Below are positions 1-42,610 of a DNA stretch of 42,610 nt, one piece after another; the first letter of the stretch is position 1, and every line of letters starts with the position of its first letter. Made by a program: the position numbers and the translations under genes. A model generated the notes under the pieces. The model was not told the origin of the DNA and did no database searches. It saw nothing but the letters and a program-made list of their open reading frames with translations. This DNA comes from a virus: the IMG/VR virus record IMGVR_UViG_3300025289_000052, positions 1-42,610 of that record. One strand, given 5' to 3'.

Positions 1-146
1 GGCCTCTGCTGAGTCGCAACAAAGATACCAATCTCGCCGTTAATCGCTCTACGGGTGGGAGAGTTGGGCAAGCTAATGAGCTTCTTCAACGCTTCCGGTA
101 CGTACACCCGACCGATGACTGGATCAATCCTCAATACTGTTTGCAT
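1..146 (-). CDS. Partial CDS, N-terminal 48 residues; possible AbrB-like DNA-binding fold
   Basis: The gene starts with ATG at 146, has a GGGAG ribosome site about 6 nt upstream and runs off the left edge. The visible protein begins MQTVLRIDPVIGRVYVPEAL and contains a GRVYVPEALKKL segment followed about 20 residues later by GEIGIFV. This is loosely like the SpoVT/AbrB swapped-hairpin pattern (GRxxIPxxLRxxL...xEIxV), but that is a weak resemblance and the rest is missing. It is the last minus-strand gene seen after the lysin and small-terminase genes, so the next genes off the edge may be packaging genes. I am sure it is coding, not sure of function. Confidence 0.6.
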   Translation of the reverse strand, partial: MQTVLRIDPVIGRVYVPEALKKLISLPNSPTRRAINGEIGIFVATQQR

Positions 147-177
147 CGTAGTCTCCCTACCTCTCCGTCTCCGTCTT

Positions 178-699
178 TTACTGGGCCAGAGGGGCTAGCT
201 TGTAGCCGTGCTCGTCGGTGTACATCTCGACCTGTTCAGCCGCGATTACAGTCTCAACACCGCTGGGGGCGATCATCTTCACGACAGTACCAGTGGGGCG
301 GACGGGATACAGCGTACTGATATCAGCAACAAGCTGTACGTACAATTCTGCAACTTCCGACATTGCAATGTTAGCACTGAGCATTGCTGCTGTATCACTA
401 GGATCAATCTCGCCGTCAGCAAGTACCCCAGTCACGAAGTTAGCTGTCGCGATCTTTGCAGCGTCCAGCATAGTGCTAAGCTTACTGTAGGCTTCACGGA
501 TATCAAGCTTGTTACGCCTGAAACCCTTGTTGAGCCAGTAAGCCTCATCCTCACTAGACACCACAACGGATCGACCAGTGGCATCCCAAAGTTTCATTTC
601 GTAGGGCGAGTTGACTTCCGCACGAGTACCAGTCTCGTTTGGCACGTTAACTTGCTCATTCGCCCCATTGGGCTCACTCGGATCAGGTGATTTACTCAT
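178..699 (-). CDS. Hypothetical protein
   Basis: Predicted 173 residues. I chose ATG at 699, which has AGG and GGAG upstream, over an in-frame GTG at 723 that has no ribosome site. The first 35 residues are rich in Pro, Asn, Glu and Ser and look disordered. A short segment near residues 45-65 (LWDATGRSVVV...EAYWLNKGFRR) resembles the small structural motif in which phage proteins state a residue and a following GF/GW. The middle is helical and the C-terminus is beta-rich. No family is recognised. It lies between the endolysin and a truncated gene, on the same strand, with 139 nt separating it from the endolysin. Confidence 0.65.
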   Translation of the reverse strand: MSKSPDPSEPNGANEQVNVPNETGTRAEVNSPYEMKLWDATGRSVVVSSEDEAYWLNKGFRRNKLDIREAYSKLSTMLDAAKIATANFVTGVLADGEIDPSDTAAMLSANIAMSEVAELYVQLVADISTLYPVRPTGTVVKMIAPSGVETVIAAEQVEMYTDEHGYKLAPLAQ

Positions 700-838
700 A
701 CAACTGTACCTGTACGACTCCACTAATATTGAGGGCTACTGTGGGAGAGTAACACTTAACATGGGGCGGTGCAAACACTAGTGTAGGGATATCTAAGGTA
801 AGTTGACAACCTCTACAGGACGTAGGGAGCGAGGGAGT

Positions 839-1807
839 TTAGGGCTTGAAGCTTTCAGCCTTAGCAGCAGCGGCAGCAAGAATAGCTTGGAACTCCGCAA
901 CACTCAGACTATCACCATCGCTTCCATCGCTCCCATTACTGGCTATGGCAAGAGCATCTTTCGAGAGCGAGATTGCGCTAGCAGCCAAGTCCAACATACT
1001 CTGACCCTTCGCCTCAATGATGTAGTTCGCGTACTCCAACCTTTGCTGATCACTCCACCCCTGCGAGTCCCTCTCACTGCCAGCGAACAGTGCGATCTTT
1101 AGTTTGTTAAGTTCCTCAATTGCAGCCATATCTTCTCCCAATGTCCCCGAACGATCACCGTTCGGCATCCGATAGACCGCATTAACGTCCACCGATTGAC
1201 CACCTACATCTTGCGTCCCGCCGTACTGTGTAATGTAGATCTTCTCAATAGGCCACGGACAGCCAGCCCAGCCATTCCGATTCTTGTTCTCGTCGTAGTA
1301 GCTTTCCCACAAACCATAACCTTGCTTAGCAAAGTAGTCAGTGTTTTGGAAAGCATCCCCTCTAACCCAATACCACCCGCCCGTATAGATTATCAGTTGA
1401 GATTTGGCAACGCCAAATTCTTGTAACTGGTCAAGTGCTGCCCATGCGTAGTCAATCCTCTCTTGCAATGTTGGTGGTGGAGTGTTGATGTTGTCCTCTA
1501 AGTCCAACGCCCAGTAGCCAATCTGATCCCTATACTCGCCTACTGAGTTGAGCGCCGCTGCTACCCACTGTCGAGGATCATTTCCCCACTCCAAAAATAT
1601 GTACGCCCCCAACGACATACCAGCACGTAGAGCATCATCTGCTTGCTGTCGATACATTTTACCGTAGCCGCCGGGGCCAGCAGCAGGGATACACATAGAG
1701 TATCCTTGTGCCATTGCAGCCCGAGCCTCAGTGAGTGTGAAGTCTCCGCCCCACTGACTCATATCGACTGCTAGAGTAACCGGCCCCTCGATTGCTGGAA
1801 GCGTCAT
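839..1807 (-). CDS. Endolysin, GH25-type muramidase
   Basis: This 322-residue protein is a predicted peptidoglycan hydrolase that cuts the N-acetylmuramic acid-GlcNAc glycan backbone at the end of infection. The GH25 (Chalaropsis lysozyme) pattern is visible: AVDMSQW near residues 13-19 (Asp15), YWALDLED at 98-105 (Asp102, Glu104 as the expected acidic pair), IIYTGGWYW at 139-147, ITQYGG at 192-197 and VDVN at 206-209 (Asp207). There is no signal peptide, so a holin is needed for release. The last ~80 residues are Ala/Ser-rich and helical with a Gly-Ser-Asp linker and could be a wall-binding or oligomerisation tail. Its ATG directly follows the TAG of the upstream gene, which implies coupled translation. 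Confidence 0.85.
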   Translation of the reverse strand: MTLPAIEGPVTLAVDMSQWGGDFTLTEARAAMAQGYSMCIPAAGPGGYGKMYRQQADDALRAGMSLGAYIFLEWGNDPRQWVAAALNSVGEYRDQIGYWALDLEDNINTPPPTLQERIDYAWAALDQLQEFGVAKSQLIIYTGGWYWVRGDAFQNTDYFAKQGYGLWESYYDENKNRNGWAGCPWPIEKIYITQYGGTQDVGGQSVDVNAVYRMPNGDRSGTLGEDMAAIEELNKLKIALFAGSERDSQGWSDQQRLEYANYIIEAKGQSMLDLAASAISLSKDALAIASNGSDGSDGDSLSVAEFQAILAAAAAKAESFKP

Positions 1808-2536
1808 CTAAGCTACCTCACCCTCTCCCCCACTGATCTGGTCAAACACAATAGTAGTAGGTGGTAGTCCACCAGCACGATCAAGTTGATAGTCTACTGG
1901 TCTACTCAGCTTCAGGTTCGCAATCTTATTAGCGAAGTACACAACCGCCTCATTAGGGATACCGAAACGCTGAACAGTATCACGGAAGGACTCAGCCACC
2001 TGATTCATGATGCTCTCAAGTTCAGTAATAGGGACGCTGAATCGCTTGCTGAATCGCATATCATACGCCGTCTTAATAAGCCTATTCAGAGTATCAAGCT
2101 CCTTGAGGTCGATCATGCTATCGATATCTTCAGGAGTGATGGCCGGGAACTCCCCGTCTAGTGAGGGGTCACCTGACTGAATCCGATCAATCAGCACATT
2201 CGCAACACTATAGAGGTCGTCGTACATGCGAAACTTCTGCTCGATAATCGCTTTGACTACAGCGATTTCGTTGTCGAGTGTGAGAAGCTGGTCACTGTTT
2301 CTTATAGCGGACGCGCGCGCGAGAAGCGTCTCACGTACAGCTTGACCCCCAGCCCGTGCCTGTAGAGAACCGCCGTGCCACTTACACCTACCGTTGATCT
2401 TCCCAGCCGCGTTCATACACACAGTAGTAGGACTATTAGGATCTGCTTTATCCACTTTAATAGTGGCACCGCAGTTCTTAGTGGGATTAAAGCTAGCAGG
2501 AACCTCTCCCGTAGGCTGACTCATTGGCATAGGCAT
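1808..2536 (-). CDS. HGG-motif protein, putative terminase small subunit
   Basis: This 242-residue protein has an N-terminal cysteine cluster (NCGATIKV..., TVCMNA..., GRCKWHGGSLQAR) of the CGAxxRxGxxC...GRCxxHGG type. In actinophages that pattern usually begins small terminase subunits or associated proteins. The remainder is helical. A small terminase would recognise packaging sites and recruit the large subunit, but no DNA-binding helix-turn-helix is obvious, so the assignment rests on the N-terminal motif. Three in-frame ATGs lie close together at the start. I used the first; the third (residue 5) is also possible because the ribosome site is weak. It is the promoter-proximal gene of the left minus-strand block. 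Confidence 0.55.
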   Translation of the reverse strand: MPMPMSQPTGEVPASFNPTKNCGATIKVDKADPNSPTTVCMNAAGKINGRCKWHGGSLQARAGGQAVRETLLARASAIRNSDQLLTLDNEIAVVKAIIEQKFRMYDDLYSVANVLIDRIQSGDPSLDGEFPAITPEDIDSMIDLKELDTLNRLIKTAYDMRFSKRFSVPITELESIMNQVAESFRDTVQRFGIPNEAVVYFANKIANLKLSRPVDYQLDRAGGLPPTTIVFDQISGGEGEVA

Positions 2537-2671
2537 ACTCTAACTTTCTCGGGTATCGACCTATTTGTCAATACCTAACCCCTCCCTTACAATAACTCTC
2601 TACTATAATTGACACTTACAAGCTTAGCTGTTACACTGGTAAGTAACTAACTCCACGCTTTAAGGTGCGCT
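2537..2671. promoter_or_regulatory. Divergent control region between left minus-strand block and early genes
   Basis: This is a non-coding gap between divergent genes. On the plus strand it holds a near-consensus promoter at 2609-2637. On the minus strand I see a TTGACA box (complement of 2567-2572) close to the start of the terminase-like gene, but no convincing -10 at a normal distance, so the minus-strand promoter is unresolved. Confidence 0.5.
2609..2637 (+). promoter_or_regulatory. Sigma-70-type promoter P1
   Basis: A perfect -35 TTGACA (2609-2614), a 17-nt spacer and a -10 TACACT (2632-2637) precede the first early gene, whose GTG start is at 2672. It shares the TTGACACTT core with three other promoters in the window. 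Confidence 0.75.
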
Positions 2672-3016
2672 GTGACTCCTTCGCTTACTTCATTCCCTAC
2701 ATCTACTATTATGACTAGTCCAAACTCCCTTGTGCGTAAGATCCTCGACGAGTTTCCAATGTCCGACGGGATCGAAAAGACCCGTGAGATGGAGGACTTG
2801 GAGTGGGAGTACATCGATGAGGCTACAAGAAAGCCAAAAGACATCCGCATTCTTATGCTGGAGGCTTTGGCAACGCAGCCGACGCAGCGTGATGCTGCTA
2901 ACTCACTCGATCTCTTCCCACCAACCTTTAGCCACTGGCTGAGGAAGCTAGGTATTAGCGGACAGGCCCGGAAGATCCGTGAGATTAAGAGGGCTGAGAA
3001 GCTTCGCACCGCCTAA
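2672..3016 (+). CDS. HTH (Fis-like) DNA-binding protein, putative early regulator
   Basis: This 114-residue protein is the first gene of the early arm. The C-terminal half carries a helix-turn-helix of the Fis/HTH_8 style: TQRDAANSLDLFPPTFSHWL is followed by RKLGI, comparable to GNxxxAAxxLGIxxxTLxxxLKKxGI. It is preceded by an acidic helical segment and followed by a basic tail (RKIREIKRAEKLRTA). The GTG at 2672 has AAGG 6-8 nt upstream. An internal ATG at 2711 has no ribosome site. A promoter sits 35 nt upstream. A role in regulating early or late transcription is inferred only from position and the HTH. Confidence 0.6.
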   Translation: MTPSLTSFPTSTIMTSPNSLVRKILDEFPMSDGIEKTREMEDLEWEYIDEATRKPKDIRILMLEALATQPTQRDAANSLDLFPPTFSHWLRKLGISGQARKIREIKRAEKLRTA

Positions 3017-3040
3017 CCTACTAGACTACAATACTAGAAG

Positions 3041-3069
3041 TTGACACTTTCCTAATGCAGTGGTACAAT
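3041..3069 (+). promoter_or_regulatory. Sigma-70-type promoter P2
   Basis: TTGACA (3041-3046), a 17-nt spacer and TACAAT (3064-3069). The upstream 17 nt CTAGAAGTTGACACTTT are identical to those of promoter P4 at 14312-14328. The promoter lies 25 nt after the HTH gene and gives a leader of about 90 nt before the next likely start codon. Confidence 0.8.
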
Positions 3070-3165
3070 GAGCCCACCTTAACAACAGTACATTGCACCC
3101 ACAAGACTTTGGGCGTATAACTAACAGCCTTGCCGCCCACAATTTTGGAGTTCGGAGCTATCAGG

Positions 3166-3939
3166 GTGGGACAACCAAGTGAGTATAGTGGGATTAGTAA
3201 ATCCCTATTCGATGTCGCGGTTGATGTAGCTCACGATGGGCTACCTGCTGATCCAGCCAAGTGGCTTGATGAAATCCCCACAGCTTTCGCGGGTGAAGCC
3301 GCTCTAGTAGACTACCCCGCATCCCTAGGAGATAGTGAAGGCGTCGTCGTCAATACTAGGGTACCTCATCATTGGATCTCAGCAATCGATCACATCAGGG
3401 AGATGCCCGGCACTAAACTCCCTACCATCTGGCCCACACGAGGGGCATTCTTCCGCTGGTGCATCGCTATTGGAATGGCTGAGCTTAATAAGATAAGTAA
3501 GCAACTCAACAGCGACAATCCCGACGATCAGTTCAATGTAGACCCAGCACTAAGGGCGAGGATCTTTCTAGAGAAGTCGGGGGGTAGGGTAACAGCCCGC
3601 TCCAACGTGATGAACGAAGCACAAGAATCTATTAAAGCGATTGCGACATCAGTAAAGACACTCATGGCAATCGACGAGTACGTTGAGGCAGCCGATCTCA
3701 TCAATGAATGGATCGCAGGTGCTACCTCCCAAGATTCACCCTTCTGGAAAAACTACTTCTCAAAGATTCTTCTGCATGAGAATGAGATGCGCGAACCGAT
3801 GGCCATCCTCATCCGACAAGGACTCATAGTAGATGACTACGTGGTCAGTCTCGCTCAATCAGGCGGGATATTAGGAGAGAACACTTACTACGGAGAGGAT
3901 GTAGATACAGTAGGCGACATTAACATTGGCGTAGTTTAG
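3166..3939 (+). CDS. Hypothetical early protein, possible RHH-type DNA-binding segment
   Basis: Predicted 257 residues. I chose GTG at 3166 because GGAG lies 8 nt upstream; an in-frame TTG at 3130 would add 12 residues but has no ribosome site. The segment GVVVNTRVPHHWISAIDHIR followed by a W-P-T-R-G-A-F-F-R-W-C-I-A-I-G-M run resembles the short beta strand plus two helices of ribbon-helix-helix proteins, where a final FxRxxIxxG helix is common. This is suggestive only. The C-terminal part is helical and ends in an acidic, glycine-rich tail. It sits directly upstream of the helicase gene under promoter P2. Confidence 0.6.
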   Translation: MGQPSEYSGISKSLFDVAVDVAHDGLPADPAKWLDEIPTAFAGEAALVDYPASLGDSEGVVVNTRVPHHWISAIDHIREMPGTKLPTIWPTRGAFFRWCIAIGMAELNKISKQLNSDNPDDQFNVDPALRARIFLEKSGGRVTARSNVMNEAQESIKAIATSVKTLMAIDEYVEAADLINEWIAGATSQDSPFWKNYFSKILLHENEMREPMAILIRQGLIVDDYVVSLAQSGGILGENTYYGEDVDTVGDINIGVV

Positions 3940-3974
3940 AGGTAATAGTTTAGTAAGAAAAGGATAGGCCCACA

Positions 3975-5783
3975 ATGGAACTAGAGATCCCAGAAACAAT
4001 CCCACCACCAGTACAGGTAATTGTCCCCTCGAAGCTGTTTGATCTCGACATCGTACCCCGAGAGTGGAAGTGGCGAGATGGGCAGAAGGAGCTTGCTCAA
4101 CGCATCGTAGATTCTCCCAAGAAGATTATCATGCTTGAAGCCGAGTGCGGCACCGGGAAGTCTATTATCCCGATTGCAGCCGCCCGCTCCGTTGGTGCCA
4201 ATGCTATCGTGTTGATTCAAACCATCAACCTTCAAGAGCAGTACATGAGGGACTTCCATAACGCGAAGATGATGGCTGGACGCCGACACTCAATTTGTAA
4301 CAAGACAGGTCGAGGGGCTGATCGTGCCCCCTGTACTATCGGTGCGAAGTGCGAACTAAAGGGTACATGGGATTACCAGACTGGTACCCCTATCATCTGG
4401 CCCGAGTGTGACTACTTCTCTAAAAAGGCTGAGAGTGTGGTGGCTGAGGTTAGCATCCAGAACTACGCATTTTGGTTGAACGAGACCAAGAGTCGGGGGA
4501 GTGCGTTCTTCTCACGCGACTGGATTATCTGCGACGAAGCCCACGAACTTGATCTCCTTTTGATGGCTGCCGGTATCCTTGACTTCTCCTACTCCGACCT
4601 ACGGGACGCATCGTTGCATCTTCCCAACCCTACCCCTACGGTAATGGAAGATTGGGTAGCGTGGTCACGGGCTAACATCGGATTTGCCCGCCGTGCCAAA
4701 GTAACAGTCCAATCTCGGTTGGTAGCAATGGGACTCAAGATCACACCGGACGAGGACTTTGCGGACGGTGATGCTCCCGACTGGGACGGCGGTGATCTCG
4801 GGCTTGTTATTCCTGAGGATGCCGCAATCGATACCCTAGTAGGACGTATTCACTCGATCACTAGGGTTATCAATGCGATGAAAGACCTCAACGCTCTTAG
4901 TAGTAGTGAGTATGATGAGTGGGTCATTCAGCCCACCCGCGAGAGTGTACTCCTAAAGCCAATCTACGGTAAGTACGGGTTCCGGCGCATCTTGGCTGCC
5001 GCTCGACACAAGGTAGTATTGATGTCAGCATTCCTCGCGCCCGAACTCCTATGCAAGACTCTGGGCATCGACATTAACGATGTTGAAGTCATCGATGCGG
5101 GCAAGGTATTCGACCGCACCAAGTCTCAGATTTACTACTGTCCCACTATAAAATTGGGGTACAAGACTAAGCCAAACGAGTGGAAGTACGTCTTTAAGAT
5201 CATGGATCGGTTCACTAACCTCTACATGAATGATAAGGGACTAATCCACGTACCCAGTGTGAAATTGCGGGATGACTACCTTAACAACACTGAACTACGC
5301 CATAGATTCTTGGCGTATGATGCTGCCAGCACTAGCGGTAGTGTGGGTATGGCTAGGTTTCCTGTCAAAGATAAGGTAATCACAACCTACGTCACTAACC
5401 CCAAGCCCCATGTTATTGTAGGCCAATCCATTAGCACTGGATTGGATCTCCCCTATCAACCTAAGTGGCAACTCATCCCTAAACTCTGGTACATGCCGTT
5501 GGATGACCCTGCTGTTATCAAGCGCAAAGAAGTAGATAAGGACTTCTACACCTACTACACTATCTGTCAGATCGTCCAAGCAACTGGTCGAGTGAAGCGC
5601 GCACCTGATCATGATGGCCCTACCATCATTCTCGACGCCCAGTTCGGGTGGTTCTACGGAGCTAACAAGGCTCACTTCCCGAAGTGGTTTAGGGATAATC
5701 TCGTGTGGGATGGTTGGAAGGTCTACGATGGGATCTATCGAGCCCTTCGCGCCCTTGCTATGCAGACAGGAGTCTCTCTCTAA
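3975..5783 (+). CDS. DinG/XPD-like SF2 helicase with Fe-S cysteines
   Basis: This 602-residue protein is a predicted ATP-dependent 5'-3' DNA helicase of the Rad3/XPD/DinG group. Motif I is AECGTGKS (residues 56-63) and motif II is DEAH (187-190). Between them sit four cysteines (C108, C120, C126, C145), the position of the 4Fe-4S domain in XPD and DinG. A motif VI-like QATGRVKRAPDHDG occurs near 535-548 and a Walker-like GQSISTGLDLP before it. An AAAAGGA-type ribosome site lies 12 nt upstream. Its stop codon overlaps the next ATG. It probably unwinds replication or recombination intermediates for the nearby polymerase and ATPase. Confidence 0.85.
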   Translation: MELEIPETIPPPVQVIVPSKLFDLDIVPREWKWRDGQKELAQRIVDSPKKIIMLEAECGTGKSIIPIAAARSVGANAIVLIQTINLQEQYMRDFHNAKMMAGRRHSICNKTGRGADRAPCTIGAKCELKGTWDYQTGTPIIWPECDYFSKKAESVVAEVSIQNYAFWLNETKSRGSAFFSRDWIICDEAHELDLLLMAAGILDFSYSDLRDASLHLPNPTPTVMEDWVAWSRANIGFARRAKVTVQSRLVAMGLKITPDEDFADGDAPDWDGGDLGLVIPEDAAIDTLVGRIHSITRVINAMKDLNALSSSEYDEWVIQPTRESVLLKPIYGKYGFRRILAAARHKVVLMSAFLAPELLCKTLGIDINDVEVIDAGKVFDRTKSQIYYCPTIKLGYKTKPNEWKYVFKIMDRFTNLYMNDKGLIHVPSVKLRDDYLNNTELRHRFLAYDAASTSGSVGMARFPVKDKVITTYVTNPKPHVIVGQSISTGLDLPYQPKWQLIPKLWYMPLDDPAVIKRKEVDKDFYTYYTICQIVQATGRVKRAPDHDGPTIILDAQFGWFYGANKAHFPKWFRDNLVWDGWKVYDGIYRALRALAMQTGVSL

Positions 5784-6001
5784 TGAGATTGTTTCATCGA
5801 AAGCCAAAAGATATCCGTACAACACTACCAATTGAGGTATCGGCTGGGTGCAACTCGAAAGGTTATCTCAATGAGTCACACCATGAACACCGAGAGATAT
5901 TCTATCTAAAGGAATTGTGTGGTGAACTAACACGATACGTAGAAATAACGTGTTGCAAGTGCTACTACACTCACGCATTCAAGGATGCAGACTACGGTTG
6001 A
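5783..6001 (+). CDS. Small cysteine-containing hypothetical protein
   Basis: This 72-residue protein has an ATG that overlaps the helicase stop codon (TAATG), a typical coupled start. It has Cys at about 23, 45, 57-58 and 60, with a CCKCYYTH group near the C-terminus, so metal binding is possible. The N-terminus MRLFHRKPKDIR shares RKPKDIR with the HTH protein at 2672, and the underlying 19 nt differ at one position. Function unknown. Confidence 0.65.
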   Translation: MRLFHRKPKDIRTTLPIEVSAGCNSKGYLNESHHEHREIFYLKELCGELTRYVEITCCKCYYTHAFKDADYG

Positions 6002-6077
6002 TGATGAATGACAAGTAAGATGCGACAGCGTCGGGGACACACCGGCTCAACATTCTACAACTACAAGGGAGATCGTC

Positions 6078-6431
6078 ATGGTCGATGGAAGTCAGGAAAG
6101 TCCAAAACCCTCCCCAACAAACGAGGACGTAGTATCCCTTCAAGGTCAAATTATCCGGCTAAAGAAAGAGTTGTTACAGTACCAGATCGCAAGCTGGACG
6201 GTGGCGGCAACTAACGAGAGAATGCATCTCGCACTGGAGAATGCTAGTCGCATAATTGCGGGGATCAAGAAGCACCACTACGATTGTGATGCTTGTGATC
6301 AGCTTCTTAATAATGAGCATAATGAGCATAAGGAGGATATCGTTACTGTCGAGGATATCTATGACGTAGTCTATCGATCAGGCGAACCTGTTTCGGTTAA
6401 GCGAGTGGTAAGTGGTACTCAAACCAGTTAG
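6078..6431 (+). CDS. Hypothetical coiled-coil protein
   Basis: This 117-residue protein starts at an ATG with GGGAG 6 nt upstream. Residues 18-40 (EDVVSLQGQIIRLKKELLQY) look like a short coiled coil. A CDAC motif and a His/Asn/Glu-rich stretch (NNEHNEHKED) follow, then a beta-rich tail. No family recognised. It overlaps the next gene by 20 nt. Confidence 0.65.
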   Translation: MVDGSQESPKPSPTNEDVVSLQGQIIRLKKELLQYQIASWTVAATNERMHLALENASRIIAGIKKHHYDCDACDQLLNNEHNEHKEDIVTVEDIYDVVYRSGEPVSVKRVVSGTQTS

Positions 6432-6654
6432 CTACCCACCATTAGTATCTTTGTGGTGTACCTGTCGTCACTTAATGGCGCACCATGATGAGGATGGCTG
6501 TTGGGATCAAGATCAGTGTGGTTGTAACCAAGCAACTGGCTGGTTCACTGAATTCAACAAACTTCAATGGGCTAAGTGTTCAGTGTGCGGATGTATCGTC
6601 GCCACTGATCCATGCTTCATCTGTAAGAACGGGTGGGCACCGAAACTAAGGTAG
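6412..6654 (+). CDS. Small Zn-binding-type protein
   Basis: This 80-residue protein has two cysteine groups. The first, CTCRHLMAHHDEDGCWDQDQ followed by CGC, follows the CxCxH...H...C...CxC layout common in actinophage proteins. The second is CSVCGC...DPCFIC. Two zinc sites are likely, with a role in DNA or protein binding inferred only. The GTG start at 6412 lies inside the end of the previous gene. It is the last gene before promoter P3. Confidence 0.65.
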   Translation: MVLKPVSYPPLVSLWCTCRHLMAHHDEDGCWDQDQCGCNQATGWFTEFNKLQWAKCSVCGCIVATDPCFICKNGWAPKLR

Positions 6655-6826
6655 TAAAATAGTCCAATGATTGAGAGTTGACACCTTCTCTCACTTATGG
6701 TACCCTTAACACTGTCAATGGAGGTCATGCGGTTGACGAAATACTAACACTCGCGCTCACATACCAACATCAACAACGCTAACGTACCAACGTACCACAA
6801 CACCCAAATAAAGGATCTAAGCTCAA
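6655..6826 (+). promoter_or_regulatory. Intergenic region with promoter P3 and A/C-rich leader
   Basis: This 172-nt gap holds P3 and a roughly 115-nt leader poor in G and rich in A and C, with little predicted structure. A possible nine-codon leader ORF (ATG 6719 to TAA 6748, MEVMRLTKY) is visible but has no clear ribosome site of its own. The leader looks designed to stay unfolded, which fits strong expression of the following gene. Confidence 0.5.
6678..6706 (+). promoter_or_regulatory. Sigma-70-type promoter P3
   Basis: TTGACA (6678-6683), a 17-nt spacer ending TATGG and TACCCT (6701-6706). It belongs to the same family as P1, P2 and P4 (GTTGACACYTT). Confidence 0.7.
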
Positions 6827-7459
6827 ATGACTCAGCCAAAGGAACACAAGGAACCAGTGTTCGGTATCGATGAATCCGCGATGACGGACATCGAAACTAT
6901 GTCGGTCAGCATGGATGACCTCTCTGAAGGTGGACTCGCTGAATGCGATGTCACCATCATTGGCTTCAAGTCCACTCCGGGTGGTGAAGTCAAAGAGGTT
7001 AAGGGTGAACCGGGTAAGACCTTCACCACCGGCGACCAGATCGAGATTCATCAGCGCATCGACAACTACGAGGAACTGGATCTGGAGTACCAGAACACCA
7101 TTCAGTATCTTGCGTTGCCGAAGCTCAAGACCGGGCCAGATGGTAAGCCACGTAGGAGTAAGGCAACCAAGACCAGCAAGTACGGATTGTGGCTTGCGGC
7201 CTTCGAGATTCTTGGCGTATCCAGCGATCCTCAGTACGCGCAGACCGTGCGTATCAACAGCCTTGCCGACTTGATCGGTCTCAAGTATCACCGTGTCCGT
7301 CAGGAATATCCTGGCTTTGACGGTCGCAGTATCGTCGTCGAAGTTCCGATGAGTGTCTACGGTTACGATAACGAAGTTCGTGTCGCTGCCGGACTCGCCG
7401 CTGCTATGACGGTACAGGAAGCTGCCGAAGCTAAGACTCCCGTCGCTGGTAAGAAGTAA
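6827..7459 (+). CDS. Hypothetical early protein, possible ssDNA-binding role
   Basis: This 210-residue protein has its own promoter (P3) and lies directly upstream of a Sak4-like ATPase, the usual place for a phage single-strand-binding or recombination partner. The sequence has an acidic N-terminus, a beta-rich middle (TIIGFKSTPGGEVKEV; FTTGDQIEIHQRI), a helical GLWLAAFEILGV segment and a basic, Ala-rich C-terminus. I do not recognise an OB-fold signature, so ssDNA binding is inferred from context only. An AAAGGA ribosome site lies 11-12 nt upstream. Confidence 0.6.
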   Translation: MTQPKEHKEPVFGIDESAMTDIETMSVSMDDLSEGGLAECDVTIIGFKSTPGGEVKEVKGEPGKTFTTGDQIEIHQRIDNYEELDLEYQNTIQYLALPKLKTGPDGKPRRSKATKTSKYGLWLAAFEILGVSSDPQYAQTVRINSLADLIGLKYHRVRQEYPGFDGRSIVVEVPMSVYGYDNEVRVAAGLAAAMTVQEAAEAKTPVAGKK

Positions 7460-7504
7460 CCCCCCCTCCAAGATAGGACTAGCTATCACTGTGGGTTACC
7501 TAGA

Positions 7505-7537
7505 GTGGGGAGAGATAGTGTCAGCTACTCTCCCCAC
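7505..7537 (+). terminator. Strong hairpin between the 6827 gene and the Sak4-like ATPase
   Basis: GTGGGGAGAG (7505-7514) is followed by a 13-nt loop and CTCTCCCCAC (7528-7537), a perfect 10-bp GC-rich stem in a 104-nt gap. No U-tract follows, so it may act as a weak terminator or as an RNA-end stabiliser that sets different levels of the two neighbouring proteins. Confidence 0.45.
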
Positions 7538-7563
7538 TTGCAAGTCTAAAGGATCGTATTATC

Positions 7564-8679
7564 GTGGCAGTTCCGATGCAACCTCAACGACCGGCAGGTT
7601 CCCCACCCCCTCGCGGAATTGTCCCCGGCCAATCAATAGTCCCGGTCAAAGCTGGTAACGCTGTTGCTAGTAACACAGTAATGGCATCTCCTACTGGAGT
7701 ATCGGCCCGTACTAACATTCGTCCCACTCTCCATCCTAAGCGTGAGAAGATTCTCCTACTAGGCGATACCGTAAGTGGGAAGTCCTACGCTTACATGAGA
7801 CTTGCGGCCCAAGAGTATCAAGATGCAATTGATCACGGGCGCAAGAGCAAGAGATTCTTTGTTCTCGACACAGACGACACTATGCCATCCTTCCTCAATG
7901 CAGGGGATGAGTTCGACTATCTGTACTGCGAGAATGGTGGAAATGTCTATCCCTACCCGGCAGCTAGTTGGGATGAGCTACGGGACGCCTACGCCACTAT
8001 CAGAGCGCAAGCTGAACCCGGTGACTGGATAGTGTTTGACCTTGCCTCGCGAATCTACGAGATGGCACAAGTCTTAGTCGCAAGGGTCAAGGGAATTGAC
8101 CTTAACGACAGCACGATCCAGCGAGCAATAGATGGTAAGGGTTTCGGTGGGTTCGACGCTTCAGCATGGACACTCGTGACTACGACGTTTGAATCTATCG
8201 TTAAGGATGCCATCCTCAACACCCGAGCCAACATACTATGTCTCCAGCATATTACCGAGATTATCGATGTTGCAGGTCGCGAGGGTAAGAGAGAGCAGAT
8301 GACGCTGTTCGATGCCATCGGCCTCAAACCCCAAGGCGCTCCCCGATTGGCTGGACTAGTAGACACCATTGTTATGGTGTGGGCAATTCGACAGGTTAAT
8401 CGTGGTGAGCGTGGTGTACGTACCTCCGCTAAGACTGTACGCACCCTAGCAGTAATGAAGGATCGTGGTCGCGATCTATTCATCAAGGCTGAGTACGACC
8501 GAGATGTCTTTATTATGTTAAACGAGTTGCGACGTGAACACATAAAGGGGTCAAGCACCAACGTTGTTGACCCTACCGAGACTGCTAAGATAAAAGAATC
8601 TGTTGAGGCAGCCCTCAATCCTCCCGATCTCACTGCCAACACTGGTACTCCCGCTTCATCTACGGACAGTGGTTCGTGA
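7564..8679 (+). CDS. Sak4-like RecA-family ATPase
   Basis: This 371-residue P-loop ATPase resembles phage Sak4-type recombination ATPases. After a Pro-rich N-terminus (1-55) come Walker A GDTVSGKS (67-74), an acidic LDTDD strand (101-105) and Walker B DWIVFDLASR (154-163). A segment TRANILCLQHITEI is like the NVILTAHE region after Walker B of this family. The C-terminal 40 residues look disordered. The GTG start has AAAGGA 11 nt upstream. It is expected to load on ssDNA and promote annealing or strand exchange next to the helicase and nuclease genes. Confidence 0.7.
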   Translation: MAVPMQPQRPAGSPPPRGIVPGQSIVPVKAGNAVASNTVMASPTGVSARTNIRPTLHPKREKILLLGDTVSGKSYAYMRLAAQEYQDAIDHGRKSKRFFVLDTDDTMPSFLNAGDEFDYLYCENGGNVYPYPAASWDELRDAYATIRAQAEPGDWIVFDLASRIYEMAQVLVARVKGIDLNDSTIQRAIDGKGFGGFDASAWTLVTTTFESIVKDAILNTRANILCLQHITEIIDVAGREGKREQMTLFDAIGLKPQGAPRLAGLVDTIVMVWAIRQVNRGERGVRTSAKTVRTLAVMKDRGRDLFIKAEYDRDVFIMLNELRREHIKGSSTNVVDPTETAKIKESVEAALNPPDLTANTGTPASSTDSGS

Positions 8680-8930
8680 TGTTCTACGAACATACAGCAC
8701 CTGATGCTAACCACATAGAGTTGTCAGTAGGTGATCCAGTACTGGTACCCGGCTCTATAACACGCTTTCGTCCACGCTGGCAGGTATCTTTCTGGACAGG
8801 CGATAGGAAGTGGCATGTACGCGACGTACTCTTCTACCAGTATCATCAACACACACGATACGTTCCAAGCGAAGAACGATATCCCAATTACCTCATAGGT
8901 TATTGTTGGTTGGAGGCCGCAGGATGCTAA
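8679..8930 (+). CDS. Hypothetical small protein
   Basis: This 83-residue protein starts at ATG 8679, overlapping the previous TGA. It contains an SH3-like phrase (LSVGDPVLVPG...FRPRWQVSFWTGDRKWHV) that suggests a small beta barrel, with many aromatic residues. No known family. It overlaps the next ATG at its end, so the genes 7564-9887 appear translationally coupled. Confidence 0.6.
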   Translation: MFYEHTAPDANHIELSVGDPVLVPGSITRFRPRWQVSFWTGDRKWHVRDVLFYQYHQHTRYVPSEERYPNYLIGYCWLEAAGC

Positions 8931-9145
8931 GCTTTCTCCGAAAACCTAAATCGAAATTCCGGGATCATCGAGTGCGAGGGAGGAATCAGGTACTTATCTA
9001 CGTAAGTCAGATTGAGCCCGACTCCCTAACCCTAGAGATAGCTGAGGCTCCCGGTATCGTTACGTTTGTTCACCAGAACGATGTTACTCTTCTAATGAAA
9101 GAGGATAAGATCACTTTCCACGGAGACACCCGTGCTGACGATTGA
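8924..9145 (+). CDS. Hypothetical small protein
   Basis: This 73-residue protein starts at ATG 8924 with GGAGG 8 nt upstream. The basic N-terminus MLSFLRKPKSKFRDHRVRGR is followed by a beta-rich region (QVLIYVSQIEPDSLTLEI, GIVTFVHQNDVTLL). It overlaps both neighbours. Function unknown. Confidence 0.6.
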   Translation: MLSFLRKPKSKFRDHRVRGRNQVLIYVSQIEPDSLTLEIAEAPGIVTFVHQNDVTLLMKEDKITFHGDTRADD

Positions 9146-9887
9146 CTCGCGTGAAGCAAAAGCCCATCCTGTATTGCTCACCCAACTCAATCGACTCTTC
9201 GGCCAAGAAAACATCACTGTTAATGGAGCGATTGACTTTGGAGACTACATCTTTCGTGGAGCGGAGAATCACCCAAAACTTGGTCGTGCTCCCACCGTGG
9301 CAATTGAACTTTGCTCAGTCTCAGACTTACTTGGAAAAGTTAGTAGTGGTAGACTCATCTTCCAACTCTCGGGGCTCATTGATCGTTATGACGTGCGTAT
9401 TCTCATGGTGGAGTCGCCCATACAAGTTGACCGAGCCGGGCGTGTATATCTACCCGGAGTCCCAACCCCACCGTACGAGCGAGTAGCTGATATCCTTTTC
9501 GCTGCTCAGTGTCATGGGGTTATTGTTGAGTACGCTGCCAATCGGGATGAAGTTCCGTACCGCATCCACCAAAACTACAAGTACTGGAATAAACCGTACG
9601 ACGAGCATCAGGGCTTTCGACCAGCACAGTTGAGCTACGATACTCTCATCCCTCTCGGTGAAGCTCTCGATGCGCGTGTATCAAATCTGATGACCCTTCC
9701 CGGTGTAGGTGAGAAGAAAGCGGCGGACGCACTGGAGATGTACAAGTCTCTCGGACTACTGTACCAGCTTCCACCGTCCGCCCTGCGTCTCGTACCGGGG
9801 TGGGGGCCAGTCGGTGCCCAAGCAGTCTACGATTTTATCCACACAAACATGGACACAGGAGAGATCCCAGATGATATCGACGACTAA
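9132..9887 (+). CDS. ERCC4/XPF-like nuclease with two helix-hairpin-helix motifs
   Basis: This 251-residue protein is a predicted structure-specific DNA nuclease. The N-terminal part fits the ERCC4 domain: IDSRE (4-8), FGDYIF (36-41) and IELCSVSD (58-65), followed by SSGRLIFQL. The family core GDx(n)ERKxxxD is present with Glu59 and Asp65, but Arg and Lys are replaced by Leu60 and Cys61. The C-terminal part has a HhH motif (LMTLPGVGEKKAADAL) and a second (LRLVPGWGPVGAQAV) for DNA binding. The GTG start has GGAG 6 nt upstream and overlaps the previous gene by 14 nt. Confidence 0.75.
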   Translation: MLTIDSREAKAHPVLLTQLNRLFGQENITVNGAIDFGDYIFRGAENHPKLGRAPTVAIELCSVSDLLGKVSSGRLIFQLSGLIDRYDVRILMVESPIQVDRAGRVYLPGVPTPPYERVADILFAAQCHGVIVEYAANRDEVPYRIHQNYKYWNKPYDEHQGFRPAQLSYDTLIPLGEALDARVSNLMTLPGVGEKKAADALEMYKSLGLLYQLPPSALRLVPGWGPVGAQAVYDFIHTNMDTGEIPDDIDD

Positions 9888-10218
9888 GTTTGAACTCTAT
9901 GAGACTAATCCTCCCCAAGTACAAGCACTTAGAATCACAGAAGATATACTCTCTAACATTACCAAGTGCATAGCTGCTGGGATTGACCTTCCATCCTCGC
10001 TTGCTGCTATACCTCTATTCAGTAGTGTAGTATTTGGTGAAGGTCGTCGTGCTGAGATCTACATGCTTGGCTTCCACGGTATCCAGTACCTCCATGCTGG
10101 TGATTGGATCATTGTGCATCCTGATTCACGTACCTACATCATTACTGACTTGCGCTTTCAAGCGGAATACCATAAAGTGACACCTAGAGTCACTACAATT
10201 ACCGGGATGGAGCACTAA
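9871..10218 (+). CDS. PGDYG-like small phage protein
   Basis: This 115-residue protein starts at ATG 9871 with AGGAGAG upstream, inside the end of the nuclease gene. The C-terminal half, HAGDWIIVHPDSRTYIITDL then RFQAEYHKV, matches the layout of small phage proteins with a xGDWxVxxxxGxxYxxxxxxFxxxYxxV segment (PGDYG-like). The biochemical role of such proteins is not established to my knowledge. Confidence 0.6.
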   Translation: MISTTKFELYETNPPQVQALRITEDILSNITKCIAAGIDLPSSLAAIPLFSSVVFGEGRRAEIYMLGFHGIQYLHAGDWIIVHPDSRTYIITDLRFQAEYHKVTPRVTTITGMEH

Positions 10219-10224
10219 TCCTAA

Positions 10225-10935
10225 ATGGCTTTCACATCAACAATCGCAAGCTACCCCAGTAGAGGGCCGTGGGGAAATGGGGGATGGCGTGGTAACTGTT
10301 CCGGCTATCTAGTCAAAGACCTGATCGAGTCATTCTCTCCCACTCTTGTACTAGATCCGATGGAGGGTAGTGGAACCTCCCAAGATGTTTGTCACACGTT
10401 AGGTACCCCATACTTGGGCTATGATCTTAAGAATGGGGATGATATCCTTAGCCACAAGACTCAGTGGAAGATTGTAGATGAGGTAAGTGCAGTCACCGAT
10501 GGTAAAGGTGCCGACCTCATATTCTTGCATCCTCCTTACTGGAGCATGATCCGCTACAGTGAGAACCCCAACGACTTTAGCAACGGTACCTACGCCCAGT
10601 ACCTTAATAGGATGCGGTTGACTCTTAAGTTCCTACGTATGGTACTTAGTGAGAATGGGCGTATTGCACTGCTACTGGCGGACTTACGCACCCGCAACAG
10701 TGGACGTACCTACTTTCTAACGGATGACATCACTGAAGCAGACAAGCTATTGCTCCTTGCTCTCCACAAGGAGCTTAGGATAATCAAAGTCCAACACAAC
10801 ACTGTTAGCAACGGGGTCAACAACACTGGGATACCGTTCGCACACGAATATCTTACCATACTTCGTAAGGGCCGACAGCTACTCGGTACTGTTGAGATGG
10901 GCGACGAGTTGGAGCAAATCAATGACGAAGAATGA
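10225..10935 (+). CDS. DNA methyltransferase (N6A/N4C type)
   Basis: This 236-residue S-adenosylmethionine-dependent DNA methyltransferase has motif I VLDPMEGSGTSQDV near residues 42-55 and the catalytic motif IV LIFLHPPYWSMIRYS near 98-112. The catalytic tetrapeptide is HPPY rather than DPPY or NPPY, a variant I associate with a subset of methylases that read HPPYxxxIxxS. There is no clear target-recognition domain and no restriction partner beside it, so it is probably an orphan enzyme that modifies phage DNA, perhaps against host restriction. Target base and site cannot be read from the sequence. Confidence 0.75.
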   Translation: MAFTSTIASYPSRGPWGNGGWRGNCSGYLVKDLIESFSPTLVLDPMEGSGTSQDVCHTLGTPYLGYDLKNGDDILSHKTQWKIVDEVSAVTDGKGADLIFLHPPYWSMIRYSENPNDFSNGTYAQYLNRMRLTLKFLRMVLSENGRIALLLADLRTRNSGRTYFLTDDITEADKLLLLALHKELRIIKVQHNTVSNGVNNTGIPFAHEYLTILRKGRQLLGTVEMGDELEQINDEE

Positions 10936-11089
10936 ACTAGAACCAACTAATCCCATGATGGATACCTATATTGAGATGTCCAAAAAGCTTTCGCCGCAAG
11001 AGTTTCGGCGCTGGGCCAACCTTACTGGTATGTGGTTAGCACCGTATAGTTACAGCGCATCTCAACTTAAGGATAGGCTGCTTAAGTGA
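10922..11089 (+). CDS. Small hypothetical protein
   Basis: This 55-residue protein starts at ATG 10922 with GGAG 7 nt upstream and overlaps both the methyltransferase and the polymerase gene. It is helical (SKKLSPQEFRRWANLTGMWL) with a basic tail. Function unknown. The coupling suggests co-expression with the polymerase. Confidence 0.55.
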   Translation: MTKNELEPTNPMMDTYIEMSKKLSPQEFRRWANLTGMWLAPYSYSASQLKDRLLK

Positions 11090-13599
11090 CTGATCTCTCA
11101 CCCGATCCCATCGACCCTAGTTTTGGACTCATGATTCTCCCCGGACTCCTATCGTGTAGGGATTGCACTCTCTCATCGACTCGCCGTCGAGTAGTACCGG
11201 GATTCGGCACCTACCCCTCCCGAGTAATGTTCGTCGCACAATCCCCCGGCGAAGAGGAAGATCGTGATGGTAAGCCACTTGTTGGGAGAAGTGGACAACT
11301 GCTAACCAACGCTTGTAAGCAAGCGGGGTGGGATCTCAATGATCTCTATAAGACTAATGTGAATCATTGTCACCCACCCGAAAACCGTAAAGCTACGGGC
11401 CCCGAGATTAAGGCGTGTCGGCAGTGGCTCACCATAGAAATCGCTAAAGTAGACCCTGACCTAATCATATGTCTAGGTGATTCCGCCTTTCGATGGTTCA
11501 TGCCAGAAGAGAAATCTTCGATTACGCAGGTGCGGGGGAACATCTATAAGCGGGAGGTGTTGGGACGGGAGCGGATGATCATGCCTACCGTCCACCCAGC
11601 ATTCGTACTTCGCAACGTCGTAGGGTTAATGGCTGGGTACGTAGCGGAACTTAAGAACGTACGACTAACGTTGGAGGGGAAAGCCCCTAAGCTTCCTGAG
11701 AGCATCCCCTTTCGTAAGACTAAGGCATCATGGGATGAGATCATGGACGTGGTGTACGCCCCTGACAATCTCCCATTCGGCTTCGACCTTGAAACCGATA
11801 GACTAGGACGCGCTGCCGGTATTGTGGGAGTGGGAGTGTGTAATGAGATCGGCAACGGCCTCTACTATCCCTTTCAGGTGAAAGAAGAAGCCATCGAGCT
11901 AATGCAGGATCTCAAGATGGGATTGGAAGATCCCAAGCGTATTAAGATCGTCTCGAATGCGAAGTTCGAGAGGCACATCTGTGAGTCCATCGGTATTACG
12001 ATAAAGAACTATCGAGACACGATGGTCGAAGCGTGGCTGCTGGGGGATCATCCACTCTCCTTGAAGGATGGAATCCACCACGCTTATGGTATCGAGATGA
12101 TCCGCATCGATAAGTTCAAACGCTTCAAGTCTAAGGACTGGAGAGGTGAGAATCAACTCGATATGCGAGCAGCCCAAGATACCATCGAGGATGAGGTGGT
12201 GGAGTACGCAGCCCAAGACCCAGATGCTTCACTTCGACTACATCTCTATCAAGCCCCTAAACTAGCTGAACGCTCCCTCGACCTATCCCACCTCTACACC
12301 GATGTAGAGCTTCCCTTCACTGAGATCATTGTAGCAACTGAGAGGGCGGGAATCGCATTCGATCCCTCTAAACTGGCTGAGGCTAAGGCTAACCTAGAGC
12401 AGGCTCAGGTCGAGCAAACTGTTGAGCAGGCTAAGCTGATCGGCAAAGTCATCAACGTTAACGCCTACCTACAAGTCCGAGACACCCTGTATTTTGGGGA
12501 TCATCCCTATGTTATTCCGAAGCCAAAGAAGCGTAGGGGACACCCCGAGTACCCGACAGATCGAGTCTCTCTAGGAGAACACATTGACAATCCGCTCGTC
12601 CGAAACATCTTTACTATTCGCGGAATACGTAAGATGCTTAGCACCTACATTGACGGACTCCCAACTTGGATTGATCCTCTTGATGGACGAATTCATCCCG
12701 AGTGCAAGCAAACAGGTACCGAGACTGGGCGCGTTAGCTACGCGAATCCGAATCTCCAGAACATACCAGCACGAAAGCGAGATGATGTTTCAGTAGATTT
12801 GGAGGGGGCCACGATCCGTAAGGGATTCGTAGCATCCCGCCCCGACCACCTTCTCTACGCTCCCGACCTTTCACAGATCGAGATGCGTATGGCTGCTCAC
12901 CTTAGCGATGATGAGAACATGATCCGGCTCATCACCGAAGGTATGGATATCCACGATAACACCACCACCTTCATAACTGGAAAGACCGAAGATGAAATGC
13001 TACCATTGGAGTGGAAGAACGCCCGGTTTATTGCTAAAACTGTTGGCTTCGGCACCCTTTATGGGATCGGTGAACAGGGCGTCCTGATGCGTACCCCTAC
13101 CCTCAAGCTTACCCTAGATCAAGCTAGGAGGTTCATCGATGGATTCTACGGAGCCTACCCCGGTATCTTGGCATGGCAAGAGGCTGTCCGAGCTTTCACC
13201 CGACGAAACGGCTACGCTGAAACGATCCTTGGACGCCGCCGCTACCTCCCTAACATTACCGCAAGCGACCGCGCAATCCGTGGAGAGGCTGAGCGGGCAG
13301 CTATTAACGTCCCGGTTCAGGGCTCAGCGGCTGATTACTTCAAACTCTGCATACTATCGGTACACTCTCTACTTCAACAAATGAACCTACGTACTAAGAT
13401 CATTCTTCAAGTCCATGACGAGATTGTACTGGAAGGCCCAGAGAGTGAATATGATGTTCTCGCAACCGAAGTATTCCCTATCATGACCCAAGTCTACCCT
13501 CTCAAGGTACCAGTTAAGATTGATGTAGAAGCTGGCCGTTCGTGGGGCTCTCTTATCTCATACAAGAAATACAAAGAGGGGATACCGTTTGCATCGTGA
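11086..13599 (+). CDS. Uracil-DNA glycosylase (family 4)-DNA polymerase I fusion
   Basis: This 837-residue protein is a replicative polymerase with a repair domain. Residues 1-180 form a family-4-type UDG: four Fe-S cysteines C24, C27, C95 and C111, motif 1 PGEEEDRDGKPLVGRSG (54-70) and motif 2 HP at 170-171. Residues ~225-400 are a DEDD 3'-5' exonuclease: Exo I D234/E236, Exo II NAKFE (291-295) and Exo III Y374/D378. The family-A polymerase follows: motif A D594 (DLSQIEMR), motif B R647, K651, F655 and Y659, and motif C VHDE (776-779). The residue matching E. coli Pol I Phe762 is Phe655. There is no 5'-nuclease domain. The GTG start overlaps the previous stop. Confidence 0.92.
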   Translation: MTDLSPDPIDPSFGLMILPGLLSCRDCTLSSTRRRVVPGFGTYPSRVMFVAQSPGEEEDRDGKPLVGRSGQLLTNACKQAGWDLNDLYKTNVNHCHPPENRKATGPEIKACRQWLTIEIAKVDPDLIICLGDSAFRWFMPEEKSSITQVRGNIYKREVLGRERMIMPTVHPAFVLRNVVGLMAGYVAELKNVRLTLEGKAPKLPESIPFRKTKASWDEIMDVVYAPDNLPFGFDLETDRLGRAAGIVGVGVCNEIGNGLYYPFQVKEEAIELMQDLKMGLEDPKRIKIVSNAKFERHICESIGITIKNYRDTMVEAWLLGDHPLSLKDGIHHAYGIEMIRIDKFKRFKSKDWRGENQLDMRAAQDTIEDEVVEYAAQDPDASLRLHLYQAPKLAERSLDLSHLYTDVELPFTEIIVATERAGIAFDPSKLAEAKANLEQAQVEQTVEQAKLIGKVINVNAYLQVRDTLYFGDHPYVIPKPKKRRGHPEYPTDRVSLGEHIDNPLVRNIFTIRGIRKMLSTYIDGLPTWIDPLDGRIHPECKQTGTETGRVSYANPNLQNIPARKRDDVSVDLEGATIRKGFVASRPDHLLYAPDLSQIEMRMAAHLSDDENMIRLITEGMDIHDNTTTFITGKTEDEMLPLEWKNARFIAKTVGFGTLYGIGEQGVLMRTPTLKLTLDQARRFIDGFYGAYPGILAWQEAVRAFTRRNGYAETILGRRRYLPNITASDRAIRGEAERAAINVPVQGSAADYFKLCILSVHSLLQQMNLRTKIILQVHDEIVLEGPESEYDVLATEVFPIMTQVYPLKVPVKIDVEAGRSWGSLISYKKYKEGIPFAS

Positions 13600-13865
13600 G
13601 CATTCCTACAAGTGTATTATCGTTTACCGAACGCGACTTCCACGGTCGCTCATTCCGTAAGTACACACTGGAGGATTCACGAGGCCCACGAATATATCGG
13701 AATAATCTGGGCTGGGAGATTCGGCACGTACGAATCGCTCTCCGTAGAGGAATAGTATGGAGGTACGACCTTTACAGTCCTGACGGTGAGTTTATATCAA
13801 CCGAACCCACATTTCATGCTGCAACTAGAGCGTTTAGCGAGGTCTACAATCATGCTAGAAGCTAG
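13596..13865 (+). CDS. Hypothetical small protein
   Basis: This 89-residue protein has a GTG at 13596 that overlaps the polymerase TGA (GTGA), a coupled start. It is basic and aromatic, with predicted beta strands (RIYRNNLGWEIRHVRI, WRYDLYSPDGEF) and a helical C-terminus. Its end overlaps the macro-domain gene by 14 nt. Function unknown. Confidence 0.55.
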   Translation: MSIPTSVLSFTERDFHGRSFRKYTLEDSRGPRIYRNNLGWEIRHVRIALRRGIVWRYDLYSPDGEFISTEPTFHAATRAFSEVYNHARS

Positions 13866-14322
13866 AATAGATCTGTGGGATGAGAAGTTGAATGACGCCG
13901 ACGTACGTGTCATTACGACTAACGGATCGTTGAAGGCTAATGGTGAGGCTATAATGGGGCGAGGGTGCGCTGGTGAGGCTGCTGAACGCTATCCTCGACT
14001 CTCTAACGCACTCGGTACCCTACTACGAACCTACGGTAACCACGCTCACTACTTCGCAGGCTACAACCTCATAACTTTCCCCACTAAACATCTATGGACT
14101 GATCCCACCGCCGACCTACGGCTGATTCATCGCTCCACTGATGAACTTCTCCATATCGTTAACTCCCATAAGTTCAACAAGATTGTTATGCCCCGACCGG
14201 GTGCAGGCGTTGGAACGGGGAACTTACTTTGGGGATCAGTCCGTCCATTCTTAGCGGAAAGGCTTGACGACCGCTTCCTAGTACTAGACTACCCTATCAT
14301 TAGAATGAAAGCTAGAAGTTGA
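13852..14322 (+). CDS. Macro-domain (ADP-ribose-binding) protein
   Basis: This 156-residue protein is a single macro domain. RVITTNGSLKANGEAIMGRG followed by CAGEAAERYP fits the ADP-ribose-binding loop plus first helix of macro proteins (NxxxxxNGxAVMGxGxAxxAxxxFP). ITFPTK and IVMPRPGAGVGTGNLLW fit the later strand and the GxGxG phosphate loop. ATG 13852 has GAGG 9 nt upstream. Macro domains bind or remove ADP-ribose marks or hydrolyse ADP-ribose derivatives. In a phage this could counter NAD- or ADP-ribose-based host defence, which is inference. It is the last gene before promoter P4. Confidence 0.75.
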   Translation: MLEARIDLWDEKLNDADVRVITTNGSLKANGEAIMGRGCAGEAAERYPRLSNALGTLLRTYGNHAHYFAGYNLITFPTKHLWTDPTADLRLIHRSTDELLHIVNSHKFNKIVMPRPGAGVGTGNLLWGSVRPFLAERLDDRFLVLDYPIIRMKARS

Positions 14323-14347
14323 CACTTTAATAGGGGTATGGTAGACT
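14319..14347 (+). promoter_or_regulatory. Sigma-70-type promoter P4
   Basis: TTGACA (14319-14324), a 17-nt spacer and TAGACT (14342-14347). The 17 nt CTAGAAGTTGACACTTT are shared exactly with P2. The expected transcription start, about 7 nt downstream, falls on the first base of the 5' arm of the folded leader. Confidence 0.75.
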
Positions 14348-14353
14348 AGCGTA

Positions 14354-14519
14354 GTTGAAGGTAGGAGCAGACCTAGTGGGAAGGGAGTCCTATTCGGAAT
14401 GTACAGTGATTGTTATCGACAAAAGCTGTAAGTGCCGTGAGCTTTGCGGATAAACGGAGTGGCGGGAGAGACTGATAATCTCAAGGTGTCCACACCGGCC
14501 TTCAACAACAACGGAAAGG
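14354..14519 (+). ncRNA. Structured 5' leader or small RNA of unknown class
   Basis: This is 166 nt without a plausible gene. GTTGAAGG (14354-14361) can pair with CCTTCAAC (14499-14506) and close a multibranch fold. Inside are TAGG/CCTA (14362-14375), GAGA/TCTC (14468-14482) and GGTG/CACC (14485-14496). Two overlapping alternatives also occur: TACAG/CTGTA (14402-14430) and AAAGCT/AGCTTT (14422-14445). These two cannot form together, as in switching leaders. A ten-codon ORF (14399-14431) is also possible. No known riboswitch, 6S or RNase P consensus is recognised. Confidence 0.4.
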
Positions 14520-14846
14520 ATGGCCCACATCGTGCTAGGAGAACATGAATTTCCCGAGCTACTTGACGCTACTGCCGAGTACGAACGGTGGACAACGCGG
14601 AGTGAGGTTAGACCACCGGCCTACGATAATCTAGACGAGTGGGAACCTAAGGTCATTAAGCTGTTAGAATCATCTGCAATTCGCGCGGGTGTGGTTGATG
14701 TTATAATTGATCGAGAGATTGGCTATGATCACGCAACTTACACCGCAACAGGAAAGCTCTACAATGGTGTGAGGGATCAGCTTGCGGCAAAAGATAGAGT
14801 GATAGAGCAGCTTAACACAAGACTTATTCTTAACGAACAGGACTAG
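14520..14846 (+). CDS. Hypothetical protein
   Basis: This 108-residue acidic protein is the first gene after the P4 leader. The purine-rich GGAAAGG lies right next to the ATG, closer than usual; a GTG four codons in has better spacing. The C-terminal 35 residues (KLYNGVRDQLAAKDRVIEQL) are likely a coiled coil. No family recognised. Confidence 0.6.
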   Translation: MAHIVLGEHEFPELLDATAEYERWTTRSEVRPPAYDNLDEWEPKVIKLLESSAIRAGVVDVIIDREIGYDHATYTATGKLYNGVRDQLAAKDRVIEQLNTRLILNEQD

Positions 14847-14851
14847 CTAAA

Positions 14852-15022
14852 TTGTGTAAGTTACCAGAAGGCCCACCAGTTTGCTTTCACTGTAAGAAGA
14901 ACATTTTAGAACCGTGGAAGATCCTAATCTTACGTGAGTTACGCACTGAAAAGATTAGGACGTACTGTAACTGGTACTGTATTGAACATTCGATCTTGCA
15001 GCACAATGAAGCGAGGGTCTAA
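14852..15022 (+). CDS. Very small Zn-ribbon-like protein, TTG start
   Basis: This 56-residue ORF starts with TTG at 14852, with AGGA 10 nt upstream, and ends at TAA 15020-15022, just before the nuclease start. It reads MCKLPEGPPVCFHCKKN, then later TYCNWYCIEH. The C-x2-C and C-x3-C-x2-EH arrangement is a plausible zinc site (treble-clef or ribbon). It fills an otherwise empty 180-nt gap in an operon where genes abut, which supports its being real. Confidence 0.5.
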   Translation: MCKLPEGPPVCFHCKKNILEPWKILILRELRTEKIRTYCNWYCIEHSILQHNEARV

Positions 15023-15027
15023 GCTAA

Positions 15028-16314
15028 GTGAGTGTACCGTCCCACCCGTCACCAAAAGCAACTTCCCTAGTCACAACAGTCCAATCGGGAGTCGATTATC
15101 TCGCTCCCGGCATTGGTACGCGTGATTACTTTAGAGTTAGCGAGCGTGGTGCTTGTGACTTCGTAATTGGCGCGAGGATCGTTGGTCTACCGGAGCAAAT
15201 CAAGAGTGGTTCGTGGACTCCCCGTGGTACACCGATGCCCCTTCGTATGGGATCAGCACTGGAGCCACAGATCAATGACTTCCTCACTGATCAAGGGCTT
15301 CAACTCCACTTCACTGGATACGAACAGCTTGAAGTAGCTCATCAAGACCCCTACACTATGGGGCACCCTGACGGCCTGATCACCCTCGATTCTCTCTCTC
15401 AGCTTAGTGAGTGGGCGCGTTTCAATCTTCCGAAGTTTGCACAAGAACTTCTAGCTGATGGTGAGATGCTTCTTAGCGAGATCAAGACCATGAACGACGA
15501 ATCATGGACAGCTTTCGTAAAGGGAGGATTGAAGTCTCACCCCTTCCTCGTAAAGTATCTCGACCAGATCCACGGCTACCTTGGAGTATTCGATGATCCT
15601 AGCAACGATGAACTTTGGTCTGATTATTCAAGAGTTAATCCTCTTACCGGAGAGCGCGAATTCATACTTGGCAGCAAGTCGTTTAGGCGCTTACTACAGG
15701 CCCGTGGGTGTGACCGCCCTTCCTACTGCCTAGTCACTGGATTCAACACCGCCACAAAGCAATACGCCTTTGAGGTCATCCGCTTCGATCCAGTGTTTTT
15801 CGCGAATCGCTCCGACGAGATGGAGAAGGTAGCTCAGTACCTCCACATAGGAGAGCTTCCTCCACCATCGTTTGATGGACACGCTCAATCTTGCTATTTC
15901 TGTCCCTTCACCCACATTTGTCCTGCTGTACTGAAGATCAAGACAGCCGAGGGGTTCGATCTTCTTGATCTCACCGCTCCCGATATGGGTGATAGGGAGG
16001 ATCTCGGTGAACTCGATAACCTCGCTGTCGAGTACGTCTCTCTGCGTACCGACATCAAGGCTATGTCACGGCGCGCTAAGGAACTTCGTGAGTTGTTCCG
16101 TGACCGCACCATTAGTGGGCAGAAGATTGTTACCGACAGCCATCGTATCAAGAAGGTAAGTGTATCGGGTCGTAAGAGTATCGACGCTGATGCTCTAGAG
16201 GAACTAGCTGATAGTCTTGGCTTCGAGATTCCATACAAGCAAGGGAGTGGCTACGAACGACTGTATATTGAACCTATCTACGGCCCAACGTTCAAAGACG
16301 ACGACCGAGACTAA
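15028..16314 (+). CDS. Cas4/RecB-like PD-(D/E)XK nuclease with Fe-S cysteines
   Basis: This 428-residue protein is a predicted DNA exonuclease. Active-site elements in order are GHPDG with Asp115, EIK with Glu151 and Lys153, and QxxxY with Gln180 and Tyr184. C43 near the N-terminus and C289, C292 and C298 (SCYFCPFTHICP) form the split four-cysteine set of Cas4 and AddB-type iron-sulfur nucleases. The C-terminal 110 residues are helical and charged. The GTG start at 15028 has GAGGG 12 nt upstream. It probably resects DNA ends for recombination with the Sak4-like ATPase. Confidence 0.8.
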   Translation: MSVPSHPSPKATSLVTTVQSGVDYLAPGIGTRDYFRVSERGACDFVIGARIVGLPEQIKSGSWTPRGTPMPLRMGSALEPQINDFLTDQGLQLHFTGYEQLEVAHQDPYTMGHPDGLITLDSLSQLSEWARFNLPKFAQELLADGEMLLSEIKTMNDESWTAFVKGGLKSHPFLVKYLDQIHGYLGVFDDPSNDELWSDYSRVNPLTGEREFILGSKSFRRLLQARGCDRPSYCLVTGFNTATKQYAFEVIRFDPVFFANRSDEMEKVAQYLHIGELPPPSFDGHAQSCYFCPFTHICPAVLKIKTAEGFDLLDLTAPDMGDREDLGELDNLAVEYVSLRTDIKAMSRRAKELRELFRDRTISGQKIVTDSHRIKKVSVSGRKSIDADALEELADSLGFEIPYKQGSGYERLYIEPIYGPTFKDDDRD

Positions 16315-16349
16315 CACCCCCACTCTAAGCTCTAAGGAGATAACAAGAA

Positions 16350-16766
16350 ATGACTGATCAACCCACTCCCACTCCCACTACTCCCACTCCCCAGATGGGA
16401 ATACTAGACCTACCCTATCGAGTACAGGCCCATGTACTCCGTATCGATGCGTTCAATGCAATTACCAACGCGGACGCTAACTTTAACAGTGTTCTGAAGA
16501 TGATGGGGCCGGGCGGTATCCTGCCACCAAACTTCAACCCCGGTATTCACTTTGCCGTGACCAACATCTTTCTTGAAAAGGCTAAGGCCCTTGTAGCCCT
16601 CTCGATGAGTTGTATGACTGCTGCTGATCAGGTCGGTGAGAATGGTGACCCGCGAGAATCGGTACAAGTCACTCCAGCCTCCCCCTCTACACACATCGAT
16701 AGTACGCCTACTAACATCAACAGTGTTAGGAAGCCCGTTCGGGATGAGCCAAGGGGGATCAGCTAA
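16350..16766 (+). CDS. Hypothetical protein with Thr-Pro-rich N-terminus
   Basis: This 138-residue protein has one of the best ribosome sites in the window (AAGGAGAT, about 9 nt before ATG). Residues 1-16 are a TP repeat. The middle (LPYRVQAHVLRIDAFNAITN and GIHFAVTNIFLEKAKALVAL) is helical. The C-terminus is again Pro/Ser/Thr-rich and probably disordered. Function unknown. Confidence 0.6.
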   Translation: MTDQPTPTPTTPTPQMGILDLPYRVQAHVLRIDAFNAITNADANFNSVLKMMGPGGILPPNFNPGIHFAVTNIFLEKAKALVALSMSCMTAADQVGENGDPRESVQVTPASPSTHIDSTPTNINSVRKPVRDEPRGIS

Positions 16767-16769
16767 CCC

Positions 16770-17150
16770 ATGTCTATAATGAATTCTGAAGCATTCAATC
16801 GAGTGGTAAACTTTCGCATCCATGACTTGAAGGAGCGGCTTAACGTCAAGGGTGCTGAGTACGTACCCGCTGGTGTGGAAGATGATCGTCTACACAACTT
16901 CCGACGTGCTGCCGCTGCTCGTGGTCGTACCCTCACCGATACACTTTGGGGAATGCAGATCAAGCATCTAACTTCCCTATCCGATATGGTTGATGCCTCA
17001 TCACCAAACGACTACAGTTACGCTCAGTGGAACGAGAAGATCGGTGACGCAATTGCTTACCTCGTTCTACTCGATGCCATAGTGAGCGCGGAGATCGCCG
17101 AAAAAAGCCTCAACACCCCCTACACTGTTAAGTCGGAGCCCGTTCAGTGA
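16770..17150 (+). CDS. Nmad1/DUF1599-like protein
   Basis: This 126-residue protein resembles small phage proteins grouped as DUF1599/nucleotide modification associated domain 1. It has KGAEYVPAG...DRLHNFRRAAA, then LWGMQIKHLTSL, then NEKIGDAIAYLVLL. This is the layout KxxDYxxxxxxLxNFxxAA...W..Y..KH......EpixdRixDxINYLVLLxxL. The family is helical and often adjacent to thymidylate and nucleotide-modification genes, as here. Its exact reaction is unknown to me. It overlaps the next gene by 4 nt. Confidence 0.6.
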   Translation: MSIMNSEAFNRVVNFRIHDLKERLNVKGAEYVPAGVEDDRLHNFRRAAAARGRTLTDTLWGMQIKHLTSLSDMVDASSPNDYSYAQWNEKIGDAIAYLVLLDAIVSAEIAEKSLNTPYTVKSEPVQ

Positions 17151-17587
17151 CAAAGCCACTCATTTATCTCGCCACCCCCTACAACCATGCTCAACCCGAG
17201 ATTCGGGAATACCGTTATATGGAAGCCGTGCGTATGAGTGCGACTATCATGAACTCCACCAAGCACAACGTAATGGTATTCTCCCCCATTGCTCACTCTC
17301 ACAACATCGCAGTGCATGGCCCCTTCGATGGAGGATGGGACTACTGGGAGAAGTTCGACTATCGAATGATCGATGCCTGTGATGAAATCTGGGTGTTCAC
17401 CATGTTCGGTTGGCGTACCAGTAAGGGGATCAAGGCCGAACTCGCCTACGCTGCAATGTACGAGAAGCCCGTCAAAGAAGTTCAGTTTGCGGTTGCTGCT
17501 AGCCAAGTTAAATCCGAAGAAGAGTGGCGCAACAACACCCTATGGGTGGGGCCGTGGGACTGGGAAGGTAACAAATTCGATGTCTGA
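17147..17587 (+). CDS. DUF1937-like, nucleoside 2-deoxyribosyltransferase-fold protein
   Basis: This 146-residue protein shows the pattern of DUF1937 and related nucleoside-2-deoxyribosyltransferase-fold proteins: IYLATPYNH at the start, VFSPIAHSH near residue 45, then W-x-Y-W...D, CDEIWVF near residue 78 and TSKGIKAELAYA. The SxGxxxE element would supply the catalytic Glu in true transferases. It could take part in deoxynucleoside salvage or base exchange with ThyX and the MazG-like protein nearby. The GTG start overlaps the previous TGA. Confidence 0.6.
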   Translation: MTKPLIYLATPYNHAQPEIREYRYMEAVRMSATIMNSTKHNVMVFSPIAHSHNIAVHGPFDGGWDYWEKFDYRMIDACDEIWVFTMFGWRTSKGIKAELAYAAMYEKPVKEVQFAVAASQVKSEEEWRNNTLWVGPWDWEGNKFDV

Positions 17588-18335
17588 TCAACGCTCTACA
17601 TCTATGGGTGAACTTAAGAACATGCACACAATTAGTGGACAGCGAGTCTCCCTCGATTATGATCCAAAGGATCACGACGCTGACTGTCCCGGCTGTGCCG
17701 CCAATAAGGTAAGGGAAGAGATCAAGCAGCGGCTTGAGCCAAAGCCTCATCCGTGGACGCACTATCCTGAAAGCGCAAGCTATCTGTTAGGGGATATCAA
17801 AGATGATATGTGTTATGTATGTGGTCGTGCAAAACGCTATCATATCGATGCGCTTATTGATGAATCTATAGCTGTAGTCGAGACGCCTCCACCCCACTCA
17901 ACAGTTTCAAACGTAGTCGTAGCTCTAAGTCATTCAGCAGAAGCCCGTGATCTAATCGCTGCTGCTGAATATCGCGGGCAACTAATCGATACCCTTCCCG
18001 AATGGATAGAAGCCGTACACCAAAACGCCAAAGCACATGGCTTCCATGAAGATAGAATAAACATGCACAAGTCCATTCTCCTTATTATCGGGGAGCTAAG
18101 CGAACTCCACGAGCATCTTCGTAACGGTCACCCGGAAGATTCTTGGTGGCTAGTTCGTGACGAGCGCGGTGAGTGGAAACCTGACGGCCCACTTATCGAA
18201 CTCATCGACGCTATGATCCGCATTTGGGATCTCTTCGGACTCATAGGAATCAACCCCGCATATATCAACACTCTTACTCGGATGAAGCACAACTACAACG
18301 TTGGTCGCCCCTACAAACACGGAAAGAAGTTCTAA
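17580..18335 (+). CDS. MazG-like NTP pyrophosphohydrolase with N-terminal Zn-binding segment
   Basis: Predicted 251 residues from ATG 17580, overlapping the previous gene by 8 nt. Residues ~30-85 carry CPGC and CYVCG, a probable zinc site. Residues ~150-251 match the all-alpha MazG pattern: LLIIGELSELHEHLRNG, then ELIDAMIRIWDLFGLIGI, then a tail MKHNYNVGRPYKHGKKF typical of phage MazG proteins (KxxYNxxRPxxHGxKxF). Such enzymes remove pyrophosphate from NTPs/dNTPs such as dUTP, or lower (p)ppGpp signalling; which applies here is unknown. The two-part architecture is unusual for a short MazG. Confidence 0.65.
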   Translation: MSDQRSTSMGELKNMHTISGQRVSLDYDPKDHDADCPGCAANKVREEIKQRLEPKPHPWTHYPESASYLLGDIKDDMCYVCGRAKRYHIDALIDESIAVVETPPPHSTVSNVVVALSHSAEARDLIAAAEYRGQLIDTLPEWIEAVHQNAKAHGFHEDRINMHKSILLIIGELSELHEHLRNGHPEDSWWLVRDERGEWKPDGPLIELIDAMIRIWDLFGLIGINPAYINTLTRMKHNYNVGRPYKHGKKF

Positions 18336-18343
18336 CAACCTCT

Positions 18344-18526
18344 ATGGATACTGCACTCTGGGCAGCTACAATCATTATAGTCACAGTGATAGGAGCGGCG
18401 ACGTTGGCGGGGTGGTGGAGCTACCGACTTGATATGCTTCGTCTTAAGCTGATCATGCAGCGTGAAGCAATGGGAATCACTCCACCCTTTCCTACTAGTA
18501 GCGATGGGGAAGGTGATCTCTCGTGA
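18344..18526 (+). CDS. Small single-pass membrane protein
   Basis: This 60-residue protein has one membrane segment (ALWAATIIIVTVIGAATLAGWW), a basic segment after it (YRLDMLRLKLIMQR) and a Pro/Ser tail. It is predicted to be anchored in the inner membrane with the tail in the cytoplasm. The ribosome site is weak. Its stop overlaps the thyX start. Function unknown. Confidence 0.55.
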   Translation: MDTALWAATIIIVTVIGAATLAGWWSYRLDMLRLKLIMQREAMGITPPFPTSSDGEGDLS

Positions 18527-19392
18527 CCGCCACACCTGTACGTCCTTACGTCTACATCACCGCGATGACTCTCCCTAGTATTGGGGCAATCGAAAGCTAC
18601 CTCGACGACATCGGTGCTCATGAATGGCATTTCAACGATGACCTTTACAACTGGCATGATGATGTCGAGAAGCTAATCGAGTTCGCCGGACGAGTCTGCT
18701 ACAAGAGCTTCGGTGCCGGACTCAATCCCAATATCTCAAAGGTACGTGGAGATCCCGCAGCTTACATTGCTAACATCATAGAGTCAGGTCATGGCTCAGT
18801 ACTAGAGCATGTGTCGGTTCAGTTTACCCTCCGTAACGTCAGTAGGGTGTTCACGCACGAATTGGTAAGACATCGCCACGGTGCATTCTCGCAACAGTCG
18901 ATGCGCTACGTCCGTCTTGAAGATATCAACTACACCATCCCTACGTCCTTCGGTTCACTCCTTCCCCCCAGCATGGAGAACGCGCTGCTGATTGAACAGC
19001 AAGAGTGGTGGAACGGTATGGCTGATTGGTTCGGTCATAAGATGGCAATCCTCTCACAGTGGCAAGAAGAACTCGCTGCTCTCTGGGAGATCGATAAGAT
19101 CAAGGACTTCCACACTAAGAAATTATTGACATCGGACTTCAGGCGTCTAGCCCCTCACGGTGTAGCAACCGATATCGTCTGGACTACCAACCTCCGAGAG
19201 CTACGTCATGTTATCGAGATGCGGACAGCAATAGGAGCGGAGGCTGAGATGCGTCAAGTATTTGGCTACATCGCAGTGGAGTGCCAAAATCGTTTCCCCA
19301 AAGCCTTTGCTGATATGTCGATTGACTTACCAGCAATCGAGGATGATCCCCTCCAACTAAACGTAGCAACATTCAAGTACCATAAAGTGTAG
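18523..19392 (+). CDS. thyX: Flavin-dependent thymidylate synthase
   Basis: This 289-residue enzyme makes dTMP from dUMP using methylene-tetrahydrofolate, FAD and NADPH. The ThyX signature RHRx7S is complete (R116-H117-R118 to S126). ESGHGSVLEHVSVQFTLRNV (88-107) matches the nucleotide- and flavin-binding helix, and RRLAP / LRELRHVIEMR the C-terminal substrate site. The GTG start overlaps the previous stop. It supplies thymine for phage DNA synthesis and, with the UDG-polymerase, would lower uracil in DNA. Length is in the normal range for ThyX, with a slightly long N-terminus. Confidence 0.92.
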   Translation: MTATPVRPYVYITAMTLPSIGAIESYLDDIGAHEWHFNDDLYNWHDDVEKLIEFAGRVCYKSFGAGLNPNISKVRGDPAAYIANIIESGHGSVLEHVSVQFTLRNVSRVFTHELVRHRHGAFSQQSMRYVRLEDINYTIPTSFGSLLPPSMENALLIEQQEWWNGMADWFGHKMAILSQWQEELAALWEIDKIKDFHTKKLLTSDFRRLAPHGVATDIVWTTNLRELRHVIEMRTAIGAEAEMRQVFGYIAVECQNRFPKAFADMSIDLPAIEDDPLQLNVATFKYHKV

Positions 19393-19428
19393 TGTAGTGT
19401 GAGTGTGAGTGTGAGTGCGAGTGTAGTG
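19387..19428 (+). repeat. GTGTAG/GTGAGT simple repeat
   Basis: A run of hexamers, GTGTAGTGTAGTGTGAGTGT, then more GTGAGT units, fills the space between thyX and the next ATG. It is a microsatellite-like tract and may vary in length between isolates. Read from upstream GTG codons it would add Val-Ser repeats to the next protein. Confidence 0.6.
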
Positions 19429-19611
19429 ATGAAGTTTACACTAAGCAAGTACGAAGGTGAGCCGGTGAAGGAGGAACTTCAACGCTGTGAGGTCTGCAAA
19501 GAGATGTGCATGATCCCAGTAGATGTTCTTCCGTATCCAGTATGTGATGACTGCTACTGGCTACTCGCACGTAAGGTACAACAAGAAGCGGAGATGGAAA
19601 GTTATGGGTAA
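19429..19611 (+). CDS. Small Zn-finger-like protein
   Basis: This 60-residue protein contains CEVCKEMC and CDDC, a four-cysteine zinc-ribbon layout. I prefer ATG 19429; upstream in-frame GTGs lie inside a simple repeat and would add a Val-Ser repeat. The C-terminus is helical (LLARKVQQEAEM). Function unknown. Confidence 0.55.
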   Translation: MKFTLSKYEGEPVKEELQRCEVCKEMCMIPVDVLPYPVCDDCYWLLARKVQQEAEMESYG

Positions 19612-19789
19612 GAACGAATGGTTTGTTGTATCCATGCTGTGCTGGATTATCATTGCTGGATGTGCTTTGATAGGCACACTCACTGTAATAGTTGAGGCCA
19701 TAACTCGCTGGCCGCTAATTACTACACCGATCTTGGTTCTTACTTTTCTAGCAGTAACTGTCATCGCTACGTATAAGGGGAGAGGTTAA
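19604..19789 (+). CDS. Small membrane protein, two TM segments
   Basis: This 61-residue protein starts at ATG 19604 and overlaps the previous gene by 8 nt. Two hydrophobic stretches, WFVVSMLCWIIIAGCALIGT and ITTPILVLTFLAVTVIATY, are separated by a short polar turn, with a basic KGRG end. It could be an inner-membrane protein active early in infection. Its stop overlaps the next ATG. Confidence 0.55.
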   Translation: MGKNEWFVVSMLCWIIIAGCALIGTLTVIVEAITRWPLITTPILVLTFLAVTVIATYKGRG

Positions 19790-19980
19790 TGGCCGTACAT
19801 CCACCAGTAACAGTCTCAAATGATCCACGATATTATCCGAAGCCGGGCGAGCTAATCTTCAAGTGTCACTACTGCCCCGCATTCTCACGAGTCTGGTGGA
19901 GCATCTACGAACATGAGATGCGTAGTCATCCTGAACCGTCCTACGAAATTCTAGAGGCTCTAGAGACGCAAGATGACTGA
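19789..19980 (+). CDS. Small C2H2-type Zn-finger protein
   Basis: This 63-residue protein has FKCHYCPAFSRVWWSIYEHE followed by MRSH, a single C-x2-C-x(12)-H-x(4)-H finger. An acidic tail follows. Phages often carry single-finger proteins of unknown role; DNA binding is possible. ATG overlaps the stop before it and its stop overlaps the next ATG. Confidence 0.6.
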   Translation: MAVHPPVTVSNDPRYYPKPGELIFKCHYCPAFSRVWWSIYEHEMRSHPEPSYEILEALETQDD

Positions 19981-20329
19981 GCCGTTTACGGACATCGAAC
20001 TAGCCGCAATGTGGGAACGGGCGACTACCAAAACGTTTCTAGATCTAGTCGAACACTACAAGGATCTCCGTGAGCGTAACACCCAATTAGAGATATTCAA
20101 TCTCGTACTAAGCAGAGATGTTCAGTGTCTGGAAGAAGGGCCGACGCATGATGAATGGTGGGGATGGTTACGATCTAGTCAGAAGCGTAACGCCGATCTC
20201 ACCGCTGCCCTCAAGCGGCTCAGGGACGCGACAAAAAAGGAGATGGAGGCTGAGTTTTATGGATGGAACTTCAAAGAACTCGGAGCCTCCATCGCAGAGG
20301 CCGACCGGCTGACAGGAGAGGGGTCATGA
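19973..20329 (+). CDS. Hypothetical helical protein
   Basis: This 118-residue protein is almost wholly helical and charged, with coiled-coil-like parts (HYKDLRERNTQLEIFNLVLS; RNADLTAALKRLRDATKKEM). Its last ten residues, EADRLTGEGS, are encoded by a 26-bp direct repeat shared with the end of the next gene. Function unknown. Confidence 0.6.
   Translation: MTEPFTDIELAAMWERATTKTFLDLVEHYKDLRERNTQLEIFNLVLSRDVQCLEEGPTHDEWWGWLRSSQKRNADLTAALKRLRDATKKEMEAEFYGWNFKELGASIAEADRLTGEGS
20295..20320 (+). repeat. 26-bp direct repeat, copy 1
   Basis: CAGAGGCCGACCGGCTGA, then one variable base, then AGGAGAG. It encodes the end of the 19973 gene and supplies the ribosome site of the 20326 gene. The second copy is 170 nt away at 20465-20490 and differs at one base. 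In both copies the next ATG starts 31 nt after the repeat begins. Confidence 0.8.
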
Positions 20330-20499
20330 AGCAACCAGTAGAAGGCCAGCGCATCTATTGTGATAACTGCGCGACCATCCAGCGGTTACTGCTTGATGAG
20401 TTGGAGGAAGGCACTGACCTACAGTGTTCTGTGTGCTTCTTCGTTATTGCAACGCTCTACCCGCCAGAGGCCGACCGGCTGATAGGAGAGACCGAATGA
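20326..20499 (+). CDS. Small Zn-ribbon-like protein
   Basis: This 57-residue protein has CDNC and CSVC about 20 residues apart, a minimal zinc ribbon. ATG 20326 overlaps the previous TGA (ATGA) and is preceded by AGGAGAGGGG. The C-terminus EADRLIGETE repeats that of the upstream protein because it is encoded by the second repeat copy. Function unknown. Confidence 0.55.
   Translation: MKQPVEGQRIYCDNCATIQRLLLDELEEGTDLQCSVCFFVIATLYPPEADRLIGETE
20465..20490 (+). repeat. 26-bp direct repeat, copy 2
   Basis: Same as the copy at 20295-20320 with a C to T change before AGGAGAG. It again codes for a gene end and carries the ribosome site for the next gene (ATG 20496). Confidence 0.8.
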
Positions 20500-20672
20500 C
20501 CCTCGCTGATGAAATGCGTGGAATCCCTAACGCGGCATTCGCAGCCGCCCTGCTTCGGCAATTAGCCGACTTTGTCGAGAGAGACGAAGCGCGTCTAACG
20601 GACTTCAAGAACTCGGTGTACGGGAATGACAAGGGCAGTGTGTCGTTGTCGTGGGAGGAAAAGAAGTCATGA
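20496..20672 (+). CDS. Small hypothetical protein
   Basis: This 58-residue protein has an ATG overlapping the previous TGA. The middle is an Ala-rich helix (AAFAAALLRQLADFVERDEA), typical of small phage early proteins of the Ea22-like kind, with a Ser/Lys-rich tail. Function unknown. Confidence 0.5.
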   Translation: MTLADEMRGIPNAAFAAALLRQLADFVERDEARLTDFKNSVYGNDKGSVSLSWEEKKS

Positions 20673-20755
20673 ACTACGATAATTGGGCTGAATGGCTTTT
20701 TGGATGCGCTCTTATAGGGATGGCTCTCATCGTGATTGCGGAAGCGCTGTCATGA
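20669..20755 (+). CDS. 28-residue single-pass membrane micro-protein
   Basis: ATG 20669 to TGA 20753-20755 reads MNYDNWAEWLFGCALIGMAL followed by IVIAEALS. It has a GGAGG ribosome site 10 nt upstream and overlaps both neighbours by 4 nt (ATGA), the same coupling as the rest of the operon. Residues 9-25 form a membrane helix. The strong ribosome site and perfect chaining support a real gene despite its size. Function unknown. Confidence 0.5.
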   Translation: MNYDNWAEWLFGCALIGMALIVIAEALS

Positions 20756-21072
20756 CCCCCGAGACAACCCCCGAGACAATCGCGAGGCTGCGGAAGCTGC
20801 TGGCTGGCATACCGCCGCGTGACCCTGTAAGTGGCAGCAGGACTTTGCCAACCGCCCTCATCCTTCGTGCTGTGAACGCTCTGCCCGAGTTGCTAGACGA
20901 ACTAGAGCGTAAAGCGATGGCGCTAGAAACAGCTTGCTTATGGCTCAGCCGCCTTGCAGAGACCTATGATAATGGCGATACAGAAGGTGGTGGCAAGCCA
21001 GCAATTGAGGCACTGAAGAATGCCGATATGGATGCGTATCGCGCTGCTATCAATGGACAGGGGAAAAGTTAA
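20752..21072 (+). CDS. Hypothetical helical protein
   Basis: This 106-residue protein starts at ATG 20752. A TPET repeat opens it (MTPETTPETIARLRKLLAGI). LPTALILRAVNALPELLDEL and KAMALETACLWLSRLAETYD are helical and resemble Ea22/Eac-like small phage early proteins. Function unknown. Confidence 0.55.
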   Translation: MTPETTPETIARLRKLLAGIPPRDPVSGSRTLPTALILRAVNALPELLDELERKAMALETACLWLSRLAETYDNGDTEGGGKPAIEALKNADMDAYRAAINGQGKS

Positions 21073-21255
21073 GTGCCAATCATACACTCCGACTGCTCCG
21101 GTAGTAAAAGCGAACCTATCCCATCCTCTATAGATTGGGAGCACAAACGCGCACTATGCCCAATCTGCCAATCCGCTGGACGCCCCGCAATAGTACGAAT
21201 CTTCAAAGATCGAGATGGCGTAATCGTGACGTGGCCGCACGAAGGAGATATATAA
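21073..21255 (+). CDS. Small Cys-containing protein
   Basis: This 60-residue protein has GTG directly after the TAA of the previous gene. It has C8 and a later CPIC pair with a nearby His, which may form a zinc site; the C-terminus is beta-rich (PAIVRIFKDRDGVIVTW). Function unknown. Confidence 0.5.
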   Translation: MPIIHSDCSGSKSEPIPSSIDWEHKRALCPICQSAGRPAIVRIFKDRDGVIVTWPHEGDI

Positions 21256-21259
21256 AGTT

Positions 21260-21712
21260 ATGGATTATCCGCCCCGCACCTGCATTGTTTGTCTCAAAAC
21301 CTTCACCCCTCATCGCAACGATCAGATCTTCTGCTCCTATCAAGAGGACTACACCTGTAGTGATGCTCTTAGACGAGTTGAGCGGTTTCAGGTTGCTAAG
21401 TTTCTAAAAGCGATGATCGTACAAGATATGGCGTGTTGGGACTGCGGTGCGGTGGACGTGTCCGTTTTGGGGGCCACGGGTTCGCCAGCGGTCGCTACGG
21501 GCAAGTCTTGCGGACTTGTAACGCCCGGTACCGCCCGACTCCAAGCCCTTCTACGCACCCCCTACAAAGCGGCCTACGGGGTGACCGGCCCAGCCAACGA
21601 CCCAATCACCACAACCGATATGTTAGCATCCTGTGTACTCTGCCGACGTAGATATCACCTGAGATTATCAACCCAACCGGGCGAAAGTATTGAGGGTGGG
21701 AGCGAAAGCTAG
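21260..21712 (+). CDS. Cys-rich protein with two zinc-type segments
   Basis: This 150-residue protein is the last gene of the plus-strand arm, with GGAG 12 nt before ATG. The N-terminus CIVCLKTFTPHRNDQIFCSY followed by a further Cys is a zinc-finger layout often seen in phage HNH-type or recombination-associated proteins. CWDCG and CVLCRRRYH form a second set further on, separated by a Gly/Ala/Thr-rich insert. The insert DNA contains an 18-bp sequence (21503-21520) repeated at 36221-36238. No HNH catalytic triad can be recognised. It ends 9 nt from the convergent tail-fibre gene. Confidence 0.55.
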   Translation: MDYPPRTCIVCLKTFTPHRNDQIFCSYQEDYTCSDALRRVERFQVAKFLKAMIVQDMACWDCGAVDVSVLGATGSPAVATGKSCGLVTPGTARLQALLRTPYKAAYGVTGPANDPITTTDMLASCVLCRRRYHLRLSTQPGESIEGGSES

Positions 21713-21721
21713 TCCCTAAAG

Positions 21722-22483
21722 TTAGCTCTCGTCTATTTCAAATACGTACACTGGGCCAACGTACGCTATACAGTTGGTTCCCGGTGATGCTTTAGCCCGC
21801 AATGCTATACTGGTAATCGCAACTACTGGAACGCCAGCCGTGTAGCCTAGTGCTCCCCAGTTTTGCGTAAGAGTGTACTCAGACGCGCACCACTGAGATC
21901 CGCCAATGCTTGCGTAAGTGGGAACTCCAACATCACGCCTTGGAATCCTAATAACAAACGATCCATAGATTGTCCCTGTATCATTTGCTACCTTACCGCC
22001 CCAGCATACGTTAGCATCAGGGTTCGCATGATCGGCCTCATTAACAATTGTCGAATTGATCTTCAAGCCAATTGCTAGCTTCTTACTTGCCGCCGCTACA
22101 CTACTAGTCATGTAGCAGTTTCCACGGATCTCGATGCCCTTACTAGTAGCAATGTTAAGCCCACTAATTGTCTTAACATCTACAGCTGCTGCTGGATTAG
22201 CTGCGCTGCTAAAGCTTACGCTACTCCCCACCTTTCGATATGCTACCGTATTCTTAGCGTCTACCCACAAGCCACCACGATAGAACTTTATAACACTAGA
22301 GCCAGTGCTGGTATCAGCCCATACCGCTCCCTCAATTGGCGCAGTCGGAGCCGTAGTCCCTACCGTGTAGATATTCCCGGCTTCGACTAAGATCGGCCCA
22401 TTCTGTTGGGGCTGATCAATTGATCCACCACTTACAAGATAGGTATCTGGGCCTTTTATCGGTAGTATAGTTGGAACAGTCAT
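21722..22483 (-). CDS. Tail fibre-like protein
   Basis: This 253-residue protein is the last minus-strand tail gene, with GGGAG 10 nt upstream of ATG. The N-terminal ~75 residues look like an attachment segment (TVGTTAPTAPIEGAVWADTS, phage-fibre phrase PxxGxxWxDT). The C-terminal ~170 residues form a beta-rich domain ending ITSIALRAKASPGTNCIAYV followed by GPVYVFEIDES. This ending is shared with the next two genes upstream, so the three are paralogous or share a receptor-binding domain. Confidence 0.65.
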   Translation of the reverse strand: MTVPTILPIKGPDTYLVSGGSIDQPQQNGPILVEAGNIYTVGTTAPTAPIEGAVWADTSTGSSVIKFYRGGLWVDAKNTVAYRKVGSSVSFSSAANPAAAVDVKTISGLNIATSKGIEIRGNCYMTSSVAAASKKLAIGLKINSTIVNEADHANPDANVCWGGKVANDTGTIYGSFVIRIPRRDVGVPTYASIGGSQWCASEYTLTQNWGALGYTAGVPVVAITSIALRAKASPGTNCIAYVGPVYVFEIDES

Positions 22484-22485
22484 TG

Positions 22486-23658
22486 TTAGTTTGCTCCCAG
22501 CACTTCAAAGATTTGAGTCGGCCCAAAATATTGTGTTTGGTTTGAGTTAGAAGCATTTACCCTAGCGCGTAAGTCTATGGAGGTAATTACTTCTGGTATA
22601 GTAGTTACCCCACCACCATAGGATCGTAGCTGTCCGTAAGCTCCGGCTGCGGCAGTATATCCGTAACTATTTTGAGAACGCGATACACTTTTAGTGTTTA
22701 TAGCCCCAGATAACGTTTCAATGTATTGATATCGTGGAGAAAGGTAAAACTCTACCTCTCCACCATATTCTACTGTAAGAGCATCCGACCCATGATTTAT
22801 AGAAACACTATACTGGCTACTACCGTTTAGATATACAGCAACTGCATTAGCCGGAGTGCCACTACCGCCTGCGGCCTGCCGGAAGCGTTGTCGAATTAGT
22901 ACACCACTTGTGGGGGGAATCTGGAATCCGTCCTGATAGTACGTGCGCTGATAGTTTGGGGTAATAACTTTATTCGGTGCAATGTTTCCAGAGGCTGCAA
23001 GTAGACGCATTCCACGAACAGCGCGTGACCAATCCCGTCCATCGTAAGCAAACCATTCAGGCCACGGCAGGTCTAAGCTAGCATTTAACGTAGAATTTAG
23101 CTGAGCGCGCCGAACGTACACATTATCGAGTTGGAATGTTTGTCCTACTGTTGCTGTGTTGTTCTTAGCGCGAAGTTCACACGATGTATGCGTACTGTCA
23201 GTGAAGAAGGTTCCACGTACTGTTACCCAATCAAAACCACCGTTAGTAATTCCAGTATTCACAGCGGCTGTAATATCAACCAAATCGCTCATTTCAAGAA
23301 TGATGTTATAAGCGCGCGCGATCTTAGCCCCAAACACGTAGTATTGGTTAGGCTCTAAGTCTAGTGCGTACTTAGTGCCATCACCTATGGCACTACTAGT
23401 TACTGTGGCCCCGGCAACGCCCGAGTACTTGTAGGTTGTAGTTCTAGCAATCGAACCACCCGCTAAGGCTGCCCACCCAGCAGTGTCTACTTCAAAGTTA
23501 GGATTAGCTATAAGGTTTGGCCCATCAAGACTAGTAGGTACCTTGTCGCTTACCCAGATTTGTTGTGGCGCTTCGTACTCCAATGGACGTTCACTGCCTG
23601 AAGCTATACGATTCCAGCGTGTGTCAAGTTTCTGACCTGTAACGAATTCAGTACTCAT
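22486..23658 (-). CDS. Tail fibre-like protein with carbohydrate-binding-like module
   Basis: This 390-residue protein has an N-terminal ~50-residue attachment part (RWNRIASGSERP...QIWVSDKVP). A CBM-like jelly-roll at ~50-180 starts LIANPNFEVDTAGWAALAGG and closes with FQLDNVYVRRA. The C-terminal domain ends VITSIDLRARVNASNSNQTQ followed by YFGPTQIFEVLGAN, shared with both neighbours. It is predicted to bind host surface glycans. GGAGA precedes ATG by 11 nt. Two nucleotides separate it from the next gene. Confidence 0.65.
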   Translation of the reverse strand: MSTEFVTGQKLDTRWNRIASGSERPLEYEAPQQIWVSDKVPTSLDGPNLIANPNFEVDTAGWAALAGGSIARTTTYKYSGVAGATVTSSAIGDGTKYALDLEPNQYYVFGAKIARAYNIILEMSDLVDITAAVNTGITNGGFDWVTVRGTFFTDSTHTSCELRAKNNTATVGQTFQLDNVYVRRAQLNSTLNASLDLPWPEWFAYDGRDWSRAVRGMRLLAASGNIAPNKVITPNYQRTYYQDGFQIPPTSGVLIRQRFRQAAGGSGTPANAVAVYLNGSSQYSVSINHGSDALTVEYGGEVEFYLSPRYQYIETLSGAINTKSVSRSQNSYGYTAAAGAYGQLRSYGGGVTTIPEVITSIDLRARVNASNSNQTQYFGPTQIFEVLGAN

Positions 23659-23661
23659 AGC

Positions 23662-24324
23662 TTAGAAGATCTCCCAGATTTCCATAAACCCAGCGTACAG
23701 CGTACCTGTAGCTCCGGGACTAACGCCAAGCACCGTAATACTAGTAATGGTATCAGGAAGGTTAGCATTAAGCCCTAACAACTTTTGATTTCTAATCCCA
23801 ATACTAGAGTCACCATTTTGCGCTGCAATGGCGTGTCCAAACTGTCCTGCAATCGCACCGTGATAAGGCAGCCAGAGTTCGATCTCATCGTAGTAGGCAC
23901 CTACAGCACGATAAATGTAGTTAGTCGTAGTCGAGTTCACAATTGTAGCATTCAGCTTTAAGCCGAAGTCGTTATTGTTACTACTATTGGAATCCTTAGT
24001 TTTAACCTGAAACTTTACAATGTACGATAGTGATCCAAGAGTTAGACTAATACCACTAACGGTGTAGACGGTGCTGTCCGCAACCGCACTGCTAACGCTT
24101 CCGTAGGCACGGTCTTGCCAGATACACCTTACACCAATATCTTGTTCCCACTTACGAGCACCACTGGCATCGTTTTGGAAGCGGGGACGATTCTCATTAG
24201 TAGGTGCTGTGTTAACCCACAAGTCTCCTAATGCCTGACCGGGAGGCGCACTACTTCCAGCAAGAACTTCCCCAGATTTAGCCGCCGTAACTTTTGTGCC
24301 CCAAACAACTTCTGTATTAGCCAT
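23662..24324 (-). CDS. Tail fibre-like protein
   Basis: This 220-residue protein has an N-terminal segment (GSSAPPGQALGDLWVNTAPT) matching the phage-fibre PxxxxxGDLWxxT phrase. It has a Ser/Asn-rich middle and a C-terminal domain ending TITSITVLGVSPGATGTLYA followed by GFMEIWEIF. That ending is homologous to the ends of the two genes downstream. It is probably one of several exchangeable adhesins at the tail tip. Confidence 0.65.
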   Translation of the reverse strand: MANTEVVWGTKVTAAKSGEVLAGSSAPPGQALGDLWVNTAPTNENRPRFQNDASGARKWEQDIGVRCIWQDRAYGSVSSAVADSTVYTVSGISLTLGSLSYIVKFQVKTKDSNSSNNNDFGLKLNATIVNSTTTNYIYRAVGAYYDEIELWLPYHGAIAGQFGHAIAAQNGDSSIGIRNQKLLGLNANLPDTITSITVLGVSPGATGTLYAGFMEIWEIF

Positions 24325-24326
24325 AA

Positions 24327-25274
24327 CTAGTTAAGCTCCAACAACCAGTAGACGTTAAGCCGAACGTTCGCCAACTTATTATATCCAATGTTAGCAAGCG
24401 CAAGTAGATTTCCAGATGTCGAAGCATCGTAGAGTGCTGCCATACCAATGAAGTCGGTAGCAACCCCGGCATTGAATGATCCAAGTAACCTTACAATATT
24501 GTTGCTAGACTTAGAACGACTCGTAATTGCCGCTCGCGTTCCTAGCTGCCCAACGATAGAAGTAAAGTTAGGATTAGCTGTTGGGATAACACGACCTATT
24601 GGTTTGGGGTTACCTGACCAAGCTCCCCAAGCACTACCATTGTAGTATTTGAGTGTATCGAACGGCCCGGTCGGTGAAGTCCAGTCGGTTGCCCATCGGT
24701 GTATAGCATCAGCCAAAGTAACTGCGTCTGTCTTAAGTACGATGTGGTAAGTGGTACCATAGAGGATTGTCGGCGGGGTTGGGAACGAGAAATCTACGTA
24801 CGTGTAGGGTGTAGTTAACTGTAATGAGTTAAATGCTACTGCGCTACTTACCCCATTAGTTACAGGTGTACCGCTGGGAACACCTGCACTGTTAGTTTGT
24901 AACTCTACTGTAAAGTTGCTAGCATCGGTGGTAGTACGTACCATTGGAAGTAGGATCTTAGCAATGTAGTAGGAGTCGTAGGTTGCAGGAACCGTCCATA
25001 GGGTTGCAAGCTGTTGTGTGGCGCTGCCTGTACCATTAAGATAGGCGTAACTACTCTCATTAGAGAGCGCGTTCTCGCTAATCGCACCAGTCCCCAGCGC
25101 AATGTGCGATGGTGAACCGGCGGTCTGTTGAGCCAGTGCGCTGGCAACTGCTGACCGAAGATTATCGGTCACGTTATTAAAAACGTGCTCGTACTTGATC
25201 TTTCCAGTATCTTCGTCTATAAACTCTAGGAGTAGACTACCCTTAATGTTTAAGTCCAATGTCGTTTTGAGCAT
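24327..25274 (-). CDS. Tail-tip structural protein with beta-sandwich domain
   Basis: This 315-residue protein opens with an N-terminal segment including SHIALGTGAISENALSNES, which matches the phage tail phrase HxxxGTGxxxxxxxxxxL. Residues ~95-190 form a beta-sandwich (NFTVELQTNSAGVPSGTPVT, YGTTYHIVLKTDAV) as in choice-of-anchor or adhesin domains. The C-terminal region is again beta-rich. GGGGAG lies 9 nt upstream of ATG. It is likely a tail-tip or baseplate component linking fibres. Confidence 0.6.
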   Translation of the reverse strand: MLKTTLDLNIKGSLLLEFIDEDTGKIKYEHVFNNVTDNLRSAVASALAQQTAGSPSHIALGTGAISENALSNESSYAYLNGTGSATQQLATLWTVPATYDSYYIAKILLPMVRTTTDASNFTVELQTNSAGVPSGTPVTNGVSSAVAFNSLQLTTPYTYVDFSFPTPPTILYGTTYHIVLKTDAVTLADAIHRWATDWTSPTGPFDTLKYYNGSAWGAWSGNPKPIGRVIPTANPNFTSIVGQLGTRAAITSRSKSSNNIVRLLGSFNAGVATDFIGMAALYDASTSGNLLALANIGYNKLANVRLNVYWLLELN

Positions 25275-25279
25275 AATTG

Positions 25280-26812
25280 CTACTCCCCAAAGACTGCTAG
25301 TGAAGTATGAGCGTTAGTTCTACCATCCCACAAGAATGCTGGTTTGGTAGTTCGGATATTAGGAATTGTATCCCAAATAGGATCACGGTTTCCGTGTGCG
25401 TGGTAGACAGCAACATCGGCATCTGATAACTGTTCATCTGTCGCTGCGAGTCCGCCCATTACAGCCCAATGAATTGCGCCTGCTAAACTATTAGCACCAT
25501 CGTAGCCAAACATAAAGTTAGTTGGGCCAGCACCGGGAGACTGTGATGTACCAGATACAAATGCTGCTCCATCAAGACTTAACTTAATACCGCTGCCAGA
25601 ACCCACCCATTGTGCAGCCAATGTAATGTCTTGATTCGCAATGTGGGTAGCTGCAATAGTAACCTCGCCAACGCTAACACCGGGATTACCTATACGTAAT
25701 GCCCAAACGTTTGTAGCTTTATAGACTAACTCAAAGGTACGATCCGCGTCATTATGAGTAAAGATAGGATGCAATACGCCAGCGGTATTACTCCACGTTG
25801 GACGTATTCGTACTACAAGCCAGCCCCAACCCGGATTACCCAGAAACATAGCCGCAGGGTATTGCAGATTTACGGTTCCGCTAAAGCCGTAGGCACTAGG
25901 CTCAGTAGACTGATCACTACCAGAAGCCGTCATATCAGCGTAGGCGCGAGATAGTGGCGGTACGTACCATCCTACATTGCCAACTGAATTAGTTGCTGCC
26001 GCAGTTACTACGTTAATAGTAGCGTAGTGTTCCGCGATCTGTGTTGGGGTAAGCGCGTAGTTGTAGGTCGCAACCTCATCAATCGTTCCGGTAAAGGGGT
26101 TAGCACTACTGCCAATTTCTAGCGAGCCGCTTAGGGCAGTGGTGCTAACATTGGTAATGGTACTACTAGCAACCTCAACACCATCAACGAACCACTTAAG
26201 TGTGTTACCAGCGTTTCTAGTAACTGCAACGTGGTGAACTAATCCATCATTGAGGTCGGCACCATTACTGGTATTCACTGAGTCAAGTGCGCTCACAAGC
26301 GTAAGCTTCTTGTTAGTAAGCCACATGCCCCAACCCGTAGCCGTAGTCCCCTGCCCCACTAACTTCATAGTCGCGGTACTGGTGAACTTTACTAGCGCCT
26401 CACACGTCCAGCTAGTAACATCGTACTCAGCAGCATCCGCTTTGTTCATGTACGTAGCCGCAAACTGATAAGCGTAGTCTTGAAGGTTACCACCAAGTAA
26501 GCTAGCTACTCTAGTAAGCTTAGTAGCGTCCGCTGCGTACCAAGAATTTACCGTATCAATACGATCTTTGATAGGAAGGTTGTAGGCCGGTGTACCAGCC
26601 GGTATTAGCGTGTCCAAGTGGGTGTAGCTAATTGGCAAGTCGCGCATTATCAAGCTACTAAGACTACGAAGTCCGTGAGCGTCTAAACTAGTATCGAGAA
26701 GATTAGAAGTCTTATTAAATAGCGTATTGAACTTCTGGGCATCTTTCTCGAACGCGCGCGTATACAGGTTGTTAACCATACGACTGAAACGATCGATGTT
26801 TGAAGATGCCAC
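25280..26812 (-). CDS. Tail protein with two LamG/ConA-like domains, putative receptor binding
   Basis: Predicted 510 residues. I use GTG 26812, which has AAGGA 7 nt upstream; GTG 26818 is too close to it. After a helical tail-attachment region (1-90) there are two concanavalin/LamG-like folds. The first (~110-260) contains FTSTATMKLVGQGTTATGWG, HHVAVTRNAGNTLKWFVDGV and ends GTIDEVATYNYALTPTQIAE. The second (~300-490) contains WNLRIG-like strands, ITLAAQWVGSGSGIKLSLDG and GAIHWAVMGG. Such domains bind glycans. It directly follows the tail hub gene, the normal place for a receptor-binding protein. Confidence 0.7.
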   Translation of the reverse strand: MASSNIDRFSRMVNNLYTRAFEKDAQKFNTLFNKTSNLLDTSLDAHGLRSLSSLIMRDLPISYTHLDTLIPAGTPAYNLPIKDRIDTVNSWYAADATKLTRVASLLGGNLQDYAYQFAATYMNKADAAEYDVTSWTCEALVKFTSTATMKLVGQGTTATGWGMWLTNKKLTLVSALDSVNTSNGADLNDGLVHHVAVTRNAGNTLKWFVDGVEVASSTITNVSTTALSGSLEIGSSANPFTGTIDEVATYNYALTPTQIAEHYATINVVTAAATNSVGNVGWYVPPLSRAYADMTASGSDQSTEPSAYGFSGTVNLQYPAAMFLGNPGWGWLVVRIRPTWSNTAGVLHPIFTHNDADRTFELVYKATNVWALRIGNPGVSVGEVTIAATHIANQDITLAAQWVGSGSGIKLSLDGAAFVSGTSQSPGAGPTNFMFGYDGANSLAGAIHWAVMGGLAATDEQLSDADVAVYHAHGNRDPIWDTIPNIRTTKPAFLWDGRTNAHTSLAVFGE

Positions 26813-26838
26813 AACCACGTCCTTAAACTAAACAAGGG

Positions 26839-28161
26839 TTATTGAGGAAACGGTACGGAGGAAGCAACAATGTTGTACTCAAACGCTGGAGTATCTGTTG
26901 CCGGGCCATCTTTTTTCTTAGCTAGAATTGCCTTAGTCACACTTATAACATAGAACTGAGTGCTTGGCAAGCTTCTAGTTGTTGACACTCCTGTAAAGGT
27001 TTGTCCAGCTTGCCATCCCTGCGTCCAGCTTTTGAAGTTAAGAGTGTAGCTTGGCGCACTATAACGGGCTAGTAGAAGTGTTCCGTAGTCAAGAATGGTA
27101 TCTTCTGTCTCGACGCGGAGATCTGGTACATCGAACTTGAACTCGTGTCGTCCGTTAGATGGGGCAATTGCAGTATTCTCACGCGCCATCATATTAGCAA
27201 TGGAAATTGGATCTTCTACTAAAATAACTGGGGAGAATGCGTAGTTGTATAGGACTTCGATTTTATCGTTGAGAGTCGGTGGCATAGTATCTGGGAAGCG
27301 GATTCCCCAGTTATCGATACAGACGTATACACTAGAGGTTGGTGCTTGATCATCTCCAGCCGAGCCGTCCACACCATCTAGTAGAACGGTTTGGGGAACA
27401 TCATTCACTTTGACGGTGATGTCCGTCTGGCTCCACGGCTGATAGTTGAGCGGCCAAAAGCGAGTGTCGCCATCAGCGTAGTTAATGATCTGATCCTGTG
27501 TCTGGGACTTAACCGTTGCCCCAGTCAAGTATATAGCATTCTTAACATGCTCCACATGCTCAGCAACAGTAAGATCAAAGTAGTTAGTGATATCGGTGTC
27601 AAAGTCGATACTAGTGATTGGTGCTGGGCGATCAAGTATGTAGAAGAAGTTAATGTCTCGGTTGTAATCGACGTACCACTGGTGCTCAATAGCCTCTGCG
27701 ATACGTGTAATGATCCCACTAAGGGGCTCGATATCCGCCTTAATACCGTCAATCTGTGGGCCGTTAACTACATTGGTGGTGGTGAAGCCGCGTCCGACAA
27801 GAGCTACTAGTGCTTTGACTATATCCCCGGCGTACTGTCCAGGATCGTACTGCACCTGCTGAAACGTCTGATCTAGATCTGCTGTCCAGTCAACACATTC
27901 AAGCTGATAGTGAAACAGTAGGGCATGGGCACTGGTAGGCTGTGTCTGTTCTGATACTACAATACGTCCTGCAAACTCCAAAGTAGAATCCCGAAATAAG
28001 CGTATTGTGTTGCCACCGATTGGACGAGCCAACGCGCCACTAAGCTGTACAATCCCCGACATACTTTGTCCATTAGCCTGAAGCCCCTCGTTTATCCGTA
28101 CGGAGGACAACACGAAGTTATCGGTGTAGTCTACTTCGTTGATTAGAAGCTGAAAAGCCAT
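26839..28161 (-). CDS. Tail hub / baseplate protein
   Basis: This 440-residue protein lies directly after the tape measure and resembles gp27-like tail hub proteins. The N-terminal beta domain (LLINEVDYTDNFVLSSVRIN, RLFRDSTLEFAGRIV) is followed by the family phrase YQLECVDWTADLDQTFQ, ADIEPLSGIITRIAEAIEHQ and WYVDYNRDINFF, comparable to the LxxIAxxxgxxWyvdpdkxIhf region of hub proteins. It probably forms the trimeric hub that closes the tail tube and carries the fibres. The ribosome site is weak, and translation is probably coupled to the tape measure stop 7 nt away. Confidence 0.65.
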   Translation of the reverse strand: MAFQLLINEVDYTDNFVLSSVRINEGLQANGQSMSGIVQLSGALARPIGGNTIRLFRDSTLEFAGRIVVSEQTQPTSAHALLFHYQLECVDWTADLDQTFQQVQYDPGQYAGDIVKALVALVGRGFTTTNVVNGPQIDGIKADIEPLSGIITRIAEAIEHQWYVDYNRDINFFYILDRPAPITSIDFDTDITNYFDLTVAEHVEHVKNAIYLTGATVKSQTQDQIINYADGDTRFWPLNYQPWSQTDITVKVNDVPQTVLLDGVDGSAGDDQAPTSSVYVCIDNWGIRFPDTMPPTLNDKIEVLYNYAFSPVILVEDPISIANMMARENTAIAPSNGRHEFKFDVPDLRVETEDTILDYGTLLLARYSAPSYTLNFKSWTQGWQAGQTFTGVSTTRSLPSTQFYVISVTKAILAKKKDGPATDTPAFEYNIVASSVPFPQ

Positions 28162-28167
28162 GAAGCA

Positions 28168-31100
28168 CTAGATCCTGTGGAATGTTAGGTTACGAGCTAC
28201 ACCCAGTCGCTGCACTAGCTTGCCAGCGATCTGATCAGTGAGATCAGTAATGGAGGCGTCGTTAGTGATTACGCTATCAGCAACCGAGACGTAGATGTTG
28301 GTGGTGCCACCGCCGCCTAATCCACCTAGTCGTCCGCTACTAGCAGCAACAGCAGGGGCACCGAGGAATACTTCACCAGCTTCAGCCATTACAAGTTGCT
28401 TAGTACCCCGTGCGCCCGGTACCACACCGCCCATAGCGTAGTCACCAAAACTAGGTACACCGATTCGCGAGATTGCTCCACCGATCCAGTTAGCAGGGTT
28501 CAGGTTGTGGGCGTTATCCCTAAGCCAATCAATGAAGCGCGTTATAGCATCCCCAACACTAGAGAGGAAGTGCTTGAACCTTCTGAATGGATCACCAATG
28601 TTATCTCCGATAAGGGCAAGGTTTCGGAACCCTACACGCATGGCATTAACTAACCCGTAGTTGTCGCCGGTACCAAACCCATCATTGATTCCATTCCAAG
28701 CCTTTGAGAAGAATCCCATAAGGGAAGGGTTGACGTGTTCTTCCCAACCTTCACCGAAGCCCCTACCAAACTCTTCGGCCCAATGCTTAACTGGCTCTTT
28801 GATATTCTCAATCAGCTTCCCTATACCTGTCGGGCCTGAAATGGCGAACCAAGTATCATCAAAGAACTTAGGAATGATGTTGGTCTTGAGATCGATACCG
28901 AAGTTCTTGATCCCAATACCCATATCTTCCCAAGGGGTAAGAAAGATGTGTTTTAGGAGGTCGCCACTAGCTTGAAGTGCCCCAAGCCAGTCACCTGAGA
29001 ATAGAGATGACCCGATATCTTTAACATCACTCGCAACGTTACGAACCATGTTGACTAGGGTATCGAATGGGATACGGAATACCCCTATCATTACACTGAG
29101 ACCTAAACTGAACTGTGCTGCCATTAGTCCTATAACAACACTGACGGCTGCAATAAGTCCCCAAACAATAAGGCCCGGTACTAGCGCAAGTGCATTGACT
29201 AACATACCAGCGATTGCACCAGCGATCTGACCTGATTCTCGTGGGAAGGCAACTATCAAGGCCAATGCGATGACCGCAGCCACTACACCTGCTGCGATCA
29301 GCAATGTGCCAACAGAGATACCTAGAAGGGCACCACCGATTGCTACACCTAAACCAGTAGCGAGACTTCCGGCCATACCTTTGAGGAAGCTCATGCTAAT
29401 CTTTACGCCAAACAGATTCCACGACTTTTCCGCTTTACCATCGGTGGGGGGCAGTCCCGGAGCTACAGTACCAGTAGGGAGATCCTGCGTCACCTTAGTA
29501 TGGATAGTTTCGGGGATCTTAGCAAGTTGGTCGTTGTAGTTACGAATCTTATCAAGATCAATGCCACCAGTGTCAGTACTGACCTTAACACTTTTATCCT
29601 TTAGGAGTCCAAGCTGCCTCAACAGATTCTCAACAGCTTCTTTTGCTTCCTTGAATCCCTTGACCAAGAAGTCAACAGTCGCTTTGGGAAGTCCCAAGAT
29701 CGCCTTACCGAGACTGACAAGACCGCCAATCAGTGATGTGATGGCATCCACTACAAGGGTGAAGAGGCGAGGGAGCCCAAACAACAGGAACGCCAACACA
29801 CCCAATGTAGTAATGATGTCTTTGTTACGAAGCATCCATGCTAGCATCTTATCAAGGAATTCCTTAGCAATCTTGATAAACGTTCGCATGAAGTCCACTA
29901 CAGGCTTCATCTTGTTCCACAACCGAATAAGGGTGTCGGCTAGTACCTTAATGATCTGAGCCGTACGAATGATAACCTTATAGATTACCGTACCCAGTAT
30001 GTAACCGAACTGCGTCATGAAGGGGATAAGCTTCCGCATGGTCTGGGCGAAAGCCTGAGTATTCTTGTCTAAGGTGCCGGTATCTTTTCCGGTTTGCAGG
30101 GCCGCTGCGAATCCAGCATTGATTCCGTTCAGGAACCCCATGATAGGGCCGAAAAGTGGGAGTAGGAAGTTGTTAACAACGGCCCCGACCATGATCTTGA
30201 AGTCAAGCCATGATTGGGTCATTTGGTTAATGGCCGCACTGGTAGTCTTACCGTTTTGCTCAGCAGAGTTGGCGAATCGCTTGTTAACAGCGTTCGCAAT
30301 CTCCAGACTCGTCATGTACTTCTTGATAGGAATTTCATAGTCTTTAGCAAGCTGACGAGTCATCTCACCGCGAGAACTAGCATCCGCTTTAGTGATATCC
30401 TTTAACCGCTGAGCAAGATCACCCTCACTACCTACACCGGCAGCAGCGGCGTTGACATCAGCCATCCGATAAACGTCTTGATTGAGCCCAATACTCTCAA
30501 GAGTTGCGAGTAGCTTCTCAGCATTCTCCCTCGGGATGTTGTAAGCTCTAGACATCTCAGCAGCTTGCTTCTTAATCTTAGCAGCTACGTCAGCGGACTG
30601 GAAGAAGTTAGCAAGCTTCTGCCCCGACTTCTCTAGCTCGATGTAGCTCTTTTCAGCAGCACTCGCAAGACCGATAAACGCACGGGTTAGACCGGCAGCC
30701 CCACCGATCACAATAGTGAGGGCAGCAGCAGCAGCCATATATTTGAGGATGGCCCATCGAGCGAAGATCAGCGAAAACCCCACACCAATGACCTGACGTT
30801 GGAGTAGAGATTGCCCCAACATCACACCTTGAGCAGCCGAACTTACGCGGAGTAGCGACTTCTCAGTCTTAGTGTTGTGCTGGGCCTGCGATGACATCGC
30901 ATGTTCAAGCTTACGCGCTGCTTCTAGTTTGTTGGCATCAGCAACAGCTTTACGCTCAGCCGCCCTAACAGCAGCTTCCTCATTAGTCTTAACTTTCTCA
31001 GCACTTCTAGCAAGCAGTACGGCGGATCGAGCAGCCTCACGCTGTTGACGTGCTTGCTCCCTCGCTGCTGCCGCCGCTACTCTACTTTGATTGTTATTGT

Positions 31101-31995
31101 ACGTGAGGGAGCGCCCGCCTTCGATGATCCTCTTACGCATCTCATCGAACTGCCAACGTGCTGCTTCTACATTACTGGCAAGCTCCCTCGCTTGTGCAAC
31201 TAGAGGGGAAAGTGTAGTAGCTTGTGGACTCCCTACAAGCCGATTCTCCAATCCACTAGCTGACCCAAGCATCCGCTCCCTAGCAGCATCTCGACGCTTA
31301 GCAGCTAATGCAAATGCACTACCAAGACCAGCATCTTCGCGATTAGTGCTACGACGCCACGAATCATTCTCGTGCCAGATCCTTCGTTCCTCGTTAGCTT
31401 CCTTCCGCTGAAGATCAACACGAAGTCTAGACTGAGCACTATCTGTTCTAAATAGTTGATCGTGTAAAGCTCTACGCGCTGCAACTCGTTCTTGTGCTGA
31501 CTGACGCTCGGTAGCAAGCAATTCTCGAAGCGATGTACGCGCAGCCCCCGGCAATGCTTCCATCTGACGAAGCTGCTGAGCCGCCGCAGTAAACAATCCC
31601 TTCGGCAACCCCTTTGGTTGCTGAGCAGCATCAAAAGCCGCAGCAAGCTTCAACAGACTTGCACTGGTAGGCTTAACCGCACTATCACCCAGCTTCTTAT
31701 ATTGATCGAACAGCTTAGAAGCTTCGTACCTTAGTCGCTGTTGAGGCTTAAGTGAGGCGGCTGTCTTATCAGTAAGTTGCCCAACCGCTACCGATACCCC
31801 AGCAAGTCTAACCCGCCCGAGATTCAGCTTCTGAGCAGCGATGTCCATGTTAGCGGCGAGGGGCTTCAATCCGCTAGTAACAGCCGCAGCCATTACTTGA
31901 TTCCATCGACCGCTCGCTTGAGCCAGCTTTAGAAACTCAGCTTCAACCTGTGAACCATCAAGAGTGATTCGCGCGCTATAAGCATCCTGCGTCAT
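28168..31995 (-). CDS. Tail tape measure protein
   Basis: At 1275 residues this is the longest protein in the window, placed between the chaperones and the hub. The N-terminal 400 residues are Ala/Arg/Glu-rich coiled coil. Membrane-like stretches occur near 415-445 (YMAAAAALTIVIGGAAGLTR), 725-755 and 870-960 (GTLLIAAGVVAAVIALALIV; LVPGLIVWGLIAAVSVVIGL), as is common in tape measures that enter the host membrane. A glycine-rich C-terminal region (GGVVPGARGTKQLVMAEAGE) is also typical. It sets tail length; at the usual ~1.5 angstrom per residue this suggests about 190 nm. Confidence 0.9.
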   Translation of the reverse strand: MTQDAYSARITLDGSQVEAEFLKLAQASGRWNQVMAAAVTSGLKPLAANMDIAAQKLNLGRVRLAGVSVAVGQLTDKTAASLKPQQRLRYEASKLFDQYKKLGDSAVKPTSASLLKLAAAFDAAQQPKGLPKGLFTAAAQQLRQMEALPGAARTSLRELLATERQSAQERVAARRALHDQLFRTDSAQSRLRVDLQRKEANEERRIWHENDSWRRSTNREDAGLGSAFALAAKRRDAARERMLGSASGLENRLVGSPQATTLSPLVAQARELASNVEAARWQFDEMRKRIIEGGRSLTYNNNQSRVAAAAAREQARQQREAARSAVLLARSAEKVKTNEEAAVRAAERKAVADANKLEAARKLEHAMSSQAQHNTKTEKSLLRVSSAAQGVMLGQSLLQRQVIGVGFSLIFARWAILKYMAAAAALTIVIGGAAGLTRAFIGLASAAEKSYIELEKSGQKLANFFQSADVAAKIKKQAAEMSRAYNIPRENAEKLLATLESIGLNQDVYRMADVNAAAAGVGSEGDLAQRLKDITKADASSRGEMTRQLAKDYEIPIKKYMTSLEIANAVNKRFANSAEQNGKTTSAAINQMTQSWLDFKIMVGAVVNNFLLPLFGPIMGFLNGINAGFAAALQTGKDTGTLDKNTQAFAQTMRKLIPFMTQFGYILGTVIYKVIIRTAQIIKVLADTLIRLWNKMKPVVDFMRTFIKIAKEFLDKMLAWMLRNKDIITTLGVLAFLLFGLPRLFTLVVDAITSLIGGLVSLGKAILGLPKATVDFLVKGFKEAKEAVENLLRQLGLLKDKSVKVSTDTGGIDLDKIRNYNDQLAKIPETIHTKVTQDLPTGTVAPGLPPTDGKAEKSWNLFGVKISMSFLKGMAGSLATGLGVAIGGALLGISVGTLLIAAGVVAAVIALALIVAFPRESGQIAGAIAGMLVNALALVPGLIVWGLIAAVSVVIGLMAAQFSLGLSVMIGVFRIPFDTLVNMVRNVASDVKDIGSSLFSGDWLGALQASGDLLKHIFLTPWEDMGIGIKNFGIDLKTNIIPKFFDDTWFAISGPTGIGKLIENIKEPVKHWAEEFGRGFGEGWEEHVNPSLMGFFSKAWNGINDGFGTGDNYGLVNAMRVGFRNLALIGDNIGDPFRRFKHFLSSVGDAITRFIDWLRDNAHNLNPANWIGGAISRIGVPSFGDYAMGGVVPGARGTKQLVMAEAGEVFLGAPAVAASSGRLGGLGGGGTTNIYVSVADSVITNDASITDLTDQIAGKLVQRLGVARNLTFHRI

Positions 31996-32057
31996 ATGAG
32001 AGGGGAGCCTTTACGTATTAGGGGAGGGGGTGGGGCAGTTAGGTTTTACCACGAAAT

Positions 32058-32660
32058 CTAGCGTTTGACAAGAAACATAGTAATGAATTCGCTTACACGA
32101 TTCGAGATGGTAAAATGGAAAGCATTGACCCATCGAGAATTGGTGGGAGAGATTGCACGTCTCAACACTCTTCGTCCCTCCACCCCCTCACGAATGATCT
32201 TCTCAATAGTGTTATCCGCGAACTTGACCCCTCTACCGGGGAACTTTCGCTTAGCCCATGCATGAATCTCGTCAGCAAACTGTCCGTAGTGCTTCCGCCC
32301 AGCCTCTCCAGTTTTAGGACGCGCCCGATTAGTTACCCGCCCTACATCAAGATAGCCGCCTAGCTCAACGTACCTCGCGTACTCCGCACTAGAGTAGATA
32401 GAGATCCACGGACGTATCTTACCGCCCCCTCTAGCGATTCGCATGTTCTTACCGAACTTACCACTATCGATTGAGGGAAGCTTATCCCCAACATCAGTGT
32501 TTGGTTCTGAAGTGTAGATGCGGATTGCTTCGATCTTGGCGATCTGACCAATCTCGCCTAACATACTAGAAAGCTCAGTGGGCCAAGCTTCACTCGCGTC
32601 CCGGTATCGCTTGTGAAGATTCTCCCATCCACCGAAGTCCACTCGTGCTGTAGTAGCCAT
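32058..32660 (-). CDS. Hypothetical tail protein, gp10-like
   Basis: This 200-residue basic protein lies between the chaperone gene and the tape measure. YARYVELGGYLDVGRVTNRA followed by RPKTG has the VExGG... phrase seen in HK97 gp10-like neck/tail proteins, although those usually sit upstream of the major tail protein. The C-terminus is helical and basic (KRKFPGRGVKF, RVLRRAI). AAGG precedes ATG by 8 nt. Role in tail completion is inferred from position. Confidence 0.55.
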   Translation of the reverse strand: MATTARVDFGGWENLHKRYRDASEAWPTELSSMLGEIGQIAKIEAIRIYTSEPNTDVGDKLPSIDSGKFGKNMRIARGGGKIRPWISIYSSAEYARYVELGGYLDVGRVTNRARPKTGEAGRKHYGQFADEIHAWAKRKFPGRGVKFADNTIEKIIREGVEGRRVLRRAISPTNSRWVNAFHFTISNRVSEFITMFLVKR

Positions 32661-32661
32661 G

Positions 32662-33093
32662 TTATCGCCTTATCATAGCTGGTGATGGGGAGGAAGCTGT
32701 GGGAGGTACACCACCCCGATTATTCATTTGCTGAGTCACCTTCATCTTAGCCTCTTGCTCAGCCTGCTGAAGTGCCTCACGATCAGCGTCCTGCTGTAAC
32801 ACCCACGCTAGTCGATTGATCATAGCTTGACTCATACCATCATATATCTCTTTCTCCGTTTTGTGAAGAAGAAGCATAAGACGGCAAGTAAGAAGCCAAT
32901 CAGGTGGGGCGATAAGGCGCTCAACAGTTTCAGGGTTAACAAGAGAGGCTGGGGATTGACCACGAATCACACCCCCAGCCGCTTTGAACTGTGCTAACTT
33001 TGTAGCGGCTGCGCTTCTGGTTCCAGTGCCGCTTCCACTGGATGAAGCAGCATTGGCGCGGGCGATGGCGGCACTTGCTGCTTCGATTTCACT
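32662..33093 (-). CDS. Tail assembly chaperone, -1 frame part of frameshift product
   Basis: This is the downstream part of a gpG-GT-type pair. The -1 frame is open continuously from just before the slippery site to TAA at 32662, about 143 residues, and begins SEIEAASAAIARANAASSSG. The later part (RLIAPPDWLLTCRLMLLLHK) is helical and ends in a Gln-rich coil and a Pro/Ser tail. It has no ribosome site of its own that I can see; a GTG at 32970 is the first candidate. Fusion with the upstream frame would give a 286-residue protein. Such fusions chaperone tail tube assembly around the tape measure. Confidence 0.7.
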   Translation of the reverse strand, partial: SEIEAASAAIARANAASSSGSGTGTRSAAATKLAQFKAAGGVIRGQSPASLVNPETVERLIAPPDWLLTCRLMLLLHKTEKEIYDGMSQAMINRLAWVLQQDADREALQQAEQEAKMKVTQQMNNRGGVPPTASSPSPAMIRR

Positions 33094-33521
33094 AAAGGGA
33101 TCGCTGAGTAATCCTCGGCTTGGGCTGATTCAAAGATGTACTGAAGTAGTGCCATCGGTACTTCAGCGAGTTTCTTGATAAGAAGCTCATCACCATCTTG
33201 CTGAAGAACCTTGGGAATGTCGAGCTTGTGATCATCTTTGTCAATAAGGTTCCAGTCCACTACCAGAAAGGTGAGGGACTTTGCAAGGAAGGCGAACTGA
33301 TCGTCCATCTGATCGACAGCACGCTTGATAGCTTCTGGATCATTCTTTTCCAGAAGCTCCATCTCTTCAGGCGTAGTCTCACTTACTGCACTATCGGTGT
33401 AGAGATTGCCCATCTGCTGTGTGACACTTTTAGGGAGCCACGCGGACGGAACAATCTCTACCCAGAACTCGCGATTGAGATCGAACTTAGCAGTAAGATC
33501 TAGTTTAACGGTTTTGTACAT
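32994..33521 (-). CDS. Tail assembly chaperone, 0-frame product
   Basis: This 175-residue protein lies directly after the major tail protein and before the tape measure, the standard place for gpG-like chaperones. N-terminal beta strands (YKTVKLDLTAKFDLNREFWV) resemble a tail-domain-like opening; the middle is acidic and helical (DQMDDQFAFLAKSLTFLVVD). It continues past the slippery site to TAG at 32994 with a Pro/Glu/Ala-rich end. AAGGAG lies 14 nt before ATG, longer than usual. Confidence 0.75.
   Translation of the reverse strand: MYKTVKLDLTAKFDLNREFWVEIVPSAWLPKSVTQQMGNLYTDSAVSETTPEEMELLEKNDPEAIKRAVDQMDDQFAFLAKSLTFLVVDWNLIDKDDHKLDIPKVLQQDGDELLIKKLAEVPMALLQYIFESAQAEDYSAIPLVKSKQQVPPSPAPMLLHPVEAALEPEAQPLQS
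33093..33099 (-). promoter_or_regulatory. Programmed -1 ribosomal frameshift site CCCTTTA
   Basis: On the minus-strand mRNA the heptamer reads C CCU UUA, a canonical X XXY YYZ site in exactly the frame needed. The 0 frame reads AUC CCU UUA GUG; after slipping, the -1 frame reads AGU GAA AUC and stays open to 32662. The -1 frame is closed by a UGA about 35 nt upstream, so the shift must occur between that UGA and the 0-frame stop. Confidence 0.8.
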
Positions 33522-33568
33522 GGGTGTGGGCCAATCTCCTTAATGGGCTGGTGGCCTAAGCTAGCAGC

Positions 33569-34519
33569 CTAGTAGGCCGGGGTCTTAGGATTCTTGAGGA
33601 TCGCCTGAACAACACCACTATCGGTAGTGTTGTGGAGACCACGGAACCCAACCTTTACAAGTACACCGATCCCGCCACGATCATATTCGAGGGGTGCCGC
33701 TGCAAAGAACGTACTAGTTGAGAGGAATTCCAACGATTTCGCCGGGGTACTCTCGTAGCTGAACTTGATACTAAGCGATTGCCGAGTATCAGCAATGATC
33801 CGGTCAAAGTCAGCAAGCGAGTCAGCTATAACGGTAAGCGAACCTTCGTACCTGAGTGGGCCATTGTTCACAAAGTTCGGGCTTGCTACGTTAGCACCCG
33901 TGTACACCATCTGAAGTTCGCGAGTAAGATTGATCTCTCCGCCAACTACACGACCAGTGATCCCGGTACTCGTTACGGTTGTCTGCCAACCGCCGTAGCC
34001 ACATCCCAAAGTCGCGGACACCGCCGGGTTAGTCGCCGTTACTTTAGTGGGGGTGCGGGTCATCCATTGGCTGTTGGCCGCTACCGCTCCCGACTCAGCT
34101 TCCCACGTAAATCCGACACTAGTGGGTTTGGCTCCTACGAACCTAAGCCCACCATTAGCACCACCGATGATCTGATCCTCAACGGTGTAGGACGGGAGAA
34201 GTACAGCGGCTGTTAGAGTGTGGGTGTAGGGATCGCCAGCACCAGTAATAGTATCGGTACCGAAGATCGCCATAAGCACTTGGCCGATCTCAACTGGGTA
34301 CACGAGAGATTCCATCTGGAATTCCCCATGCCCATTACCAACACATGCTCCGAAGTCAGCCGATGGAAGGCCACGCTTACCTTCGTCCCAAACAACATCG
34401 AACTGAGCACTACCGCCACCCGATACTACAGGAATACAGACGGTGGGGGCAACACCTGTACCGTAGACCGTTTCTTTTGCAACCGCAATGATCTGCTCAA
34501 ATGCTTGTGCCTGAGTCAT
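33569..34519 (-). CDS. Major tail (tube) protein
   Basis: This 316-residue protein, predicted to form the tail tube, opens with the common tail-tube phrase AKETVYGTGVAPT near residues 14-26. It continues with beta-rich segments (GRVVGGEINLTRELQMVYTG, RYEGSLTVIADSLADFDRII) and ends with a strand-rich region (GGIGVLVKVGFRGLHN). It lies directly upstream of the chaperones. A strong AAGGAG site lies 7 nt before ATG. The gap before it could pair TCCTAGC (34578-34584 strand complement) with GCTAGGA at the ribosome site. Confidence 0.8.
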   Translation of the reverse strand: MTQAQAFEQIIAVAKETVYGTGVAPTVCIPVVSGGGSAQFDVVWDEGKRGLPSADFGACVGNGHGEFQMESLVYPVEIGQVLMAIFGTDTITGAGDPYTHTLTAAVLLPSYTVEDQIIGGANGGLRFVGAKPTSVGFTWEAESGAVAANSQWMTRTPTKVTATNPAVSATLGCGYGGWQTTVTSTGITGRVVGGEINLTRELQMVYTGANVASPNFVNNGPLRYEGSLTVIADSLADFDRIIADTRQSLSIKFSYESTPAKSLEFLSTSTFFAAAPLEYDRGGIGVLVKVGFRGLHNTTDSGVVQAILKNPKTPAY

Positions 34520-34587
34520 TTCCTAGCTCCTTAAAATCCTGAGAGGTTACTTTCTAAGTTTGGAGATTGTGTGGTGGGCTAGGAATG

Positions 34588-34926
34588 CTATTCGGTCGGA
34601 GTTAGGAGAGCTTCAGCAGCTTCAGCTTCAGCAATCTCAACTGTATGCTTCTCGACTTCAGCTAGGAAAGCCTCGCGTTCCGCCGATGGAATTGCGAAGT
34701 CTGAGTCCCGCATCTCATATCCCTCTGGAATGCTATACTCAGTTTCTTCCTTCTGATCGTCAGGCCACGGTGCAAACCCAAACCTGTTAGGCATACTAAA
34801 GACTACGTCGTTGGCAAGATCTTCCGGCAGATCTACAATATGATTGTGTACAACGAATTCGTTGTACGCGAACGACATACCACAATCAGATTGCTTACAG
34901 TACACACGAACTGTATCGATTTGCAT
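34588..34926 (-). CDS. Hypothetical acidic protein
   Basis: This 112-residue acidic protein lies between the tail terminator and the major tail protein. The N-terminus MQIDTVRVYCKQSDCGMSFA has two cysteines; the C-terminus is a Glu/Ala-rich helix (AEREAFLAEVEKHTVEIAEA). GAGG lies 10 nt upstream of ATG. No family recognised. Confidence 0.6.
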   Translation of the reverse strand: MQIDTVRVYCKQSDCGMSFAYNEFVVHNHIVDLPEDLANDVVFSMPNRFGFAPWPDDQKEETEYSIPEGYEMRDSDFAIPSAEREAFLAEVEKHTVEIAEAEAAEALLTPTE

Positions 34927-34960
34927 AGTCTAGTAACCTCACATTTGGGCGCTAAAGCGG

Positions 34961-34984
34961 TCACCATTACGGTACCGTTACAGT
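34961..34984 (-). other. Near-palindromic hairpin with ACGGTACCGT core
   Basis: On the minus strand, CACTGTAACGGT is followed by ACCGTAATGGTG. Twelve positions pair with one mismatch, and two of the pairs are G-U and work only in the minus-strand RNA. It lies in the 5' region of the 34588 gene just after a possible promoter. Confidence 0.35.
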
Positions 34985-34986
34985 GG

Positions 34987-35015
34987 AGTTAAACAGAAAA
35001 CTAGGTAGGTGTCAA
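34987..35015 (-). promoter_or_regulatory. Possible late promoter on the minus strand
   Basis: Minus strand TTGACA (complement of 35010-35015), a 17-nt spacer and TTAACT (complement of 34987-34992). The -35 reads TTGACACCT as in the plus-strand promoter family, but the -10 is weak. It would serve the 34588 gene and the major tail protein. Confidence 0.35.
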
Positions 35016-35486
35016 ACCATTCTGTTGCTCCACTACAACCACACTAAAACTCGCCACTCTGCATTGCACTTGATTCTTGACATCATTCCTCACACTATAG
35101 AGTCCTAGTGGTACAGGAACGTAGCATCCGCTAAGAGTACGCTTATCAGCAAACACTCCCAGCACTACGTCAATGAGTGCTTGGAACTTAGTCTCAGAAT
35201 CGTCAGTCTTGATCCCATACCATAAGCTGATATCGAATTGGTGGTTGTACCAGACTGATCTCACTGGTATGCGGGAGGCGTTCTCAGAAGTATTAGGTGG
35301 TGAAGCAATCCTAGTAATTACCCAGAACTGAAGATTAGTTTCATCACTCTCCATGAACTTAGCAATGAATTCGTCTACATCATTAGCACGAGGAAAATCC
35401 TCATACACATTCTCTACACCCGTCACGCCCTGTAGAGTGGATTTGATAGTAGCTTGGATAGTGGAGCGAATTAGTGTAGCGGGCAA
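35001..35486 (-). CDS. Tail terminator-like / head-tail joining protein
   Basis: This 161-residue protein occupies the usual place of the tail terminator or tail completion protein, after the connector and before the major tail protein. The N-terminal helix (LIRSTIQATIKSTLQGVTGV), then beta strands QFWVITRIASP and HQFDISLWYGI, and a final VQCRVASFSVVVVEQQNG fit the small alpha/beta fold of such proteins. The start is TTG at 35486 with GGGGGA 9 nt upstream, overlapping no gene but only 3 nt from the previous stop. Confidence 0.6.
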   Translation of the reverse strand: MPATLIRSTIQATIKSTLQGVTGVENVYEDFPRANDVDEFIAKFMESDETNLQFWVITRIASPPNTSENASRIPVRSVWYNHQFDISLWYGIKTDDSETKFQALIDVVLGVFADKRTLSGCYVPVPLGLYSVRNDVKNQVQCRVASFSVVVVEQQNGLTPT

Positions 35487-35489
35487 GTG

Positions 35490-36200
35490 TTAACGTCCCC
35501 CATGCGTAAGGTAGCTGATACGTTGGGGATCACGGTCGTAGTCCATACGCAACATAACTGCGCGCACCTTACTCTTGTCTAGACCGATTTCCTGAAGGTA
35601 GTTCTCTTCAAAGTCCCTCGCCGCAAACTTGTACTCTGCTTGTTTGCCTCTCCAGTTGATGAGATCGGCCTCAATCTGATCGTCCAACTGCCCAGCACTC
35701 TTTGCGGACAGCGACAGGCATACTACCGATGCGGAGATAAACTCCAGCGCATTGTAGAGAGTGGAGGGGATCGTGGTGGATGTCGCCCCGTCGATACCAT
35801 CGAGTAGCCACGGGGTCGTGAACTTCACGAGGGCGTTGGTACCGGAGGCGATTCCAGTATCCAACCTCAAATACTCTAGTGAGTCCTGCTCAACGATCTC
35901 AATGTCTTTGGGGTCAGAAAGTTGTACAACATCATCGTTCGCGATAACAACTTTGGGGTTCTGGATAATCTGGATGGTTGAAAACTGATTCATCCATCCC
36001 ACCACAGTCGTTGTGAGTTGATAGAACTTCTTGCCGGTACCAGCAATCGTGGTGGTTGCTACGTTAGGCTTATCACGATCAAGTCGGCGCTTAGCCTGTG
36101 CAAGTAGTACGTCAAGTTTAGCGTCATCAAGAGATGCCGAACCGACGTTCTGTAGCATCGAGCGGACGGCGGTGCGGAGCGTAAGTTTGGTGTACGGCAT
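35490..36200 (-). CDS. Head-tail connector (adaptor) protein
   Basis: This 236-residue protein has a helical opening (TLRTAVRSMLQNVGSASLDD, KLDVLLAQAKRRLDRDKPN) and a helical C-terminal half (YNALEFISASVVCLSLSAKS; QIEADLINWRGKQAEYKFAA) around a beta segment. It resembles adaptor proteins of the HK97 gp6/SPP1 gp15 type that sit below the portal. Position after the head genes agrees. GGAGA lies 9 nt before ATG. Confidence 0.6.
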   Translation of the reverse strand: MPYTKLTLRTAVRSMLQNVGSASLDDAKLDVLLAQAKRRLDRDKPNVATTTIAGTGKKFYQLTTTVVGWMNQFSTIQIIQNPKVVIANDDVVQLSDPKDIEIVEQDSLEYLRLDTGIASGTNALVKFTTPWLLDGIDGATSTTIPSTLYNALEFISASVVCLSLSAKSAGQLDDQIEADLINWRGKQAEYKFAARDFEENYLQEIGLDKSKVRAVMLRMDYDRDPQRISYLTHGGR

Positions 36201-36220
36201 CTCAGATTCTCCGGTGGGGG

Positions 36221-36238
36221 AAGTCTTGCGGACTTGTA
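36221..36238. repeat. 18-bp sequence repeated at 21503-21520
   Basis: AAGTCTTGCGGACTTGTA occurs here and, identically, inside the 21260 gene. Its core AAGTC-TTGCG-GACTT is an inverted repeat that can form a small hairpin on either strand. Here it lies 20 nt upstream of the connector start. Confidence 0.7.
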
Positions 36239-36261
36239 GTGACCGAAAGGCGGGGTCAGGT

Positions 36262-36308
36262 GACTGGTAGGGTTAGCGAGCGCCCACATACTCCTAACCC
36301 TACCAGTC
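36262..36308 (-). other. Perfect 15-bp hairpin between head genes
   Basis: GACTGGTAGGGTTAG (36262-36276) and CTAACCCTACCAGTC (36294-36308) are exactly complementary around a 17-nt loop. It sits in the 137-nt gap between the 36338 and 35490 genes. No U-tract follows on the minus strand, so an RNA stability or processing role is as likely as termination. Confidence 0.55.
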
Positions 36309-36312
36309 AATC

Positions 36313-36345
36313 AAGATTAACAGAGCCTAAGCCCGTGTTAATCTT
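36313..36345 (-). terminator. Hairpin overlapping a stop codon
   Basis: AAGATTAACA (36313-36322) and TGTTAATCTT (36336-36345) form a perfect 10-bp AT-rich stem whose one arm contains the TAA of the 36338 gene. It is followed on the minus strand by GATTGACTGG rather than a U-run, so termination would be weak. Confidence 0.4.
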
Positions 36346-36727
36346 TCTTAAAGTACACCCGTGCCGTAGTAACAACGTCGTTATCGCACTGGGCAACATC
36401 GAGTTTGAGACGGCCACTACCGATGATCTTATCCCACGCGCCTGTGATTGCAGCACTGGCAGCATCAACTAGCTTGGCTGAGACACGGGGATAGAGGGTA
36501 TCGGGTGTACCGCTGTTGGAGCGCACTACTACCGTTTGATCTGGCTGACCGCCACTTCCAAGAAGCGTAAGTGTGAGATCAGTAGTAGCTGGAGCAGTCC
36601 CGCTAAACGTAAACGCTACTGCTTCGATCTCGCCAAGATCCATCGACTGTTGAGATGTTCCAGTAGCAGTAGCAACACCAGCACCACCAGCAGCAGCCCC
36701 AGTAATTACATCAATCCACTTACGCAT
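36338..36727 (-). CDS. Hypothetical head-associated protein
   Basis: This 129-residue beta-rich protein (LGEIEAVAFTFSGTAPATTD, LTLTLLGSGGQPDQTVVVRS) has AAGGA 8 nt before ATG. Small beta proteins in this position, between capsid and connector, are often capsid decoration or stabilising proteins, but I see no specific family mark. Confidence 0.6.
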   Translation of the reverse strand: MRKWIDVITGAAAGGAGVATATGTSQQSMDLGEIEAVAFTFSGTAPATTDLTLTLLGSGGQPDQTVVVRSNSGTPDTLYPRVSAKLVDAASAAITGAWDKIIGSGRLKLDVAQCDNDVVTTARVYFKKD

Positions 36728-36787
36728 GTTAACGTCCTTAGAGTACGGGAGTTTTGAGCTTAGGTTGGGATAATGGGAGTGGATGAG

Positions 36788-37267
36788 TTAGCAGTACTCA
36801 GCGAGGAAGTCATCAAGATTGAGCGGCTTACTCGACTGGGCACCACAATGGTTGAGGTAGGCAAGATAGCGGATGTAATCGGCGTTGGAGTACTCCCACG
36901 TATCAGCCACCGGGGGAATGAGTTTCTTCCAAGTGTTGATGTCTTGGAGTAGCTGAGCGCGTGTCCAAGTTTCCCACTTAGGGAAGATCGTGAAGAGGAA
37001 GCCAGCCGCAGATGCTCCCTCATTGTTCTGATCACCGAAACGCGATTCAAACTTTTCGTCGTAAGCTTCCACAGCGTCAATTGCAGCCTGAGAAAGTTCA
37101 GCAATCGCGTCAAGCTCAGGATCGCTGTCACTTTCGCTTGCGATGTCAGCTTCAGCAGCCTCAATCGTTTCATCCGCGATCGCAGCCTCAGCAGCCTCTT
37201 CAGCTTCAAGTTCGGCCTCTACTTGAGCTTCGATCTCTTCAATAGTCTTGAGCTTGGGCTTAGCCAT
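36788..37267 (-). CDS. Hypothetical acidic head protein
   Basis: This 159-residue protein starts at ATG 37267 with GAGGA 8 nt upstream; a longer in-frame start at 37333 lies in a hairpin region. Residues 10-70 are very acidic and Ala-rich and probably helical (EEIEAQVEAELEAEEAAEAA). The C-terminal half is a compact domain with aromatic residues (LFTIFPKWETWTRAQLLQDI; YIRYLAYLNHC). It lies in the head gene block; function unknown. Confidence 0.6.
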   Translation of the reverse strand: MAKPKLKTIEEIEAQVEAELEAEEAAEAAIADETIEAAEADIASESDSDPELDAIAELSQAAIDAVEAYDEKFESRFGDQNNEGASAAGFLFTIFPKWETWTRAQLLQDINTWKKLIPPVADTWEYSNADYIRYLAYLNHCGAQSSKPLNLDDFLAEYC

Positions 37268-37309
37268 TGGATTAATCCTCAATCCTTCAAAACGAGTAAT
37301 GGGTAATGG

Positions 37310-37344
37310 GAGTGTAGGGAGTGGCGTAATCACCCCCTACACTC
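37310..37344 (-). other. Hairpin upstream of the 36788 gene
   Basis: GAGTGTAGGG (37310-37319) and CCCTACACTC (37335-37344) form a perfect 10-bp stem with a 15-nt loop, in the 93-nt gap after the 37361 gene. No clear U-tract. Confidence 0.45.
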
Positions 37345-37360
37345 GGGAAGCGGGAGTGGC

Positions 37361-38281
37361 TTACGAGTCGCTAACGACGACCTCGACGGTATCGGTAGTT
37401 GCCCAGTCAGTTGCACCAGCGTTAGTAAGCTTAACCCTTGTACCTACAACGGATGCGCCACCATCCCAAGCAATGTTAGCACCCGTAGCTGTAGTACGGA
37501 CGCGAACATCTTGGATGACCGGCGTGAAGGGGAAGGCGAACCACATCTCACCCTTAGTTACTTCCGCCGCGATTGGCACTCGGAAAGCTGAAACAACAAT
37601 ACCGGGAGCACGGCCCCCAGTAAGTGTAGCAGCATCCCACGCATTACCGGCCCCACCAAGAGTCTCAGTGGTAGCAGTTGCGAGGGCGGATGCGATAGGC
37701 GTCCCACCCTTAGAAGCTGCCCCCATCACAAGGATGGTGTTCGCATCACTGTTGACAGCAACAACCTTCTCGACACCGCGAGTGGGATCGTTGATATCAG
37801 CAGTGAGAGCCGCCGATGCAACAACAGGAGTAAGGGTAGCATTCAGCCCCACAGCGATACTACCAGCACCGAGAGCGGACTCGACAAAGATATCGACAGC
37901 ATCGGCGTGAGCAGCAATCGTAGAGCCTGAGACTCCGCGCTTCAGATGCAGATAATCGGCTCCACGAAGCCCTGTCACCCGCATGTACTCGTTTTCGATA
38001 CGGAGAATGTCACCAACAATCAAGCCGTGGGCAGGCATGTAGAAGTCCTGCACCACTTCCCTAGTGTTGTTAACCGTACCATTGGCGGTATTCGATGTGG
38101 AGTCGGTAGCGACGGCTGCGAAACGATAGACATCACTCCCTATAGTGACTGTCTGATCGTCCACAACATCAGCGGCTATCCGCAAGACACCCATCGGCAC
38201 CTGACCACCGAACTGAGCAGCATTAACAACTGCATTGTTCCCGAGATCGATACCGTTAGGGAATTTAGTTTGACCGGACAT
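37361..38281 (-). CDS. Putative capsid-associated (decoration-like) protein
   Basis: This 306-residue beta-rich protein is the first gene after the major capsid protein. It contains QTVTIGSDVYRFAAVATDST, GLIVGDILRIENEYMRVTGL and a Ser/Ala/Thr-rich repeat-like middle, then a C-terminal strand region (VRVRTTATGANIAWDGGASV). Phrases such as DILRIENEYMRV are common in head-decoration and stabilisation proteins. Its ribosome site GGGAG lies inside the 3' arm of a hairpin (38287-38309), so translation may be limited or regulated. Confidence 0.55.
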   Translation of the reverse strand: MSGQTKFPNGIDLGNNAVVNAAQFGGQVPMGVLRIAADVVDDQTVTIGSDVYRFAAVATDSTSNTANGTVNNTREVVQDFYMPAHGLIVGDILRIENEYMRVTGLRGADYLHLKRGVSGSTIAAHADAVDIFVESALGAGSIAVGLNATLTPVVASAALTADINDPTRGVEKVVAVNSDANTILVMGAASKGGTPIASALATATTETLGGAGNAWDAATLTGGRAPGIVVSAFRVPIAAEVTKGEMWFAFPFTPVIQDVRVRTTATGANIAWDGGASVVGTRVKLTNAGATDWATTDTVEVVVSDS

Positions 38282-38286
38282 AGAAA

Positions 38287-38309
38287 AACTCCCAGCAAGT
38301 GTGGGAGTT
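38287..38309 (-). promoter_or_regulatory. Hairpin covering the ribosome site of the 37361 gene
   Basis: On the minus strand AACTCCCA, a 7-nt loop and TGGGAGTT form a perfect 8-bp stem followed by TTTC and then ATG. The 3' arm contains GGGAG, the only ribosome site for the gene, and the T-run would also suit a terminator. So the element is either a ribosome-site mask or an attenuator, or both. Confidence 0.55.
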
Positions 38310-38315
38310 GGTGTT

Positions 38316-38400
38316 GGGATGAGGGCGGTACCAGTTCGGAGCTTCGGGCCTACGCTGCCTTACACTCTACCGAACCTTTGTAGTACCGCCACCCCATCCC
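38316..38400 (-). other. Long interrupted stem in the gap after the capsid gene
   Basis: GGGATG...GGCGGTAC pairs across 50 nt with GTACCGCC...CATCCC, and GTTCGG (38334-38339) with CCGAAC (38370-38375). This gives about 20 pairs in three blocks with internal loops and a 30-nt apical part. It is not a tRNA. Function unknown. Confidence 0.45.
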
Positions 38401-38418
38401 AACCTAAGCTCCCAATTA

Positions 38419-38447
38419 GACTAAAGTGCGTACGTAGTAGTTGTCAA
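38419..38447 (-). promoter_or_regulatory. Possible minus-strand promoter after the capsid gene
   Basis: Minus strand TTGACA (complement of 38442-38447) with TTAGTC at 17 nt or TAGTCT at 18 nt. The -35 is perfect, the -10 weak. It could give extra transcription of the 37361 gene and those after it. Confidence 0.3.
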
Positions 38448-38487
38448 GGGGGGTGTCGGGGGAATTTTCAGGTTCCCCCTACCCCTT
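38446..38487 (-). terminator. GC-rich hairpin after the capsid gene
   Basis: GGGGGAA (38458-38464) and TTCCCCC (38473-38479) with an 8-nt loop, extended by AAGGGG and CCCCTT outside. It begins 13 nt after the stop codon of the capsid fusion gene. No U-tract follows on the minus strand, so it may be a partial terminator or a 3'-end protector of the capsid mRNA. Confidence 0.5.
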
Positions 38488-38499
38488 CCCTGTGAAGGT

Positions 38500-41130
38500 T
38501 TAGGCGACGATGGACGCTGCCGCACCACGGTAGTCGATCCAGTCACCACCGTACTCGTGGCGAATCTTGAACGCCATAGCATCGTGGGTGAATGCCATGC
38601 CGACGGTCGGCTGATCCTGAACGAAGGACGCTGGGTTCTCCTGTCCAAGAACAAAGCCCATCTCGATACAAGCAAGCTCGCTAGGTGCAAGCATGAAGTA
38701 CCAGTTGTTCGTATCAGTGAACTGAGGAACAACGATGTTACCGAGAAGGCCACGGCTGGAGTCAGCAAGGATGTTGGGAGCGTTGTTTGCGCTCTCAGGC
38801 ACATTGACCGACTTGATCAGCTCGTAGGCGACATCTTCAAGATCGATGCCGGTGAGAAGATAGCCACGACCGGAAAGGCCAATGACCTTACCAGCATCGT
38901 TCGTCATCTTCATGATGATGTGGCGAATGGCGTTAACGGCTGCGCGATCAAGCGCCGTGGTTACACGGTTGCCCTGATGCGAAGCGAGGTTGAAGATCTG
39001 TACCCCATCGGTAAGGGTCGGGCCGTTACCGGAGTTGGCGAGGAAGAAGGTGTTAGCAGCGTACTCGTTGATAGTAAACACTGCTGATGCCGACATAAGC
39101 TGAGGAATCCGCTGAATACCCCGCTGATCGTCGTTGATGATGGCACGACGGCCAACCGTCACAACGTTACCGAATCCGGTCGGGGTGTACGTCTCGCTGA
39201 CTTCTCCCCAGTCCATTTCGGTGTACTCAGCACCATCAACAGTACGCTCGGTGAGGGAACCGAAGTTCTGCAACCGAACACGCTGTTGAGCCTTGAAGTT
39301 AGCAAGATCCGTCTTACTAACGATTGGCTCCCACCACTTGTTCTGCACCTGATACTGAGCAACGAGCGACTTGTTCATCGAGTTGTTCAGGAGGTTCGAC
39401 ATCGTGATGGTACCACCACCAATGATGTGCGTTGCCCCCGGAAGTGCTTCGACGAAGTTGTTAGCAGGCTGATCCCAGTACTCGGCAAGCGCACCACCGG
39501 GGCCGTAGTACCCGCTAAACTCGTAGTCGCCGGTAATGTTCCGATAGAACTCGGAGAAGCTCCGAATCTTCGGGAACTTACCTTCCATCTCTTTCTCGAC
39601 GGGAGCGCCGAAGAAGAGATCGAGGGCGGCACGAGCCTGATCGAGTGGGGAGATGGCGCCTTCGATAAGGCTACCGTAGCGGATCGGCATGTTCGGTTGA
39701 AGGCGACCGGGAGCATCACTTTCGGTCATCACCGACAGAGCGTGTTTCTCACTCTTGCTAACAAGAGCTTCGATTTCTTCAGTCGAGAGGATCTTACCAT
39801 CGGCTTCCGCCAGCAGATCAGTCTTAACGGCCTGTGGAAGCCGAGACTTGGTAAGGCGAAGGAGAAGCGCGTTATGAGTAGCAGCGATGTGCCCACTCTT
39901 AACGGCTTCCGCAAGCTGATCCTGAAGAGTCTTAGTATCTTCAATCAGCTTGGTAAATTCGGCGTTAGCTTCAATCTTAGGCGCAGGGGTGGGCGCGGGC
40001 GGATCGCCAGCAGCCTTAGCCTTGATTTCCGCAACAGCGGCTTCGTACAGGTCTGGACGTGCCTCTTTCAGCTCATCCAGAGTCATCTCTTCGATTTTCT
40101 TCACGTCTACATCGACTCCATTATTTGCGATGAGGGAAAGTGGCTGTCCACCGGCTCCCGGTTCTGCGACTGCATCCGCTGATGCGTAGTAATCAATGCT
40201 GAGTGCTTCCTTAACGAATACGCCATTCTCCTTGATAATTTGGGTCTTGCCAGCAGCAAGAATTGAGATACCTACGAGTTCGGGTCGCCCGCGCTCGATA
40301 GATTCCTTAATCATCCCCGGAAGCCAAGGCACCGGAGAGTTCTCTGGGGAGAGTAGATTAAGCTCTCCAATGATGCCGTTGATTGTTGAGCCATCAGGAA
40401 GCTTAATCCCCTCATGGTACTCAACGTTTGCCCACCAACCGCCCTTAGTAGCAAGGGAGCGACTAGAATCGCCACTACGCGCACCTGCTGGATGATCGAC
40501 GTACATGCCGCGACCTTCCAGCTTATCGATGGATTCCTTCAGAACCTTACCGCTGTACTTGACTCGGTTCTTACTCACACCTTCTTTGATAACAAGTGTG
40601 CGGAATCGCGGGGCGGTGGGGGTGGAACCTTCGGCCTCTTCAAAGATGAAGATCGGCTCGGTCGGCATAATTTCGAGTCCGGCAGGAACCTTGTGATCTT
40701 CTACTACCTTAGAGAATTTGGGGTAGCCGGGAGCAGCCGGGGGAGTAGCGGGAGTGGAGGGAGCTTTCTCGATCTCCATCATGGTAGCCGCGACAAGATC
40801 CCGAGCTTCCTGTACTAGTGCATCGGCTGCGGGAGCGTCATCAGCCGCCGTTACCTTCGCCACACTAGAGAGAGTGGTGAGGGCACTAATGATACCATCG
40901 AGGACTTCACGGGTCGCGTTAGAGATCTTCGCACCAGCTTCGATGGCGAAGAAGGATTCAAACGAACCCTCCGCCATAGCTTTTGCGAATGACCAATCAT
41001 TGACAAGAATACGCTTAACACAGTCGATAGCGTATGTGAGTCCTTCGTACTTATCCTCTTCTACATTACGTGCGCCTTTAGCCAGCATAAGGGCTTTCAG
41101 GGCGTCACGTAGAGGCTGTAGGTTGTCCAT
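38500..41130 (-). CDS. Head maturation protease-major capsid protein fusion
   Basis: Predicted 876 residues from ATG 41130, chosen because GGAGAG lies 10 nt upstream; longer in-frame starts have none. Residues 1-135 are helical. Residues ~140-335 match HK97/S78-type prohead protease: GRGMYVDHPAG with His213 and LVGISILAAG with Ser289, then ALSIDYYASADAVAEPGAGG. Residues ~345-470 are a charged coiled-coil region like a scaffold (DELKEARPDLYEAAVAEIKA). Residues ~480-876 are the capsid protein, ending WIDYRGAAASIVA, with ERTVDGAEYTEMDWGEVSET and a late FKIRHEYGG. Self-cleavage would be expected to release the capsid part. Confidence 0.8.
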   Translation of the reverse strand: MDNLQPLRDALKALMLAKGARNVEEDKYEGLTYAIDCVKRILVNDWSFAKAMAEGSFESFFAIEAGAKISNATREVLDGIISALTTLSSVAKVTAADDAPAADALVQEARDLVAATMMEIEKAPSTPATPPAAPGYPKFSKVVEDHKVPAGLEIMPTEPIFIFEEAEGSTPTAPRFRTLVIKEGVSKNRVKYSGKVLKESIDKLEGRGMYVDHPAGARSGDSSRSLATKGGWWANVEYHEGIKLPDGSTINGIIGELNLLSPENSPVPWLPGMIKESIERGRPELVGISILAAGKTQIIKENGVFVKEALSIDYYASADAVAEPGAGGQPLSLIANNGVDVDVKKIEEMTLDELKEARPDLYEAAVAEIKAKAAGDPPAPTPAPKIEANAEFTKLIEDTKTLQDQLAEAVKSGHIAATHNALLLRLTKSRLPQAVKTDLLAEADGKILSTEEIEALVSKSEKHALSVMTESDAPGRLQPNMPIRYGSLIEGAISPLDQARAALDLFFGAPVEKEMEGKFPKIRSFSEFYRNITGDYEFSGYYGPGGALAEYWDQPANNFVEALPGATHIIGGGTITMSNLLNNSMNKSLVAQYQVQNKWWEPIVSKTDLANFKAQQRVRLQNFGSLTERTVDGAEYTEMDWGEVSETYTPTGFGNVVTVGRRAIINDDQRGIQRIPQLMSASAVFTINEYAANTFFLANSGNGPTLTDGVQIFNLASHQGNRVTTALDRAAVNAIRHIIMKMTNDAGKVIGLSGRGYLLTGIDLEDVAYELIKSVNVPESANNAPNILADSSRGLLGNIVVPQFTDTNNWYFMLAPSELACIEMGFVLGQENPASFVQDQPTVGMAFTHDAMAFKIRHEYGGDWIDYRGAAASIVA

Positions 41131-41192
41131 TAAGTTTACACTCTCCGTATGAATGAAAGGGGACTCCATTGCGAGAATGCAGTATAGCAAGA

Positions 41193-41234
41193 GGCCCGTC
41201 AACACCTTTTCTAGATTAAAGGTGTCAACGGGCC
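41193..41234 (-). other. 17-bp hairpin upstream of the capsid fusion gene
   Basis: Arms 41193-41209 and 41218-41234 flank an 8-nt loop. In the minus-strand RNA all 17 positions pair, two of them as U-G and G-U; on the plus strand those two positions are C/A mismatches. The arms contain GTTGACACCTTT, the -35 core of the early promoters. It may be a terminator-like or processing hairpin between the 41265 gene and the capsid gene. Confidence 0.55.
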
Positions 41235-41264
41235 ACTATTGTTCTTAACTGAGAGATTGTAGTG

Positions 41265-41543
41265 TTACGGAGTGTTAGTATCCGTCTTGCCAATGGTTGA
41301 AGCGGTAATCTCCCTAGCACCAGATGCAATTGCTGCGGTAAAGAACCCAGTAACTACAAACTGTGCGAGATCGAATCCGCCATCGGTGTAGCCCGCTTTC
41401 CACAGGACGGCTCCCCAAGCGTACGCAAGGATAAGAGCTACCAGTGGAATTAGCTTCGTAGGAATATCGACCAGTCCCTTTACGAAGCCAATCAGCAGAG
41501 CGATGAACGGGCCTGCCAGAGCGAAATTGAACGCAATATCCAT
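41265..41543 (-). CDS. Holin-like membrane protein
   Basis: This 92-residue protein starts at ATG 41543 with AAGGAGAG upstream; a longer in-frame ORF lacks a ribosome site. It has three hydrophobic segments: FALAGPFIALLIGFVKGLV, KLIPLVALILAYAWGAVLW and FDLAQFVVTGFFTAAIASGA, with a polar C-terminus. The layout, with KxIPLVALILAYxxG, matches phage holins of Gram-positive hosts that open the membrane for the endolysin. The endolysin is far away at 839, so the holin label is by composition only. Confidence 0.6.
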   Translation of the reverse strand: MDIAFNFALAGPFIALLIGFVKGLVDIPTKLIPLVALILAYAWGAVLWKAGYTDGGFDLAQFVVTGFFTAAIASGAREITASTIGKTDTNTP

Positions 41544-41547
41544 AGAC

Positions 41548-41847
41548 CTAACTCTCCTTATCGATGGTAATTCTGGGACTAGGATGCCATCGCGCAAGCC
41601 GTACGACATACACGAGAATCCACAACAGGGCTACACCCCTAATAACGGGGTAGATCGCATCCTCAATCCGCGCTGTACCGACTCCGGCACCTGCACCGAG
41701 GATTGCTGTGATCCCTAACACGAATGTCACGCTCGGACGTGTACCGTTCGCACGAAACCAGATCGGTACAGTATAAGCGATTACTACAATGTAGAGGGCA
41801 AGAACAAGCAAATCGAACCACTGTACGTTGTTAGTAAGGAAATTCAT
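41548..41847 (-). CDS. Membrane protein, three TM segments
   Basis: This 99-residue protein has AGGAG 10 nt before ATG. Hydrophobic stretches WFDLLVLALYIVVIAYTVPI, VTFVLGITAILGAGAGVGTA and VIRGVALLWILVYVVRLA are followed by a basic tail. It lies 4 nt from the holin-like gene, overlaps the next upstream gene by 17 nt and may be a second holin, antiholin or other lysis component. Confidence 0.6.
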   Translation of the reverse strand: MNFLTNNVQWFDLLVLALYIVVIAYTVPIWFRANGTRPSVTFVLGITAILGAGAGVGTARIEDAIYPVIRGVALLWILVYVVRLARWHPSPRITIDKES

Positions 41848-42046
41848 TCCGTCGAGACTCCTGTATCTTTTGTACTAGCTCGTCGGTTTCCTGCTTGGCT
41901 TTTTCCGCGACCTGTTGTGTACGTATAGCAACTGCTTTACGGATTTGCAAGGTCGCATTGTACTCGGCCCGTTTGGTTGCTTGTCCCTTAAACAACATCA
42001 TTGTACCTTTTAGAAGTTTTGTTGGTCTAGTTAAGATTCTGAGCAT
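41831..42046 (-). CDS. Small basic coiled-coil protein
   Basis: Predicted 71 residues from ATG 42046 with GGGGA 6 nt upstream; a TTG 12 nt earlier is less likely. Basic N-terminal half (MLRILTRPTKLLKGTMMLFK), then a coiled coil (QQVAEKAKQETDELVQKIQE). Coupled by overlap with the membrane protein gene downstream. Function unknown. Confidence 0.55.
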   Translation of the reverse strand: MLRILTRPTKLLKGTMMLFKGQATKRAEYNATLQIRKAVAIRTQQVAEKAKQETDELVQKIQESRRNEFPY

Positions 42047-42084
42047 CGTTGTCCCCAATCACTGTGGGTGGTGGGTGTACTGGG

Positions 42085-42375
42085 TTAACTGGCTTTATCT
42101 ACTAGATGGTGCAGTTGTCGAACCCAAGATGTTAGCTCCCGAACAGCGAGAGTGTGAGAGTTAAGGGTTTCTTGGATTCGTACTTGTGCTTTGGCCTCTT
42201 CCAAGCGTACTTCGTTTTCAAGACGACGATCTTCACGATCTCCATTGATACTAGACTGCACTACCTTAAGCATAGCGCCACATAAAGCTAAGGCGGCTAT
42301 TGCCACAGCGTTTGTAGCAGTTCCATCCGACACAATGTCCGTAGTGGCAAACAGTTCCAAGCCTAACACTGGCAC
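42085..42375 (-). CDS. Small membrane protein with coiled-coil tail
   Basis: Predicted 96 residues from GTG 42375 with GAGG 10 nt upstream. The N-terminal part has one membrane segment (TNAVAIAALALCGAMLKVVQ) and the rest is charged and helical (EDRRLENEVRLEEAKAQVRI), so it resembles a one-pass anchor with a cytoplasmic coiled coil. It is first of four small genes placed just before the capsid gene, three of them membrane proteins. Confidence 0.55.
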   Translation of the reverse strand: MPVLGLELFATTDIVSDGTATNAVAIAALALCGAMLKVVQSSINGDREDRRLENEVRLEEAKAQVRIQETLNSHTLAVRELTSWVRQLHHLVDKAS

Positions 42376-42391
42376 TAGCCCATCCTCACTC

Positions 42392-42610
42392 TTACTCCGA
42401 TTGTGTCCAGATGTGGGTCTGATCGACGAATGTGATATCCTTGTAATTCTTACGTGCCCACGCGAGTAGACATTTGTGAATCGCCTCGGATAGCTTTGAG
42501 CGAAACTGCGCCCCGTTGTAGTTGTTCGTGAACCAGCGGATTGCCGGTTCGTTTTCTTGGAGATCTCCAATGAGATCGAAGATGATGTGTGTCGGGGCAA
42601 GTTGAATGCG
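42392..42610 (-). CDS. Partial CDS, C-terminal 72 residues
   Basis: This reading frame enters from the right edge and ends at TAA 42392-42394, 16 nt before the next GTG. The visible part is helical and basic with aromatic residues (FDLIGDLQENEPAIRWFTNN; SEAIHKCLLAWARKNYKDIT). Position upstream of head genes would allow a portal or terminase end, but the sequence gives no proof. Confidence 0.5.
   Translation of the reverse strand, partial: RIQLAPTHIIFDLIGDLQENEPAIRWFTNNYNGAQFRSKLSEAIHKCLLAWARKNYKDITFVDQTHIWTQSE

Follow-up and report, generated by a model that had tools for sequence, protein, structure and literature searches.

Several phage DNA polymerases are known to carry a uracil-DNA glycosylase (UDG) domain at the N-terminus. 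In 2016, such a domain was described in the polymerase of Shbh1, as in SPO1, and these polymerase-borne domains were suggested to aid processivity (PMC5135824). In 2020, UDG, exonuclease, and polymerase domains were reported in PaBG gp205 and throughout its 11-member group (PMC7412058). A UDG that acts as a processivity factor is known from vaccinia, namely D4 (PMC10253040). Furthermore, PDB entry 9qhs, a 1142-aa 'putative DNA-directed DNA polymerase I', matched the UDG domain studied here, and Thermus phage phiLo has a 1175-aa protein that is similar and bears the same name; the two are probably the same protein. Among the papers searched, none dealt with 9QHS or with a UDG domain in the T5 polymerase.

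Here we analysed the window, the whole 42,610-nucleotide stretch of IMG/VR virus record IMGVR_UViG_3300025289_000052. It encodes a protein in which UDG, exonuclease, and family-A polymerase follow one another in the same order as in PaBG gp205 and the Lupandier jumbo phages, Shbh1, SPO1 gp31, and phiLo. It differs from the known fusions in having AQSPG as motif 1 and Leu at residue 65 together with all four cluster cysteines, whereas the phiLo polymerase keeps GEAPG and SPO1 lacks the cluster cysteines.

The fusion gene and its surroundings

The gene, its domains, and two genes of the surrounding region are as follows.

10225..10935, plus strand: DNA methylase gene upstream of the fusion (PF01555, 3e-9; 54% identity to L175, syntenic)
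11086..13599, plus strand: UDG-exonuclease-polymerase fusion gene (single open frame, 837 aa, GTG start)
11146..11673, plus strand: family-4 UDG-derived domain, residues 21-196 (matches to Pfam, TIGR00758, TM0511, and Tth UDGa)
11773..12255, plus strand: 3'-5' exonuclease domain, residues 230-390 (Pfam; Klenow alignment)
12283..13548, plus strand: family-A polymerase domain, residues 400-821 (Pfam; motifs A, B, and C)
15028..16314, plus strand: Cas4/RecE-like nuclease downstream, in the same replication module (42% identity to L175)

An earlier note on this DNA had read the three domains in one uninterrupted frame, which was confirmed: the frame occupies exactly 11086-13599, and Pfam matched UDG at residues 38-177 (6e-28), DNA_pol_A_exo1 at residues 230-387 (3e-13), and DNA_pol_A at residues 429-821 (4e-99). 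PHROG 17, a phage DNA polymerase family, spanned both the UDG and the polymerase parts (residues 46-830), and the chain combines UDG, 3'-5' exonuclease, and PolA as UDG-PolA fusions of the PHROG 17 type do. Structure prediction of the full protein, which the note had proposed as a check, gave a mean pLDDT of 86.3 and a pTM of 0.85 when AlphaFold2 was run on a 40-sequence alignment, and the PDB matches of this model were Klenow-type polymerases. The single-sequence model of the UDG domain alone had a pLDDT of 38 and was of no use.

The note had also credited the exonuclease and polymerase with all catalytic motifs. This was correct for the polymerase, in which the family-A motifs A (D594), B (R647-Y659), and C (H777-D778) are all present. 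In the exonuclease, the acids D234, E236, and D378 are kept as in Klenow, but the Exo II position, Asp in Klenow and most relatives, is Glu (E295) in the window protein. E295 (window 11968-11970) is common to the window and two related phages, L175 and L178, and the KFERH stretch is found clade-wide.

A sequencing or assembly artefact joining two genes was ruled out by a second IMG/VR contig and by a syntenic relative. The contig, L002, gaplessly spans window 10039-21596 with 99.87% identity (15 mismatches), and its fusion protein is 100% identical to that of the window. L175, a less closely related phage, shares the UDG-exonuclease-polymerase layout in a protein about 54% identical (53-60% across the three domains), and its gene order is that of the window: AAA/Sak4-like, ERCC4-like, methylase, UDG-PolA, and Cas4/RecE-like. 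Thirteen of the 15 differences from L002 cluster within 61 bp of the polymerase gene (window 12651-12711), where all are synonymous third-position changes; this patch looks like a recombination tract or a mixed assembly. The same phage carries a ThyX thymidylate synthase gene (window 18523-19392), a pyrophosphatase-like gene (17373-18335), and one 901-aa chain that matches both head maturation protease and capsid profiles (38500-41205). No close relative was found among the genome contigs searched, and no host was therefore assigned.

Active-site residues of the glycosylase domain

The UDG domain scored 139.7 bits against NCBIfam TIGR00758 (UDG_fam4), above the curated cut-off of 125.3, and its best solved relatives were TM0511 (6e-36) and Tth UDGa (2e-30). 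Alignment to Tth UDGa, numbered after PMC5387724, located the following residues, all on the plus strand.

11155..11166: cluster cysteines C24 and C27 in a CxxC (Tth C13 and C16)
11236..11250: non-canonical motif 1, A51-Q52-S53-P54-G55, in which Gln replaces the Glu of GE(A/G)PG; AQSPG also in L175
11278..11280: L65, which aligns with the uracil-pocket Phe (Tth F54)
11356..11385: motif 3, with N91 (Tth N80), H94 (K83), cluster cysteine C95 (C84), and N100 (N89)
11416..11418: fourth cluster cysteine C111 (Tth C100)
11593..11598: motif 2, H170-P171 (Tth H155)

In Tth numbering the window therefore reads A40, Q41, S42, P43, G44, E47, L54, N80, H83, C84, N89, and H155. Like Tth UDGa and TM0511, the domain has the four cluster-ligand cysteines of family 4 (C24, C27, C95, and C111), the two motif-3 Asn residues (N91 and N100), and the motif-2 HP (H170-P171); unlike them, it is fused to a polymerase and carries the substitutions E41Q, G42S, F54L, and K83H. 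The description of a complete-looking UDG in the earlier note is therefore wrong: the cysteines and the HP motif are present, but motif 1, the pocket Phe, and K83 are altered. UdgX is likewise a family-4-like domain, but membership was rejected, as motif 1 is AQSPG and not GEQPG, the KRRIH loop is absent, and TIGR03914 gave 106 bits against a cut-off of 189.95. In Tth UDGa, E41Q is rescued by G42D, which makes a QD doublet, and family-1 UDGs function with Gln at the motif-1 Glu position and Asp adjacent (PMC5387724); a compensating doublet of this type was rejected here, the window doublet being QS.

The altered site is common to related phages. L175 also has AQSPG and retains F54, and L178 has SVAPA, F54L, N89D, and a motif-2 His changed to Gln (H155Q). 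The motif-1 Glu is thus absent in the window, L175, and L178, and the cluster cysteines are intact in all three. Identity to the window was 53.4% for the UDG domain versus 54.8% for the polymerase in L175, and 37.7% versus 48.7% in L178. The equal divergence of the two parts between the window and L175 suggests that the UDG domain is under constraint. In L178 a segment of about 700 bp interrupts the polymerase gene immediately ahead of motif A (L178:4665-5367), and an Rfam search of this insert for an intron gave no family match.

Fused domains across phages and a remnant in T5-family polymerases

Our collection from IMG/VR and phage records comprised 152 distinct ORFs for family-4 UDGs. The earlier note had held family-4 UDG and Pol I to be normally separate proteins and had proposed a search for other phage PolA proteins with an N-terminal UDG; 99 of the 152 were fused to PolA, 50 stood alone, and 3 were unclear, and the layout is already published (PMC5135824, PMC7412058), so that the premise is wrong for phages. 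The fusion is real and represents a type already known and common among phages. Fused and stand-alone UDGs group apart, with 8 label changes versus 42 when shuffled.

E41, F54, N80, H155, and the four cysteines were kept in 83 of the 99 fused domains, a set gathered with UDG patterns and phage records and biased toward canonical motifs. In a polymerase-selected set the four active-site residues were kept in 13 of 21 (one not scorable at H155) and the cysteines in 18 of 21. Because most fused UDGs retain the full active site, the chemistry presumably matters in most relatives. The polymerase tree, however, shows at least five independent losses of the motif-1 Glu. The active site is lost with the cysteines retained in Serbin, Almagne, LysYB1, and phiXF1; in SPO1, in which motif 1 reads QENP and retains the Glu, the cysteines are lost as well as the active site. 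In four phages (L009, L010, L257, and L259) the gene directly before the fused polymerase encodes a dCMP or cytidine deaminase.

The T5-family (Demerecviridae) polymerases resemble the window protein in being family-A enzymes whose N-terminus, immediately ahead of the exonuclease, has a UDG-related stretch. The UDG profile matched this stretch in PSa2 (8.6e-5), AhSzw-1 (9e-4), and Vibrio phi 3 (4e-6), and profile-profile comparison of seven T5-family sequences with hhalign gave P 1.3e-8 over 79 columns in the C-terminal half of UDG, against 0.019 for the best of 100 column shuffles and 0.031 for the best of 57 unfused PolA N-termini. A Pfam search of the T5-family proteins did not detect the stretch. 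In the polymerase N-termini of L255, L256, and L261-L265 it is shortened and, unlike the window domain, lacks cysteines and catalytic motifs. Forms intermediate between the full UDG and this stretch were found in Rhizobium, Rhodobacter, and Gordonia phages. Judged from these matches, the N-terminal regions of T5-family polymerases appear to be what is left of the same UDG domain.

Role of the glycosylase domain

We assign a probability of about 50% to the reading that the window, L175, and L178 clade has retained the UDG domain for DNA contact, with excision weak or absent. The altered uracil-cutting site, together with the kept fold, suggests a role for the domain in holding DNA and not in repairing it. 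On this reading, a tailed phage would use the protein as its proofreading family-A DNA polymerase; the enzyme belongs to the known phage type that begins with a family-4 UDG, and its UDG domain would serve mainly as a DNA-contacting module that may help the polymerase stay on its template, uracil excision being strongly reduced or lost. The reading is favoured by the cost of E41Q and F54A in Tth UDGa, by the absence of the rescuing QD doublet, by the losses in L175, L178, and more distant fusions, and by the equal divergence from L175; the published suggestion of a processivity role and vaccinia D4 agree with it. The intact N91, N100, and H170 and the complete active site of most fused relatives speak against it. 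Low excision, cluster occupancy, DNA holding, and processivity are inferred, and we predict weak uracil excision by the window protein.

It is rather unlikely that the domain is an active glycosylase that clears uracil from the phage's DNA at the fork or close to it and tolerates Gln-Ser in motif 1, even though the four cysteines, both Asn residues, and the motif-2 His are retained, the site is intact in most fused relatives, and ThyX and the pyrophosphatase-like gene hint that the phage controls its dT/dU pool. If the domain created an abasic site in front of the polymerase, synthesis would be expected to be blocked there, and the motif-2 His is lost in the sister phage L178. Family-1 enzymes use Gln at the same position, but in Tth UDGa E41Q without an adjacent Asp lowered k2/Km 888-fold, and F54A, at a position that has also lost its Phe here, 17-fold (PMC5387724), values from one other enzyme that may not transfer to the window protein. 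Given E41Q, G42S, F54L, and K83H, excision at the fork is a less likely role in this clade; because N91, N100, and H170 are intact, some may remain. Excision at the fork is plausible in the numerous fusions whose site is intact.

Archaeal family-B polymerases pause at template uracil by means of another domain. A comparable sensor, which would bind template uracil without cutting and pause the polymerase, is improbable here: the fusion places the pocket on the polymerase and N91 and H170 are retained with the motif-1 Glu gone, but the pocket Phe is Leu, L178 lacks the His, T5-family polymerases lack any pocket residues, and the Tth E41Q enzyme showed no uracil-DNA binding (PMC5387724). That the domain is decaying and has no current function is very improbable, since the active-site losses that recur across the tree and the T5-family remnants are set against matched UDG and polymerase divergence from L175, the persistence of all four cysteines in the three phages, and a confidently modelled fold.

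Retention for DNA contact also agrees with the T5-family remnant, which fits a role of the domain beyond excision. More tentatively, and somewhat short of an even chance, the captured UDG may be an ancient component of the enzymes in one branch of the phage family-A polymerases, retained for DNA holding, its chemistry lost many times, and surviving as the N-terminus of the T5-family polymerases. This remnant and the altered active site of the clade are the new findings. Taken together, these findings indicate that the fusion is not rare and that fused UDGs divide into intact and active-site-lost forms, which raises the testable question of whether a UDG fold may serve as the DNA holder of a phage polymerase in place of a clamp.
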